Part shown: positions 1-49,595 of the stretch, piece by piece
Layout of the letters: each line of letters starts with the position of its first letter
Numbering within the stretch: position 1 is the first letter of the stretch
Origin: a virus
Reading direction: 5' to 3' (one strand)
DNA length: 49,595 bases
IMG/VR virus record: IMGVR_UViG_3300017917_003228
Location: 1-49,595 of that record
Position numbers and translations under genes: made by a program
The notes under the pieces: model-generated
What the model saw: the letters and a program-made list of their open reading frames with translations, nothing else
Told to the model about the DNA's origin: nothing
Database searches by the model: none

Positions 1-1
1 C

Positions 2-1021
2 TTCAACTCAGGCGGTCAGGTGTCGACAGGCTGGCCACAACTGGATCGACTGTTGTACGGTGGTTTCAGTCGTGGCGAACTCAACATCTTTGCAGGTGGT
101 TCGGGCTCGGGTAAATCCCTGGTCATGATGAACATTGCGCTGAACTGGCTGCAACAGGGCCTGCACGGCGTGTATATCACACTGGAACTGAGTGAAGAAC
201 TGGTTTCGCTGCGTAGTGATGCCATGTTGACTGACCAGTCTACCAAGGACATTAGACGCGACATTGACAACACTGGACTCAAAGTCAAGATGTTCTCTCG
301 CAAGGCCGGCAGCTATCGCATCAAGGGCTTGCCAGCACAGAGCAACATCAACGACATTCGCAGTTTTGTCAAAGAGTATCAGGTGCAGACCGGCAACCGC
401 GTGGATTTCATGATGATTGACTACTTGGACCTGTTGATGCCGGTCAGTGCCAAGGTATCGCCCAACGACCTGTTTGTGAAAGACAAGTATGTGAGTGAAG
501 AGCTGCGCAACTTGGCCAAAGAGCTGGGTGTGCTCATGGTCACAGCATCGCAGCTGAACCGTTCAGCTGTGGAAGAGATTGAGTTTGATCACAGCCACAT
601 TTCGGGTGGTATCTCCAAGATCAACACAGCTGACAACGTGTTTGGTATCTTCACGTCACGAGCCATGCGCGAGCGCGGCAAGTATCAAATTCAGTGTATG
701 AAATCGCGTAGCTCCACAGGTGTGGGTCAAAAGATTGACTTGGATTACAACATGGAAACCATGCGTATTAGTGACTCGGGCGGGGATGAGGGCAATGACA
801 GTTTCCGTGGTGGTCCCAAGCCCAACTTGATGGACTCGATCAAGGCCAAAGCCAACCTTGTGCCAGCTGACCCAGCACGACCGCCCGAAAAGACCGAAGG
901 CACACATGCATGGGACAAACCAGTCAAAGGTGTAACCTCAATGGAAGCCGGCAAAGTTTCAGCAGATGTTCAAAGCAACAAGTTGAAACAACTGTTGGGG
1001 CAAATCAAATCAAGCTCGTGA
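2..1021 (+). CDS. Replicative DNA helicase, DnaB/gp41 type (5' end outside window)
   Basis: C-terminal RecA-like motor domain of a hexameric replicative helicase, the T4 gp41/DnaB role of unwinding DNA ahead of the phage polymerase. The reading frame is open to the left edge, so the N-terminal domain is missing and no start can be given. Visible motifs are Walker A GGSGSGKS, a Walker B-like segment ending MMIDYLDLL, and the DnaB-like segment TASQLNRSAVE. A Pro/Lys-rich tail without clear homology follows the domain. The CDS ends with TGA just before a gap holding a late-promoter-like box. The family is secure. The exact gp41 orthology is inferred from the T4-like context. Confidence 0.9.
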   Translation, partial: FNSGGQVSTGWPQLDRLLYGGFSRGELNIFAGGSGSGKSLVMMNIALNWLQQGLHGVYITLELSEELVSLRSDAMLTDQSTKDIRRDIDNTGLKVKMFSRKAGSYRIKGLPAQSNINDIRSFVKEYQVQTGNRVDFMMIDYLDLLMPVSAKVSPNDLFVKDKYVSEELRNLAKELGVLMVTASQLNRSAVEEIEFDHSHISGGISKINTADNVFGIFTSRAMRERGKYQIQCMKSRSSTGVGQKIDLDYNMETMRISDSGGDEGNDSFRGGPKPNLMDSIKAKANLVPADPARPPEKTEGTHAWDKPVKGVTSMEAGKVSADVQSNKLKQLLGQIKSSS

Positions 1022-1046
1022 TAACGAACAGTGTTCTTCCGAAATC

Positions 1047-1054
1047 CATAAATA
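1047..1054 (+). promoter_or_regulatory. Late-promoter-like box CATAAATA
   Basis: CATAAATA lies 17 bases before the ATG at 1072. It resembles the T4 late consensus TATAAATA, and no -35 box is apparent. Confidence 0.5.
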
Positions 1055-1071
1055 TACAATAGAGCTGGACT

Positions 1072-1332
1072 ATGCAGAAAAAAACTCGTAGCATTTTAGA
1101 AGAACTCAACACCATATATGACGAGCGCCATGCCGAGCGTGATCGCCGTTACATTATTGAGAGTCGCGCGTCTAACGTGATTGCCAGTGCAGTCCGTTTG
1201 GTTGAAGAAATCGAACGAAACTACACACCTGAACAGGCTGACAATCTAGTGCGTAAGTTGCTGAATGCTATTAGAACCAAAGATCCAGGCAAATTTACTC
1301 GCACTGTGAGACGTACCGATGCAGATATTTGA
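1072..1332 (+). CDS. Small conserved phage protein, function unknown
   Basis: An 86-aa charged, mostly helical-looking protein rich in Arg and Glu, with no membrane segment or signal peptide. It follows a late-promoter-like box and overlaps the next start by 14 bases, so the two are probably co-transcribed. The neighbouring genes look virion-related. I recognise no functional motif. Confidence 0.7.
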   Translation: MQKKTRSILEELNTIYDERHAERDRRYIIESRASNVIASAVRLVEEIERNYTPEQADNLVRKLLNAIRTKDPGKFTRTVRRTDADI

Positions 1333-2110
1333 AATCACATCCAAAAAAAGGACCGATGAGGTAAACCTAGGAGCCACAGCAAAGGCCGTGGGTTCAGCTA
1401 TCTCCAATCGGGCGCTATCGGCCATTGGGCAAGCAGCCGGGGTCAGCGGTGCAGATTATGCTGCCGCCATGACCCAAAAACCCGGGCTCACCGGCGATGC
1501 TGCACAAGCCGCAGCTGCCAAGGCCGCAGCACCAATAATCCAACAGCAGGCTCGTGTTGCGCAGGCCGCCTGGAAAAATCAAATGGCTGCCATGGCTCGC
1601 AGCGCAGGCGGAGATTACTCGCAGCTGAACATGCAACAAAAAACCTATGCTCTTGACAAGTTTGTAAACGATCAATTGCTGGGCGGGCGGGTAACTGATT
1701 TTAGGCAACTGCCCAATCAAGTTGATCCTGCCAGCTTTGGCGGCAAAGGCGTGCAGTTGGCCAAGCAAACTGTGGCCAATATCGAAGCGGCAATGAACGC
1801 TGTGCTGGCCATGGACCCATTGAAAACTCCTGCTGCACAACAGGTGCAGGCCTGGCAACAGCTGGCTAGTCAAACCTACAATGCAACCAACCAGGCCACA
1901 TTTCAGCCTGGCACCGGTGCTGCAACCGCACAGAAAAAAGCACCCGCGGCTGCTGATCCAAGAACCGCTGCCATGATGGCAGCCATGGGCCTTGGTGCAG
2001 CTGACTTGGCCAAAATGAACGCCGCTGTCAACGCCAAGGGCGGGTTCAAAGGTCGTCCCACAGGCGACCCTTATATTGATGGCATGCTACGAGCTGCAAA
2101 ACTCATATGA
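1319..2110 (+). CDS. Ala/Gln-rich protein with MQIFEI leader, probable virion-associated protein
   Basis: 263 aa, very rich in Ala, Gln and Met, with long low-complexity helical stretches. The N-terminus MQIFEI contains an (I/L)-x-E tripeptide. T4 prohead protease gp21 cleaves after (L/I)-x-E, and T4 internal proteins carry such a site close to the N-terminus. The genes at 2107, 6589 and 40763 start in a similar way. A capsid-packaged or scaffold-associated role is therefore possible but inferred. The ATG overlaps the preceding gene, and the stop overlaps the next start as ATGA. Confidence 0.65.
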   Translation: MQIFEITSKKRTDEVNLGATAKAVGSAISNRALSAIGQAAGVSGADYAAAMTQKPGLTGDAAQAAAAKAAAPIIQQQARVAQAAWKNQMAAMARSAGGDYSQLNMQQKTYALDKFVNDQLLGGRVTDFRQLPNQVDPASFGGKGVQLAKQTVANIEAAMNAVLAMDPLKTPAAQQVQAWQQLASQTYNATNQATFQPGTGAATAQKKAPAAADPRTAAMMAAMGLGAADLAKMNAAVNAKGGFKGRPTGDPYIDGMLRAAKLI

Positions 2111-4035
2111 ACTTATTTGAAGGTGGTAATGTTTTCAAAGACGCGGACGGAAATCCGCTGACTCAACGCATCAATCAGAGCGATGTTGCTGCCACTGTGC
2201 AGTGGATTGAGCAACTGACTGGGCTTGAGTTTCCACGCGAGCGTTGGCTGGGGTCCACTGGCCGCAAGCCCACATCTGGTGACCTGGACCTTGCTGTGGA
2301 CCTGTCGGAGATTTCCAAGGCTGAATTGGCTGCAAGACTCAACAGTTGGGCAAAATCGCACCGGTTGGATCCTGCAAAATGGATCAAGGTAGGCGGCGAA
2401 ATTCACTTGCGTACTCCCATACAAGGTCGTCCCAACCTGGGCTTTGTGCAAACTGATTTCATGTTCTTTCCCAACCTGGATTGGGGCACATTCTTCTATG
2501 CAGGTGGCGAGGATTCCAGTTACAAAGGCATGATTCGTAATGTGCTCATGAGCAGCTTGGCCAAATCACAAGGACTCAAGATCGGTGCCAACGGAGTAAA
2601 GAGTCGAGCAACTGACCAACTGGTGAGCCAAGATCCTGACTGGGCGGCGCAAGCTGTGCTGGGACCAGGGCATGACCGCAACAGTCTCAAGAACGTGGAA
2701 ACCATTTACCGAGCACTGGCTCGTGACCCCAAACGAGATGACAAGCTCAAGGATTTTCGTGAATTCTTGGCTCGGGAGGGACTGCAAGAGCCTGACCTGG
2801 TGCAAGAAAACAGCGATGTCCACTTCCTGGCCCGCCTGCGAGATCGCATTGTAAATCAGGGCATGCGCCCCTTGATCGAACACGAGCGAGTGGACCCGAC
2901 CCAGTTGCAAGAAGCCGATGAACCAGGTGTGGGCGGTAGAGCCAAGGGCATCGAGCACCTGGAAGACTGGGTTTTTAGGGCAGGGCCCGAGGGTATTGCC
3001 CGAGCTCTCAAGATTGTTTCTCACATGGAACAAGCGCCCGGCACCACCACTGCCAAGTGGGACGGCAAGCCTGCTGTGATCTGGGGTCGCAAACCCAGCA
3101 CAGGTGAATTTGTGCTCACAGATGGTTCGGGGTTTGAAGCCAAGGGCTACGATGGCCTGGCCACCAGCCCACGAATGATGGCCGACATTCAGTCAAGACG
3201 CGCAGGCGAACGCGGTGCGTTGATTCAACTGTATCGAGATTTGTGGCCATACCTAGAAGCCAGCTTGCCGCCGAACTTCCGTGGTTATGTCAAGGGAGAT
3301 TTGTTGTACATGGAACAGCCGCCAGTTGAAGCTGGCAATTTTGTGTTTCAGCCCAATACCACAGTGTATCGCATACCAGTGCAGAGTGACCTAGGCAAGC
3401 GTATTGCTCAGTCCAACATTGGTGTTGCAGTGCATTCCATGTATGCAGATCAAGGCGAGCCGCGCCAGCCCTTGACTGGCATCAAGTTTCAGCCGGTGCC
3501 AGGTCTCATGCTGGAGCGTCCGGCCACTCCGTCTCGACTGCAGGCCGACCCCAAGCTGGTACAAAGTCTACGACGACTGCTCAAGACCGAGGGTGCAAAA
3601 ATGCAGGTGTTGTTTAATCCTGCTGAATTGCGATCCCAACAGATCACAGATTTGTTCAAGCTGGCAGTGGACTTTATCAATACCAAGGTGGGCTCACCAC
3701 TGCCTCCGGCCAACCAACTGATTGTGGAGTTTGGTGATTGGCTGCGCAACCGAGTGACACCACGCAAGTTCTACAACATCGTGGAATACCTCAACACACC
3801 AGCCACCAATACCGAGGCCCTGGCCGCTGCATTCCTGGCGTTTGAGCTGTTGCACGAACTAAAGATGCAACTCAAGGGCCAAGCTGATGCACAGTTTCCT
3901 GGGCAAGAAGGTTGGGTCATTGCCACCCCAGATGGATACGCCAAGTTGGTGGGACGTTTTGAACCCGAAGCGTTTGCTGCGCTGAACCGAATTAGAAACA
4001 ATCCTCAAACACCTGGAAATCAAGAAAAAGGCTAA
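2107..4035 (+). CDS. Two-domain nucleotidyltransferase / ligase-like protein
   Basis: 642 aa. The N-terminal third has a Pol-beta-superfamily nucleotidyltransferase signature: GS at residues 49-50, then GDLDL with carboxylates D59 and D61, and a plausible third carboxylate D117 in QTDFMF. The second half has motifs like covalent nucleotidyltransferases (DNA/RNA ligases, capping enzymes): KWDG at 317-320 (K317 the candidate nucleotidyl lysine), VKGDLLY near 395, EGWVI at 601-605 and AKLV with K613. It starts MNLFEG, an (I/L)-x-E type leader that might be processed by a prohead protease. The ATG overlaps the upstream stop (ATGA). Substrate unknown; nucleic-acid end repair or tRNA repair would fit both domains, but this is inference. 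Confidence 0.75.
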   Translation: MNLFEGGNVFKDADGNPLTQRINQSDVAATVQWIEQLTGLEFPRERWLGSTGRKPTSGDLDLAVDLSEISKAELAARLNSWAKSHRLDPAKWIKVGGEIHLRTPIQGRPNLGFVQTDFMFFPNLDWGTFFYAGGEDSSYKGMIRNVLMSSLAKSQGLKIGANGVKSRATDQLVSQDPDWAAQAVLGPGHDRNSLKNVETIYRALARDPKRDDKLKDFREFLAREGLQEPDLVQENSDVHFLARLRDRIVNQGMRPLIEHERVDPTQLQEADEPGVGGRAKGIEHLEDWVFRAGPEGIARALKIVSHMEQAPGTTTAKWDGKPAVIWGRKPSTGEFVLTDGSGFEAKGYDGLATSPRMMADIQSRRAGERGALIQLYRDLWPYLEASLPPNFRGYVKGDLLYMEQPPVEAGNFVFQPNTTVYRIPVQSDLGKRIAQSNIGVAVHSMYADQGEPRQPLTGIKFQPVPGLMLERPATPSRLQADPKLVQSLRRLLKTEGAKMQVLFNPAELRSQQITDLFKLAVDFINTKVGSPLPPANQLIVEFGDWLRNRVTPRKFYNIVEYLNTPATNTEALAAAFLAFELLHELKMQLKGQADAQFPGQEGWVIATPDGYAKLVGRFEPEAFAALNRIRNNPQTPGNQEKG

Positions 4036-4038
4036 ATA
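4031..4038 (+). promoter_or_regulatory. Late-promoter-like box GCTAAATA
   Basis: GCTAAATA overlaps the TAA stop of the preceding gene and lies 40 bases before the ATG at 4079. The gene it would serve ends in a strong terminator, giving a monocistronic unit. Confidence 0.5.
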
Positions 4039-4078
4039 AAAGTAGACCGCACAAGGTCATAATTTAGGAGAAAACAAA

Positions 4079-4462
4079 ATGGCATATATTACCCCCGTAA
4101 ACGGTGATGCACAACCGGTATTCGCAATTGACGTTCGCAACCCTGTTGCAGCTGGCGCCAGCACTGCTGGTACACCTGTCAACCCAGCTGGTCCCAAGCT
4201 GGACTTCTTCAGCGTGACTGCTAACACTTCGGTTGCTGCTCAGCAAGACACCAACGAATACGTGGCCAACGTGATTCAGGCTATCCAACAGACAGCCACC
4301 GTGGCCATGTACCAAGTTGATGGCACACAAATCAGCTTTGGCGTGTTCCCAACTGGCGCCTTTGCTAACGCTGCTACCTTCCTGGCTGCTGCCAACGTGA
4401 CTTACACTGGCTTCCAGCTGGACAGCGCTGCCAGCGTGGGCTTCAAGCTGGCTACATCGTAA
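4079..4462 (+). CDS. Small abundant-type virion protein candidate
   Basis: 127 aa, rich in Ala, Thr, Val and Asn with few charges, looking like a compact beta-rich structural protein. It has a strong Shine-Dalgarno (TTAGGAG, spacer about 9), a late-promoter-like box upstream, and a palindrome plus rho-independent terminator downstream. This isolated, well-equipped unit is typical of a highly expressed virion protein such as a capsid decoration or tail protein. That role is inferred, since I recognise no family motif. Confidence 0.7.
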   Translation: MAYITPVNGDAQPVFAIDVRNPVAAGASTAGTPVNPAGPKLDFFSVTANTSVAAQQDTNEYVANVIQAIQQTATVAMYQVDGTQISFGVFPTGAFANAATFLAAANVTYTGFQLDSAASVGFKLATS

Positions 4463-4480
4463 TTCTAACCTAGGTTAGAA
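4463..4480. repeat. Perfect 18-bp palindrome after the stop codon
   Basis: TTCTAACCTAGGTTAGAA is perfectly self-complementary and starts directly after the TAA of the 127-aa gene, just ahead of the terminator. It could be an operator, an mRNA 3'-end stabiliser or a second hairpin. Confidence 0.7.
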
Positions 4481-4483
4481 AGC

Positions 4484-4513
4484 AAACCCTGGATTTCACT
4501 CCAGGGTTTTTCT
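4484..4513 (+). terminator. Rho-independent terminator
   Basis: A 9-bp stem (AAACCCTGG pairing with CCAGGGTTT) with an 8-base loop is followed by TTTCTTT. It follows the 127-aa gene. Confidence 0.9.
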
Positions 4514-4517
4514 TTGC

Positions 4518-4525
4518 CTTAAATA
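4518..4525 (+). promoter_or_regulatory. Late-promoter-like box CTTAAATA
   Basis: CTTAAATA lies directly behind the terminator and 7 bases before the ATG at 4533. The short distance would give an almost leaderless transcript. Confidence 0.4.
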
Positions 4526-4532
4526 TTGGGCC

Positions 4533-4955
4533 ATGAAGATTTTATGTCGAACATTGTTTGATTGCACCCCAACTGGAATTACTGGTAGCTTCAAGCCCAG
4601 TCAACTGCCCTTTGTTGACAAAGCTGGTACTGAGATAAACAGCGTGTTGGACTGGAACCGTGCCAGGAATCAACAACGCAACTTTGAAACAGTTGTGCAG
4701 ATTATTAGTCTTCGTGGTCAGCCCAGTGACATCACAGCACCTGAGATGTCACACGGCGCTTGGCAGTTCATGTTTGATATTGACACCCCTGGCGTTTACA
4801 GCATCAACGGTGATGTTGACAATCTTGATATCCTACTGGATGAGTGCGACGGTGTGCCCATGATTGTGGGACTAGGTGAGCAATCTGACCTTGCGGCGAC
4901 CCTGTGCGCCAAAGGTGAGCAACCCAATATATGGTTTGCAGTGGTAAATAGATGA
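4533..4955 (+). CDS. Conserved T4-like phage protein, unknown function
   Basis: 140 aa, starting MKILCRTLFDCTPTG. The style is familiar from small conserved proteins of marine T4-like phages, but I can assign no activity. No signal peptide or membrane span is seen. It follows a terminator and a late-promoter-like box, and the stop overlaps the next ATG (ATGA), so it leads a small operon with the membrane protein at 4952. Confidence 0.7.
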   Translation: MKILCRTLFDCTPTGITGSFKPSQLPFVDKAGTEINSVLDWNRARNQQRNFETVVQIISLRGQPSDITAPEMSHGAWQFMFDIDTPGVYSINGDVDNLDILLDECDGVPMIVGLGEQSDLAATLCAKGEQPNIWFAVVNR

Positions 4956-5230
4956 TCATGACAGATACAACAGATATTGAAAAAAAGAGTCTCGAAGCTC
5001 ACGTTGAGCTCTGTGCCGAGCGCTATCGCTTCCTCGAAAACAAGCTAGACAGCATGGAGACCAAGATCACTGGTTTGTGTGATTCAATTGATGGCGTGAA
5101 AACTGCCATGGAATCCATGGCAGAAAAAAGCAATGACCGATTGATCAACTGGGGAATTGGCATCATTGTGTTCTTGATAGGGGTCATTGGTTACTTGCTC
5201 AACAATTACATACAGTTTGTACTTCCATGA
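4952..5230 (+). CDS. Coiled-coil protein with C-terminal membrane anchor, XhlA-like
   Basis: 92 aa. Residues about 8-60 form a heptad-like coiled coil (SLEAHVELCAERYRFLENKL), followed by one hydrophobic span, roughly IGIIVFLIGVIGYLL. This architecture resembles XhlA/hemolysin-type proteins often found near phage lysis genes. ATG at 4952 is chosen because it overlaps the previous stop; a second ATG lies at 4958. A lysis role is only suggested, as no endolysin is adjacent. Confidence 0.7.
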   Translation: MIMTDTTDIEKKSLEAHVELCAERYRFLENKLDSMETKITGLCDSIDGVKTAMESMAEKSNDRLINWGIGIIVFLIGVIGYLLNNYIQFVLP

Positions 5231-5715
5231 GCGCAGACGAAAAACTCACTCGGTGGTTTGAAAAAAACCTCAGCGAACACATCAGCCGCATCATTATTGA
5301 TGGGCTTGACGGCGATGGCCTACTGGCTTTTGGCGCGTATCAAATCAAGCCCACAGACGGTAAATTTAGAGTCTGGTACTACAGTGACCTGCAGTCAGAT
5401 TTTAGCAGTTGCCGAGTGGCATTGAGCTACTGTGTGGCAGATCACAACGAACAACTGAGACTGGCCCGAGACATACAGGTGCTTGACTCAAAAAAACAAC
5501 AGTTGGATGCAGATGTCATGTTTGCCAAAGAGCAGGCTCGCTGCACCAAAAACACCAATGCCAGAGAAATAATTCTGACAAAAATTCAGACCAAAGAAGC
5601 CACCAGGCGCTTGGTCACAGCCGAACTTGAGAAATGTATCAAATCGGCTAAATATCTACAACTTCGAGGATTCTCAAATGAAACTGCAAGACTTAGCCGA
5701 AACAAAAGCCAGTAA
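5227..5715 (+). CDS. Unknown protein with helical C-terminal half
   Basis: 162 aa. The N-terminal half looks like a small alpha/beta domain, and the C-terminal half (from about residue 75) is Lys/Glu/Gln-rich and probably coiled coil. The start overlaps the preceding stop (ATGA). The 3' end overlaps the next gene by 38 bases in another frame, and a late-promoter-like box for that gene lies inside this coding sequence. No family recognised. Confidence 0.65.
   Translation: MSADEKLTRWFEKNLSEHISRIIIDGLDGDGLLAFGAYQIKPTDGKFRVWYYSDLQSDFSSCRVALSYCVADHNEQLRLARDIQVLDSKKQQLDADVMFAKEQARCTKNTNAREIILTKIQTKEATRRLVTAELEKCIKSAKYLQLRGFSNETARLSRNKSQ
5647..5654 (+). promoter_or_regulatory. Late-promoter-like box GCTAAATA
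   Basis: GCTAAATA is identical to the box at 4031 and lies 23 bases before the ATG at 5678, inside the 3' end of the preceding gene. Confidence 0.45.
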
Positions 5716-6592
5716 ACAAATCAGCAAGGTTTACGAAAGCTACTTCGGGAAAAAAATTGACATGGCTGCGTTTACCCCACGCATGGCCAGCCAAATGCTG
5801 TCGCGTGTGCGTTCGCTGATCAAAGAGCATCGCAGCACTATTTCTCGACACACCAGCGAGCAAAGCCCGGCATACCTAAAGTTGGTGATGATGGAACAAG
5901 CATTGAGTGCTCGTATCAAAGAAATGGCCCCAGCTGCTCCAGCTGCCCCAGGCGCACCGGCTCGCCCTGCTGCGCCATCTTCTGGATCAGTAACCACTGC
6001 TCCCAAGGTTGACCCCAAACTCAAGGCAGCACAAGACAAAGTCAAGCGTGGCCAGACACTGACCCCCGACGAACAAACCACACTGAACAACGCTGCGGCA
6101 CAGATGCAGGAAAACCGCCTGCGTAGAGCATGGCGCATGCTGAAAGAAAGCGAAGTTCAGCAAGCTCAAGTGGTGTTGGCTGCACAAGACATGGTAGACA
6201 AAATGCAAAGCATGCTCGAAGATGTCAGTGAAATGCAGTTCAAAGAATTGCCAGCACTGGTGGACAGCATCAAGAATCAAGTGGGCATGGATCAAGCTCA
6301 ACAATTCAACACCGATGCCACTGCAGCATTGACTGGTCTGCTGCAGAACATCCAAGGTGCCAAGCAACAGCTGGAAACAGCCCTGGGCGTGGTAACTGGG
6401 CAAGAGTCGCCCATGGCCAACATTGGTGATATCTCAGCAGGACAAGAACCTGCAGACTTTGCTGCTGGGCAAGCTGACCTTGATGCCGCAGCTGCCGATG
6501 CTGGTGGCGATGCCGAAGCTGAGTTGGATGACATTGCCAATCCCGATCAAGCGTTGGGCACCCAAGGTTCACTAGGACGTGCGCGCCGATGA
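5678..6592 (+). CDS. Conserved T4-like virion/assembly protein candidate
   Basis: 304 aa. ATG at 5678 (MKLQDLAETKASKQ) is preferred over an upstream in-frame codon because CGAGGA precedes it and a late-promoter-like box lies 23 bases upstream. It has an N-terminal helical domain, an Ala/Pro linker around residues 85-105, a second helical domain starting near RRAWRMLKESEVQQAQ, and an acidic Asp/Ala-rich tail. This looks like a scaffold, core or internal virion protein. The function is inferred from composition and position only. Confidence 0.65.
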   Translation: MKLQDLAETKASKQISKVYESYFGKKIDMAAFTPRMASQMLSRVRSLIKEHRSTISRHTSEQSPAYLKLVMMEQALSARIKEMAPAAPAAPGAPARPAAPSSGSVTTAPKVDPKLKAAQDKVKRGQTLTPDEQTTLNNAAAQMQENRLRRAWRMLKESEVQQAQVVLAAQDMVDKMQSMLEDVSEMQFKELPALVDSIKNQVGMDQAQQFNTDATAALTGLLQNIQGAKQQLETALGVVTGQESPMANIGDISAGQEPADFAAGQADLDAAAADAGGDAEAELDDIANPDQALGTQGSLGRARR

Positions 6593-6954
6593 AAATTTTT
6601 GAAGTAGACACTTCAGCAGTCACTTCAGCAGTCACCAAGCCCAACAGTCTAGTGGGCCTGGTGGACTTTCTTTCGGGTCGGGCCACAGACACCAACTCAC
6701 CCAAGCAAATCAGCCAAGATGCGTTTATTCGTTTGGCCAAGAGTTTGGGGGTTACTGTGTCCAGGGCCAGCCTGCCTGATTTGACCAACCAAGAGCCACT
6801 CAGCACCGTGGTTGAACCATTGCAGCCAAATTCCGAAGATCCACTGGTCTTCAAAGGTGGCGAACCAGCTGATGTTGCAATGCCAGTTGACAAGGCCCAG
6901 GACATTGTGGCCAAGGCCGCCAAGAAAGCTGCAGGCCGCGATCGCGGCGTTTGA
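6589..6954 (+). CDS. MKIFEV-leader small phage protein
   Basis: 121 aa. The N-terminus MKIFEV carries an (I/L)-x-E tripeptide, as in the genes at 1319 and 2107, matching the specificity known for T4 gp21 protease. The rest is soluble, with a Lys/Ala-rich C-terminus. Start and previous stop overlap (ATGA), so it is coupled to the 304-aa gene. A perfect 14-bp palindrome (6935-6948) lies in the last codons. Virion association is inferred. Confidence 0.65.
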   Translation: MKIFEVDTSAVTSAVTKPNSLVGLVDFLSGRATDTNSPKQISQDAFIRLAKSLGVTVSRASLPDLTNQEPLSTVVEPLQPNSEDPLVFKGGEPADVAMPVDKAQDIVAKAAKKAAGRDRGV

Positions 6955-6977
6955 ACAACGCAGTTGGCCACAATGGT

Positions 6978-7005
6978 TTGATTTGTGCTGTGCATGCTGT
7001 AAAAT
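6978..7005 (+). promoter_or_regulatory. Possible sigma-70 promoter for the GNAT gene
   Basis: TTGATT at 6978-6983 and TAAAAT at 7000-7005 with a 16-bp spacer, 12 bases before the ATG at 7018. This is weaker than the other early promoters in the window. Confidence 0.4.
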
Positions 7006-7017
7006 GCATCTAGCACC

Positions 7018-7578
7018 ATGAAAATACAACACAGTACCATAGAGCATCTGGCCGCGTATGCTCGACACTTGAAAAACCTCAGCGACGCTGATCGATACAC
7101 ACGTTTTGGCTACGCTGCCAGCGCAGACACTATTGATCGCATGATACTCAGCATCCTGTATCACCAAGAGGATCATCACATTTTTACCTACCGCACCGAC
7201 GAGCATGTTGTGGGCTTTGGTCACTTGGCTCGCACAGGTGCAGACTGGGAATTGGCAGTGAGTGTGGAATCTGCATATCAGGGACAGGGTATTGCCAACC
7301 AGCTGATGAGTCACATGGTGACCTGGGCCAAAACACACGGCGTGGAATCGGTATACATGCATTGCATTTCCGAGAACACCAAGATTCAGCACCTGGCTCG
7401 CAAACACGGACTCAAAACTGTGCAACGATCTGGCCCTGAAGTCACAGCACATGTGGAACTGCCACCACCCACAGTGTTTGACTTTGCCAACAACTTTGTG
7501 CGAGAACAGTCAGAGTTGGCCACTGACATTGTGCGCCTGCAACGCAATTGGCTAAACAAATGGGTCAACCCGCTATGA
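7018..7578 (+). CDS. GNAT-family N-acetyltransferase
   Basis: 186 aa. It contains the GNAT acetyl-CoA binding motif in the region ELAVSVESAYQGQGIANQLM: strand beta-4, then Q-G-Q-G-I-A, about residues 79-100. GNAT enzymes transfer an acetyl group from acetyl-CoA to amines. The substrate cannot be read from sequence. A C-terminal extension of about 60 residues follows the domain. The stop overlaps the next ATG (ATGA), coupling it to the nuclease gene. Confidence 0.85.
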   Translation: MKIQHSTIEHLAAYARHLKNLSDADRYTRFGYAASADTIDRMILSILYHQEDHHIFTYRTDEHVVGFGHLARTGADWELAVSVESAYQGQGIANQLMSHMVTWAKTHGVESVYMHCISENTKIQHLARKHGLKTVQRSGPEVTAHVELPPPTVFDFANNFVREQSELATDIVRLQRNWLNKWVNPL

Positions 7579-8288
7579 TCACACCACGCTACGACTACAC
7601 ACCCCTGGATCGCACCACCATTGATGGCAAGCGACACTACTGCCTGCCCGATGGTAGCAAGGTGCCAAGTGTGACCACAATCCTGGATCGCACCAAGCCA
7701 CAGGAAAAACGCGAAGCCTTGGCCAACTGGCGTCGGGCTGTGGGCGAGCAACGCGCTCAACAGATCACAACCGAAGCTGCCAATCGCGGCACCCGCATGC
7801 ACTCGTATCTTGAGCATTATGTGCTGAATGAGGACATGAAACCCTTGCCTGGCAATCCCTTTGCACAGCCCAGTTGGTACATGGCAGCACAGGTGATTTT
7901 GCAGGGTCTGCAGCCCAACGTGGACGAATACTGGGGTGTGGAAGTGCCCTTGTATTTCAGTGGCCTGTATGCAGGAACCACTGACTTGATTGGGGTATGG
8001 AAAGGTCGTCCAGCAATCATGGACTTCAAGCAAACAAACAAACCCAAGAAGCGTGAATGGATCGAGGACTACTTTTTGCAGCTGGCGGCCTATGCTGCGG
8101 CGCACAACGAGATGCACGGAACCAACATCCAAGATGGGGTGATTTTGATGGCTTGTCAGCCCCGACAGCTGGAAGACGGCAGCTTCAGCCAGCCCGAATA
8201 CTTGGAATTTGAAGTGGCTGCCCAAGAGTTTGCGTATTGGAGCGATCAGTGGATGAAACGTGTGGAGATGTATTACCTGTCCAGCTAA
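7575..8288 (+). CDS. PD-(D/E)XK nuclease, RecB/Cas4-like exonuclease
   Basis: 237 aa. The core carries G-T-T-D in the segment YAGTTDLIGVW, then IMDFKQTNK (D-x-K) and YFLQLAAYAAAHNE, corresponding to motifs II, III and the QxxxY-like helix of RecB-family PD-(D/E)XK nucleases. Such proteins degrade or process DNA ends and are common in T4-like phages of aquatic bacteria. ATG at 7575 is used because it overlaps the previous stop; an upstream in-frame start would overlap more. Confidence 0.8.
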   Translation: MITPRYDYTPLDRTTIDGKRHYCLPDGSKVPSVTTILDRTKPQEKREALANWRRAVGEQRAQQITTEAANRGTRMHSYLEHYVLNEDMKPLPGNPFAQPSWYMAAQVILQGLQPNVDEYWGVEVPLYFSGLYAGTTDLIGVWKGRPAIMDFKQTNKPKKREWIEDYFLQLAAYAAAHNEMHGTNIQDGVILMACQPRQLEDGSFSQPEYLEFEVAAQEFAYWSDQWMKRVEMYYLSS

Positions 8289-8291
8289 ATA
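8284..8291 (+). promoter_or_regulatory. Late-promoter-like box GCTAAATA
   Basis: GCTAAATA overlaps the TAA stop of the nuclease gene and lies 24 bases before the GTG start of the tail-spike gene, a late structural gene. Confidence 0.55.
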
Positions 8292-8315
8292 TGTGATCAC
8301 TCAAGGAATACCACC

Positions 8316-10088
8316 GTGCCAATTTTACAGGTTTCAAGAATCACAGCCCGCAAGGGACTAACACAAGATTTGCCACAGCCGCTTGCGTCAGCAGAGCTGG
8401 GTTGGGCTATTGATCAACGACGATTGTTTATCGGCAACGGCGACATTGCTGAAGGTGCACCCACTGTGGGCAACACCGAGATCTTGACCGAGTACAGTGA
8501 TATACTGCCGCTCTCCAAGACCTACACCTACCAAGGTGCCGCAGCTGGATACACAGTGCAAACCGGCCCCACCAGTGGCAGCCCAGTACTGCAAACTCTC
8601 CAGCAACGCCTGGACAGTGTTGCTATTGTCACTGACTTTGGCGCCGTGGGCGACGGTGTCACTGACTGTACTGATGCAATCAATCGTGCACTGTACGAGC
8701 TGTATTGCCGTGACAGCAATCCAGCCAGTCGCCGTAGCTTGTTCTTCCCTGCTGGCGTGTATGTGATCAGTGACAGCATTTTGATTCCGCCCTACGCATA
8801 CTTGTACGGCGAAGGTGCCAACAGCAGTATCATTCAATTCCAAGCATTGACTTGGAATATCGGTGCTTCGTACCAAGCAGGCGTGTTGGTCAAGGATAGC
8901 AGCATCTACTACCGTAGTCTGCAAGCAGTACCAGTTGGTATCAGTATCGCCAACATCGCTTATTGGGATGCACTGAGCCCAAGCGAGTTTCCCGAGTGCG
9001 TGGCCCGCACTGCCGACAGTCTTCAACAGATTGGAGCAAGCATTGCCACCAACGGTGCTGTGCGTCCGCAATGGATCGCTATCGACGACCTGGCCATTGC
9101 CAGTACTGAAATTCACGACGGCTTGTTGCTGGACCAAGTGATTGACATGAATCTAAGCCGTGTGTACTTTGTTGGTCCGCTCACAACCGGGGATCTCAAT
9201 ACCGCAGCTGACGATACCCGTGCAGTATCCTTTAACAGCACAGCCACCAACGTGGTCAAGAATATCACAGCCACAGACTGCTATTTCAGTGGCTTCACTT
9301 ATGGCACCAATACTCAAGAAGAACTGCAGAGTGTGAGCTACACCAATTGCGACTTTGATGTGCTGTACCAAGGTGTCAAGCTGGGCGGTGGCTCTCCGGT
9401 CAACGGCGGCCCCACTGGATTCAGAGTAGCCGGCTGTAATTTTGACAACATCTACACACAAGGCGTGTACATTCAAAACGTCAGCAGAAACATCACTTCA
9501 AACAACAGTTTCTACGACGTAGGCAATCACTTTGATGGCGCCGGCTCTCCTGCCACCAGTGTGATCTATATTGATGCATGGAACAACGTCAGCACAGGCG
9601 ACATGTTCCAGCGCGACGATACCGACGCCGCTGTGTTCCCTAGAATCGAAATTGCCAACAACAACACCATGGCTCTGTCCATGAATTCAGTTGGCATTGA
9701 GTACTACCTGGCCAACACTGCCATCAGCTACAACAGCAACAGCCTAAACCTAGGTACTTACAGTGTTGTGGCTGGTATCCAAGACACACTGGCCAATGAC
9801 TCCACAGCCACACTGGCCGTGATTGACAAAGCACATGTCAAGAGTTTCAAGATCGATTATGCAATCACACGCGGTGACTTGGTAAAAACTGGAGAAATTC
9901 TAGTCGTGGGCGGTCAAGGCGCTACCAATACTGGTTTTGCCGATGATCAAACACGCTCGGTAGAAAACGGCGACCCTGGTGTCACCTTCAACCTTAGCGA
10001 TAGTGGTACCGCTATTACCTTTGGGTATACCACAACCAACACGGTTGCAGGGACAATTCGTTACACAATCAGTACATTCGGCGCTTGA
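8316..10088 (+). CDS. Tail spike/fibre with pectate-lyase-type beta-helix
   Basis: 590 aa. The first about 60 residues (QVSRITARKGLTQDLPQP, then SAELGWAIDQRRLFIGNG) match the N-terminal module often seen in phage tail fibres. From residue about 105, VTDFGAVGDGVTDCTDAINR is the typical start of a pectate_lyase_3 beta-helix. The remainder is rich in Asn, Ser, Thr and Ile, as in a parallel beta-helix. It likely binds or depolymerises a host surface polysaccharide. GTG start with CAAGGA upstream, behind a late-promoter-like box. Confidence 0.85.
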   Translation: MPILQVSRITARKGLTQDLPQPLASAELGWAIDQRRLFIGNGDIAEGAPTVGNTEILTEYSDILPLSKTYTYQGAAAGYTVQTGPTSGSPVLQTLQQRLDSVAIVTDFGAVGDGVTDCTDAINRALYELYCRDSNPASRRSLFFPAGVYVISDSILIPPYAYLYGEGANSSIIQFQALTWNIGASYQAGVLVKDSSIYYRSLQAVPVGISIANIAYWDALSPSEFPECVARTADSLQQIGASIATNGAVRPQWIAIDDLAIASTEIHDGLLLDQVIDMNLSRVYFVGPLTTGDLNTAADDTRAVSFNSTATNVVKNITATDCYFSGFTYGTNTQEELQSVSYTNCDFDVLYQGVKLGGGSPVNGGPTGFRVAGCNFDNIYTQGVYIQNVSRNITSNNSFYDVGNHFDGAGSPATSVIYIDAWNNVSTGDMFQRDDTDAAVFPRIEIANNNTMALSMNSVGIEYYLANTAISYNSNSLNLGTYSVVAGIQDTLANDSTATLAVIDKAHVKSFKIDYAITRGDLVKTGEILVVGGQGATNTGFADDQTRSVENGDPGVTFNLSDSGTAITFGYTTTNTVAGTIRYTISTFGA

Positions 10089-10513
10089 TGTGGCCCACAA
10101 CCTTTGATGCTAGATTAGCTGCCTGGAATCTCTTGCGAGAACAGGCAGCAAATTGCCCACCTGAACAAGCCCTAGAGCTTGTGAACTCCTGGTGGTTCCG
10201 AACCCCTTGGACTCCCTATCATTTGCACTGGGATGATCAGGCCTATTGGCCTGATCCATGGCAGATGTTGAGTGAAAACATCTATTGCAGTCTTGCTCGC
10301 GGCCTGGGAATCATGTACACTATAGCATTGTTGGATCGAGATGATATCTCGGATGCCTTGCTTTGTGAATGTGAAAGTGACAATTTAGTCCTGGTCAGTG
10401 ATCGAAAATATATACTGAATTGGGACAAAGGCACCATCGTAAATATCAATCCGGGGACACTCCATCCCCGTCGCAGAGTTGATCTGCGTTCTATCCAACA
10501 CAAAATCAGGTAA
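10088..10513 (+). CDS. Conserved T4-like phage protein, unknown function
   Basis: 141 aa, Trp-rich in the first half (NSWWFRTPWTPYHLHWDD). It sits between the tail spike and nrdA, and its ATG shares a base with the previous stop (TGATG). No membrane segment, signal or known active-site motif is visible. The compact globular look and conserved-style Trp/His cluster suggest an enzyme or fibre-assembly factor, but I cannot choose between them. Confidence 0.7.
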   Translation: MWPTTFDARLAAWNLLREQAANCPPEQALELVNSWWFRTPWTPYHLHWDDQAYWPDPWQMLSENIYCSLARGLGIMYTIALLDRDDISDALLCECESDNLVLVSDRKYILNWDKGTIVNINPGTLHPRRRVDLRSIQHKIR

Positions 10514-10515
10514 CC

Positions 10516-12861
10516 ATGAAAACAATCACAGTATTAAAACGTAACGGACAGCGCGAGCCGTTGGCGCTGGAAAAGTGGCAGACGCAGATATCCAAAGTGT
10601 GTGCAGGCATTGCTGACGTAAGTCAGAGCATGATTGAAATCAAGGCGCAGATGCACTTTTATGACGGCATCAGCACCAAGGACATTGACGGTATCACCTT
10701 GCGAGCAATTGTGGACTTGATCGACGTCGAAACCAACCCTGACGTGGGTCACACCAACTATCAGTATGTGGCCGGCAAGCAAAGACTCAGCATGCTGCGC
10801 AAGGATGTGTATGGCAGTTATGAACCCATGCACTTGTATGAAATTGTCAAGCGCAACGTGGAAGTGGGCTTGTACACTCCTGAACTGCTGGAGTGGTATT
10901 CAGCCGAGGACTGGGATCGCATGAACAACATGTTGGATCACAGCCGGGACGAGCAATACTCATATGCTGCTATTGAGCAATTGATCGAAAAGTACCTGGT
11001 CAAGAACCGCAGCACAGGCAAAGTGTACGAAACACCTCAGGTGCGCTACATGGTTGCTGCCGCCACTGTGTTCCACAAAGAAGAGCCCAACGCGGCTCGC
11101 ATGCGCTACATCAAGGAATATTACAATGCAGCTAGTGATGGTTTATTCACTCTTGCTACCCCTGTGCTTGCTGGTCTCGGTACACCTACTAAACAATTTA
11201 GTTCTTGCGTCCTTATCCGCAGTGATGATGATCTTGATAGCATTTTCGCCAGCGGAGAAATGATGGCCAAGTATGCCAGCAAACGTGCTGGCATTGGCTT
11301 GGAGATTGGTCGCCTGCGTCCTTTGGGCTCGCCCATTCGTGGCGGTGAAATCATGCACACCGGCATGGTGCCGTTCTTGAAGAAGTGGTTTGGCGATCTG
11401 AGGTCATGCAGCCAAGGTGGTATTCGCAATGCATCAGCTACCATCTTCTATCCCATCTGGCATTACCAGTTCGACGACCTGATTGTGCTCAAGAACAACC
11501 AGGGCACTGACGAAACCCGTGTGCGTCACATGGACTATGGTGTGGTGCTGAGTGCGTTCTTCTGGAGACGCTTCAAGCGCAAAGAAAACATCACGTTCTT
11601 TGACCCCAACCAAGTGCCGGATCTGTACGAAGCATTCTATCGCGACACCAAAAAGTTCGAAGAACTCTATGTCAAATACGAAGCTGACACCAGCCTGCGC
11701 CGCAAGGTCATGAGTGCAGAAGAAGTGTTCAAGGGCGGCATCCTCAAAGAGCGCACCGACACTGGCCGCATCTACCTGGTGTTCATTGACAATGTCATGA
11801 ACCAAGGCCCGTTTGATCCTGAATACCACACCATCTACCAGAGCAACCTCTGCTGCGAGATCTTGTTGCCTACACGACCATTCAAACGCTTGGATGACGA
11901 TCAAGGTCGTATTGCTCTTTGTACATTGGGCTCGATCAATTGGGGTGCGTTCCGAAATCCCGAAGACATGCGCCGTGCATGCCGTATCCTGGCTCGCAGT
12001 CTCAACAACATCCTGGACTACCAAGACTTCCTCAGCATCCAGAGCCGTCTCAGCAACGAAGAAATTCGCCCCTTGGGCATTGGTGTCACCAACCTGGCCT
12101 ACTGGCACGCCAAGCGTGGCATGCGGTATGGCGAAGCCGATGCCTTGGCTGAAGTCAAGACCTGGATGGAACACCAGGCCTACTACCTGACCGAAGTCAC
12201 TGTGGAACTGGCTCGCGAACGCGGCGCCTGCCTTGACAGCGCCCGCACACGTTATGGTCAAGGTGAGTTTCCTTGGGAGCGCCGTGCTGAAGGCGTGAAC
12301 GAACTCACCAGTTTCCAGCCCGAGCTGGATTGGGAACCCCTGCGCGAGCAAATGAAACAACACGGTGTTCGCAATGCCACCTTGATGGCCATCGCACCTG
12401 TGGAAAGCTCCAGCGTGGTCATCAACTCAACCAACGGCATTGAAATGCCCATGAGCTTGATCAGCACCAAGGAAAGCAAGGCCGGCAGTTTTGTGCAAGT
12501 GGTGCCTGAGTATCACAAGCTCAAGAACCGGTATCAACTGATGTGGGATTCGGATTGCCAAGGCTACATCAAGACCGCTGCGGTGTTGGCTGCCTACACT
12601 GATCAAAGCATCAGCACCAACACATTCTACAACCCTGCCCACTTCCCGGGCCGCAAGGTGCCCACCACCCTGATTGCCACCAACCTCATGCTGGCACACC
12701 ACTGGGGTCTCAAGACCTTCTACTACAGCTTGATCAACAAGCAAGGTTCCAAGTCACAAACGGAACAGGACCCGTTGGTCACATTCACTCAAGGCAAAGA
12801 CCCCACTGTGCCTGTGTTTGTGGACCAAGACGACGCTGACTGCGAGGCATGCAAACTATGA
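10516..12861 (+). CDS. nrdA: Class Ia ribonucleoside-diphosphate reductase, large subunit
   Basis: 781 aa, typical NrdA length. It reduces NDPs to dNDPs for phage DNA synthesis together with NrdB. Residues 1-90 form an ATP-cone-like regulatory domain. Active-site cysteines are C231 (SSCVL) and C469 (LCTLGSIN), with the radical-site motif N444-L-C446-C-E448. A Tyr pair in LKTFYYSL matches the radical-transfer tyrosines. The C-terminal CEAC (C776, C779) would be reduced by glutaredoxin, and a glutaredoxin gene lies 3 kb downstream. The stop overlaps the DadA-like start (ATGA). Confidence 0.97.
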   Translation: MKTITVLKRNGQREPLALEKWQTQISKVCAGIADVSQSMIEIKAQMHFYDGISTKDIDGITLRAIVDLIDVETNPDVGHTNYQYVAGKQRLSMLRKDVYGSYEPMHLYEIVKRNVEVGLYTPELLEWYSAEDWDRMNNMLDHSRDEQYSYAAIEQLIEKYLVKNRSTGKVYETPQVRYMVAAATVFHKEEPNAARMRYIKEYYNAASDGLFTLATPVLAGLGTPTKQFSSCVLIRSDDDLDSIFASGEMMAKYASKRAGIGLEIGRLRPLGSPIRGGEIMHTGMVPFLKKWFGDLRSCSQGGIRNASATIFYPIWHYQFDDLIVLKNNQGTDETRVRHMDYGVVLSAFFWRRFKRKENITFFDPNQVPDLYEAFYRDTKKFEELYVKYEADTSLRRKVMSAEEVFKGGILKERTDTGRIYLVFIDNVMNQGPFDPEYHTIYQSNLCCEILLPTRPFKRLDDDQGRIALCTLGSINWGAFRNPEDMRRACRILARSLNNILDYQDFLSIQSRLSNEEIRPLGIGVTNLAYWHAKRGMRYGEADALAEVKTWMEHQAYYLTEVTVELARERGACLDSARTRYGQGEFPWERRAEGVNELTSFQPELDWEPLREQMKQHGVRNATLMAIAPVESSSVVINSTNGIEMPMSLISTKESKAGSFVQVVPEYHKLKNRYQLMWDSDCQGYIKTAAVLAAYTDQSISTNTFYNPAHFPGRKVPTTLIATNLMLAHHWGLKTFYYSLINKQGSKSQTEQDPLVTFTQGKDPTVPVFVDQDDADCEACKL

Positions 12862-14042
12862 AGCAAACCGTGGCTGTTGTGGGCGCCGGCATCACTGGCG
12901 TGACCACCGCTTACTATCTTGCTCAGCAAGGTTTCGATGTCACTGTGTACGAACAGGAACACTACGAGGCCATGCGCACCAGTTTTGCCAATGGCGGCCA
13001 GGTGTCAGTGTCCAACTCTGAAGTATGGACCACGTGGAGCAATGTCAACAAAGGCCTGCGCTGGATGTTTCAAAAGGATGCACCACTGCTGGTGCGTCCC
13101 AGACTGGATCCAGCACAGTGGCGCTGGATGCTCAAGTTCTTGTGGCATACCATTGCGGGTCACTACGAAAAAAACACCATGGACACCATTGACATGGGCT
13201 TGGAATCGCGCAAGTTGTATGCTCACATGATTCAACAAGAGAGTCTGCATTTTGATCAGTTGCATGCTGGCATTTTGCATTTCTACAAAGACCCCAAGTA
13301 TCTAGCATCGGCTGCACAAGCACAACGGTTGTATCACTGGGCAGGATGTGATTGGGACATGGTCACACCCGAACAAATCACTCAACAGTATCCTCAATTG
13401 GCTGATGTTGACCACCTGCTGGGCGGCGCAGTCACGGCCTCTGACTGGACCGGGGACATTCACAAGTTCTGTCGCGAGCTGTGTGCTGTGCTCAAAAGCA
13501 AGTATCATGTGAACTTTGTGTTTGACACCCAACCCCGCATGCAGATGTTGTTGGACAACTTTGATGCTGTGGTGGTATGTGCTGGCGTAGGCAGTGTGGA
13601 TCTGGCTCAACAAGTGGGCGACCGCCTGGATATCTATCCAGTCAAAGGTTACAGCATAACTATTGAACTGGATGCTGCAAGTGCAGCACATGCACCGCAT
13701 GTGAGTTTGTTGGACGATCAGGCAAAGATAGTAACCGCTAGACTGGGCAATCGATTCCGGGTAGCAGGCACAGCCGAGTTGGCAGGCGAAAATTACGACA
13801 TACGCAGGGATCGAATCGAGCCATTGCTGAAGTGGGTACATGTCAACTTCCCCAAGATCAACACGCAAAACTACTCCAGCTGGGCATGTTTGCGTCCCAT
13901 GACACCCAACATGATGCCAATTGTGAAACAAAGTCACAAGCATGGTCGAGTGTTTTACAACACTGGGCATGGGCACTTGGGTTGGACTTTGGCGCCGGCC
14001 ACTGCAAACAAGATTGCAAAAATTGTCAAGGATACCATATGA
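12858..14042 (+). CDS. DadA-like FAD-dependent D-amino-acid dehydrogenase
   Basis: 394 aa. The N-terminus VAVVGAGITGVTTAYYLA is a dinucleotide-binding GxGxxG (G9, G11, G14) with the acidic end of beta-2 in VTVYEQ. The rest follows the DAO/DadA layout, including the late segment RPMTPNMMPIV and GHGHLGWTLAPATA that closes the FAD site. DadA oxidises D-amino acids, mainly D-alanine, to 2-oxo acids and passes electrons to the respiratory chain. ATG at 12858 overlaps the nrdA stop, and its own stop overlaps the nrdB ATG, so it is wedged in the RNR operon with coupled translation. A related glycine/sarcosine oxidase-type activity is the main alternative. Confidence 0.85.
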   Translation: MKQTVAVVGAGITGVTTAYYLAQQGFDVTVYEQEHYEAMRTSFANGGQVSVSNSEVWTTWSNVNKGLRWMFQKDAPLLVRPRLDPAQWRWMLKFLWHTIAGHYEKNTMDTIDMGLESRKLYAHMIQQESLHFDQLHAGILHFYKDPKYLASAAQAQRLYHWAGCDWDMVTPEQITQQYPQLADVDHLLGGAVTASDWTGDIHKFCRELCAVLKSKYHVNFVFDTQPRMQMLLDNFDAVVVCAGVGSVDLAQQVGDRLDIYPVKGYSITIELDAASAAHAPHVSLLDDQAKIVTARLGNRFRVAGTAELAGENYDIRRDRIEPLLKWVHVNFPKINTQNYSSWACLRPMTPNMMPIVKQSHKHGRVFYNTGHGHLGWTLAPATANKIAKIVKDTI

Positions 14043-15139
14043 GCAAACAACAATACAACCTATCACAAAAGACCGACTACTTGAGTCGCAAGATGTTTCT
14101 GGATCCAGCAGGACCGGTGACCATCCAACGGTTTGAAGAGTTTCGCTATCCCAAGATCAGCGAGTTCGAAACCACAGCTCGTGGCTTCTTTTGGGTGCCA
14201 GAAGAAGTCAGCCTCACCAAGGACGCAAGTGACTTCAAGAATGCATCAGATGCAGTGCGGCACATCTTTACTAGTAACCTGTTGCGTCAAACTGCCTTGG
14301 ACTCAATCCAGGGTCGTGGCCCCACACAGGTGTTCATGCCTGTTGTGAGCCTGCCTGAGTTGGAAGCCCTGATGCTGAACTGGGGCTTCTTTGAAAGCAA
14401 CATTCACAGCCGCAGCTACAGTCACATCATTCGCAACATCTACAACGTGCCCAAGGATGTGTTCAACACCATCCATGACACCCAAGAGATCATTGACATG
14501 GCTGCCAGCATTGGTCGCTATTACGATGCACTGCACGAAATCAACTGCCGCAAAGAGATTGGCCAGAAGGTTGACGAAGCAGAACATGTGCGAGCTATCT
14601 ACCTTGCGCTGCATGCCAGCTATGCCCTGGAAGCATTCCGCTTCATGGTCAGCTTTGCCACCAGCTTGGCCATGGTGGAGAACAAGATCTTTATTGGCAA
14701 CGGCAACATCATCAGCCTGATCCTGCAGGACGAACTGCTACACAAGGGCTGGACTGCATACTTGATCAACCAAGTGGTCAAGGACGATGAGCGTTTTGCA
14801 CAGGCCAAAATCGAGTGCGAAGCCGAAGTGCAACAGATCTACCGTGACGTGATTGCAGAAGAAAAAGGCTGGGCCGAATACCTGTTCCAGAAGGGACCTG
14901 TGATCGGACTCAACGCCAACATTCTCAAGGACTTTGTGGACTACACCGCAGCTGATGCGCTCAAGCAAATTGGCATCCGGTACTGGAATCCGCACCCCAA
15001 GACCACTCCCATTCCCTGGTTCAACAAACACACGTCGACTAGCTCAAAGCAGGCCGCTCTTCAAGAAACCGAAAGCACTAGCTATGTGATTGGGGTTCTG
15101 ACCTCGGATATTGACTATGATGCGCTTCCTGATCTTTAA
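14039..15139 (+). CDS. nrdB: Class Ia ribonucleotide reductase, small (radical) subunit
   Basis: 366 aa. All expected di-iron and radical residues are present: D88 (LDSIQGRGP), E119 and H123 ([11 protein letters not shown]), radical tyrosine Y127 (SYSHIIRN), E198 ([10 protein letters not shown]), E232 and H235 (DELLHKG). The C-terminal DYDALPDL is the NrdA-binding tail. ATG at 14039 overlaps the upstream stop. The last 62 bases are overlapped antisense by the GIY-YIG gene. Confidence 0.96.
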
Positions 15140-15656
15140 TCAGTGACCATCCTTTGACTGATTTTTGACGAGGATTAGCACCGAACAATGCATGAACATT
15201 GACTTTACAAAGATTATATTTTGTGTACAATTCAACTTTGGTGCAATATTCAACAATACCAGTGATGTGTTGAAAGCCGTGTATAGTAAGATCGCACATT
15301 CCGTTCTTGATGCCTTTTGTTTTGCTAACGCGGCCTTTCATTTTAGCTCGTTGTAATTCTTTTTGTTTGCTAGTCCTAATAATGCCAATGGTGCCCTCTC
15401 CACCGTCAGTTAAGTTTCTTAAGATGCCTGTGCCGTTATCTTTTCGACCATACCAACGAATTAGTCGTCGTTCAATTGCCAATGCACCGATGTTAGTTAA
15501 GTTCTGCTCAACTAAAATAATACGGGATTTGTCAGTTGGAACTGCAATGACTTTCTGGGTAGACCAGGCTCGTGGCCCTTTACCTTTGCCTATATAATAA
15601 GGCGTCCCGTCGTCTCGTAGATATGCGTAGACGTAAAAATTGTTGGGTAAATACAT
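15078..15656 (-). CDS. GIY-YIG homing endonuclease (Seg-like), free-standing
   Basis: 192 aa on the minus strand. The GIY-YIG core is visible as [19 protein letters not shown], followed by the catalytic-region [20 protein letters not shown] and NLTDGGEG. Such endonucleases cut a phage DNA target and spread by recombination, often beside nrd genes. ATG at 15656 has GGAGGAG upstream. The region is clearly richer in AT than its neighbours. The natural-looking end (KGWSLIKDQ) runs on into about 16 residues encoded antisense to the nrdB tail, as if the original stop was lost. Confidence 0.9.
15138..15166. terminator. Weak hairpin between nrdB and the endonuclease gene
   Basis: AATCAGT pairs with ACTGATT around a 12-base loop and is followed by TTT. 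It overlaps the nrdB stop and sits inside the 3' coding end of the convergent GIY-YIG gene. It is a weak candidate. Confidence 0.35.
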
Positions 15657-15723
15657 TTGCTGATGCTCCTCCAAGCGTTAGAGCAGTTGGATATTTCCAG
15701 TATCGCGAACTGCACCTTTATTT

Positions 15724-15966
15724 ATGAAAGAATCAATGATGTCAAGAGCAATCATCTGGTCCAAAGACCATTGCCCCTACTGCGATCAAGCCAAGGCCTT
15801 GATGCAACAACGCGGTATCGCCTTCGAAGAGCGCCGCATCGGATCGGGCTACACCCGAGAACAACTGTTGGAAGCTGTGCCCACAGCTCGCACAGTGCCA
15901 CAGATTTTCCTCGACGGCCAACACATTGGCGGTTTCACTGAACTCAAACAACACCTGGCAAACTAA
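15724..15966 (+). CDS. Glutaredoxin
   Basis: 80 aa. The redox motif CPYC is present in SKDHCPYCDQAKALM. The cis-proline segment TVPQIF and the GG-F pair IGGFTEL, which bind glutathione, are also present. It probably reduces the C-terminal CEAC of NrdA, as T4 NrdC and host GrxA do. In-frame ATGs lie at 15724, 15736 and 15739, none with a strong ribosome site, so the start is uncertain by a few residues. The GIY-YIG gene has inserted between it and nrdB. Confidence 0.93.
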   Translation: MKESMMSRAIIWSKDHCPYCDQAKALMQQRGIAFEERRIGSGYTREQLLEAVPTARTVPQIFLDGQHIGGFTELKQHLAN

Positions 15967-15967
15967 C

Positions 15968-16276
15968 ATGAACCTCAACACTCTCAACCTCAACACCACC
16001 TACACTTTCAAACTCAACTCAGGAGAAGAAATGGTGGCCCGCATTGTGGACAGCAACCGCGACACATTCTCCATCGAAAACCCCGTGAGCATCGCCCCAG
16101 GCCCACAAGGCATGGGTCTGGTGCCCAGCATGTTCACCGCAGAACCTGGTCAGCCCATCCAACTAAATATCAACAGCGTGGCCATGATTGTGCCCACTGA
16201 AGATTCAGTGGCCATGAAGTATCTGGAAGCCACAACTGGCATTCGTGTGCCAGACAAGAAAATCATAATGGGGTAA
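15968..16276 (+). CDS. Sm/Lsm-like small protein
   Basis: 102 aa. After a Leu/Asn-rich start, the segment TYTFKLNSGEEMVARIVDSN, then FSIENPVSI, resembles the bent beta-strands of an Sm1 motif (Hfq/Lsm fold), with the second half NINSVAMIVPTEDSVAMKYL as a possible Sm2. Such barrels bind RNA or act as assembly rings. The start is 1 base after the glutaredoxin stop. The fold call is from pattern only, and the role in the phage is unknown. Confidence 0.6.
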   Translation: MNLNTLNLNTTYTFKLNSGEEMVARIVDSNRDTFSIENPVSIAPGPQGMGLVPSMFTAEPGQPIQLNINSVAMIVPTEDSVAMKYLEATTGIRVPDKKIIMG

Positions 16277-16277
16277 T

Positions 16278-16565
16278 ATGCCTGGAGTGCAAAGACTTGG
16301 TGATCCTAACAGTGCCGGCGGCGCCATAACTTCGGGCGTGGCATCTGTTCGGGTGAATGGTAGACCCATTGCAGTGAGTGGTGCGCGAGTGACTGCCCAC
16401 CCTTGTTGTGGGGCCAAAGGATGCCCGCCTGTGCATTGCTCGGCCGTGACAGTGGGCACCGCAGCAACCGTGCGAGCAGGCGGCCGCCCAGTTGTGATCA
16501 CTGGTAATGTTGACACCTGCGGCCACGCTCGAGCAGGTGGCAGCCTTAATGTGAGAGCTAGATAA
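16278..16565 (+). CDS. PAAR-domain spike-tip protein
   Basis: 95 aa. Repeated Gly/Val-rich beta segments with spaced Cys and His (AHPCCGAKGCPPVHC, DTCGHA) and the start MPGVQRLGDP are typical of PAAR proteins, which fold as a cone with a metal at the tip and sharpen the central spike (T4 gp5.4). It is packaged at the end of the baseplate puncturing device. The stop and next ATG share a base (TAATG), linking it to two probable virion genes. Confidence 0.88.
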   Translation: MPGVQRLGDPNSAGGAITSGVASVRVNGRPIAVSGARVTAHPCCGAKGCPPVHCSAVTVGTAATVRAGGRPVVITGNVDTCGHARAGGSLNVRAR

Positions 16566-17758
16566 TGTCAACAGCCAATAACGGTCTACTGAGTCCACTC
16601 CAGCTTGAAGCCGGCGCTGGACTATTGAACAATTCAGGCAACGTGTTTGGGGTTGCACCAGACTTTATTGCGCAGGTTGACGCCTATCGCAGCACACTGG
16701 TTGGTAAATTGCACCAGGCCCTGGCCCTGCAAGTTTCGGCCAATCTTGATAGTGCAGCAACTCAAGCCCTGGAATCAGTTGGTGCTGCCACTATACCTGC
16801 GCTGGGAGACAGTGTGCCGTTTGCTTACTGGAACACCAGCTATCCTGTAAACGACCCCACCAAGGCGCTGATTCCAGCATACCCAGGCAACAGTCTTTTC
16901 AGCGGCCATGTGGTGTCAATTGGCGACAGCTATCTAGGCAATGGCGACGCAGGCAAGTTTGCTCAAGTGTTTTTTGCTGCCAACGGATATGTTGATCGTG
17001 TCAACGTGTTCATCAACAGTGCACTCAATGCCAATACCAACAGCTATCTAGGACCCACCTACAATGTAGATCCCGCAGGCGTGGGCAACATGGACAACCT
17101 GATCACAGGCGAAATCACTCAGTTGACCCTTGCAACAGAAGAATTTGGAAACGATTTGTTGAAATTGGGACAGGCTATTGATTTGGCAAATCTCGATGCC
17201 CTGGGCACACCGGCTGCCTTGTTGCAACAAATATCCAACATCACTGGGTTTTCGGGATCGTTGCCATGTGTGGAGCAGGCGCTGACAGCAGCAGGGCTCA
17301 CTAGGTCAGACATTGTTGACTTGTCCTCCAACAATCGACTCGGTATGTTCAATCCCAATGGCTTGTCAGAAAACGAATTCAACCGATTGCAGCGTTTGGC
17401 CTATCAAGGCATGCAGAATGTTGCTGGTGACTGCTTGAGTCAAGTGCTCACTGCGCTGGACATAACCACCCCCAACATTGTTACCATGGCGGATCTACTG
17501 GATCCAACTGCAATTTTCCCCGAAAGCTACATGAGCTTTACATACTCGGGCCCCAACGGACTTAGGTTGATATACGATGACAACGGTGCAGTGAATCAAA
17601 TCTTGTTGGCCAACGGCCCCACAGGATGTGATGAACTGGGCAAGATCATCCCACCAGATCAAGCGGTGGCCAATCGCGCCATTTCGGTATCGTTACAACA
17701 GGTAAAGAACATAGCTCAGACCACACTGCCTGAGCTGGCAGCAATATTGATAGCATGA
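16565..17758 (+). CDS. Probable virion/baseplate-associated protein
   Basis: 397 aa, low in charge, rich in Asn, Leu, Ala and Gln, with no signal peptide or clear catalytic motif. The start overlaps the PAAR stop and the stop is one base from the next gene. Its placement directly after a spike-tip gene suggests a baseplate or spike-associated protein. I do not recognise the family. Confidence 0.7.
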   Translation: MSTANNGLLSPLQLEAGAGLLNNSGNVFGVAPDFIAQVDAYRSTLVGKLHQALALQVSANLDSAATQALESVGAATIPALGDSVPFAYWNTSYPVNDPTKALIPAYPGNSLFSGHVVSIGDSYLGNGDAGKFAQVFFAANGYVDRVNVFINSALNANTNSYLGPTYNVDPAGVGNMDNLITGEITQLTLATEEFGNDLLKLGQAIDLANLDALGTPAALLQQISNITGFSGSLPCVEQALTAAGLTRSDIVDLSSNNRLGMFNPNGLSENEFNRLQRLAYQGMQNVAGDCLSQVLTALDITTPNIVTMADLLDPTAIFPESYMSFTYSGPNGLRLIYDDNGAVNQILLANGPTGCDELGKIIPPDQAVANRAISVSLQQVKNIAQTTLPELAAILIA

Positions 17759-17759
17759 C

Positions 17760-18569
17760 ATGGAAACACTAAAAGGGCTAGACTTACTCAACACAGGCAC
17801 ACAGCCACTAAGTGCTGAGGCATACAATTTCTACATCAACACATTTGCAAATGGCACCGGCCCCAATGGTACCTATAATGTGTGTGACTTTGTGGGCACG
17901 GCGATTGGGTTTCCCGTTGGTTCCTATTTTGATCAGGCGACTGAAATCATAAACCGTCGAGCTGCAGATCTTGCCACCTTGAATGAAATTTACACGCGCA
18001 TTGTGAAATCGTGCGACGGTACATACGGCAATCCAGTAACTGGTCCAGTGACTGTGCCTGCTGGGCCTGGCGCCGGAACCTACCTCAATGCCAGCGAAGC
18101 GGTGCTGGCCCTGACTGCAGCGGCCAGCACCGAAATACTGTCGTTGCAAACAGTACTGGGCAACGATGCCACTGCACTCAACACCGCCTGGGATGAAATT
18201 TGCAATCGCATTGTGTACGAAGTCTACAATCTTCAGAAATGCAACATTGACCTCAACCAGCTGAGCACCGGTGACATTTTCAGCGCCCTGGCCCTGGTGT
18301 CTTCTCTACCACAGTTTGCTACCGAAACTGATGTCGGCGGCGCAGCACAATTCATGGAATCCGTTGCAATTCCTACCAGCCGCGGCGGGCAAGCCATCAT
18401 TGGCGCCTTGCGCGAAGGTAGAAACAATGCACTGATTGACGCATCTAAAATAGATCGCGACAACACCATACCAACCACACCCCGAGTTCCGGCCCCCAAG
18501 GCTCGCTTGCGAAGTTTCAAATATACCGTGGCTCAAGCACGGGCGGCCATCAACAACAACACTCGCTAA
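17760..18569 (+). CDS. Probable virion-associated protein, second in PAAR cluster
   Basis: 269 aa, similar in composition to its upstream neighbour, with a Pro/Lys-rich basic C-terminal segment (RVPAPKARLRSFKYTVAQAR). No known motif. It ends the PAAR operon; an 18-bp dyad and then an early-type promoter follow the stop, marking the switch to a different transcription unit. Confidence 0.65.
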   Translation: METLKGLDLLNTGTQPLSAEAYNFYINTFANGTGPNGTYNVCDFVGTAIGFPVGSYFDQATEIINRRAADLATLNEIYTRIVKSCDGTYGNPVTGPVTVPAGPGAGTYLNASEAVLALTAAASTEILSLQTVLGNDATALNTAWDEICNRIVYEVYNLQKCNIDLNQLSTGDIFSALALVSSLPQFATETDVGGAAQFMESVAIPTSRGGQAIIGALREGRNNALIDASKIDRDNTIPTTPRVPAPKARLRSFKYTVAQARAAINNNTR

Positions 18570-18570
18570 T

Positions 18571-18588
18571 GTAATACACAAGTATTAC
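18571..18588. repeat. 18-bp dyad, copy 1 of 2
   Basis: GTAATACACAAGTATTAC starts 2 bases after the stop at 18569. The 7-bp arms are perfect. A copy matching at 16 of 18 positions lies at 40657-40674, also at a gene end and ahead of an early promoter. Confidence 0.6.
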
Positions 18589-18598
18589 TGAACTTGAC

Positions 18599-18627
18599 TT
18601 GACCAAAAATCCCAGTGATGCTATAAT
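18599..18627 (+). promoter_or_regulatory. Early promoter, class A, apparently leaderless
   Basis: TTGACC at 18599-18604, 17-bp spacer, TATAAT at 18622-18627 preceded by TGC (actual TGATGC). The ATG of the next gene is 6 bases beyond the -10 box, about where transcription should begin. Confidence 0.85.
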
Positions 18628-18633
18628 CATGGC

Positions 18634-18936
18634 ATGACTCAGCAAGTTCAAATCACCAGCTGGTGCGGCTCTGGCCCTGTGGATTTCCGTCCTGGGCGCT
18701 GGGTCCAGCTGGGTGCACCCACCCGCTTGAATTTTTGGCTCACAGGACTGCCCGGCGGCAAACTGTATGGTCAACGTGAGTTTCCGTTTGTGCGTTACGA
18801 ACCCTGCAGTGTGCGGTTCGAGGACCACGCCACCACCTGGGTGTCAGCTGATCAGCTGGAGTGCCCACGCGGATTTGGCCCCGATGGATGGATCAAGGCC
18901 ATGTTTGGCCAACGTAGGATTCGCAATGGGACTTGA
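18634..18936 (+). CDS. Unknown small early protein
   Basis: 100 aa, rich in Trp, Gly, Pro and Arg (WCGSGPVDFRPGRWVQLG), no membrane span. Its ATG lies at the expected transcription start, so the mRNA appears leaderless, and no Shine-Dalgarno precedes it. The 3' end overlaps the next gene by 11 bases. No family recognised. Confidence 0.65.
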   Translation: MTQQVQITSWCGSGPVDFRPGRWVQLGAPTRLNFWLTGLPGGKLYGQREFPFVRYEPCSVRFEDHATTWVSADQLECPRGFGPDGWIKAMFGQRRIRNGT

Positions 18937-19345
18937 TCAATACGCATACCTGGCTGCCCGAGAAGGCCAATATCGAGAGTTTTGGGAAAAGGCCCAATAT
19001 AACTCATCCAGCGACACCTACACCCACCCAGCAGGGGTGACTGAGCCAGAAGAGTTTGCCACGTGGCGCAAACACCCCAATCTGCAGGGCTGGATGTCAC
19101 GCCTGTATTACGCTCGTGGTGGTCAGGGAGTGTTCAACTGCGTGGAACTTGAGCTGACCTGGGATGACTTGGACCGACTGGGGCATGACATCGAATCTGG
19201 AGCCATGGCCCAGCTAGGCACCACAGGGGTTTTCTTTGGCGACCCCAGCGACAAGTATTACCGATCTCGAGACCTGGCGTTCGTGCAGCGGGCCAAGGCT
19301 GAAGTATTCATAGGACGGCGGGTGTTCTACACCTCCAGTTGGTAG
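18926..19345 (+). CDS. MGLDQY-type conserved phage protein
   Basis: 139 aa beginning MGLDQYAYLA, an N-terminal signature shared by many uncharacterised phage proteins. It is rich in Tyr, Trp and acidic residues, with no transmembrane segment. ATG at 18926 is chosen for this signature; the frame is open further upstream but overlaps the preceding gene. Function unknown. Confidence 0.75.
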   Translation: MGLDQYAYLAAREGQYREFWEKAQYNSSSDTYTHPAGVTEPEEFATWRKHPNLQGWMSRLYYARGGQGVFNCVELELTWDDLDRLGHDIESGAMAQLGTTGVFFGDPSDKYYRSRDLAFVQRAKAEVFIGRRVFYTSSW

Positions 19346-19348
19346 CGG

Positions 19349-19377
19349 TTGACCTAAAATGGCAACTGTGCTACAAT
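19349..19377 (+). promoter_or_regulatory. Early promoter before DNA ligase
   Basis: TTGACC at 19349-19354, 17-bp spacer, TACAAT at 19372-19377 with extended TGC. The leader to the ligase ATG is about 36 bases, ending in GTAAATATG. Confidence 0.85.
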
Positions 19378-19419
19378 GTGTTTTATACAAAGTAATCCAA
19401 CCCAACCCAACACGTAAAT

Positions 19420-20790
19420 ATGATTGACTACTCCCAAGAAAGTTTTAATGGTGTTATGGCCGCAGGATGGATTCGCGACCTGGAAAGTTCTGACAGTCGG
19501 CTTCACAAAGAAGCTGTGATTGGGAAAGCCTTGATGGCCGCAAAACTGGGCAGCGCTGACGCACAGTGTTTTCTGTTCAACGCCTATCAGGCCTACAATC
19601 CCTATTACACTTTCAACGTGCGTCAAGTGCCTGAGACTGTGGGCTTGACTGGGCGTGACAATCCCTGGCCCCAGTTCTGGGCTCTGTTGGAAAACCTGCG
19701 CACTCGTGCAGTGACTGGCCATGCTGCTCGCGATCGCATTGCTGAATGCTCGCAACTGTTTGACAGCGATCAGTGGAACACCTTGTGCCGACGTGTGATC
19801 ACCAAGGATCTGCGCTGCGGCATCAGCGAAAAAACTCTCAACAAGGTGCTGGGCAAGACTGACTGGGCTATCCCAGTGTTCACTTGCCAGCTGGCTCAGG
19901 ACTCTACTGAACAACAGCAAAAACTTCGTGGCCAACGCCGCTTGGAAGTCAAGCTGGACGGCGTGCGTGTGCTGGCTGTGGTGCAGGGCATGAACACCAC
20001 TTTGTTCAGCCGTAACGGCAAGGAGTTTGAAAACTTCCCGCAGATTGTTGAAGCCATTGACCGGGCTCGTGTGTTGTTTCAGCGCGCCAACCCCAAGGTC
20101 ACCAGGTTTGTGCTGGACGGTGAGGTCATGGGCGAGAGCTTTCAAAAGCTCATGCGTCAAGCTCGTCGCAAACGTGATGCCAACACCGACAACATGGTGT
20201 ATCACATCTTTGACATCATTCCCTTGGATCAGTTCCAGGAAGGCGTTTGCCGCACCCCCCAGAGCACTCGTATTGAGTGGCTGGAACAGGCTGCAGCGGA
20301 CCTCAAGAGCATGACCGACTGCCTGCGTGTGATGCCAGGCATGACAGTGGACCTGGACACTGCCGAAGGCCACGACATCATGCGCCGCTTTGCCGAAGCT
20401 GCAGTTGAACAAGGCTACGAGGGCATCATGATCAAAGATCTGGATGCGCCCTATCGTTGCAAGCGTGTGGATGCCTGGATGAAGTGGAAGCCCACCATCA
20501 CTGTGGACTTGACCATTGTGGGTTTTGAAGAAGGTACTGGTCGCAATCTCGGGCGCTTGGGTGCTATAATTTGTGAAGGAGACGACAATGGACGTCATAT
20601 TCGGGTCAATGTTGGCAGTGGCTTTAGTGATGGCAATCGCGATGAGTATTGGACCGAGCGGCATGCTTTGGTTGGTCACTTGGTTGAAGTCCAAGCTGAC
20701 GCAGTCACCCAAAACCAAGACGGATCTTACAGCTTGCGATTCCCGCGATTTCTGAGATTCCGCGATTTTGAAGCTGGCAGCAAAGTGTAA
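19420..20790 (+). CDS. ATP-dependent DNA ligase
   Basis: 456 aa, similar in length to T4 gp30 (487). Motif I is EVKLDGVR with nucleotidyl lysine K178. Later motifs are ENFPQ, LDGEVMG (III), EGIMIKD (IV) and WMKWKP (V), plus the OB-fold segment RVNVGSGFSD. It seals nicks during phage replication and repair. It has its own early promoter; no good Shine-Dalgarno is seen before ATG 19420. The OB-domain region hides a small hydrophobic ORF in another frame (20588-20755). Confidence 0.95.
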   Translation: MIDYSQESFNGVMAAGWIRDLESSDSRLHKEAVIGKALMAAKLGSADAQCFLFNAYQAYNPYYTFNVRQVPETVGLTGRDNPWPQFWALLENLRTRAVTGHAARDRIAECSQLFDSDQWNTLCRRVITKDLRCGISEKTLNKVLGKTDWAIPVFTCQLAQDSTEQQQKLRGQRRLEVKLDGVRVLAVVQGMNTTLFSRNGKEFENFPQIVEAIDRARVLFQRANPKVTRFVLDGEVMGESFQKLMRQARRKRDANTDNMVYHIFDIIPLDQFQEGVCRTPQSTRIEWLEQAAADLKSMTDCLRVMPGMTVDLDTAEGHDIMRRFAEAAVEQGYEGIMIKDLDAPYRCKRVDAWMKWKPTITVDLTIVGFEEGTGRNLGRLGAIICEGDDNGRHIRVNVGSGFSDGNRDEYWTERHALVGHLVEVQADAVTQNQDGSYSLRFPRFLRFRDFEAGSKV

Positions 20791-20798
20791 GGACACCC

Positions 20799-21242
20799 AT
20801 GCGAGTAGGATTGAGCTTGAGTCGTTGCGTTCGCGACATCGTGGACGGACGGGTCAGTGTGGACGATGTGTTGATCATCATTGCTCGCACCAGCTTTGAT
20901 CCCCACAACGACGAACACTGGCAGCACATCTGGCAGGGCTACGGTGGCGGCTTGGGCGGGCTCAGACCAAACGCTTGGACTCGACCCGAGTGGGGACACT
21001 ACAGCAACGAAGACGAAGATCGAGTGCGCAGTGTGATCATCGAGCTGCACGAATCTGGACGCTTGTTCCAGCCCAGGGCTGATGTGAATCACATGCCCCG
21101 ACGCTGGCCCTACTACTGGCTGGAGACTGTGCTGACCAACGAGGACATGGCTTCCCGTCCCGCAGTGCAGGAGGCCTGGGACCAATTTCAACTGCTGGCT
21201 GGATTGACTGGCACTGTACCAACCGACGTCGAAGGACCTTGA
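20799..21242 (+). CDS. Conserved phage protein, unknown
   Basis: 147 aa, starting MRVGLSLSRCVRDIVDG, with an acidic central part and Trp/Gly-rich motif WQGYGGGLGG. No membrane span or signal. It lies 8 bases after the ligase stop and 1 base before the next gene, so it belongs to the ligase operon. No catalytic motif recognised. Confidence 0.75.
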   Translation: MRVGLSLSRCVRDIVDGRVSVDDVLIIIARTSFDPHNDEHWQHIWQGYGGGLGGLRPNAWTRPEWGHYSNEDEDRVRSVIIELHESGRLFQPRADVNHMPRRWPYYWLETVLTNEDMASRPAVQEAWDQFQLLAGLTGTVPTDVEGP

Positions 21243-21243
21243 C

Positions 21244-21795
21244 ATGAACAACACTATTTTGGCCCAATGGATGGACGCACATGACTACCGTATCACCGAA
21301 GGCTGGCAATACCAGTGGCAGTGCTACGGCGCCAACGCTCAGGGCATGGACAGCCAGCATGGCACAGTGATCTTTGATCGGGCAACTCAAACAGTTTATG
21401 AAATGACTGTGGACGACCCTGCGAGCCAACGGGTGTATCGCTGGATCAACCCCAACGTGGTGCAAGCGCATCACGATGAAGCTCGCAGCCGCAGCGTTGA
21501 CCTTACCACTGCCTACGATCAAGTGCGGTATACCGATCTGGAAACCGTTTCAGACTACATGACCAAGGCCGCGGCCATTGTGCGTGGACAGCCTTACGAT
21601 GACCGTATCGAAGTTGAGCTGAACTTGCCCGACCATGAGATGTTGCAGCTGATGACCCTGGCGCACCAACGTGACATCACGTTCAACCAGCTGGTGGAAG
21701 AAGCACTGCAACAGGCCATTGATGAATACAACCGCGATCCCGAAGGCGCCCGTCAACGAGCACAAAGGTGGAAAGATGAAAAAGGTATTCTATGA
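21244..21795 (+). CDS. Unknown protein with C-terminal ribbon-helix-helix-like segment
   Basis: 183 aa. The N-terminal two thirds (Trp/Tyr-rich, e.g. WQYQWQCYG) are unrecognised. Residues about 120-165, IEVELNLPDHEMLQLMTLAH then FNQLVEEALQQAIDEY, look like the strand-helix-helix of a ribbon-helix-helix (Arc/MetJ) DNA-binding domain. A regulatory role is plausible. The CDS overlaps the next gene by 20 bases. Confidence 0.7.
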   Translation: MNNTILAQWMDAHDYRITEGWQYQWQCYGANAQGMDSQHGTVIFDRATQTVYEMTVDDPASQRVYRWINPNVVQAHHDEARSRSVDLTTAYDQVRYTDLETVSDYMTKAAAIVRGQPYDDRIEVELNLPDHEMLQLMTLAHQRDITFNQLVEEALQQAIDEYNRDPEGARQRAQRWKDEKGIL

Positions 21796-22246
21796 GAAGG
21801 TGGGGCGCAGGTACCGACCTGTGTACGAATACGACAGCACCTTGATGGATGCTTTTCCCGAAGGAGCGCATCTTGTCATGTGCTACCCCGGCGGCAAAAG
21901 TGTTCGGTTCAACGTGGATCCAAACCGTGCGGCCATGATTGCTGCTGGTCGAGTGGCAGAAGATGCCATTAGTCAGGCGGTGGTGCAGGCCAGCCTAATG
22001 CGCCCGCGCAACAACCCTGTCACTGAGGAACAACGAGTCGCCTGGGAAAATCTATGCAAAGCATTTGGCACCGAGCGCTATTACGTTGAAATCCCCAGTG
22101 CAAGGGAAATTGCCGAAGCTGGTGTAAAGGCCATGCAGGCGGAAGCCGAGCAGTTGATGCAGGATCCTGCTGTGCGGCAAGCATATGAGCATTTTCAGCT
22201 GCTGTGCGAATTGACTAAAAAGTCCAACGACAAGTCTGCTGCATAA
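21776..22246 (+). CDS. Unknown early protein
   Basis: 156 aa. ATG at 21776 (MKKVFYEKVGRRY) follows AAAGGTGG and overlaps the previous gene. The C-terminal half is helical and acidic. No motif recognised. It is the last gene of the ligase operon, before a 149-base gap. Confidence 0.7.
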   Translation: MKKVFYEKVGRRYRPVYEYDSTLMDAFPEGAHLVMCYPGGKSVRFNVDPNRAAMIAAGRVAEDAISQAVVQASLMRPRNNPVTEEQRVAWENLCKAFGTERYYVEIPSAREIAEAGVKAMQAEAEQLMQDPAVRQAYEHFQLLCELTKKSNDKSAA

Positions 22247-22395
22247 CTACATGGCATGACTGTGTGGATGGTGCAGCCCAATGGATTCTTCCGTGGCAGG
22301 TGGGCGTGAGTCACCCCGGATGCGGCAAGGTCCTTGAGAAATCAAAACCCACTTGGTGTGGGGGTATGCCCAAAGGATAAACTAGAAAGGATGTT
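22247..22395. other. Intergenic stretch without a recognised gene
   Basis: 149 bases. Only tiny ORFs are present (for example a 17-codon frame from about 22256), with no tRNA-like cloverleaf and no clear promoter. GAAAGG precedes the next ATG. Confidence 0.5.
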
Positions 22396-22731
22396 ATGTC
22401 TGTCAACATTGAGACCTCTGTGGATAGCATGTCTAAATCACTTGACCCGCTTAAAACAACGAACTCGGTCATGCACCGTATGGTGTTCGAACTGGACACG
22501 CTGGAAGCATGGTATGCCATCATGCGTGAAGCTCGTGCTCAGTTTGGCAGAAACTGGCGCGCCCAGCCCAGAGTCAAACGCAAGATGGAACGCATGCGTT
22601 GGGTCAGCAATGGGCCCAAGGCCCGTGTATGGTTTGAAGTGCCAGATGCCACTTTTGCCACCTTTTGTGCAGTGAAACTGGGAGTAGATGTGTGCTCAAG
22701 TGCACCTGCAGCTGACTCAAACGCACAATAA
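22396..22731 (+). CDS. Unknown small protein
   Basis: 111 aa, with a basic central region (FGRNWRAQPRVKRKMERMRW) that could bind nucleic acid, and a hydrophobic C-terminal part. A GAAAGG ribosome site precedes the ATG. It stands alone between a non-coding gap and the membrane protein gene. Confidence 0.65.
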   Translation: MSVNIETSVDSMSKSLDPLKTTNSVMHRMVFELDTLEAWYAIMREARAQFGRNWRAQPRVKRKMERMRWVSNGPKARVWFEVPDATFATFCAVKLGVDVCSSAPAADSNAQ

Positions 22732-22738
22732 ATATCTT

Positions 22739-24157
22739 ATGTTTTTGAGTTATGTTACCCTGTTTGTAGCCCTGGCCCTGAGTGTGATTGCCGCATGGTA
22801 CAGCATTGCTGGCCTAGCGGCAATTTTCGCCGCTGCTGTGGTGCCTATCATGATCATGGGTGGCGTGCTGGAAGTGGCCAAGGTGGTGACCACATTGTGG
22901 TTGCACGAATACTGGCATCGCAGTCGTCGCTTGATGAAGCTGTATCTGGTGCCTGCTGTGGCTGTGCTGATGTTGATCACCAGCATGGGCATTTTTGGTT
23001 TTTTGAGCAAGGCTCACTCGGATCAGACCTTGATTTCAGGTGATGCGCAAAGCAAGATTGCAGTGTATGATGAAAAAATCAAGACCCAAGAAGAAAACAT
23101 TGCGGCGGCCCGTCGAGCACTTGAACAGATGGATGCGGGTGTGGACCAAGTACTGGGCCGCTCAACAACAGAAACGGGTGCCCGTAGAGCAATGGATCTA
23201 CGACGCGCCCAGCAGAAAGAGCGTGCTCGACTTCTATCTGAAATATCACAGTCGCAACAGCTTATCGCGGAACTTAAAGATGCCCGTGCGCCTATTGCCG
23301 CCGACATCCGCAAGATTGAAGCCGAGGTTGGGCCCATAAAATACATTGCTGCACTGATCTACGGCAACAACACCGACGCTGACTTGTTGGAAAAGGCAGT
23401 TACTTGGGTGATCATACTGCTGGTTGTGGTGTTTGATCCCTTGGCCATCATGCTGCTGCTGGCAGCCACCCAAAGTCTACGCTGGCATCGTGAACAGGCG
23501 GCAGCACCTGCACAGCCCGATCCTGAGCCAGGCCCCAAACCCGAGCTAGAACCAGAACCAGAGGTGCCAACGACAGACCCGCATGATGCACCGCCTGCCC
23601 CCAACTATTCGTATCTTGGGCAGCCGTTTGCACACTTCCGCAATCTTGCGCCCATGGTGTATCATGCGCCAATTGAACCAGCACCACGCCCACTGCCGGT
23701 TGTGGAACCCGAAGCCGAGCTCACAGTGGATCCAGACGAGCAGGTGATTCTAGACGAAAGCCATCCTGATGTCAAGGCAGCCATGGTGCGTTGGAAGGCA
23801 GCCAATCCGGGTGACACGCTGAAAAATCAACGAGCAAGGCTTGCCCGTGGTGAAATTGATCAACTGCCCTGGATGAGCCTAGTGATCCCTGAATCAGGGT
23901 TTGGCACAGCATTCCCCGGAGCACCCATCAAAGGCATGTCTTTTGTGAGGACTGATCGAGTGCCGCATCAATTGTTCAAATACAACGGACGCACCTGGAT
24001 TGCTGTTGACAAAAGCCAGTCAGACAGTTACACTTACAATCATGCCTATCTTGATCACTTGATTGACATTGTTGCCCGCGGCGAATACGATGCGGACATG
24101 CTGTCAGAAAGTGAACAAGAACAAATCGCCCAACACCTAAGGACATCTCGACCATGA
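22739..24157 (+). CDS. Multi-span membrane protein with central coiled coil
   Basis: 472 aa from ATG 22739 (MFLSYVTLFVALALSVIAAW); an upstream in-frame start at 22688 overlaps the previous gene and is less likely. Hydrophobic spans lie near residues 3-23, 27-48 and 71-92, then a long Arg/Gln/Glu coiled coil (about 105-200), a further span near 218-242 (WVIILLVVVFDPLAIMLLLA), and a Pro/Glu-rich cytosolic-looking tail. This layout occurs in conserved T4-like aquatic phage proteins of unknown role. The stop overlaps the clpX start (ATGA). Confidence 0.75.
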   Translation: MFLSYVTLFVALALSVIAAWYSIAGLAAIFAAAVVPIMIMGGVLEVAKVVTTLWLHEYWHRSRRLMKLYLVPAVAVLMLITSMGIFGFLSKAHSDQTLISGDAQSKIAVYDEKIKTQEENIAAARRALEQMDAGVDQVLGRSTTETGARRAMDLRRAQQKERARLLSEISQSQQLIAELKDARAPIAADIRKIEAEVGPIKYIAALIYGNNTDADLLEKAVTWVIILLVVVFDPLAIMLLLAATQSLRWHREQAAAPAQPDPEPGPKPELEPEPEVPTTDPHDAPPAPNYSYLGQPFAHFRNLAPMVYHAPIEPAPRPLPVVEPEAELTVDPDEQVILDESHPDVKAAMVRWKAANPGDTLKNQRARLARGEIDQLPWMSLVIPESGFGTAFPGAPIKGMSFVRTDRVPHQLFKYNGRTWIAVDKSQSDSYTYNHAYLDHLIDIVARGEYDADMLSESEQEQIAQHLRTSRP

Positions 24158-25350
24158 ACGAAAAACTAGAGGCCTGCAGTTTCTGCAACAAACACAAAGG
24201 AGCAGTAGTAAAACTGATTGTTGGGGACGGGGTAGCCATATGCAACGAGTGTGTGGACCTGTGCCAAACACTGTTGATCGATGATCCAGTCGCAGAACCA
24301 TCAGCTGCTGCACCAAGCCTTGATCCAGTGATGATCAAAGCGCACCTTGACCAGTATGTGATTGGGCAAGATGCTGCCAAGGTGGTATTGAGCGTGGCCA
24401 TTGCCAACCACTACAAACGAATCAATTCAGGCAAGACTGAAATTGAAAAGAGCAACATTCTCATGCTGGGCCCAACTGGATCGGGCAAGACCCTGCTGGC
24501 ACGGTCTGTTGCACGATACTTGGATGTGCCGTTCATCATTGCCGACGCTACCAGCCTAACCGAAGCAGGGTACGTGGGCGATGATGTGGAGAGCTTGATT
24601 TCTCGTCTGTATGCCGCTGCAGACTTTGATGTTGATCGCTGCCAGCGCGGCATTGTGTTTATTGACGAAGTGGACAAGATCAGCCGTCGCAGCGAGAGTG
24701 CCAGTATCACCCGAGACGTGTCAGGCGAAGGTGTACAACAGGCCTTGCTCAAGCTGGTAGAAGGCACCAAGTGCCGCATTGTTCCACAGGGCGGACGCAA
24801 GCATCCGTCAGGAGACACAGTGGAGATTGATACCACCAACATCCTGTTCATTGCCGGTGGTGCATTTGTGGGCTTGGACACAATTATTCGCAACAGAATC
24901 AAGGGCACCAGCATTGGTTTTGGCGCACAAGTCAAAGCCGACGACAACACCAGCTACCTTGACAAAACCATGCCTGACGATGTGATCCGCTTTGGCATGA
25001 TTCCTGAATTTGTGGGACGGTTCCCCACTTGGGTTGCACTACAAGAATTGGGCAAACAGGACCTCCGAGAGATCCTGGTCAACATCAAGAACAGCTATAT
25101 CAGTCAATATCAGTGGCTGTTCCAACAAGACCAAATCAAACTGGAATTCACGCCCGAAGCTCTGGACCAAATTGCGGAAAACACCATCATCAACAAGACC
25201 GGGGCACGTGGATTGCACAGCGAAATCGAGCGGGTGTTGATGCCACACATGTTCAAATTGGCGCAGTATCGGCGCGACAACATCACTCATGTGGTGATTG
25301 ATCAAAGCATGGTTACGTCTCCAAAAGAGCTGTTAAAAGCCAACCAGTGA
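24154..25350 (+). CDS. clpX: ATP-dependent Clp protease ATPase subunit ClpX
   Basis: 398 aa, nearly full host length (E. coli 424). It unfolds proteins and feeds them to ClpP. Every functional element is visible: zinc finger C8, C11, C30, C33; Walker A GPTGSGKT (106-113); pore loop GYVG (139-142); Walker B VFIDE (168-172); RKH loop (215-217); ClpP-docking IGF loop (254-256); and the sensor-2 segment KTGARGLHSE. The IGF loop implies that it docks a ClpP ring, either the host one or those encoded at 46381 and 49338. The start overlaps the membrane-protein stop (ATGA). Confidence 0.97.
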   Translation: MNEKLEACSFCNKHKGAVVKLIVGDGVAICNECVDLCQTLLIDDPVAEPSAAAPSLDPVMIKAHLDQYVIGQDAAKVVLSVAIANHYKRINSGKTEIEKSNILMLGPTGSGKTLLARSVARYLDVPFIIADATSLTEAGYVGDDVESLISRLYAAADFDVDRCQRGIVFIDEVDKISRRSESASITRDVSGEGVQQALLKLVEGTKCRIVPQGGRKHPSGDTVEIDTTNILFIAGGAFVGLDTIIRNRIKGTSIGFGAQVKADDNTSYLDKTMPDDVIRFGMIPEFVGRFPTWVALQELGKQDLREILVNIKNSYISQYQWLFQQDQIKLEFTPEALDQIAENTIINKTGARGLHSEIERVLMPHMFKLAQYRRDNITHVVIDQSMVTSPKELLKANQ

Positions 25351-25351
25351 C

Positions 25352-25621
25352 ATGTACATTGAATTCCACGTCCCAGAACAGTTTTCTGATCGCGTGGTCG
25401 TGGCTCAGTTGCACCTCTGGAGTGATCAATACCAGGTGCCCTACAACACCAAGCAAGTAAAAGGATATCGCCGAGTCACATTTGATCATGATCACTTGTA
25501 TGATTTCTTTGTGATAACCTGGAATCCGCCTGAACAAACGCGACAGGTGATCCCGGCTTTGAACACATGGCGCATAGTCATTGACCCAAACAACAAGACA
25601 ACATTTGAATCTACGCTATAA
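25352..25621 (+). CDS. Unknown small protein between clpX and groES
   Basis: 89 aa, beta-rich with many aromatic and His residues (TFDHDHLYDFFVITWNPP). It starts 1 base after the clpX stop, so it is probably co-expressed. The groES promoter -10 box overlaps its last codons. No known family. Confidence 0.65.
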   Translation: MYIEFHVPEQFSDRVVVAQLHLWSDQYQVPYNTKQVKGYRRVTFDHDHLYDFFVITWNPPEQTRQVIPALNTWRIVIDPNNKTTFESTL

Positions 25622-25622
25622 T
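25617..25622 (+). promoter_or_regulatory. -10 box for groES
   Basis: TATAAT at 25617-25622, 22 bases before the groES ATG, with a good ribosome site CAGGAG. I see no clear -35 at 17 bp. Confidence 0.45.
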
Positions 25623-25644
25623 AGCGATTGTTACAGGAGAACAC

Positions 25645-25932
25645 ATGAACGTAAAACCCACAAGAGATCGCGTGGTGGTTAGGATTCTTGAATCCGAAAA
25701 AGCCAGCCGCGGTGGTATCATTATCCCAGACGTGGCAGCTAAAGAACGTCCCACTGCCGAGGTGGTTGCTGCTGGGCCAGGCCGCCGCACCAGCGATGGT
25801 GTGCTGATTCCATTGGAGATCAAGGTAGGCGACCGAGTGATGTTTGCCGACAGCGCCGGACATGCTGTCAAGATCGATGGCAACGACTACCGTGTGCTCA
25901 AGGAAGAAGATATCATCGCAGTAGTTGAGTGA
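25645..25932 (+). CDS. groES: Co-chaperonin GroES
   Basis: 95 aa, a canonical GroES (Cpn10) rather than the divergent T4 gp31 type. Recognisable parts are VKPTRDRVVVRILESEK, the mobile loop SEKASRGGIIIP that contacts GroEL, the conserved VVAAGPGRR, the GDRVMFAD segment and the C-terminal DYRVLKEEDIIAVVE. It would cap host GroEL to fold phage proteins such as the capsid protein. Good Shine-Dalgarno CAGGAG. Confidence 0.97.
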   Translation: MNVKPTRDRVVVRILESEKASRGGIIIPDVAAKERPTAEVVAAGPGRRTSDGVLIPLEIKVGDRVMFADSAGHAVKIDGNDYRVLKEEDIIAVVE

Positions 25933-25950
25933 CTGCCGCGTGATGTGAAT

Positions 25951-25967
25951 ACCGGTAATTTACCGGT
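25951..25967. repeat. 17-bp dyad abutting a late promoter
   Basis: ACCGGTAATTTACCGGT has perfect 8-bp arms around one base. Its last base is the first base of the TATAAATA box, so a bound protein would cover the promoter. Confidence 0.65.
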
Positions 25968-25974
25968 ATAAATA
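25967..25974 (+). promoter_or_regulatory. Late promoter TATAAATA before hsp20
   Basis: An exact T4 late consensus, with about 63 bases of leader before the ATG at 26038. The leader contains a hairpin at 25977-26005. Confidence 0.7.
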
Positions 25975-25976
25975 CT

Positions 25977-26005
25977 GTTGTGGATGCCCGGGTGGGGTCC
26001 ACAAC
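25977..26005 (+). promoter_or_regulatory. Leader hairpin of hsp20 mRNA
   Basis: GTTGTGGA pairs with TCCACAAC around a 13-base loop rich in C and G. It lies at the 5' end of the predicted late transcript and does not cover the ribosome site (AAGGAG near 26027), so it is more likely a stabilising than a thermosensing element. Confidence 0.5.
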
Positions 26006-26037
26006 ATTTGACAACTTGCTTTTATAAGGAGAAACCT

Positions 26038-26484
26038 ATGTCAAAACCTTTATCCCTTCGTGCCCTTGATATTCCAGCGATTCATCGTTTTGGAATTGGA
26101 TTTGAACCCATGTTTGAAGAACTCATGCGTGTGGCTTCGCAACAGACCAACACCAACTACCCTCCCCACAATGTGATCAAAACAGGCGAAAACACTGTGC
26201 TGATCGAAGTGGCCGTGGCTGGTTTTGCTGAAGGCGAAATCAACGTTGAAGTGAACCAGCGAGTGCTGACCATTACTGGTAGCACACAGCGCGAGCAGGA
26301 TGCAGACCACGAGTATCTGCATCGCGGCATCAGTTCACGTGATTTCAAACAAGTGTTCACCCTGGCCGAGCATGTGGAAGTCAAAAGCGCCACAGTAAAG
26401 AACGGTATCCTCAGCGTGAATCTTGAACGCGAGGTGCCCGAATCTGCACGTCCTAAAGCTATTGCAATCACGTATCAAAACTGA
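26038..26484 (+). CDS. Small heat-shock protein, Hsp20/IbpA-like
   Basis: 148 aa. The N-terminus (FGIGFEPMFEELMR) and alpha-crystallin domain (VLIEVAVAGFAEGEINVEV to NGILSVNLEREVPE) follow IbpA closely. It holds unfolding proteins in a refoldable state. ATG 26038 has a strong AAGGAG. A TATAAATA box, a dyad and a leader hairpin precede it, and an early-type promoter for clpS overlaps its stop. Confidence 0.95.
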   Translation: MSKPLSLRALDIPAIHRFGIGFEPMFEELMRVASQQTNTNYPPHNVIKTGENTVLIEVAVAGFAEGEINVEVNQRVLTITGSTQREQDADHEYLHRGISSRDFKQVFTLAEHVEVKSATVKNGILSVNLEREVPESARPKAIAITYQN

Positions 26485-26490
26485 TACAAT
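26462..26490 (+). promoter_or_regulatory. Sigma-70 promoter before clpS
   Basis: TTGCAA at 26462-26467, 17-bp spacer, TACAAT at 26485-26490 with an extended TGA. It overlaps the hsp20 stop codon. A late-like box CGTAAATA follows at 26493-26500. Confidence 0.65.
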
Positions 26491-26492
26491 AG

Positions 26493-26500
26493 CGTAAATA
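26493..26500 (+). promoter_or_regulatory. Late-promoter-like box CGTAAATA
   Basis: CGTAAATA lies 44 bases before the clpS ATG and touches the left arm of the hairpin at 26499. Confidence 0.4.
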
Positions 26501-26526
26501 AGTGGCAGCAATGGTGCTGCCACTTA
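26499..26526 (+). promoter_or_regulatory. 12-bp perfect hairpin in clpS leader
   Basis: TAAGTGGCAGCA pairs with TGCTGCCACTTA around the loop ATGG. No T-run follows, so it is either a leader hairpin regulating or stabilising clpS mRNA or a poor terminator after hsp20. Confidence 0.7.
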
Positions 26527-26544
26527 TAGGTTTAAGGAACCGTC

Positions 26545-26859
26545 ATGGCTCAAAGTGAAGTAAAAAACAAAATTCGTCCCATTGAAGGCCTCAAAGAGCC
26601 CAGCTTGTTCAGAGTTATCTACATCAACGACAACACCACCACCATGGAGTTTGTGGTTGAGAGCTTGATTGAATTTTTTGACTACAACGAGAACACTGCC
26701 CATCAAATCACAATTGACATTCACGAAGAAGGCAGTGCAGTGGTAGCAGTGTTGCCCTTTGAGATTGCCGAGCAAAAAGGGCACGAAGTCACACAACTGG
26801 CCCGAGCCAACAGCTATCCTCTGCTGATCAAACTCGAACCCGAAGACATCAAAGGCTGA
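26545..26859 (+). CDS. clpS: Clp protease adaptor ClpS
   Basis: 104 aa, the same size as E. coli ClpS (106). The fold signature is LFRVIYINDNTTTMEFVVES, then YNENTAHQITIDIHEEGSA and the C-terminal ANSYPLLIKLE. The N-degron pocket residues are kept: N-D-N in IND-N, the following T and M, and the His of DIHEEG. ClpS hands proteins with bulky N-terminal residues to ClpA in bacteria, but only ClpX is seen here. The 3' end overlaps the convergent phosphoesterase gene by 11 bases. Confidence 0.95.
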   Translation: MAQSEVKNKIRPIEGLKEPSLFRVIYINDNTTTMEFVVESLIEFFDYNENTAHQITIDIHEEGSAVVAVLPFEIAEQKGHEVTQLARANSYPLLIKLEPEDIKG

Positions 26860-27643
26860 TCACAATACGTTTGGCGTAATACGCATGATTGCCGTGGGGG
26901 GTGGTACCTTTTCCTCGGCAATTGTTTACATACCGGATGTTATCGTGCACTTGATCAACATCGCCGTGATAGTGGCCAAAGCACCAGGTGTGAATTTTGT
27001 TCTTGACATCAGCTGAGATCACCCAAGGCATGAGGCTGTTGCCCATGGTGTTGAACTTCAAATGACCACTGAGCTTGGCATCATGTGCGATGAGATCAGG
27101 ATTGGGCACAGTGTGAGTCACAATGACAATTTTGTGAATGTCGTCAAGCTCTTGTAGTTTTTGCACAGCGTTCAGCAGGTACTTGGCGTCGGTCTTGTGC
27201 ATTTGCTCAATGTCTCGTATGGCACGATCACTGAATCCTTTTGCCTCTTGATACTGTTCGATACTGCCCAGATAGTTCACACTGGGGTCAAAGTCAAAGC
27301 CCCACCAGCCGTTGGTACCAACCAGTGCGATATTGTCAATGATGGCCACATTGTCTTGTAGGTAAACCACGTTGGGTATTTTTTGTAGCTGCCGAGCAAA
27401 TGTTTTGTACCCTGCGCCAAGATTGTCTATGGTGTTGTAGTGTTCCACATTGCCGTCGATATAGAACACAGCCTGGTAGCACTGCCCAAGGTGATGCAAT
27501 GTTTCCAGCACCGTTTCTCGATCATGAGCAATGTCTCCAGCAACCACACAGTAGGGACTGGTAACGTTTTCCTCCCAGGAAAACTTCCCCGGCCAGGTGT
27601 CAACGTGCAAATCAGAAATTAGGTCAAAAGTGAATGTCATCAT
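26849..27643 (-). CDS. Calcineurin-like metallophosphoesterase
   Basis: 264 aa on the minus strand. The metal-binding motifs are in order: DLHVD (D-x-H), VVAGDIAHD (G-D), IDGNVEHY (a GNxEH variant), VTHTVP (H) and FGHYHGD (G-H-x-H). Such enzymes hydrolyse phosphomono- or diesters; the substrate is unknown. Two adjacent ATGs start the gene. A TTTAAATA box lies 3 bases upstream, and the plus-strand gene at 27666 diverges from the same 22-base gap. Confidence 0.88.
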   Translation of the reverse strand: MMTFTFDLISDLHVDTWPGKFSWEENVTSPYCVVAGDIAHDRETVLETLHHLGQCYQAVFYIDGNVEHYNTIDNLGAGYKTFARQLQKIPNVVYLQDNVAIIDNIALVGTNGWWGFDFDPSVNYLGSIEQYQEAKGFSDRAIRDIEQMHKTDAKYLLNAVQKLQELDDIHKIVIVTHTVPNPDLIAHDAKLSGHLKFNTMGNSLMPWVISADVKNKIHTWCFGHYHGDVDQVHDNIRYVNNCRGKGTTPHGNHAYYAKRIVISL

Positions 27644-27665
27644 ACATATTTAAAAGGATTTGATC

Positions 27666-28019
27666 ATGAACATAATTTTTGGAGAGTCGCTGGCAGCAAT
27701 GCCAGACAAGTACACCATACTGGAACTGGATCAACTGCGTTTGCCTCCTGAAGGGAAGGTGGTAACATCATACTGCGTGGTTGAGCGTGTGCCGCTGGAA
27801 GAGATCCCACTGATCGAAGCCCACCGTCAGTTGCACCAAGACTGCATCACAGCATACCGTCAGCAAAATTGGCAGGTGTGTGAACAGGCCCTGGAATCTC
27901 TGCAGGGACGCTGGAATGGTGAGTTGGACAGCTTCTACACACACCTTGCTCAACGGGTGGCAGAGTTGAAAACTCAACAGCTTGACAGTGATTGGTCTGG
28001 AATTGTTGACAAAACCTAA
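27666..28019 (+). CDS. Conserved T4-like phage protein, unknown
   Basis: 117 aa, starting MNIIFGESLAAMPDKYTILE. The part DCITAYRQQNWQVCEQALES to GELDSFYTHLAQRV looks helical, and the style is known from T4-like aquatic phages. AAAGGA precedes the ATG. No activity can be assigned. Confidence 0.75.
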   Translation: MNIIFGESLAAMPDKYTILELDQLRLPPEGKVVTSYCVVERVPLEEIPLIEAHRQLHQDCITAYRQQNWQVCEQALESLQGRWNGELDSFYTHLAQRVAELKTQQLDSDWSGIVDKT

Positions 28020-28029
28020 CACGGCCAAA

Positions 28030-28058
28030 TTGACACAAAATCGCTGAACGTGTACAAT
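28030..28058 (+). promoter_or_regulatory. Early promoter before uvsE, apparently leaderless
   Basis: TTGACA at 28030-28035, 17-bp spacer, TACAAT at 28053-28058. The ATG at 28065 is 6 bases past the -10 box. Confidence 0.8.
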
Positions 28059-28064
28059 ACGGCT

Positions 28065-29102
28065 ATGACTACACTTTCACATCCTCGCATTGGTTTCTGT
28101 TGCAAATGGCTGAATGACCCCAGTGAAACTGGCGGCATGAAAGTCAACGCCCAGGACCGAGACATCAACGGCCGTAGTACCACCATGCGCTGGCTGCGCG
28201 AGCATGCTGCCGAAGCCGAACAGCGCCAGTGGGATATCATGAACCACAATGCCCGCGCCGCCTTGCTCATGGTCGAACGTGTGGGCGCTATGCCGCCTGA
28301 ACGCCGCATGGTGCGCTTGGGCAGCGAAATGCTGCAGGGTTACACTGAACCAGCCTGGAAAGCCTGGTGGCAGCGTCCGGAAGTGCAGAGCCACTGTGAG
28401 AAAATCTTTGCCCCTGTGGGTGAGGCAGCTCGACGCCTGGGTGTGCGTCTCAGCTTTCACCCTGGTCAGTTCTGTGTGCTGGCCAGCGAAAACGACGACA
28501 TTGTGGACCGCTCGATTGAAGAGTTTGAGTACCATGCCGACATGGCTCGTTGGATGGGCTACGGTGCCACCTGGCATGATCACGGCTTCATGATCAACGT
28601 GCACCTGTCGGGCAAGGGCGGCCCTGACAAGTTCCTGCGCACCCTGGGCCGTCTCAGTCCCGAAGCTCGCAATCTCATCACCATCGAGAACGACGAAATG
28701 ACCAATGGCCTGGACGTGACCCTGCGTGTGGCAGATCACGTGGCCCTGGTGCTGGACGTGCATCACCACTGGATCAACTCGGGCGAATACATTGATGCTC
28801 AGGATCCGCGAGTGGTGCGTGTGATCAACAGCTGGCGCGGTGTGCGCCCGGGCATGCACCTCAGCATGAGTCGCGAGGATGTGCTGGTGGGCCATTGCCC
28901 GCAAACTCGCCCGGATCTGGCCACACTGTTGGCACAGGGCTACAAAAAGCAAAAACTGCGAGCACACTCGGACTTCCTGTGGAATTCTGCAGTGAACGAC
29001 TGGGCAGTGACTTTTACTCCACAGTTTGACATCGAAGTGGAGGCCAAGGGCAAGAACCTGGCCAGCCAGCAGTTGTATGATCACATGCAGGCTCGGCCAT
29101 GA
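28065..29102 (+). CDS. uvsE: UV damage endonuclease, UVDE/UvsE family
   Basis: 345 aa. The TIM-barrel UVDE signature is clear: HPRIGFCCKW at the N-terminus, LSFHPGQFCVLASEN, the metal-site regions INVHLSGKGG, ITIENDEM, LVLDVHHHWIN and LRAHSDFLWN. It nicks DNA 5' of UV photoproducts and so starts excision repair, replacing the role of T4 DenV. ATG 28065 has no ribosome site and sits where transcription from the promoter should start; a GTG at 28050 is the alternative. Confidence 0.95.
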   Translation: MTTLSHPRIGFCCKWLNDPSETGGMKVNAQDRDINGRSTTMRWLREHAAEAEQRQWDIMNHNARAALLMVERVGAMPPERRMVRLGSEMLQGYTEPAWKAWWQRPEVQSHCEKIFAPVGEAARRLGVRLSFHPGQFCVLASENDDIVDRSIEEFEYHADMARWMGYGATWHDHGFMINVHLSGKGGPDKFLRTLGRLSPEARNLITIENDEMTNGLDVTLRVADHVALVLDVHHHWINSGEYIDAQDPRVVRVINSWRGVRPGMHLSMSREDVLVGHCPQTRPDLATLLAQGYKKQKLRAHSDFLWNSAVNDWAVTFTPQFDIEVEAKGKNLASQQLYDHMQARP

Positions 29103-29392
29103 AGTCAACACTAGCAAACATTGTGGCCTGGGCGCGTCGTGATTTTCACGAGTGGCCCACACGATTTGTGCTGGAAATCACCGCATGGTTCACCAGCATC
29201 GGCTGCTCGCTGACCATGGCCCTGACCCTGCCCAGCCCACCGTTCTTGATCTTGTATCCCTTGTTCATCAGCCAGTGTGCAATATTTGCCTGGGCAGCAT
29301 GGACTCGTCGCAGCACCGGCATGCTGGCCAATTACATACTGTTGGTCACCATTGACACTGTGGGGTTAATTCGCCTCGTACTTGCAGCCTGA
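29099..29392 (+). CDS. Small membrane protein with about three spans
   Basis: 97 aa with hydrophobic stretches near residues 23-43 (FVLEITAWFTSIGCSLTMAL), 47-67 and 74-95. The start overlaps the uvsE stop (ATGA). It resembles small integral membrane proteins of T4-like aquatic phages. No function assigned. Confidence 0.75.
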   Translation: MKSTLANIVAWARRDFHEWPTRFVLEITAWFTSIGCSLTMALTLPSPPFLILYPLFISQCAIFAWAAWTRRSTGMLANYILLVTIDTVGLIRLVLAA

Positions 29393-29399
29393 GTAAATA
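29392..29399 (+). promoter_or_regulatory. Late-promoter-like box AGTAAATA
   Basis: AGTAAATA overlaps the stop at 29390-29392 and lies 18 bases before the ATG at 29418. Confidence 0.4.
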
Positions 29400-29417
29400 T
29401 CGGGCAAGGAGATTGCT

Positions 29418-29720
29418 ATGAAAAAGTTTGCCCTGATTGCGGTGTTGTTTGCAGGTTCAGCCTTGGCCAATGACTCAGTGTTTGAAATGCACAAGGTCAT
29501 GTCATGCGACAAGACCAAACTGGTGTTTGACCTGTTGCGTAAAGAATACCAAGAAACCCCAATCTGGGGCGGCGAGAAAGAAAAGAGCAAGTATGTGCTC
29601 ACAGTGAACACCAGCACCACCACATGGAGCCTGGTGGAATTCAACAATGACGTTGCATGCTTGGTAGATGCCGGGGTTGGGTTTCAAACCAACATGCCGG
29701 CACGTCGATCTGCCTTGTGA
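29418..29720 (+). CDS. Small exported protein
   Basis: 100 aa with a clear Sec signal peptide (MKKFALIAVLFAGSALA, cleavage before NDS). The mature part has two Cys (about residues 33 and 75) that could form a disulfide in the periplasm. Strong AAGGAG before ATG. It converges on the minus-strand operon, the two stops being one base apart. Function unknown. Confidence 0.75.
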   Translation: MKKFALIAVLFAGSALANDSVFEMHKVMSCDKTKLVFDLLRKEYQETPIWGGEKEKSKYVLTVNTSTTTWSLVEFNNDVACLVDAGVGFQTNMPARRSAL

Positions 29721-29721
29721 C

Positions 29722-30012
29722 TCAGTCTTGCTCTTTGTCGGACTTTTTACTGCCTGCCAGCATGATTCCGCTCAGTGTTCCAGTTAGGAACGTGGCAATG
29801 GGCACAATCAGTTCAAAGAACTTTTGATCGATTGGGCTGATGGCATCCAGGGGTTGAGTGACAAAAATGATGCTGTACAGTACCACAAAGATGATGCCAA
29901 ACAGGCTGAATCCCAGGATCACACCTATGAACACTTTGAGTCGTGTGATAAGTTCTTCTTCGGTGTAACGCGGGCGGCGTTCAAAAAACAAGCGGTTTAG
30001 AAATTCTTTCAT
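29722..30012 (-). CDS. Two-span membrane protein, conserved in T4-like phages
   Basis: 96 aa from ATG 30012 (MKEFLNRLFFERRPRYTEEE). Two hydrophobic spans, near FIGVILGFSLFGIIFVVLYS and IVPIATFLTGTLSGIMLAG, are separated by a short loop, with a charged C-terminus. The size and topology fit a holin-like protein. It is the last gene of the minus-strand operon and overlaps the lipoprotein gene as ATGA. The lysis role is inferred. Confidence 0.7.
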   Translation of the reverse strand: MKEFLNRLFFERRPRYTEEELITRLKVFIGVILGFSLFGIIFVVLYSIIFVTQPLDAISPIDQKFFELIVPIATFLTGTLSGIMLAGSKKSDKEQD

Positions 30013-30197
30013 TCTGCTTTGCACTCCTGATTTTCAAAAATGTACTTGGGGCAGTCTCTGTTGACTTCGCAAAGAGGTGCCTGACAAATGTCTTTGTCCC
30101 AGTTGGCGGGATTCTGACATGGATAGCGGTAATGTTGTTCACACCCAGCAACAAGAGCCAACACAGCCACAGCAAATAGTTTGATCATGGTGGTCAT
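30009..30197 (-). CDS. Small Cys-rich lipoprotein
   Basis: 62 aa. A lipoprotein signal ends in a lipobox-like VAGC (LFAVAVLALVAGC), so the mature form is about 43 residues and membrane-tethered, with five further Cys. GAGGT precedes the ATG at 30197. Downstream of a coiled-coil membrane protein, it has the size and layout of an outer-membrane spanin (Rz1-like) subunit, though it is not Pro-rich. Confidence 0.75.
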   Translation of the reverse strand: MTTMIKLFAVAVLALVAGCEQHYRYPCQNPANWDKDICQAPLCEVNRDCPKYIFENQECKAE

Positions 30198-30205
30198 GGT
30201 TTACC

Positions 30206-30802
30206 TCAGTTGGCCAATGGGTTGTCTAGTGCTCGCTGAATCTTGCCGTCGATTTCTTTCTTGAGCTGTTCCACTTCGCGAGTGACTTCACGACGAGCTT
30301 GCGACACTTCGGTGTTGATTTCGCGACGGGTTTGTTCCATGTCGCGACGTATGGCCGCTGCTTCGCTGCGAGCCTTTTCAAGATCTTCACGCACCGCACG
30401 GCGCATTTCGCGCATTTCCAAGTCAGTTTCACGCTGAGCCTGTTTGACTGTGCGTTCCACCTGCTCGGTCACACTCTCGGTCCTGCGTAGATCATTCTTG
30501 AGATCGTTCTTGATGTCACGTGTGTAGTCTGTGGCCTTGGCTGTGCTTTCTTCAATCACAGTCAGTCGCTTGTCAAACTCACTGAGGTCAGGTGCCACGT
30601 AGGTTTGAATGGCTTCCTTCATGCTCATGTAGTCTTTGTAGACTTCAAATGCACCGTACAGGGCGCCTATTGACGAAGTTACAATTGTGGCAGCAATCAT
30701 CAATTTTGCTGGGGTAAATGAATACCCACCAATTGATATCACTGTGTTTGGGTCGGTCATTGACTCCAACTGTTCGACTTTTTCATCTAAGTTGTTGTTC
30801 AT
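30206..30802 (-). CDS. Membrane-anchored long coiled-coil protein
   Basis: 198 aa. One hydrophobic span lies near residues 33-55 (LMIAATIVTSSIGALYGAF), followed by about 135 residues of Arg/Glu-rich heptads (for example RREINTEVSQARREVTREVE). AAGGAG precedes the ATG. Topology and neighbour (a lipoprotein) would suit an inner-membrane spanin, but the predicted coil is unusually long for one. A structural or membrane-organising role is the alternative. Confidence 0.75.
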   Translation of the reverse strand: MNNNLDEKVEQLESMTDPNTVISIGGYSFTPAKLMIAATIVTSSIGALYGAFEVYKDYMSMKEAIQTYVAPDLSEFDKRLTVIEESTAKATDYTRDIKNDLKNDLRRTESVTEQVERTVKQAQRETDLEMREMRRAVREDLEKARSEAAAIRRDMEQTRREINTEVSQARREVTREVEQLKKEIDGKIQRALDNPLAN

Positions 30803-30813
30803 TCTTATTCTCC

Positions 30814-32415
30814 TTAGGGTTTGTATTGTTGGTCCACCAGCGAGCGGTGCAACCTATCACTGGCTCCGTTCAGTTGTCGCAGCGCACGGGCATTGTCCAC
30901 TGTGCGTTGGTCCCGATACACTTGCTGACTGCGATACAACTGGCCATCGGGCACCACGGCATTTTGATATGCCGAGAATCCTGGCACGGATCCCATGGCA
31001 CCAATCACCAGTTCTTGTGCTGCCTGCTGCTGTTCAATAGTGGCAGCATTGCTCATGCGTTCGGCCAACTGTGTGGCTGATTGTTTGGCTGCTTGTTGTG
31101 CTGCGGCACGACGTGTCTGGGCAGTGCGAGCGGCAGGCGCTGGTGCCGGAGTAGCAGAACGTTTGGGTTCAGCTGCTGGTGCTGCAACTGATGCCACTGG
31201 CTCTGCGGGCTTGATTACCGATGTCACGCTGACAGGACTGACTGGATTGGTAGGGCTGGACACATCTGTTGCGGTGCTGGAGGGAATTTCTGGTGCCTGG
31301 GCTGTCACTGTTGCGGCAGGGGCGCTGGTTGGCCGGGCATCAGGTACTACATATTTTAGTGCATAGGCCTTGGCATAGCCCGGGCAAGCCGAATCACTCA
31401 ATACATCAGCTGAACACTGTTGTGCAAACCGAGCTTGGGCATGGCCTGGGCATTGTGGATCATATAGGGCACTGATGGAACACTGCTGATTGAAATATGC
31501 TTGTTCGTAACCGTTACACTGGGAATCATACAGGGGATTAATGGAACACTGCTGATTGAAATATGCTTGTTCGTATCCAGCACAGTTGGAATGGTACAGT
31601 GGGTCAGCTGAACACTGTTGCTCAAAGTATGCCTGCTCGTAACCCGGGCAGGTCACAGCATGCAAGGGGTTGGCGGCACACTGTTGGTCATGATAAGCCT
31701 GTGCATATCCTGCACATGCTGAATTGTATAGTGGATTGGCCGAGCACTGTTGCGCAAAGTAGGCTTCGGCGTAACCCGGGCAGGAGGGATTGCTCAAGGG
31801 GTCAGTCAAGCACACACTGCCAGTTGAAGCTATTTCAATGCGTCCAGGAACAGAAGTGGCATTCATGCCCCAGCCGTGATAGTTCACCGTGAACTCGCCC
31901 CGGGCAGCATTGCCCACAACAGCACTGGTAACCACCTGATTACGGATGTTGACCAGGTCATACTGTATGCCGATGTATCCGCTGGGTCGGATCTCAACAG
32001 AGAATGTGTTGAGATTGTTGGGGTTGCTGTATTCAGCGATGTTGCCCCAGTAATAGCGTTGATACTGACTGTTGCCCTCGGTCCAGAACTGGCTTTGCTG
32101 CACCGGCAACAGATCAGTTTGCATGGGCATGATCGAGTAGTTGAACACCGGCGAGCTACCAGTGGTGATGTTTTCGCCCGAACAGCAATAGGTGGTCTGT
32201 GGAGTTTGATTCACGCCCATGAATGCCACCACGCCGTTGCTGAACATGAACGAACTGGTAAAGGTCACTCCGTACAAGGGAAAGGCAAACTGCAGGGGCA
32301 CATGCACCCACGAGTCATCGCTGAATTGCAGTGGTGTACGCGGTGCAGTGAGAGACTGCGCATGCCCCAGCACCGCAGCCAGCATCAATGTCACGGCTGC
32401 CCAGAACTGTTTCAT
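30814..32415 (-). CDS. Exported protein with seven 22-residue Cys repeats
   Basis: 533 aa. A Sec signal peptide (MKQFWAAVTLMLAAVLGHAQ) is followed by a beta-rich domain to about residue 200. Seven tandem 22-residue units follow (202-355) with pattern C-x9-C and GY-x2-AY-x2-QQ. The rest is a Pro/Ala/Ser linker and a Gln/Arg-rich helical tail. It is probably secreted or periplasmic, with disulfide-stapled repeats. It is in an operon with another exported protein (2-base gap). Host-surface or virion roles are possible; none is proven. Confidence 0.8.
   Translation of the reverse strand: MKQFWAAVTLMLAAVLGHAQSLTAPRTPLQFSDDSWVHVPLQFAFPLYGVTFTSSFMFSNGVVAFMGVNQTPQTTYCCSGENITTGSSPVFNYSIMPMQTDLLPVQQSQFWTEGNSQYQRYYWGNIAEYSNPNNLNTFSVEIRPSGYIGIQYDLVNIRNQVVTSAVVGNAARGEFTVNYHGWGMNATSVPGRIEIASTGSVCLTDPLSNPSCPGYAEAYFAQQCSANPLYNSACAGYAQAYHDQQCAANPLHAVTCPGYEQAYFEQQCSADPLYHSNCAGYEQAYFNQQCSINPLYDSQCNGYEQAYFNQQCSISALYDPQCPGHAQARFAQQCSADVLSDSACPGYAKAYALKYVVPDARPTSAPAATVTAQAPEIPSSTATDVSSPTNPVSPVSVTSVIKPAEPVASVAAPAAEPKRSATPAPAPAARTAQTRRAAAQQAAKQSATQLAERMSNAATIEQQQAAQELVIGAMGSVPGFSAYQNAVVPDGQLYRSQQVYRDQRTVDNARALRQLNGASDRLHRSLVDQQYKP
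31351..31812 (-). repeat. Seven tandem 66-bp coding repeats
   Basis: Seven in-frame 66-bp units encode C-S-x-N-P-L-Y-x3-C-x-G-Y-x2-A-Y-x2-Q-Q. Units 4 and 5 are the most alike. DNA-level divergence suggests an old expansion with selection on the Cys spacing. Confidence 0.85.
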
Positions 32416-32417
32416 GA

Positions 32418-32885
32418 TTACTTTTCTCGCACAGGGGCAGGTGCTCGGCCTGGATTTTCGTCCCAGATCTGCTTGGCTTCTGCACCAATTTTGCCGTCAA
32501 CTGGGCAAGGTGTTCCGGCATTCATCATGGCGTCCCACACACGACGATCTTGGCACAGTGTGGACACCGCCGCCACTTTCATGCCCATGTCGTAGAGATT
32601 CTTGGCCAATTTGATGCGTTCGCAGTTGAGATCACGCAGGGTTCCGCCCACGCTGATACCAAAGATCTGTGTTTGAACTGCGCCAGATGCTGCCACACTG
32701 CACACATCATTGTTGATGGAAGTCACTGCCGGAGCAATGGCGCTGGGCGGTGGCGACTTTACTGTGCTTTCGTTTGTGGTGTTGCTGTTGACTGTGCTGT
32801 TACTGGTGCTTTCAGTAACAATGGGTTGGGCCAGGGCTTGTGACACGGCCAACGCGAATACAGTTGCAAGGTATTTTGTTTTCAT
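32418..32885 (-). CDS. Exported protein, conserved partner of the Cys-repeat protein
   Basis: 155 aa with a Sec signal peptide (MKTKYLATVFALAVSQALA) and a Ser/Thr/Asn-rich linker. A C-terminal domain has four Cys (VCSVAAS, NCERIKLAK, STLCQDRR, GTPCPVDGK), likely forming disulfides. Good ribosome site (GCAGGAG). It heads the pair with the repeat protein, and a TGTAAATA box lies upstream on the minus strand. Confidence 0.75.
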   Translation of the reverse strand: MKTKYLATVFALAVSQALAQPIVTESTSNSTVNSNTTNESTVKSPPPSAIAPAVTSINNDVCSVAASGAVQTQIFGISVGGTLRDLNCERIKLAKNLYDMGMKVAAVSTLCQDRRVWDAMMNAGTPCPVDGKIGAEAKQIWDENPGRAPAPVREK

Positions 32886-32924
32886 TTTTGTTATTCTCCT
32901 GCAAAGAGGATACCTCTCGTGTGT

Positions 32925-32932
32925 TATTTACA
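32925..32932 (-). promoter_or_regulatory. Late-promoter-like box TGTAAATA (minus)
   Basis: Reads TGTAAATA on the minus strand, about 40 bases before the ATG at 32885. Confidence 0.45.
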
Positions 32933-32991
32933 GAGAGGCGCAAAATCAAAAACTTACAACTTATTAGATTTGTTAGATCAACTAACAGCTT

Positions 32992-33384
32992 TTATTTTTT
33001 GCGGGCAGGTGCACGGCCCTTGATTGCTGCTGGTTTGGCGGCGGGCTTCTTGGCCGGTGCTGGTTTGGCAGCGGCAGCTTTCTTGGCTGGTGCTGGCTTC
33101 TTGGCAGCAGGTTTGGCCGCTCGGGCAGGCACCACTGATTCAGCAACGGGTGCTGGTTCTGGCGCAACAGTTGGGCGATTTGGGTTGTCTTCGTGAGCAT
33201 CCCATTCCACTTGACTCAGTTTGTGTAGACCGATGCAGTATCCAGACAGGCTGCGACCGCAACCGCATTTGATGGGCTGTGGTTCAGACACCACTGGTGT
33301 TTCGACCTTGTAAGGTGCAACTTCGGGTTGGGTGGGCTGGCTGTTGGGCTTGCCAGTAAGCCAGTTCAAAAATGCTTTCAGCAT
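32992..33384 (-). CDS. CDGSH-like 3Cys-1His protein with basic Lys/Ala/Pro tail
   Basis: 130 aa. A short hydrophobic N-terminus is followed by CGCGRSLSGYCIGLHKL, near residues 40-56. This is close to the CDGSH iron-sulfur motif (C-x-C-x2-S...C-x-G-x-H) but has one residue fewer between Ser and the third Cys and lacks the Pro. The C-terminal about 45 residues repeat AKKPAPAKK-type units like histone H1 and should bind nucleic acid or polyanions. A minus-strand GGTAAATA box lies upstream. A zinc rather than iron-sulfur site is the alternative. Confidence 0.7.
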   Translation of the reverse strand: MLKAFLNWLTGKPNSQPTQPEVAPYKVETPVVSEPQPIKCGCGRSLSGYCIGLHKLSQVEWDAHEDNPNRPTVAPEPAPVAESVVPARAAKPAAKKPAPAKKAAAAKPAPAKKPAAKPAAIKGRAPARKK

Positions 33385-33402
33385 GTAAATCTCCTAGACA
33401 AG

Positions 33403-33410
33403 TATTTACC
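33403..33410 (-). promoter_or_regulatory. Late-promoter-like box GGTAAATA (minus)
   Basis: Reads GGTAAATA on the minus strand, 18 bases before the ATG at 33384. Confidence 0.5.
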
Positions 33411-33413
33411 GCA

Positions 33414-33435
33414 TTTTAGTGTGGTCACACTAAAA
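33414..33435. repeat. 22-bp dyad between divergent genes
   Basis: TTTTAGTGTG, GT, CACACTAAAA: perfect 10-bp arms. It lies in the divergent promoter region between the minus-strand operon and the phasin-like gene, a typical operator position. No T-run follows in a way that favours a terminator. Confidence 0.65.
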
Positions 33436-33451
33436 AATCCACTGATTTATG

Positions 33452-33480
33452 TTGCACCGCCAGGTAAATATTGTTACAAT
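33452..33480 (+). promoter_or_regulatory. Promoter of the phasin-like gene
   Basis: TTGCAC at 33452-33457, 17-bp spacer, TACAAT at 33475-33480 with extended TGT. A GGTAAATA late-like box lies inside the spacer (33463-33470), so both polymerase forms might use this site. Confidence 0.7.
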
Positions 33481-33541
33481 AAGACATAGGGTGCTGCATA
33501 GGGCAGGCCCTTGTAGTAAACTCGCTTAATAAGGAGATATC

Positions 33542-33820
33542 ATGTTTACACCCGACGCCGTAATCGACGCTGTTCAAACCAGCAAAAAAACCTGGGTCAA
33601 CACTTTTGTGACCAACGCCGCTGTCAAGCAGGCCATGTTGAGCTTTGTTGACGCCCAAACTGCCTACACCAAACAAGCTGTCAAGGCCGGCACCGACACT
33701 GCCAGTGTTGTTGTTGGCGAAACCGTCAAGAGCATGCACGAAGCTGCCAAGTTTGACTATGTGAAGTTTGGCGAAGGTGTGGTCAAGGCATACCAGAACC
33801 TCAACCGCGCCAGCGCTTGA
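33542..33820 (+). CDS. Phasin-like small helical protein
   Basis: 92 aa, all-helical in appearance. The start MFTPDAVIDAVQ and amphipathic segments such as FVDAQTAYTKQAVKAGTD recall phasins, which coat polyhydroxyalkanoate granules in betaproteobacteria. AAGGAG stands 6 bases before the ATG, with a strong promoter upstream and a clean terminator downstream, so it should be abundant and monocistronic. A generic coiled or virion-related helical protein is the alternative. Confidence 0.55.
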   Translation: MFTPDAVIDAVQTSKKTWVNTFVTNAAVKQAMLSFVDAQTAYTKQAVKAGTDTASVVVGETVKSMHEAAKFDYVKFGEGVVKAYQNLNRASA

Positions 33821-33826
33821 TTGATC

Positions 33827-33850
33827 AGCCCCACACAGTTGGGGCTTTTT
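33827..33850 (+). terminator. Rho-independent terminator
   Basis: AGCCCCA pairs with TGGGGCT around CACAGT, followed by TTTT. It ends the phasin-like unit. Confidence 0.9.
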
Positions 33851-33851
33851 C

Positions 33852-33880
33852 TTGCCCAAAATTCCTGGTTGTGCTATAAT
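33852..33880 (+). promoter_or_regulatory. Early promoter, class A, apparently leaderless
   Basis: TTGCCC at 33852-33857, 17-bp spacer, TATAAT at 33875-33880 with extended TGC. The ATG at 33887 is 6 bases past the -10, with the same TATAATCATGGCATG string as at 18622. Confidence 0.85.
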
Positions 33881-33886
33881 CATGGC

Positions 33887-34114
33887 ATGATCACTGCACA
33901 CACCCTCCAGACCTTGATTTCCCAAACCCCTGCGGGCCTGGCAGACGTTCTTGCCCGCTGCGGCCGTCGTGGCCAGTTGTTTGTTTCTGCAGAATTTCTG
34001 GGCATGACCAATGGTGGCGAGTTTGCATACCGTGTGGTCGGCGCTGACCAGGCACAGGGCAAGGTGTTTGTAAAATACAACACTCAAACCGGGCAGATCA
34101 CTGCCAGCTGCTGA
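33887..34114 (+). CDS. Unknown small early protein
   Basis: 75 aa, a compact helix-then-strand look (TLISQTPAGLADVLARCGRR), no membrane span. It has no ribosome site and begins at the expected +1 of the promoter. First gene of the small early-gene array. Confidence 0.65.
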   Translation: MITAHTLQTLISQTPAGLADVLARCGRRGQLFVSAEFLGMTNGGEFAYRVVGADQAQGKVFVKYNTQTGQITASC

Positions 34115-34127
34115 CCCCGGGCGCTGG

Positions 34128-34156
34128 TTGCTCAAAATCACTTGACCTGCTATAAT
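34128..34156 (+). promoter_or_regulatory. Early promoter, class A
   Basis: TTGCTC at 34128-34133, 17-bp spacer, TATAAT at 34151-34156 with extended TGC. The leader contains CATAGCAACGAGG, like other class A leaders. Confidence 0.75.
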
Positions 34157-34183
34157 AACCGCATAGCAACGAGGAATACAGAA

Positions 34184-34393
34184 ATGACCAAGTTTGTTCA
34201 CATTGTTCAAGTCCATCCCGTTGAGAACGGTGAGCCCAACACTTACAAGGTCAAACTGGAAAAAGAGTTCGGTACCCGGGAAGAGGCCGACAAGTATATC
34301 AATGAGTTTAACATTGTTGCAGATATCAATGGTGTTGAGAAGCGGGCAGTCTACCTGGGCTGTGTCAACGATGAAACTGGAGAACTGGTATGA
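34184..34393 (+). CDS. Unknown small early protein
   Basis: 69 aa, charged, beginning MTKFVHIVQVHPVENG. ACGAGG precedes the ATG. The stop overlaps the next ATG, so it leads a run of about seven coupled small genes reaching 35484. No motif. Confidence 0.65.
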   Translation: MTKFVHIVQVHPVENGEPNTYKVKLEKEFGTREEADKYINEFNIVADINGVEKRAVYLGCVNDETGELV

Positions 34394-34521
34394 AAATGGG
34401 TGCGATTGCGGTGGGCTTGGTTCTGTTGGTCTCAGTTGGAGTTTACTTCAAGATTGCTGTCTGGACCGAGTGCCGACAGGATAATTCTGTGTTCTACTGC
34501 TGGCAACTGCTCAACAAATAA
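34390..34521 (+). CDS. 43-residue single-span membrane protein
   Basis: ATG at 34390 overlaps the previous stop (ATGA). One N-terminal span (MGAIAVGLVLLVSVGVYF) is followed by a short tail with two Cys. Too short for family assignment. Confidence 0.55.
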   Translation: MKMGAIAVGLVLLVSVGVYFKIAVWTECRQDNSVFYCWQLLNK

Positions 34522-34548
34522 AAGTGGGCCACTGTAAGGAGAACGGGC

Positions 34549-34704
34549 ATGATTGAAACTGGTGCGCTGATTTTTTTCGCGATCCTTGGCATTGCCGTTC
34601 TCGCATTTTATGTGATAGCCGAAGTTGCACACTGCCGTCGAGGGCATGATGTGTATAACTGGACCCGACGACTGGTCGACTGGCTGGACCGCAAGCGAGA
34701 TTGA
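34549..34704 (+). CDS. 51-residue single-span membrane protein
   Basis: ATG at 34549 behind a strong AAGGAG. N-terminal span (ALIFFAILGIAVLAFYVIA) and a basic, aromatic tail (YNWTRRLVDWLDRKRD) that would stay in the cytoplasm. Confidence 0.6.
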   Translation: MIETGALIFFAILGIAVLAFYVIAEVAHCRRGHDVYNWTRRLVDWLDRKRD

Positions 34705-34719
34705 AACTGGAGAACTGGT

Positions 34720-34863
34720 GTGAACCGTGATGTAGATGAAGTCAAACGAATCTGGAACGAGCATACGATTTGGCAAAACATCTGCTGGATTGGCAACACT
34801 CTGTTGGTTTGTGTCATGCTACCGTTCTACTTTGTGAAAGAACTATTTAGGAGCAAGAGTTGA
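34720..34863 (+). CDS. 47-residue membrane protein, GTG start
   Basis: GTG at 34720 with GGAG upstream. A charged N-terminus, then one span (NICWIGNTLLVCVMLPFYFV) and a basic end. The stop overlaps the next TTG start (TTGA). Confidence 0.5.
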   Translation: MNRDVDEVKRIWNEHTIWQNICWIGNTLLVCVMLPFYFVKELFRSKS

Positions 34864-35066
34864 AAGTCAAAACCGCTGTTAAACGAGTTTGGGAGCCTAT
34901 TCAGTGGACCAACGCCTGGGCCAGCGTGGCAGACCGCCGTGCTGCGGCTGAGTTGGCAGCCGAGCGTTTGGAGAAATATCAGCGCAGGTTTGGTCGTCGT
35001 CACTTTGGTCAATATCTGCGCATGTGTGTTCGCAATGCACTGTGGGAGACAGGAGCCACCGAATGA
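34860..35066 (+). CDS. Basic small protein, TTG start
   Basis: 68 aa, basic and helical (RRAAAELAAERLEKYQRRFG), possibly nucleic-acid binding. TTG start is supported by AGGAG 7 bases upstream and the TTGA overlap with the previous stop. The stop overlaps the next ATG. Confidence 0.6.
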   Translation: MKVKTAVKRVWEPIQWTNAWASVADRRAAAELAAERLEKYQRRFGRRHFGQYLRMCVRNALWETGATE

Positions 35067-35266
35067 TTCACTTTTTGCAAATCACTGTACAACAAAAAGC
35101 CCGGGATGACTACCGCGCTTTCTTGGACTGGGGCGATAGCGAAGAACAGATGGTATATCAGATCCGTGGGTATGGTGACACGCCCGGTAAAGCGGCAGAT
35201 GATGCACACCGCAAGTTCCAGGAAGATCCTGAATTGCATGTCGAAGGTGGATGGGAGTGGAAATGA
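35063..35266 (+). CDS. Unknown small early protein
   Basis: 67 aa, acidic, beginning MIHFLQITVQQKARDDYR. The next gene also starts MIHF, but the rest does not clearly match. Coupled at both ends by ATGA overlaps. Confidence 0.6.
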   Translation: MIHFLQITVQQKARDDYRAFLDWGDSEEQMVYQIRGYGDTPGKAADDAHRKFQEDPELHVEGGWEWK

Positions 35267-35484
35267 TTCACTTTGATTTTGTTGTGGAAGACGTGGACGC
35301 TGAAAACATCGTGGGCGCGATTCGTGATGCGGCCCTGCGCAACGATGAATTGATCATGGAGGCCATGGCAAGGACTGACCTCACTGAGGAACAGCGCGAC
35401 GGTTATATCTCGTGGCATCAGGCCAACAAGGAGTACATGCTGGGCTTGGTTGAGAAGATGACCAACCGTCGTGTGGCAGGTTGA
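35263..35484 (+). CDS. Unknown acidic small protein
   Basis: 73 aa, acidic and helical (MIHFDFVVEDVDAENIVGAI). ATG overlaps the previous stop. Its own TGA stop lies inside the -35 box TTGACA of the next promoter. Confidence 0.6.
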   Translation: MIHFDFVVEDVDAENIVGAIRDAALRNDELIMEAMARTDLTEEQRDGYISWHQANKEYMLGLVEKMTNRRVAG

Positions 35485-35509
35485 CAATAAATCCGTTTGG
35501 GTATACAAT
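35481..35509 (+). promoter_or_regulatory. Early promoter, class B
   Basis: TTGACA at 35481-35486, 17-bp spacer, TACAAT at 35504-35509. The palindrome CAATACATGTATTG (35506-35519) overlaps the -10 box and the start point. Nearly identical to the promoter at 42015. Confidence 0.85.
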
Positions 35510-35519
35510 ACATGTATTG
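35506..35519. repeat. Operator-like palindrome over class B promoter
   Basis: CAATACATGTATTG is perfectly self-complementary and covers the end of the -10 box to about +4. The same 14 bases recur at 42040-42053. Confidence 0.7.
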
Positions 35520-35540
35520 AATAGCAAAACGGAGTCAGAG

Positions 35541-35798
35541 ATGCGCTGCAATTATGACAACTGGACCACCAAAGTTCCTGCCAAAGTCAACGACAAAATG
35601 CAACGAGTTTTGACCCTGATGCAAGACGGCCAAGTCCGCAGCCGTGCTGACATGCTGCGAGAAGCTGGCATTGAGCCCAATCCCCGATCCAGCACTGGGT
35701 TTGTGGCCAGCGAATACACCGACTATTTCTTGTACAAAAAAGGCCTGATCAAAGTGGTCAGTATCAAAGCCAACCAAAAATACTTTCAAATCGCTTGA
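35541..35798 (+). CDS. Unknown early protein, possibly winged-helix-like
   Basis: 85 aa. VNDKMQRVLTLMQDGQVRSR followed by DMLREAG resembles a helix-turn-helix start, and FLYKKGLIKVV could be a wing. This is a weak pattern only. ACGGAG ribosome site; single-gene unit with its own class B promoter. Confidence 0.6.
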   Translation: MRCNYDNWTTKVPAKVNDKMQRVLTLMQDGQVRSRADMLREAGIEPNPRSSTGFVASEYTDYFLYKKGLIKVVSIKANQKYFQIA

Positions 35799-35801
35799 AG
35801 G

Positions 35802-35830
35802 TTGCCCGAAATTCCACCCTGTGCTATAAT
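35802..35830 (+). promoter_or_regulatory. Early promoter, class A
   Basis: TTGCCC at 35802-35807, 17-bp spacer, TATAAT at 35825-35830, extended TGC. The leader ATCAACATAGCGTAAACG is shared with the promoters at 36114 and (one change) 44911. Confidence 0.85.
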
Positions 35831-35862
35831 ATCAACATAGCGTAAACGAACAGGAGCCGATC

Positions 35863-36093
35863 ATGGACCCACGAATTCTCGAAATTGCCCGTCAAGTCTG
35901 CCATACCAAAGAGACTGGGTTTGATCCTGAGAAGTATGGATTGCCACAGGACCCTGCAATTTTCAAACAGTTTGCCGAATTGATCTGGGATGCTGCACGA
36001 GAGCATGGATATGACGAAGGGTGGAGTGATGGCGAGTCGGCGGGTTATAACTCGGGGTATGACGCCGGCGTTGATGCGGGTCGCGAATCTTAA
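35863..36093 (+). CDS. Small protein with Gly-Tyr/Trp repeat tail
   Basis: 76 aa. The C-terminal part (GYDEGWSDGESAGYNSGYDA) repeats G-[YW] about every four residues. A similar Gly/Tyr/acidic pattern ends the rIIB-like protein. ACAGGAG ribosome site. Function unknown. Confidence 0.6.
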   Translation: MDPRILEIARQVCHTKETGFDPEKYGLPQDPAIFKQFAELIWDAAREHGYDEGWSDGESAGYNSGYDAGVDAGRES

Positions 36094-36113
36094 CACTCTG
36101 AGTCTGCAATCGG

Positions 36114-36142
36114 TTGACAGAAATTGCCCGTTTTGCTATAAT
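36114..36142 (+). promoter_or_regulatory. Early promoter, class A
   Basis: TTGACA at 36114-36119, 17-bp spacer, TATAAT at 36137-36142, extended TGC, same leader as at 35825. Confidence 0.87.
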
Positions 36143-36174
36143 ATCAACATAGCGTAAACGAACAGGAGTTGATC

Positions 36175-36330
36175 ATGAAGTTTTCTAAACGGGTTCGCAA
36201 CGGCAAGACTTATGTCACTGTGCGTGGCGACTATGATTACAACACCTTGAGTCAAGCACTCGCTGCTAAATTCCCCGGAGTGCGTATCACTTCTGGCGGC
36301 GCTTATACCAGCGTGACTGGTGTTCTGTAA
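36175..36330 (+). CDS. 51-residue basic early protein
   Basis: Basic, beta-rich (MKFSKRVRNGKTYVTVRG), with a strong ACAGGAG and class A promoter. No family recognised; too short for a confident fold call. Confidence 0.6.
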   Translation: MKFSKRVRNGKTYVTVRGDYDYNTLSQALAAKFPGVRITSGGAYTSVTGVL

Positions 36331-36346
36331 CAACACGGAGCCGAAC

Positions 36347-36541
36347 ATGCTGAATACCCTGGTCGAGTTCGTGCGTCGAGTTGATGGCCTGCGGAACATC
36401 GCCGATGCTTCTGAGGTGTTCGAGAATGAGTGCAGCGAAGAACTGAAAAAATTGTTGTCTACACTGTGGCTGATCTTTGACCCTGAAAGCCCGGAACCAT
36501 TCCGCTGCACCATGCACGTTCTTGGCTACACCGAGTATTGA
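36347..36541 (+). CDS. Unknown small early protein
   Basis: 64 aa, acidic and helical (MLNTLVEFVRRVDGLRNIAD). ACGGAG precedes the ATG; co-transcribed with its neighbours to 37443. Confidence 0.6.
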   Translation: MLNTLVEFVRRVDGLRNIADASEVFENECSEELKKLLSTLWLIFDPESPEPFRCTMHVLGYTEY

Positions 36542-36551
36542 GGATATCAAA

Positions 36552-36758
36552 ATGCCGCAGTTTGAAACTATCCCCCAAGACGAACAAACCAACATGATCG
36601 GGGAGTATTGGGCACTCTTGCGCGATGCCGAAGAACGTGCTTATGAGAGCAAACGTTCACTGGACCGGCTCTTGGTGGAACGTCAGTACCTGTTGTGGAA
36701 CCGCGTCACAGGCAGCAACTTGCTGCCGCGTTGGGTCAACACCCCCGTCTCGGAGTAA
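36552..36758 (+). CDS. Unknown small early protein
   Basis: 68 aa, charged and helical in the middle (YWALLRDAEERAYESKRSLD). It begins 10 bases after the previous stop. No motif recognised. Confidence 0.6.
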   Translation: MPQFETIPQDEQTNMIGEYWALLRDAEERAYESKRSLDRLLVERQYLLWNRVTGSNLLPRWVNTPVSE

Positions 36759-36761
36759 CAC

Positions 36762-37046
36762 ATGCAAAATTGGATTGTTCGAGTTTACAAGCAAGATCGT
36801 CGCTGCAAGGCCGGTGAACGCTTTGTGGCCGAGTATCCGTTTCTGGCGGTGGACCGTGCTGCACTGGATCGTGAACTGCAGGAACTCACCCACCAACTGT
36901 ATCCGAAATCGCAAGGATGGCGCTTTGATGTGCAGGAACGGTATGTGACTGTGAAAAGTCTCATGACCGGTGAGCCTGTGCAAATCCAAGCACGAGATGC
37001 AGGGGGTCCATGTGACCCGTCTACTGAACGTTATTGGAGCACTTGA
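36762..37046 (+). CDS. Unknown small early protein
   Basis: 94 aa, starting MQNWIVRVYKQDRR, mixed alpha/beta look. Three bases after the preceding stop and one base before the next gene. No motif recognised. Confidence 0.6.
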   Translation: MQNWIVRVYKQDRRCKAGERFVAEYPFLAVDRAALDRELQELTHQLYPKSQGWRFDVQERYVTVKSLMTGEPVQIQARDAGGPCDPSTERYWST

Positions 37047-37047
37047 A

Positions 37048-37245
37048 ATGACCATCCCAGACAAATACGTGATCCTTGAAGGTATCGAACTCGGCAATCG
37101 TTTCTTTTGCCTGAACACACACGGTGTGGATCACACTCGATTGGCCACAGGCGAAGTGGCATATCGAGTACTAGGCCACACTGCCACCGTCGCCCAAGCA
37201 CAAATTTTTCTGTATGGTTACAGTAGCACCACCTGCACTGATTAA
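37048..37245 (+). CDS. Unknown small early protein
   Basis: 65 aa, starting MTIPDKYVILEGIELG, beta-rich. The N-terminal PDKY-x-IL-E resembles the start of the 117-aa protein at 27666 (PDKYTILELD), a short local similarity only. Confidence 0.55.
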   Translation: MTIPDKYVILEGIELGNRFFCLNTHGVDHTRLATGEVAYRVLGHTATVAQAQIFLYGYSSTTCTD

Positions 37246-37257
37246 AGGAGCACACTC

Positions 37258-37443
37258 ATGAACACTGCCGCTTTCGTATTGATTTTGTTTGCACACGTTG
37301 GCCCCATGGGCAATGGCAACAGCAACGCCCTGACCGTAGCCGAATTCACTAGCCAAGCTCGTTGTGAGGCGGCTGGTCAAGCTGCCCGTCGGTTGGCCAA
37401 TGGCAGCGTCAAAAGCATCGAGTGGGTGTGCGTGGCCAAGTGA
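37258..37443 (+). CDS. Small possibly exported protein
   Basis: 61 aa. The hydrophobic start MNTAAFVLILFAHVG could be an uncharged signal or membrane-insertion segment, and two Cys lie in the rest. AAAGGAG ribosome site. Last gene before the rII promoter. Confidence 0.55.
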   Translation: MNTAAFVLILFAHVGPMGNGNSNALTVAEFTSQARCEAAGQAARRLANGSVKSIEWVCVAK

Positions 37444-37450
37444 TCACTGG

Positions 37451-37479
37451 TTGACCCAAATTGCCCAATCGTGTAAAAT
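37451..37479 (+). promoter_or_regulatory. Promoter of rIIA-rIIB
   Basis: TTGACC at 37451-37456, 17-bp spacer, TAAAAT at 37474-37479. Leader about 20 bases without a strong ribosome site. Confidence 0.75.
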
Positions 37480-37505
37480 AAACACTTGAACAACACACAT
37501 TCCTT

Positions 37506-39677
37506 ATGAAACTGCACACTGCCGTCCAAGACCAAGCTGTCCTCAGCAACGTGGGTACCACAGGCGAGTTCCGTATTCGCAACAGTGCCAAGGCCTTCAA
37601 CATCCTGAGCTCGGGCTTGTATGCCAACAAGATCCGTGCTGTGATCCGCGAACTCAGCTGCAACGCCGTGGACAGTCACGTGGCAGCCGGTCGTGTGAAC
37701 ACACCGTTTGATGTGCACCTGCCCACTGTGCTGGAGCCTTGGTTCAGCGTTCGTGACTACGGCACCGGACTCAGCCACGAACAGGTCACAAACATCTACA
37801 CCACCTACTTTGAGAGCACCAAGACTGCCAGCAACGACTTCATTGGTGCCTTGGGCCTGGGCAGCAAGAGCCCGTTCAGCTACACCACCAACTTCACTGT
37901 GACTGCCATTCAAGCTGGTCGCAAGGGCATCTACACTGCGTTCATCAATGATGCAGGCGTGCCCAGCATCGCCCTCATGAGCGAACAAGCGCTGACTGAC
38001 GAACCCACTGGCGTGGAAGTGCGGTTCAGCGTGGACGATACCGGTGACTTTAGTCGCTTCCGCTCAGAAGCTCGTCAGGTCTACACCTGGTTCCAGTTGC
38101 GACCAGTGGTGCACGGTGGCGGCGATCATTTTGAAATCCCACAGCAAGAATACCTGCATCGGGATCTGGTGCCAGGTGTGCACCAACGCCAGGGCCAACG
38201 CGGCAGCGTGGCTGTGATGGGCAACATTGCCTATCCAGTTGATGTGCCCAACTCAGACCAGGTGCTGGGCGACCTGCGCTACATGCTGAACGAAGGTCTT
38301 GAAATGCACTTTGGCATTGGCGAACTGGACTTCCAGGCCAGCCGCGAAGGTCTGTCTTACATTCCCGAAACTGTGGCGGCCATCCGTGGTCGCTTGGAAG
38401 CCCTGCGTGACGCCATGCTGGTCACCCTGCGTGTGGAAGCCGATGCCATTGAGAATGAATGGGATCGTGCTCTGTTTCTGAACGAGCGGCATGGCAGCAA
38501 CCTGTGGCGATCCGCGGTGCAGAAATACTGCCAGGACACCAAGTTCCCCCTGTTCAGCCCTGATGCCAGCAGCTGGGAACGACTGATGCGCTTTGAAATT
38601 CCAGTTGAAGACCTGGCTGCACACAACATCCAGATTCGCAGTTTCACCTACGGTCACCACAGCAACTCCTGCAGCATCTGCCAGCCCTCCACTGTGCACA
38701 GCCGTCAAGTGGGGGTACCAGATACCAAACGCTGGGAGATCCGAGTGAGTGACCACTTGAATTTCGTGGTCAATGACACTCGCACAGGCGCAACCGAACG
38801 AGCCAAGTATCACTGGCGCAACAGCAAGAACCAGACCCGGAATCGCAATCAGCAGGTGTATGTGCTGGAACCAGTGGATCGCAAACTGCCCATGCAGCTG
38901 GACACATTCTGGCAACTGTTGCGCAACCCGCCACAGAAGCAACGCATGCTGGCCAGCAGTCTCCAACAACGGCCGCGTGATGTCCAGCGAGGTGCTGGCC
39001 CAATTTCGATCATGGTGCTGCAAGAGGTTCAGCGCGGGTATTACAACCGCAATGCCGAAGCCACCTGGCGCCCTGCGGGCAACACGCAGAACTTTGATCG
39101 CACTGTGACCCATTACTACCTGCCCCTGAGTGGTCTCACTTGTGTGGGTCGCACCGCCGATGTCAAGAGCCTTTACACCTACATTGCCAACAGCGGCATC
39201 ATGGGCGATGCCAAAATCTACGGCGTTCGCAAGAGCGACATCGAAACCGTGCGCAAAATGCCCAACTGGGTGAACTTGGACGAAGAGATCCAGCGGCGTC
39301 TGACCAACTTGGACACCAGTCTCATGCTGTCAACGGTGAAACAGACCATTGACTGGGAAAGTTATTTCTGCTACAATGCTCACAAGCATGTGACAGATCC
39401 CAACAGCGTGTATCTGCAACTGTATCAGGCGTTTGCCCAGGTGCGCGATGTGAAAAACCGCGCTCAGGTGCTCACAGCATACCAAAATCTGGGCCGCATC
39501 TACCAAACTGGCGATCAATCGGCCAGCTTGGCAGCACTGGAGGTCAAGTACTTGGATCTGCGAGATCAAATGCTTCAGCGTTATCCCCTGCTGAAGTATC
39601 TCAGAACCACTGCATCAGGGGAGAGTTTGGCACAATACATCAACTTGGTTGATGCTTCACAAGGAGTTAGCAAATGA
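37506..39677 (+). CDS. rIIA: rIIA-like protein (GHKL ATPase fold)
   Basis: 723 aa, the size of T4 RIIA (725). The N-terminal GHKL ATP-binding motifs are visible: IRELSCNAVDSH (N box), VRDYGTGLSH (G1-like) and FIGALGLGSKSPFSYT (G2/lid). RIIA with RIIB protects against the lambda Rex exclusion system in T4 and is membrane-associated; its molecular role is still unclear. The stop overlaps the rIIB start (ATGA). Confidence 0.92.
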   Translation: MKLHTAVQDQAVLSNVGTTGEFRIRNSAKAFNILSSGLYANKIRAVIRELSCNAVDSHVAAGRVNTPFDVHLPTVLEPWFSVRDYGTGLSHEQVTNIYTTYFESTKTASNDFIGALGLGSKSPFSYTTNFTVTAIQAGRKGIYTAFINDAGVPSIALMSEQALTDEPTGVEVRFSVDDTGDFSRFRSEARQVYTWFQLRPVVHGGGDHFEIPQQEYLHRDLVPGVHQRQGQRGSVAVMGNIAYPVDVPNSDQVLGDLRYMLNEGLEMHFGIGELDFQASREGLSYIPETVAAIRGRLEALRDAMLVTLRVEADAIENEWDRALFLNERHGSNLWRSAVQKYCQDTKFPLFSPDASSWERLMRFEIPVEDLAAHNIQIRSFTYGHHSNSCSICQPSTVHSRQVGVPDTKRWEIRVSDHLNFVVNDTRTGATERAKYHWRNSKNQTRNRNQQVYVLEPVDRKLPMQLDTFWQLLRNPPQKQRMLASSLQQRPRDVQRGAGPISIMVLQEVQRGYYNRNAEATWRPAGNTQNFDRTVTHYYLPLSGLTCVGRTADVKSLYTYIANSGIMGDAKIYGVRKSDIETVRKMPNWVNLDEEIQRRLTNLDTSLMLSTVKQTIDWESYFCYNAHKHVTDPNSVYLQLYQAFAQVRDVKNRAQVLTAYQNLGRIYQTGDQSASLAALEVKYLDLRDQMLQRYPLLKYLRTTASGESLAQYINLVDASQGVSK

Positions 39678-40660
39678 GTTTACCTTTTATCATTCAGGGC
39701 AACAACATCACCGTGGTGATCGACAACCGCCCACACACCGTGAGCAAGTCTCACATCACCTACAATCGAGTGCTTGACGCAATCAAGGCCCAGGACTGGG
39801 ACTCGGTGCGCGACTTGATTGAACCCAAGCAAGTGGTGCTGAACTATGGTGCTGGCCATGTGAGCATCCAGGGTCAGGAACTGTACTGGAAGGGCCGGCC
39901 CATGCACAACGCCCTGGCCTCGCGCATGATCTCCATGCTGCAGGAAGGGTTTCCCGTTGAGCCCCTGGCAAACTTCATGCACAATCTCATGGAGAACCCC
40001 AGCAAGCGAGCCGTGGATGAGCTGTATGGCTTCTTGGAAAAGAACAGCCTACCCATCACGCCCGACGGCCACTTCCTTGCTTACAAAAAGGTGCGCATGG
40101 ACTACCTGGACATTCATTCGGGTACCATGGACAACAGCGTGGGCAAGATCGTGGAGATGGAACGCAACGAGGTCGACGACAACCGCGACCAAACCTGCAG
40201 CACTGGCCTGCACTTCTGCAGCCAGGAATACCTGCCGCACTTTGGTGGTAGCAACAGTCGAGTGGTGATTGTCAAGATCAATCCGCGTGACGTGGTGTCT
40301 ATCCCCAGCGACTACAACAACGCCAAGGGCCGTGCATGTCGTTACGAAGTGGTGGGCGAAATCGGCAACGATGGTGACAAGATCGACAGTGCCTTTTCGA
40401 AGCCAGTTCAGGCCAACGCTGTGAACAACATCGCACCTGCCCCCGCGCCTCGTGAACCCAAGACTGGCAGCACCGAGTTCTATCGTGGTTACACTGACGG
40501 GTGGACCGCCAGCGAATACGATGTTGACGCTGACCGTAACTACGACGAAGGTTACAACAAAGGCACCGCAGATGCTGCCCGAGGGGTCGAGCGCTACGCT
40601 TATGTGGCACCGGCTGCACCTACTGCATCAGCAGGCAGCTGGCCCATGCCCCGAAAGTAA
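39674..40660 (+). CDS. rIIB: rIIB-like protein
   Basis: 328 aa (T4 RIIB 312). Its position directly after rIIA, with coupled start and AAGGAG, and segments such as FMHNLMENPSKRAVDELYGF, HFLAYKKVRMDY and STGLHFCSQEYL, identify the family. The C-terminal 80 residues are an added Gly/Tyr/acidic stretch (FYRGYTDGWTASEYDVDADR) that recalls the tail of the 76-aa protein at 35863. A dyad and terminator follow. Confidence 0.92.
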   Translation: MSLPFIIQGNNITVVIDNRPHTVSKSHITYNRVLDAIKAQDWDSVRDLIEPKQVVLNYGAGHVSIQGQELYWKGRPMHNALASRMISMLQEGFPVEPLANFMHNLMENPSKRAVDELYGFLEKNSLPITPDGHFLAYKKVRMDYLDIHSGTMDNSVGKIVEMERNEVDDNRDQTCSTGLHFCSQEYLPHFGGSNSRVVIVKINPRDVVSIPSDYNNAKGRACRYEVVGEIGNDGDKIDSAFSKPVQANAVNNIAPAPAPREPKTGSTEFYRGYTDGWTASEYDVDADRNYDEGYNKGTADAARGVERYAYVAPAAPTASAGSWPMPRK

Positions 40661-40674
40661 TACTCAAGTGTTAC
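40657..40674. repeat. 18-bp dyad, copy 2 of 2
   Basis: GTAATACTCAAGTGTTAC overlaps the rIIB stop codon and matches the 18571 dyad at 16 of 18 positions. Confidence 0.6.
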
Positions 40675-40679
40675 TCAAC

Positions 40680-40702
40680 AGCCCCGGAAACGGGGCTTTT
40701 TT
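40680..40702 (+). terminator. Rho-independent terminator after rIIB
   Basis: AGCCCCG pairs with CGGGGCT around a GAAA tetraloop, followed by TTTTT. Confidence 0.93.
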
Positions 40703-40707
40703 GTGAC

Positions 40708-40736
40708 TTGACAACAATGGTATCTGGGCATACAAT
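40708..40736 (+). promoter_or_regulatory. Early promoter, class B
   Basis: TTGACA at 40708-40713, 17-bp spacer ending GGGCA, TACAAT at 40731-40736. A CATAAATA late-like box (40750-40757) lies just before the next ATG. Confidence 0.82.
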
Positions 40737-40762
40737 ACAAGTTCAACAGCATAAATATCTGT

Positions 40763-40951
40763 ATGAAAATCAACGAAGTTTCCCAACCCAGCGATCGCAC
40801 CCTGTTTGAATCGTTTGATGCCGACAATCAAACTGGCTTCTTGACCGAAGACCTGGTGCGTATTGCTCGTGTGCATCAAGAAGCTCGCTGGGGCCAGCCC
40901 CAGACTGCCGATGAACTGTTGGCAGAAATGGACAGCTGGGAGCAGGAGTAA
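40763..40951 (+). CDS. Small acidic protein, possible antitoxin; MKINEV leader
   Basis: 62 aa, acidic, starting MKINEVSQPSD. It lies directly upstream of a RelE-like protein, its stop sharing a base with that start (TAATG), which is the usual antitoxin-toxin arrangement. The N-terminus also has the (I/L)-x-E form seen in probable virion proteins. Either reading is inferred. Confidence 0.55.
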   Translation: MKINEVSQPSDRTLFESFDADNQTGFLTEDLVRIARVHQEARWGQPQTADELLAEMDSWEQE

Positions 40952-41319
40952 TGGCTGCACAGCCAGTGGTTTTCCGGAGATCAGATCTCTACAAACAGAC
41001 CTATCTTGCCAAGGTATTGCCATACCCTCCGGTCAAGAACAAGTTCCGTGACTTCATGGAAGTCAAACGAGTGAACCCAAATCAGCCGTTTGGTGCCAGC
41101 GACAAGCCATTCAAGTCTGGCGCCAACTTTGCAAACGCGGTACCAGGACTGCGCCACGCTCACATAACATTTGACCTCAGCATTGTGTATCGCGCGGAGG
41201 GGAACCAAGTGTTCTTGTATGGGTTCTTCACACACGACGAACTGGGCACAGGGCAACCGCCCAACATCAATCGTCAAAAAAGCGCTGCCACCCGCTTGGG
41301 CAACACTGGCTTCGATTGA
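40951..41319 (+). CDS. RelE/YafQ-like toxin-fold protein
   Basis: 122 aa. The segment LRHAHITFDLSIVYRAEGNQ, then VFLYGFFTHDELGTG, resembles the core and last strands of RelE/YafQ-type mRNA interferases (pattern h-s-h-xYR...h-h-h-h-x-THD). Basic N-terminal half. A nuclease against host or rival mRNA is plausible. The fold call is from pattern only. Its TGA stop lies in the -35 box of the next promoter. Confidence 0.55.
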   Translation: MAAQPVVFRRSDLYKQTYLAKVLPYPPVKNKFRDFMEVKRVNPNQPFGASDKPFKSGANFANAVPGLRHAHITFDLSIVYRAEGNQVFLYGFFTHDELGTGQPPNINRQKSAATRLGNTGFD

Positions 41320-41344
41320 CCCAAAATCCTCCCTGTGCTATAAT
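41316..41344 (+). promoter_or_regulatory. Early promoter, class A, apparently leaderless
   Basis: TTGACC at 41316-41321 overlapping the upstream TGA stop, 17-bp spacer, TATAAT at 41339-41344 with extended TGC. ATG at 41351 is 6 bases past the -10. Confidence 0.87.
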
Positions 41345-41350
41345 TGGCAC

Positions 41351-41719
41351 ATGACACAAGACAACTACCCTGATCATGTTGAATACCTGATATCGCGCCA
41401 GCGAGGAATGATCTTCACAGAAGCTGTGGAGATGTTGGAGCATGGCGGGCTGTATGGCATCATGCGATCTGCCTGGCACGCCGACACTACCGCCACCTAC
41501 ATCGTCACTGTTTGGCAGTGGAGTCAAGATCGGTTTGAACAGGTTCACAGCTCATTCGACCGTGGATCATGGACTGATGCGGAATGGCGCGAACATTGCT
41601 TTTACTATGGCTGGATCCAGATCGGTGACACTCGTTGTTTCGGTACTCAGCACGGGGCCGAGTCCGCACTGTTGGACATGCTGGAATACCCAGCGTTTAC
41701 CATGCTGAAACACGGTTGA
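41351..41719 (+). CDS. Unknown early protein
   Basis: 122 aa, rich in Trp, His and Tyr (WQWSQDRFEQVHSSFDRG), no membrane span. No ribosome site and the ATG is at the expected +1. The TGA stop lies in the next -35 box. Confidence 0.65.
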   Translation: MTQDNYPDHVEYLISRQRGMIFTEAVEMLEHGGLYGIMRSAWHADTTATYIVTVWQWSQDRFEQVHSSFDRGSWTDAEWREHCFYYGWIQIGDTRCFGTQHGAESALLDMLEYPAFTMLKHG

Positions 41720-41744
41720 CCGAAATTCATTTTGGGCATACAAT
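41716..41744 (+). promoter_or_regulatory. Early promoter, class B
   Basis: TTGACC at 41716-41721 overlapping the upstream stop, 17-bp spacer ending GGGCA, TACAAT at 41739-41744, then ACATGTAA. Confidence 0.85.
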
Positions 41745-41775
41745 ACATGTAACAGTTAAACAACAGGAGTTGGTA

Positions 41776-42018
41776 ATGCGAGTCAAACGTTTCAAGCAAA
41801 CTCAGAAGTTTCGTGTTATCGTTGATAGCGCCAGCTTCTATGCCACGGCTCGTCAAATCCGCAATGGTATTGGTGCTCTGGGTCCATGCAATGCTGCCCT
41901 GCAGAAGGCATTGGACGCCCTGGAGTACACCAAATCGGGCACCGGCGCTGCGGAGTTTGCTGCATGTGGTATTGCAGGCACCTGGGAAGGCTTGAATGTG
42001 CAACTGAATTTGGCTTGA
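41776..42018 (+). CDS. Unknown basic early protein
   Basis: 80 aa, basic N-terminus (MRVKRFKQTQKFRVIVDS), helical centre. CAGGAG ribosome site. Stop embedded in the following -35 box. No motif recognised. Confidence 0.62.
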   Translation: MRVKRFKQTQKFRVIVDSASFYATARQIRNGIGALGPCNAALQKALDALEYTKSGTGAAEFAACGIAGTWEGLNVQLNLA

Positions 42019-42043
42019 CAATAAATCAGTTTGGGCATACAAT
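42015..42043 (+). promoter_or_regulatory. Early promoter, class B
   Basis: TTGACA at 42015-42020 overlapping the upstream stop, 17-bp spacer, TACAAT at 42038-42043, with CAATACATGTATTG at 42040-42053. Confidence 0.87.
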
Positions 42044-42053
42044 ACATGTATTG
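42040..42053. repeat. Operator-like palindrome over class B promoter
   Basis: Second exact copy of CAATACATGTATTG, in the same position relative to the -10 box as at 35506. Confidence 0.7.
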
Positions 42054-42074
42054 AATCACTAAACGGAGTAGCGC

Positions 42075-42377
42075 ATGAGCCAAGACAAGTTTTTCGACAA
42101 CGCCCCGGTTCCCCAGACGGTGATTCCTGAATCGGTTACTGCACTGATTCCTGTTGAACAACTGGCCGACTCTGACCGCACTGCAGGCGCTGTGTTCAGC
42201 ATTGAATATCGCGATGGTCGAGTGATTGAAATCCACTTGAAGTCTGTCCGCGCTGCCCAGCGCATGTACAAAATCTACACCGCCGAAGCTGAGGATGATG
42301 CAAAGGCCTGGGGCTGGGACACCAAATACAAAACTCCTACCCTGTCGCAACAAATCCGTTCGAGCAAAGCAAAATGA
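42075..42377 (+). CDS. Unknown early protein
   Basis: 100 aa. Pro/Val-rich N-terminal part, then FSIEYRDGRVIEIHLKSVRA, a beta-rich segment. ACGGAG ribosome site. First of four coupled genes (to 43207). No family recognised. Confidence 0.62.
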   Translation: MSQDKFFDNAPVPQTVIPESVTALIPVEQLADSDRTAGAVFSIEYRDGRVIEIHLKSVRAAQRMYKIYTAEAEDDAKAWGWDTKYKTPTLSQQIRSSKAK

Positions 42378-42580
42378 GTTTCCTCACTCCTGCCCAACGT
42401 TACGAAATGCTCTGCGCCATCAAGCGTGGGCGCTTTGCAGGTCAAGCCCTTGACGAGCGCCAGCGTGTGTTGACTCCTGAGGAAGAACAGTTCATCCAGG
42501 ACTATGCCTTGGAGAAGCTCAACAGTGTACTGGAAAACCCCGAGGTCATGGCTGTGTTTAATCGCATGAAAGATCGTTGA
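42374..42580 (+). CDS. Unknown small helical protein
   Basis: 68 aa, helical and charged (TPAQRYEMLCAIKRGRFAGQ). ATGA overlap with the previous stop. No motif recognised. Confidence 0.62.
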   Translation: MSFLTPAQRYEMLCAIKRGRFAGQALDERQRVLTPEEEQFIQDYALEKLNSVLENPEVMAVFNRMKDR

Positions 42581-42581
42581 T

Positions 42582-42968
42582 ATGAAAACTTACCTCACTC
42601 GTGAACAGTTCGCTGACCTGGTGTTTACTCGCTTTGAACAACGGGTGTCACAGACCATCAACCCCAGTACCGGTGACAATGTGTTGTGCATGATTTTCCG
42701 GAACTACCCCAAAGAGGTCCGTGACGCCATGCGGGGCACATTGTGGGACCTGGACCAACTGGGAGACAATGTGGAGTTGATTAATGTGGTCGGGCCATCA
42801 TTTCACAAATCATTCCGCCAAACTGACGTGACGGACAGTGCCGTGATCGACATGACCATTTGGCATTGTCTCCGTGATGCAGAAATCTTCTGGCAGGTGT
42901 TGGGTCAAGTCTCCCGCATCATGACCAGCGAGGATGCTGCTGCACTTGTTCTTGAAGGTGACCTATGA
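42582..42968 (+). CDS. Unknown early protein
   Basis: 128 aa, mixed composition, starting MKTYLTREQFADLVFTRFEQ, no membrane span. One base after the preceding stop; overlaps the next start by ATGA. Confidence 0.62.
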   Translation: MKTYLTREQFADLVFTRFEQRVSQTINPSTGDNVLCMIFRNYPKEVRDAMRGTLWDLDQLGDNVELINVVGPSFHKSFRQTDVTDSAVIDMTIWHCLRDAEIFWQVLGQVSRIMTSEDAAALVLEGDL

Positions 42969-43207
42969 AACATTGTTACATTCGTTTGAGTGAAGACTTT
43001 TCGGTGCTCTACAATGACCGGTTCGCTGAGGTCATGTTGGTGCCCAACGACCTTGGCGTACCCATGTGCCATTTGTCAGGTCCTGATGACTGGGAACTCA
43101 GTTACACTGGCCCCGATGCCGAGGACAAGTTCAACGCATTGTTGGACGTGTCGGGTGAAGTCACTTATGACTATATCCTTCAGTTGGGCTTTGATCAATA
43201 CGGCTAA
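42965..43207 (+). CDS. Unknown acidic early protein
   Basis: 80 aa, acidic, beta-rich in the first half (MKHCYIRLSEDFSVLYNDRF). Last gene of this unit. No motif recognised. Confidence 0.62.
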   Translation: MKHCYIRLSEDFSVLYNDRFAEVMLVPNDLGVPMCHLSGPDDWELSYTGPDAEDKFNALLDVSGEVTYDYILQLGFDQYG

Positions 43208-43211
43208 CTGG

Positions 43212-43240
43212 TTGACTAAAATTGCCCAAAATGCTATAAT
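43212..43240 (+). promoter_or_regulatory. Early promoter, class A
   Basis: TTGACT at 43212-43217, 17-bp spacer, TATAAT at 43235-43240 with extended TGC, leader AACAACATAGCAAAGC, ribosome site AAGGAG. Confidence 0.85.
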
Positions 43241-43268
43241 AACAACATAGCAAAGCAAGGAGCACACA

Positions 43269-43490
43269 ATGAAAAAGACCACTGTAGCACAAATGATTGA
43301 GTGGCTCAAGACACTCCCCCAGGACGCAGAAGTCGAGTGTGGTGTTGAAGTCACCGAGGGCTATGCTACCTACATGAAAATGGCTCCTGTGGATATCGAA
43401 TGCTGCACTGTTTACGACTACAAGGGTGAAGAACACAAGAATTACCCGCACGTCGCAGGCAAGGTCATCGTTGGCATCTGCGGAGAGTGA
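43269..43490 (+). CDS. Unknown small early protein
   Basis: 73 aa. The start TVAQMIEWLKTLPQDAEVEC resembles a short conserved type seen in many phages (helix, then LPQDAEV strand). Function unknown. First of seven or more coupled small genes. Confidence 0.65.
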   Translation: MKKTTVAQMIEWLKTLPQDAEVECGVEVTEGYATYMKMAPVDIECCTVYDYKGEEHKNYPHVAGKVIVGICGE

Positions 43491-43491
43491 C

Positions 43492-43611
43492 ATGAACGAA
43501 GAAAAAGCAATCCAGTTCGTGATGGAATTTTATCAGGTCAGTCGCGAGGTTGCATGTGATCTGTACTGGGACGAAGTTCAGGCCTATATTCGTTTGATGG
43601 AGCGCAACTGA
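43492..43611 (+). CDS. 39-residue acidic protein
   Basis: ATG at 43492, one base after the previous stop. Acidic and helical (EKAIQFVMEFYQVSREVACD). Support comes from packing between coupled genes and codon style. Confidence 0.5.
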   Translation: MNEEKAIQFVMEFYQVSREVACDLYWDEVQAYIRLMERN

Positions 43612-43612
43612 A

Positions 43613-43807
43613 ATGAGTTACATTCGTTCGGTGTGGTTCACACTGAAAAACAACACCACAGGTGAAGTCTACCCTCAACGCATTGCTTGCAACCCCAGCG
43701 GGTGGGCCAAGGGTGAATATGTTCACAAGATCGTGGACCATGCAATCGAAAACGACAGCGTGGTCATCGGTGGCCCATTCAAAACTCGCAAGGAAGCACT
43801 GGCATGA
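43613..43807 (+). CDS. Unknown small early protein
   Basis: 64 aa, starting MSYIRSVWFTLKNNTTGEVY, beta-rich with a helical end. One base after the preceding stop; overlaps the next ATG by 4 bases. Confidence 0.6.
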   Translation: MSYIRSVWFTLKNNTTGEVYPQRIACNPSGWAKGEYVHKIVDHAIENDSVVIGGPFKTRKEALA

Positions 43808-44052
43808 ACGAGCGAATCCGACAGCTTGCTGAACAGGCATATCAATGGGCCATAAACGAATCCGAAAGTGGTCCAAATGTATGTGCTCCAGGCAGTGACT
43901 ATTTTCTTGCTATGGAAAAGAAAAAGTTCGCCGAGTTGATTGTGCGAGAATGTTTAACTTTTGTTGAGCCTATGCCAGGATCAGGTGACATTGACGATTT
44001 GGCATTGGAAGCGGCCCGTGAAGGCATTAAAGAACATTTCGGAGTTGAATGA
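43804..44052 (+). CDS. Unknown small early protein
   Basis: 82 aa. MNERIRQLAEQAYQWAINES followed by KKKFAELIVRECLTFVEP is a helical pattern common in small T4-like phage proteins. Function unknown. ATGA overlap upstream. Confidence 0.65.
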   Translation: MNERIRQLAEQAYQWAINESESGPNVCAPGSDYFLAMEKKKFAELIVRECLTFVEPMPGSGDIDDLALEAAREGIKEHFGVE

Positions 44053-44222
44053 TGTGTAATGAAACCGTAAGAGAACAATTACTCAAGCTCGCCTATGAAA
44101 AGCGAAGTGAGATTTATGCTATGTCTGATGATCCCGACGAGTTTGATTGCCTTATTCATTTAATTGAAGATGGCGACATTAGTACATTTGAAGAATTGGC
44201 TGAATACGGAGTTAAACGATGA
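44052..44222 (+). CDS. 56-residue AT-rich acidic protein
   Basis: ATG at 44052 overlapping the previous stop by one base. It encodes an acidic helical protein (MCNETVREQLLKLAYEKRSE). Codon use is visibly richer in A and T than in flanking genes, hinting at later acquisition. Confidence 0.55.
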   Translation: MCNETVREQLLKLAYEKRSEIYAMSDDPDEFDCLIHLIEDGDISTFEELAEYGVKR

Positions 44223-44452
44223 ACATCCACACCCTTCGAGACAATCTCAAACGTACCATCGCCGGTAAGGAAATGCAGTTGGAGACCTATAAGAATCCCA
44301 GCATCCTGACCAAGCCGATTCGTGAGACAATGGCTCATATGTTGGAAATCAACATTGACGAACTCCGGCGTATCCTGGCCGACGTTGAGGTGTGTTGTGA
44401 ACAGGCCGTGGCCGACAGCTGGCGCGGTGAAGATCGTCAAGGTGGAGCTTGA
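44219..44452 (+). CDS. Unknown helical protein
   Basis: 77 aa, helical, coiled-coil-like (EINIDELRRILADVEVCCEQ). ATGA overlap with the AT-rich gene, and GC content returns to the local norm. No motif recognised. Confidence 0.6.
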   Translation: MNIHTLRDNLKRTIAGKEMQLETYKNPSILTKPIRETMAHMLEINIDELRRILADVEVCCEQAVADSWRGEDRQGGA

Positions 44453-44454
44453 AC

Positions 44455-44697
44455 ATGCAGGACTTTCTGGGACGTGAACTCACCATTGGTGACAGTGTGA
44501 TTGTGATAGCACCTGGCTATCGCCATTTTGTGTTGGCGCGTGTGATTGCATTCACTGCCAAGAATGTTCGCGTGTCATTCATGAACACCTGGAACTATGG
44601 CAAGCCCGGTCGACACCAAGAGATTCTGCAAAGCCCCAGCCAACTCACCCGTGTTGACGGCCCCGAACTCACCATGTACCTATTGAAAAATGACTAA
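44455..44697 (+). CDS. Small SH3/KOW-like barrel candidate
   Basis: 80 aa from ATG 44455 (TTG at 44449 is an alternative that overlaps the previous stop). LTIGDSVIVIAPGYRHFVLA followed by VIAFTAKNVRVSF looks like a five-stranded barrel of SH3 type. This is a pattern-level guess. Confidence 0.6.
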   Translation: MQDFLGRELTIGDSVIVIAPGYRHFVLARVIAFTAKNVRVSFMNTWNYGKPGRHQEILQSPSQLTRVDGPELTMYLLKND

Positions 44698-44914
44698 TCC
44701 CATTCACCTAGTTGCACTGTATCGCCGAGACGACCCCACCATGGAGCCTGTGTTGTTGCGTGAACACACCCGAGAGGAGTCGGCGCACAGCTATGTGGAG
44801 TTCATGAACTCCCAGGACAAGTGGTACCGGGCGCGATACTACGGTGTGTTGTCTGAACAGGACACCGCGCCCACAGGCTTGATCGGCTTTCACCGCCCAA
44901 ACCCCACGATTTGA
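44690..44914 (+). CDS. Unknown small early protein
   Basis: 74 aa, starting MTNPIHLVALYRRDDPTMEP, with aromatic/basic segment QDKWYRARYYG. Overlaps the previous gene by 8 bases. Its TGA lies in the -35 box of the next promoter. Confidence 0.6.
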   Translation: MTNPIHLVALYRRDDPTMEPVLLREHTREESAHSYVEFMNSQDKWYRARYYGVLSEQDTAPTGLIGFHRPNPTI

Positions 44915-44939
44915 CCGAAATTCACTCCTGTGCTATAAT
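44911..44939 (+). promoter_or_regulatory. Early promoter, class A
   Basis: TTGACC at 44911-44916 overlapping the upstream stop, 17-bp spacer, TATAAT at 44934-44939 with extended TGC. The leader is nearly identical to those at 35825 and 36137. Confidence 0.87.
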
Positions 44940-44970
44940 ATCAACATAGCGTAAACAAACAGGAGTTGAC

Positions 44971-45273
44971 ATGACCTCGATGCCCATTGATTTCAGTCGT
45001 GCAGGTGCCGTGCTGAAACAAGCCATGCGTGAGCAAATTGCCAACCCTACCCGTGCTGTGGTCAACGGCGAGTCCGCATTCGTCCGTGAACGTCTGGAAC
45101 GTGCGGGTGAGTTCTATCTGGCCCGTCAATACTGGAACTGGGTGTGCATGGGCCGTGTGTATGACCAAGACTTGATGGCAGTGTTTGACACTGAGGTAGT
45201 GGAATTGCAGTCGCAATTGAATGCCATTGATCAAGCGATCGATCTGCCCGATTGGGCACACCGGGGTACCTGA
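44971..45273 (+). CDS. Unknown early protein
   Basis: 100 aa, helical (AGAVLKQAMREQIANPTRAV), soluble. CAGGAG ribosome site. Leads an operon with the 161-aa and J-domain-like genes. Confidence 0.62.
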   Translation: MTSMPIDFSRAGAVLKQAMREQIANPTRAVVNGESAFVRERLERAGEFYLARQYWNWVCMGRVYDQDLMAVFDTEVVELQSQLNAIDQAIDLPDWAHRGT

Positions 45274-45274
45274 C

Positions 45275-45760
45275 ATGGCAACCAAACAACTGAGTCGCCT
45301 GAGCCAACGGCGTTTTGTTGACGCAGCGTTTCCCTGGCTGGATCGTGAACTCCGTGAGTATATGTTGGAGCATGTGAGCCTGGATACTGTAGTCAATGGC
45401 GATGAAGTTGGCAGGGTCCTGGTTGATTACTTGATTCGTGGGTTTGAGCCTGGTAGCTTTTATTACTCGGTTTTCACCAACGACATGTTTGCAGCGGTGG
45501 GGCATGCACATCCTTCGATTTCCATGGTCCACCTCAAACCGTTGGTTGGGTTCATGACATATCATTTCCCTGAGGGCATGGCATGGGGCAGTCAAACCGC
45601 AGTAAATCGTTGGCTGGACATGAGCAAGGACCAGCGCTTTGCGATACTGTGCGAACGTGGGCTGTGGCTCACCGAAGCACAAGAAATCTGGGCTGGATTG
45701 CAGGGCATTGAATACTGCACTCCTAAGATCAATTGGCGACAAATTCTTGAGGTGAAATAA
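45275..45760 (+). CDS. Unknown early protein
   Basis: 161 aa, starting MATKQLSRLSQRRFVDAAFP, soluble, mixed alpha/beta. One base after the preceding stop and sharing one base with the next ATG. No motif recognised. Confidence 0.65.
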   Translation: MATKQLSRLSQRRFVDAAFPWLDRELREYMLEHVSLDTVVNGDEVGRVLVDYLIRGFEPGSFYYSVFTNDMFAAVGHAHPSISMVHLKPLVGFMTYHFPEGMAWGSQTAVNRWLDMSKDQRFAILCERGLWLTEAQEIWAGLQGIEYCTPKINWRQILEVK

Positions 45761-46146
45761 TGGAAATTGCATTGATTGGTGTAAGCCTGGTTGCGTTGGT
45801 GTTGTTCAAGCTCTGTATAGATTTGACGGATCGGTTGAATCACGCCAAACGCATGGCCGAGCATGAAACCGAAATGCGACAACTGTATGAACAGTTGGCT
45901 GACCAGCGCGGTGCCAAACTCAACCAGATGATCCGCAAGTGGAACCGTCTGGTGGACCGTGTGAACGCTGCTGGTGGCGAACGCATTTTGAATGGCACTA
46001 GTCCTGCTGCGAACACTCTGGGCTTGACCTCTGCAGACATCAAACGCATGCTGCAACTGTGCCACCCAGATCGACACCGCAACAGTGACCTGGCGGTGGA
46101 GATTACTCAGAAGCTGCTGGCATTGCGCGAGCAAATCAATGACTGA
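45760..46146 (+). CDS. Membrane-anchored J-domain-like protein
   Basis: 128 aa. An N-terminal span (IALIGVSLVALVLFKLCI) is followed by a coiled coil (about residues 28-65). The C-terminal IKRMLQLCHPDRHRNSDLAV then TQKLLALREQ has the HPD tripeptide between two helices, the diagnostic core of DnaJ J-domains. The domain is short and lacks a full helix I and IV. It might recruit host DnaK to the membrane, which would fit the phage chaperone genes. Role inferred. Confidence 0.7.
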   Translation: MEIALIGVSLVALVLFKLCIDLTDRLNHAKRMAEHETEMRQLYEQLADQRGAKLNQMIRKWNRLVDRVNAAGGERILNGTSPAANTLGLTSADIKRMLQLCHPDRHRNSDLAVEITQKLLALREQIND

Positions 46147-46165
46147 TTTTGATAAGTAAACGATC

Positions 46166-46321
46166 ATGAAACCTGTGAAATTTGTGATCCCTGCACCCCG
46201 AGCCCGCAATCACCGGGCCTTGTTTGATCGGGAGTTGCCATTTCAACCCCGACAGGAGCGGTCCCGGGTGGCGTATCAACGACGGCCCAAGCATCGAAAG
46301 ACACAGGACTTGGATATTTGA
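46166..46321 (+). CDS. 51-residue Arg-rich protein
   Basis: Strongly basic (PRARNHRALFDRELPFQPRQ and a basic Arg/Lys/His end), with no hydrophobic core, perhaps disordered and nucleic-acid binding. ATG at 46166 lies 19 bases after the J-like stop. Ends just before a terminator. Confidence 0.5.
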   Translation: MKPVKFVIPAPRARNHRALFDRELPFQPRQERSRVAYQRRPKHRKTQDLDI

Positions 46322-46340
46322 GCAGTGCCAAAATCCACCA

Positions 46341-46348
46341 TATAAATA
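46341..46348 (+). promoter_or_regulatory. Late promoter TATAAATA before clpP-like gene
   Basis: An exact T4 late consensus, 32 bases before the ATG at 46381. Its right half forms part of the left arm of the terminator hairpin. Confidence 0.6.
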
Positions 46349-46376
46349 AGGACGACACACTTCGTCCTTATTTTTT
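46344..46376. terminator. Rho-independent terminator, T-rich on both sides
   Basis: A 12-bp stem (AAATAAGGACGA pairing with TCGTCCTTATTT) with loop CACACT, followed by TTTT. It ends the early operon and overlaps the late promoter of the next gene. Confidence 0.88.
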
Positions 46377-46380
46377 GGCC

Positions 46381-46977
46381 ATGACTGATCCAGATGTAAC
46401 CCTAACGCATGCACAAGATCTTGCCGACGCAGGCATGATGGTCCTCATGGGCGAGATCACCAATGAGTCGGTCCAGCCAATTATTGAATGGATCTTGCAC
46501 CAGAGTTATGTGAGCAAAAAGAAAAAGAAAGAGCTGCTGCTCATGATCTGCAGCGAAGGTGGCGACATGGCCGCTGCATTTGCCTTGATTGATGTCATGC
46601 GCAGCGCACCTGTGTCAATCAAAACTGTGGGCCTGGGGCAGGTGTCATCTGCTGGCCTGCTGATTTTCCTTGCTGGCACACCCGGTCGACGTGTGCTCAC
46701 TCCCAACACTTCGGTGTTGAGTCATCAGTTCAGCTGGGGCAGTGAGGGCAAGATGCACGAATTGTTTGCCACCATGCGTGAATTTGAGCTGGTGCGTCAG
46801 CGCATGATCAATCACTATGCGGTGTGCACCGGCTTGCCCGAGGATCAGATCAAACAGGTGTTATTGCCACCGCACGATGTTTGGCTCAGCGCCGATGAAG
46901 CCCTGGCGCTGAGCATTTGTGATGCTGTGAGTGATCTACAGCGAGCCCGGATCAGCGGCGGCGTGCCCGGCCAGTGA
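46381..46977 (+). CDS. Divergent ClpP-type serine peptidase
   Basis: 198 aa. The catalytic triad is complete: S90 in GLGQVSSAG, H115 in VLSHQFSWG and D166 in PHDVWLSADEA. The substrate-strand region reads ICSEGGDMAAAF, where E. coli ClpP has INSPGG. A Lys-rich stretch (residues 46-50) is unusual. It could form a ring alone or mix with the canonical ClpP at 49338. ATG 46381 lacks a ribosome site; a TTG at 46318 overlapping the previous stop is the alternative start and would put the terminator hairpin inside the gene. The 3' end overlaps the convergent gene by 26 bases. Confidence 0.9.
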   Translation: MTDPDVTLTHAQDLADAGMMVLMGEITNESVQPIIEWILHQSYVSKKKKKELLLMICSEGGDMAAAFALIDVMRSAPVSIKTVGLGQVSSAGLLIFLAGTPGRRVLTPNTSVLSHQFSWGSEGKMHELFATMREFELVRQRMINHYAVCTGLPEDQIKQVLLPPHDVWLSADEALALSICDAVSDLQRARISGGVPGQ

Positions 46978-48544
46978 CCTTTTCATCAAAGTCAGGTTCG
47001 CGTTGCGATCTTGCAGCCGATGCGCCTGGGCCCACCAGTCGGGTCTGACGGGTGACTGCATCCAAACGTTCGGTTTCGGCTTCGGGGTCCGGTCCCGGAA
47101 CAGTGTCTTGTTCAATCCCGTCTTGTGGAGCAACGTCTGTGGGCTTGGCACCATTCTTGAGAATGGTAAAGGTGTAGTTGCCTTTGCCACCTGTGGAGAA
47201 ATACACCTTGCTGGCATCCAGCAACACACCAGTCACAGTCTGGCTGGGGTACACTGCGGTGAGTCGAGTGATGGTGATGGTGTCAGCAGTGACCGAAGTG
47301 TCGGTATACATTTGCACCAAGGCAGCATTGTTGAGGATTTCTGCAGCGGCTTCGCCAAAGTTGGTGTTCTTGTTCACATGGTCTGCTACCCGGTAAGCAA
47401 TGGCCGAAATCATGTGTTCGATTGGAATCACGCGGGTTTCATCTTTGGCCTTGCGACCCTGATACATTTTCTCCAACTGCGGTGACAACATGTTGCTGCC
47501 AACGATGTCGTCGGTGTAGTTCTTGCCCTTGAGTCTCAACACCTGTGCAGCTTCTTCGGGGGTGATCATGTCATATTTCACAGCTAACTTGAGTGGTGCA
47601 CCAAAGTGTCCATCACGGTCAATGGTGTTGAGAATCTCAATCACTTCTGCATGCTTTTTCAACAGCTTCTTGCCGTTGGCAGTGTTTTCCAACTCTTTCA
47701 CACTCTTCAGCAGGTTCACAACTGATGCACTAGCACCGTCTTTGCCCTTGCTGCTGAGTTTGATCTGGCGGCCATCGGGTGCAACCAAGAGACTGTCATA
47801 CAAGCCACCAATGGTGTTGTTGTTGAAGCTGATGGTGCAGTCCTCAAACCCCGAGCCCTTGAAGAATATTTCAGCGGCCTCGGCAGCATTGCCGCCCACT
47901 CGCTTGCCCATGACCAAGGCCATGGGTTGCAACAGTTCAGCAAAGTAATCGCGGAACGCATCTGGGTTCATGTTGCCACGCGGAATCTTGCAAGGAATGT
48001 CCGATTCCATGAAGATTTGCATGGCGCGGGCTTCGTCGCTGTTGGCACCAAACTTTGCCACCACCTGCTGTAGAATGGTTTCAGGTGTGTTGTTTTGGAA
48101 CTGTGTGAGGATGGTGCTGGGCTTGAGCGGACTGGCTTCTTTCTGTCCAGCACGGCTTTGGAATCTGAACCCACCGGGAATGGCATCATGGGGGAAGCTG
48201 TTTTGCACACGGTTTGGACTCACAGTTTTGAAATAGCGACCCAGGTAGTAGGTGTCGCCTGTTTCGCCTGTGAATCGGGCAATACCAAACCCTGCTCCTG
48301 TGGCCGGTGCGGTGTTGGTCCAGTGAATGCGATCCGCTGTGGTTCCGGCATCACTGGCTGCCAGTGCAATGGCCGCTGGCAATTCCTGAGCAGAGTATGT
48401 ACCGGATTCGGGATAAAAATCCAAGCCCTGAAAGGTGATTACATCGCCCACTGGGTTTTTGAATTGTTCGCCAGGCTTGCGGTTGCTGAGTCCCACGCCT
48501 TCGGTTAACGTGATTTTATCGAGTATATTGAGTAAGTCTCTCAT
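46952..48544 (-). CDS. Large unknown phage protein, possible nuclease-like core
   Basis: 530 aa on the minus strand from ATG 48544 (MRDLLNILDKITLTEGVG); a TTG at 48556 is an alternative. The N-terminal LTE-G has the (L/I)-x-E form cleaved by T4 gp21, as in internal head proteins. Mid-protein LLVAPDGRQIKLSSKGKDG has a D-x-n-K-x-S-x-K spacing reminiscent of PD-(D/E)XK nucleases, but this is weak. The C-terminus is charged and disordered (RSQREPDFDEKVTGRARRR). No firm family. Confidence 0.7.
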   Translation of the reverse strand: MRDLLNILDKITLTEGVGLSNRKPGEQFKNPVGDVITFQGLDFYPESGTYSAQELPAAIALAASDAGTTADRIHWTNTAPATGAGFGIARFTGETGDTYYLGRYFKTVSPNRVQNSFPHDAIPGGFRFQSRAGQKEASPLKPSTILTQFQNNTPETILQQVVAKFGANSDEARAMQIFMESDIPCKIPRGNMNPDAFRDYFAELLQPMALVMGKRVGGNAAEAAEIFFKGSGFEDCTISFNNNTIGGLYDSLLVAPDGRQIKLSSKGKDGASASVVNLLKSVKELENTANGKKLLKKHAEVIEILNTIDRDGHFGAPLKLAVKYDMITPEEAAQVLRLKGKNYTDDIVGSNMLSPQLEKMYQGRKAKDETRVIPIEHMISAIAYRVADHVNKNTNFGEAAAEILNNAALVQMYTDTSVTADTITITRLTAVYPSQTVTGVLLDASKVYFSTGGKGNYTFTILKNGAKPTDVAPQDGIEQDTVPGPDPEAETERLDAVTRQTRLVGPGASAARSQREPDFDEKVTGRARRR

Positions 48545-48571
48545 TGATTTTTCCAAACGGTAATGTTATAC

Positions 48572-49291
48572 TTAGTGCAGTCCAAAATAAGAAAGCACAA
48601 ATGTCCGGTCCTCTTCTATGACTTCAGTTGGGTCGACCCCGAGTTGTGTTTTAATCAAGTAGCCGATTAGGTCGTAGTTGTTGCGGACAGAGCTCGCATT
48701 GACTTGTATTCCGTTAATCTCGACAAAATCGCTCTTGTCCCTGTTCAATTTTGCAGCAATTTTTTGCATATTTACGCTTGAATTTAGAAATTTATACAGT
48801 GGACGTTCAGTATGCCATTTGCACTCGCCTTTGTTAGGAGAACGTATAATTGATAGAGGAATGATGTGATCTTCGTGGTATGCCCATTCTTTCATCTTTG
48901 TTCTTGTTGGGCATCCATGTGATCTCAGATGCTGATATGGGCTTTGCCAAAACTCTCCATAATCGGGATCTATGATGCATACTTTTTTATCGCAATGCTC
49001 GTATACCACCTTGCTATAGTCATATAACCCTTTATGTATTTCTTGGGCTCGTTTGACAAATTCTTCCTTACTCATTCGCCGTTTGTTTGCTGCCCTTTTG
49101 TAACGATCAGCAGGATGTCGTTGACCTTGCAAATGCCCCAATGGTGACTGCAAGAACTCGCCCAATACAGGATCAACTATCTTGACTTTGCTATGCATGT
49201 TAACATATAATACGTTTGAGTAGTCAAAGTAATCACCATGCACTGCTCGTGCTCGATTGATAAACTCCGATGTGCTGAGTTTGGTTGGCAT
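48572..49291 (-). CDS. HNH-type homing endonuclease with DUF723-like repeats
   Basis: 239 aa, AT-rich compared with flanking genes. Two N-terminal repeats (FINRARAVHGDYFDYSNVLY and FVKRAQEIHKGLYDYSKVVY, each ending near G-E-F-x-Q-S-P) match DUF723-type DNA-binding modules of phage endonucleases. YHEDHIIPLSII is the HNH-like centre. It probably promotes its own spread next to the clpP gene. Minus-strand CATAAATA lies 25 bases upstream. Confidence 0.85.
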   Translation of the reverse strand: MPTKLSTSEFINRARAVHGDYFDYSNVLYVNMHSKVKIVDPVLGEFLQSPLGHLQGQRHPADRYKRAANKRRMSKEEFVKRAQEIHKGLYDYSKVVYEHCDKKVCIIDPDYGEFWQSPYQHLRSHGCPTRTKMKEWAYHEDHIIPLSIIRSPNKGECKWHTERPLYKFLNSSVNMQKIAAKLNRDKSDFVEINGIQVNASSVRNNYDLIGYLIKTQLGVDPTEVIEEDRTFVLSYFGLH

Positions 49292-49316
49292 GTTTGTTTG
49301 TTAATCTATACTGGTT

Positions 49317-49324
49317 TATTTATG
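49317..49324 (-). promoter_or_regulatory. Late-promoter-like box CATAAATA (minus)
   Basis: Reads CATAAATA on the minus strand ahead of the endonuclease ATG at 49291. Confidence 0.45.
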
Positions 49325-49337
49325 TAAAGGATCAATA

Positions 49338-49595
49338 ATGTCAGGACTTATACCGTTTGTGATTGAGCAAACATCCAAAGGCGAACGATCATATGATTTG
49401 TTCTCCCGATTATTAAGAGACCGGGTAGTTTTCATAAATGGCCCTATCCATACTGGAATGTCTCACACCATCACCGCACAGCTATTGTTTTTGGAAGCTG
49501 AGAACCCAGATAAGGATATATCTGTTTACATCAACTCCGAAGGTGGCGAAGTCACTGCAGGCTTGGCCATTTACGACACCATGCAGTTCATCAAG
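49338..49595 (+). CDS. clpP: Canonical ClpP protease subunit (3' end outside window)
   Basis: 86 residues visible. [20 protein letters not shown], then [35 protein letters not shown] and [13 protein letters not shown] align almost residue by residue with the N-terminal third of bacterial ClpP. The mature N-terminus region and the hydrophobic ClpX-docking pocket positions are of the usual type. The catalytic Ser, His and Asp lie beyond the right edge. INSEGG replaces the common INSPGG, as ICSEGG does in the divergent ClpP. AAAGG precedes the ATG by 8 bases. Confidence 0.95.

Follow-up and report, generated by a model that had tools for sequence, protein, structure and literature searches.

Polymerase-ligase fusions, such as PgVPolX and LigD, and pairs of a nucleotidyltransferase (NTase) with a ligase, such as those of RlaP, are already known kinds of arrangement. 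In PgVPolX from Phaeocystis globosa virus, a Pol-beta core and a DNA ligase form one protein, which has been shown biochemically to fill and seal gaps (PMC5537341). The window analyzed here, a 49,595-nucleotide stretch of viral DNA (IMG/VR record IMGVR_UViG_3300017917_003228), encodes a protein in which a Pol-beta-type NTase domain is followed by a ligase-like domain and preceded by a putative packaging leader. Within the literature searched, the NTase family, the ligase-like reading of the second domain (DUF6267), the occurrence of such a fusion in phages and the packaging leader are new.

Architecture of the fusion protein

The open reading frame at 2107-4035 (plus strand, ATG start, 642 aa) is real and shares an ATGA overlap with the preceding gene. 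Its product is assigned by PHROGs to phrog_455, function unknown. AlphaFold2 (AF2), run with a 45-sequence alignment, gave two confident domains at about residues 4-231 and 281-634, joined by a disordered linker at residues 232-280; no mutual orientation of the two domains is fixed in this model (pTM 0.53). The features of the gene are as follows.

2107..2121 (+), putative prohead-protease leader MNLFE, residues 1-5, with [LI]-x-E before GGNVF in 80/80 relatives
2122..2799 (+), N-terminal domain of the Pol-beta NTase superfamily, residues 6-231, predicted from AF2, VIA and homologous stand-alone proteins
2251..2289 (+), GS motif (G49-S50, R53) and carboxylates D59-x-D61, with G, S, D and D invariant in 17 diverse NTase-domain sequences
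2455..2457 (+), third predicted catalytic carboxylate D117 (Q-x-D-x-M), invariant, on predicted strand 113-121
2800..2946 (+), flexible linker, residues 232-280 (49 residues), with pLDDT <50 and missing from stand-alone homologues
2947..4008 (+), C-terminal ligase-like domain DUF6267 (PF19782), residues 281-634, predicted from Pfam (5e-27), AF2 and VIA
3055..3066 (+), ligase motif I, K317-W-D-G, its lysine predicted to be adenylylated, with K, D and G invariant in 53 DUF6267 sequences
3295..3309 (+), motif III-like G397-D-L-L-Y, Asp replacing Glu, with D398 invariant, on strand 393-401
3550..3894 (+), helical insertion between motifs III and IV, residues 482-596, from DSSP on the AF2 models
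3907..3957 (+), motif IV, E601-G-W-V, and motif V, K613-L-V-G-R617, with E, G, V, K, V and R invariant and the block also present in the stand-alone ligase-like family

A preliminary description of this DNA had proposed that one protein pairs the two nucleotidyl-transfer chemistries, as would suit RNA or DNA end repair, and such a role is plausible. The motifs that it quoted are all found in place: G49-S50, D59-L60-D61, D117, K317-W-D-G320, V395-K-G-D-L-L-Y401, E601-G-W-V-I605 and K613. They are not a product of chance, being invariant across 24 full-length, 53 DUF6267 and 17 NTase-domain sequences. Among the 24 dereplicated full-length homologues, which come from viral contigs and are 65-75% identical, the invariant residues are G49, S50, D59, D61, D117, K317, W318, D319, G320, D398, E601, G602, V604 and K613. 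In the predicted structures, judged by strand placement, the motif residues occupy the expected strands in the expected order, and no contrary fold appeared. The presence of both domains in one protein is backed by fold prediction, structure comparison and independent gene pairings.

The N-terminal domain

The N-terminal 230 residues had no Pfam family match, and the AF2 pLDDT of this domain is mostly >90. In the VIA comparison with DNA polymerase beta, residues 11-197 of the model were superimposed on residues 139-334 or thereabouts of Pol beta (Z 10.5, rmsd 3.4, 160 aligned). The best 50 structures were family X DNA polymerases (beta, lambda and mu) with Z of about 10, and the Foldseek matches in the PDB were weak (best E 3.6e-3). 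At the level of the predicted fold, the part of Pol beta covered is the palm and C-terminal subdomain without the 8-kDa domain, and the model suggests the corresponding core of a family X DNA polymerase. G49, S50, D59, D61, Q115 and D117 are invariant in the 17 NTase-domain sequences. The GS motif, the D-x-D, the third carboxylate and the modelled fold all point to membership of the Pol-beta nucleotidyltransferase superfamily.

The aligned palm begins already about 10 residues into the protein, and the 8-kDa dRP-lyase domain is absent. This absence makes a canonical Pol beta less likely but is compatible with a minimal Pol X; the Pol X of ASFV also lacks the 8-kDa dRP-lyase domain. None of the 17 NTase-domain members matched the RlaP profile (PF10127) at E values up to 1, and the family matched neither CCA nor other Pfam NTase profiles. 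RlaP identity was accordingly rejected for this domain, which may still share a fold-level kinship with RlaP.

The C-terminal ligase-like domain

Residues 282-619 match the Pfam family DUF6267 (PF19782) with an E value of 5e-27 and 95.6 bits, against a curated cut-off of 27. DUF6267 is present in 345 phage records, mostly of T4-like cyanophages, and a literature text search found no paper mentioning this family. When the domain was refolded alone by AF2 with 53 sequences, a confident model was obtained (pLDDT 86, pTM 0.84), for which the best 50 PDB entries in VIA were all polynucleotide ligases (Z 6.7-9.2). These include the Naegleria RNA ligase (9.2), Trl1 (7.7), T4 Rnl2 (7.6), T4 Rnl1 (7.5) and human DNA ligase I (7.2). 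In Foldseek against the PDB, DNA ligase III was the top match (probability 0.98, with a weak E of 2.6e-3). Among viral models outside DUF6267 itself, the best matches were RNA ligases, the first of which was a 324-aa RNA ligase of Agrobacterium phage Atu_ph07; its equal length suggests that it is the product of the gene directly upstream of the Atu_ph07 NTase. VIA Z scores of 7-9 are modest alone, and the weight of the comparison comes from the uniform list, the order of the motifs and the sequence bridge to a stand-alone ligase-like family.

This bridge was seen with profiles. Of 14 members of the stand-alone family, seven matched PF09414 (RNA_ligase) and six matched DUF6267, all below the cut-off, and hhalign of DUF6267 against the family gave an E of 2.2e-5 and a probability of 76 over motifs IV-V. 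Side-by-side reading revealed H-x-E-D before motif I and KxDG in both families, as well as P-N-x-x-x-Y after motif III and the block K-h-V-x-[RK]-x-x-F-x-x-x-N. PDB sequence searches with the 642-aa protein, and with profiles of the C-terminal domain, the stand-alone ligase family and the NTase family, returned nothing credible, only helical false matches.

Across the 53 DUF6267 sequences, which reach down to about 22% identity, K317, D319, G320, D398, E601, G602, V604, K613, V615 and R617 are invariant. The motif I KxDG on a modelled ligase fold suggests a covalent nucleotidyltransferase. Ligases usually have Glu in motif III and K-x-K in motif V; all DUF6267 members have instead D398 and K613-x-V615, a correction to the motifs of the preliminary description, whose pairing and leader readings were otherwise supported. 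The stand-alone relatives retain the motif III Glu and mostly have K-x-V in motif V. An OB-fold domain after motif V is absent, just 29 residues following K613, so that nick sealing by this domain is predicted only. With Asp for Glu, no second lysine in motif V and no OB fold, its activity as a whole is likewise a prediction, and the comparisons make DUF6267 a candidate ligase.

Recurrent pairing of the two domains

The fusion is encoded by a family of large T4-like phages, and the two domains are joined in 80/80 close relatives. Atu_ph07 and Phosso encode the NTase on its own, with 31% identity to the N-terminal domain of the window protein. The beginning of this NTase gene overlaps the end of the preceding one, in which EKLDGS, EGVV and other ligase-like blocks occur. 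In PA5oct, both genes are present, two genes apart. A scan with the stand-alone ligase-like family alone found 12 loci; the NTase is the next gene in 11 of them, with an 8-bp overlap in nearly all. The sole locus without an adjoining NTase (L278, 5764-8118) encodes a protein of 785 aa, in which the ligase-like domain is accompanied by a long uncharacterized C-terminal half. A scan of bacterial and archaeal contigs with the fused-family alignment found no cellular relatives.

In cyanophage-type loci, a HIGH-type cytidylyltransferase follows DUF6267 on the same strand, mostly touching or nearly so, and is fused to it in five cases; phrog_455 spans both families. Taken together, these loci show the ligase-like domain coupled to an NTase in three ways: fused to a Pol-beta type, beside a Pol-beta type, and beside or fused to a HIGH type. 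Another family, phrog_13937, whose members start with ...KRNNxxIFLxKI..., was also encountered. In S-CAM9 (L084, 5057-5983) it immediately precedes DUF6267, whereas in PA5oct (EST35_0229; L196, 4641-5660) it lies in the stretch between the ligase-like gene and that of the NTase; it is possibly a third component of the pair.

Genome context

The genes of the window that bear on the fusion, besides helicase and exonuclease genes in its neighborhood, are listed here.

1072..1332 (+), 86-aa protein, PHROG 11854 virion structural protein, with [IL]LE near the N-terminus
1319..2110 (+), 263-aa protein starting MQIFE, with M-x-[LI]-x-E in 49/49 orthologues
5678..6592 (+), protein starting MKLQDLAE, with M-K-L-x-E in 43/43 orthologues from other loci and L-A-E at residues 6-8 in the window
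6589..6954 (+), 121-aa protein starting MKIFE, with M-x-[LI]-x-E in 32/33 orthologues
19420..20790 (+), separate canonical ATP-dependent DNA ligase (PF01068, 6.6e-23, and an OB-fold domain)

With a canonical DNA ligase already encoded in the window, the fusion protein is likely a specialized enzyme; a replicative ligase was ruled out, the window and a related genome of 331 kb each having their own ATP-dependent DNA ligase. A related genome contains 24 tRNA genes and no PF09414 or PF10127 proteins. Elsewhere in the window, homologues of rIIA and rIIB (37506-40660) support a T4-like phage, and an FAD-dependent oxidoreductase of the D-amino-acid oxidase type (12849-14042), an unusual phage cargo, directly follows the gene of the ribonucleotide reductase large subunit.

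The N-terminal leader and virion evidence

The protease gp21 of T4 cuts after L/I-x-E (PMC9026906), and the LFE of the window protein had been read as a putative site of this kind. Comparison lends support to the reading. Among the 80 relatives, the residues before GGNVF are LLE (64), LFE (4), LKE (4), INE (3), LQE (3), IFE (1) and LTE (1), the E being invariant and the middle residue variable. Stand-alone NTases from Atu_ph07, Phosso, PA5oct and the other scanned loci start with M-GG or M-SG at the point where the leader ends, and cutting after E5 would thus leave their N-terminus. The putative cut would produce an N-terminal GGNVF.

Three neighbors, unrelated to the fusion protein and to each other (1319-2110, 6589-6954 and 5678-6592), have M-x-[LI]-x-E in 49/49, 32/33 and 43/43 orthologues, with variability highest at x, against 0/191 in three other neighbors used as a control. 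By this shared start, the three products are candidate packaged head proteins. The related 331-kb genome encodes an S77 prohead protease, from which the presence of such a protease in this phage lineage is judged, and a capsid protein of the gp23 type, which has several L/I-x-E sites toward its N-terminal end. In its L/I-x-E near the N-terminus, the fusion protein resembles the head proteins processed by gp21, as far as sequence can tell. No overall enrichment of the leader was found across the related genome; within the cluster its frequency is modestly raised (5/16 vs 29/362, p 0.009, after one misplaced start was corrected). The case for the leader thus rests on orthologue conservation. A further leader-like start, M-[KR]-W-x-Q-L-x-E, is shared by all members of a tandem array of seven paralogues of about 255 aa in Atu_ph07 (L083, 10643-16060). 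An invariant Y-R-G, R, D, S and E after the leader recall ADP-ribosyltransferases, and searches of Pfam and the PDB gave no convincing match for the array.

Evidence from virions is available for proteins of other phages. The NTase homologue of PA5oct, EST35_0231, is annotated as a structural protein by ESI-MS/MS; most genes around it are also MS-annotated, including the homologue of the 5678-6592 product, and this block is syntenic with the window. The PA5oct ligase-like protein is not among the MS-detected proteins, and the DUF6267 protein of Syn1 is labelled hypothetical, not virion. By our count, the NTase and ligase-like genes of Atu_ph07 are gp65 and gp66, inside the cluster CDS 31-76, from which 29 proteins were detected in virions, a count for the cluster and not for these two products (PMC6102473). 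Virions of S-SM1 contained the cyanophage cytidylyltransferase partner (PMC3037559), as did those of S-CREM2, where the authors warn that co-purification is possible (PMC10665884). The cytidylyltransferases encoded beside DUF6267 (L087-L166, L198-L277) carry T4-like signals, including MKNFSSFLTE, MKSFLQFISE and MSFFNRVKTILE, each before an A, and others; 75/124 have [LI]-x-E within the first 20 residues, start codons being uncertain. Such capsid targeting sequences may explain the repeated detection of this enzyme in virions. The case for packaging is strongest for the NTase partner and would extend to the window protein, both halves of which are one chain.

A different reading is that the protein is an ordinary repair enzyme acting inside the cell and left out of the head, its leader being coincidental or serving another purpose. 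The virion evidence does come from proteins of other phages, and the enrichment of the leader is modest and confined to the cluster. We consider this reading unlikely: the leader is kept in every relative while its middle residue varies freely, it recurs on unrelated neighbors and not on the controls, and the PA5oct homologue is annotated as detected in virions.

Proposed function

The explanation that we prefer, to which we assign a little less than an even chance, is a polynucleotide repair enzyme with two active sites joined by a linker, marked by its leader for the phage head and delivered with the genome. The Pol-beta-type domain would extend a 3' end or fill a short gap by one or a few nucleotides through two-metal catalysis on D59, D61 and D117, with the GS loop holding the triphosphate. 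The ligase-like domain would transfer AMP to K317 and then to a 5'-phosphate, after which the nick would be sealed, and the flexible 49-residue linker would let both domains act in turn. The [LI]-x-E leader probably marks the protein for the head, where the prohead protease would trim it before it enters the cell with the genome. The folds, the invariance of the motifs, the pairing, the link to the head and the precedent of PgVPolX (PMC5537341) were counted in favor. Against it were counted the departures in motifs III and V, the missing OB fold, the PA5oct ligase-like protein not detected by MS, the hypothetical label in Syn1, a leader of 5 residues against 10-20 in T4, the weak Foldseek E values and the DNA ligase already present in the window.

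As for the substrate, we lean modestly toward DNA over RNA. The family X fold, the helicase and exonuclease neighbors and delivery with DNA favor the former; the ligase relatives and the precedent of RlaP NTases, proposed to work with Rnl-type ligases (PMC7824862), favor the latter. A reading that overlaps with the preferred one and commits to RNA is that nucleotides are restored to cleaved tRNAs or other RNAs, which are then resealed in the manner of RlaP and Rnl. The RNA ligases that best match the C-terminal domain and the PF09414 matches of the stand-alone partner family, below cut-off as they are, agree with it. So does a related genome with 24 tRNA genes and without PF09414 or PF10127 proteins of its own; moreover, an enzyme arriving with the genome would meet host anticodon nucleases at once. 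RNA repair in this strict sense nevertheless seems unlikely, because the N-terminal domain is closest to family X DNA polymerases and matched no RlaP, CCA or other Pfam NTase profile, and because Atu_ph07 has the pair plus separate RlaP and RNA_ligase genes, so that RlaP alone does not account for the pair in that phage.

Use of nucleotidyl transfer away from nucleic-acid ends, to make a modified nucleotide or cofactor or to modify a host protein on entry, would account for the exchange of a Pol-beta NTase for the unrelated HIGH-type fold beside cyanophage DUF6267 and for the unusual motifs III and V, and T4 Alt is a precedent for a head enzyme injected to modify host proteins (PMC9503650), but this reading is quite improbable, as the structural neighbors of the C-terminal domain are all polynucleotide ligases among the best 50 and the helicase-exonuclease neighborhood suits work on DNA.

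The preferred explanation, repair of polynucleotides by a packaged enzyme, may be extended to a wider and more tentative one, which we think rather doubtful: several T4-like lineages would carry head-packaged NTases that work with an unrecognized ligase family, DUF6267 and its stand-alone cousins, and in the lineage of the window a single packaged chain would repair gaps and nicks of the incoming genome, or RNA, before phage gene expression. If true, this would be a repair-on-arrival enzyme in a bacteriophage, linking phage head proteins with nucleic-acid repair at the moment of entry. DUF6267, found in several hundred deposited phages, mostly T4-like cyanophages, and with no prior assigned function, becomes a candidate ligase; its tie to NTases that have head-targeting signals or are annotated as virion-found offers a testable guess about unexplained virion enzymes. 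A new polymerase-ligase reagent is a further possibility.

Comparison with known systems

Bacterial LigD, like the window protein, has polymerase and ligase in one chain. It differs in that its polymerase is of the primase type, not Pol-beta, and its ligase has an OB fold. PgVPolX and the window protein share the order of polymerase first and ligase second; PgVPolX, however, is 1,093 aa long, includes an 8-kDa lyase domain and has motifs I-VI in its NAD+-dependent ligase (PMC5537341), whereas the window protein is from a phage and combines a minimal polymerase part of about 200 aa with DUF6267 lacking an OB fold and with a head-protease-type leader. ASFV Pol X is likewise a minimal family X polymerase that has no accessory domains for DNA binding and acts in repair together with a ligase (PMC5330486, PMC6344480). 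By its published description it is set apart by separate genes and a canonical DNA ligase.

RlaP (PF10127) and Rnl-type RNA ligases of jumbo phages likewise pair a Pol-beta-type NTase with an ATP-grasp ligase (PMC7824862). The window protein differs from them in being fused and in the lack of an RlaP profile match among the 17 NTase members, and Atu_ph07 encodes an RlaP elsewhere as well. The internal head proteins of T4 and Alt have, as here, a short N-terminal leader ending in [LI]-x-E on unrelated proteins of one cluster (PMC9026906); the leaders of the window cluster, where cleavage is putative, have 5-9 residues (5 in the fusion) against 10-20 in T4 (PMC5694885). Finally, the DUF6267/phrog_455 proteins of T4-like cyanophages (T4-GC 71) are homologous to the C-terminal domain of the window protein and have the same invariant motifs. 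Their partner is a HIGH-type cytidylyltransferase, adjacent or fused, whereas that of the window protein is a Pol-beta NTase.
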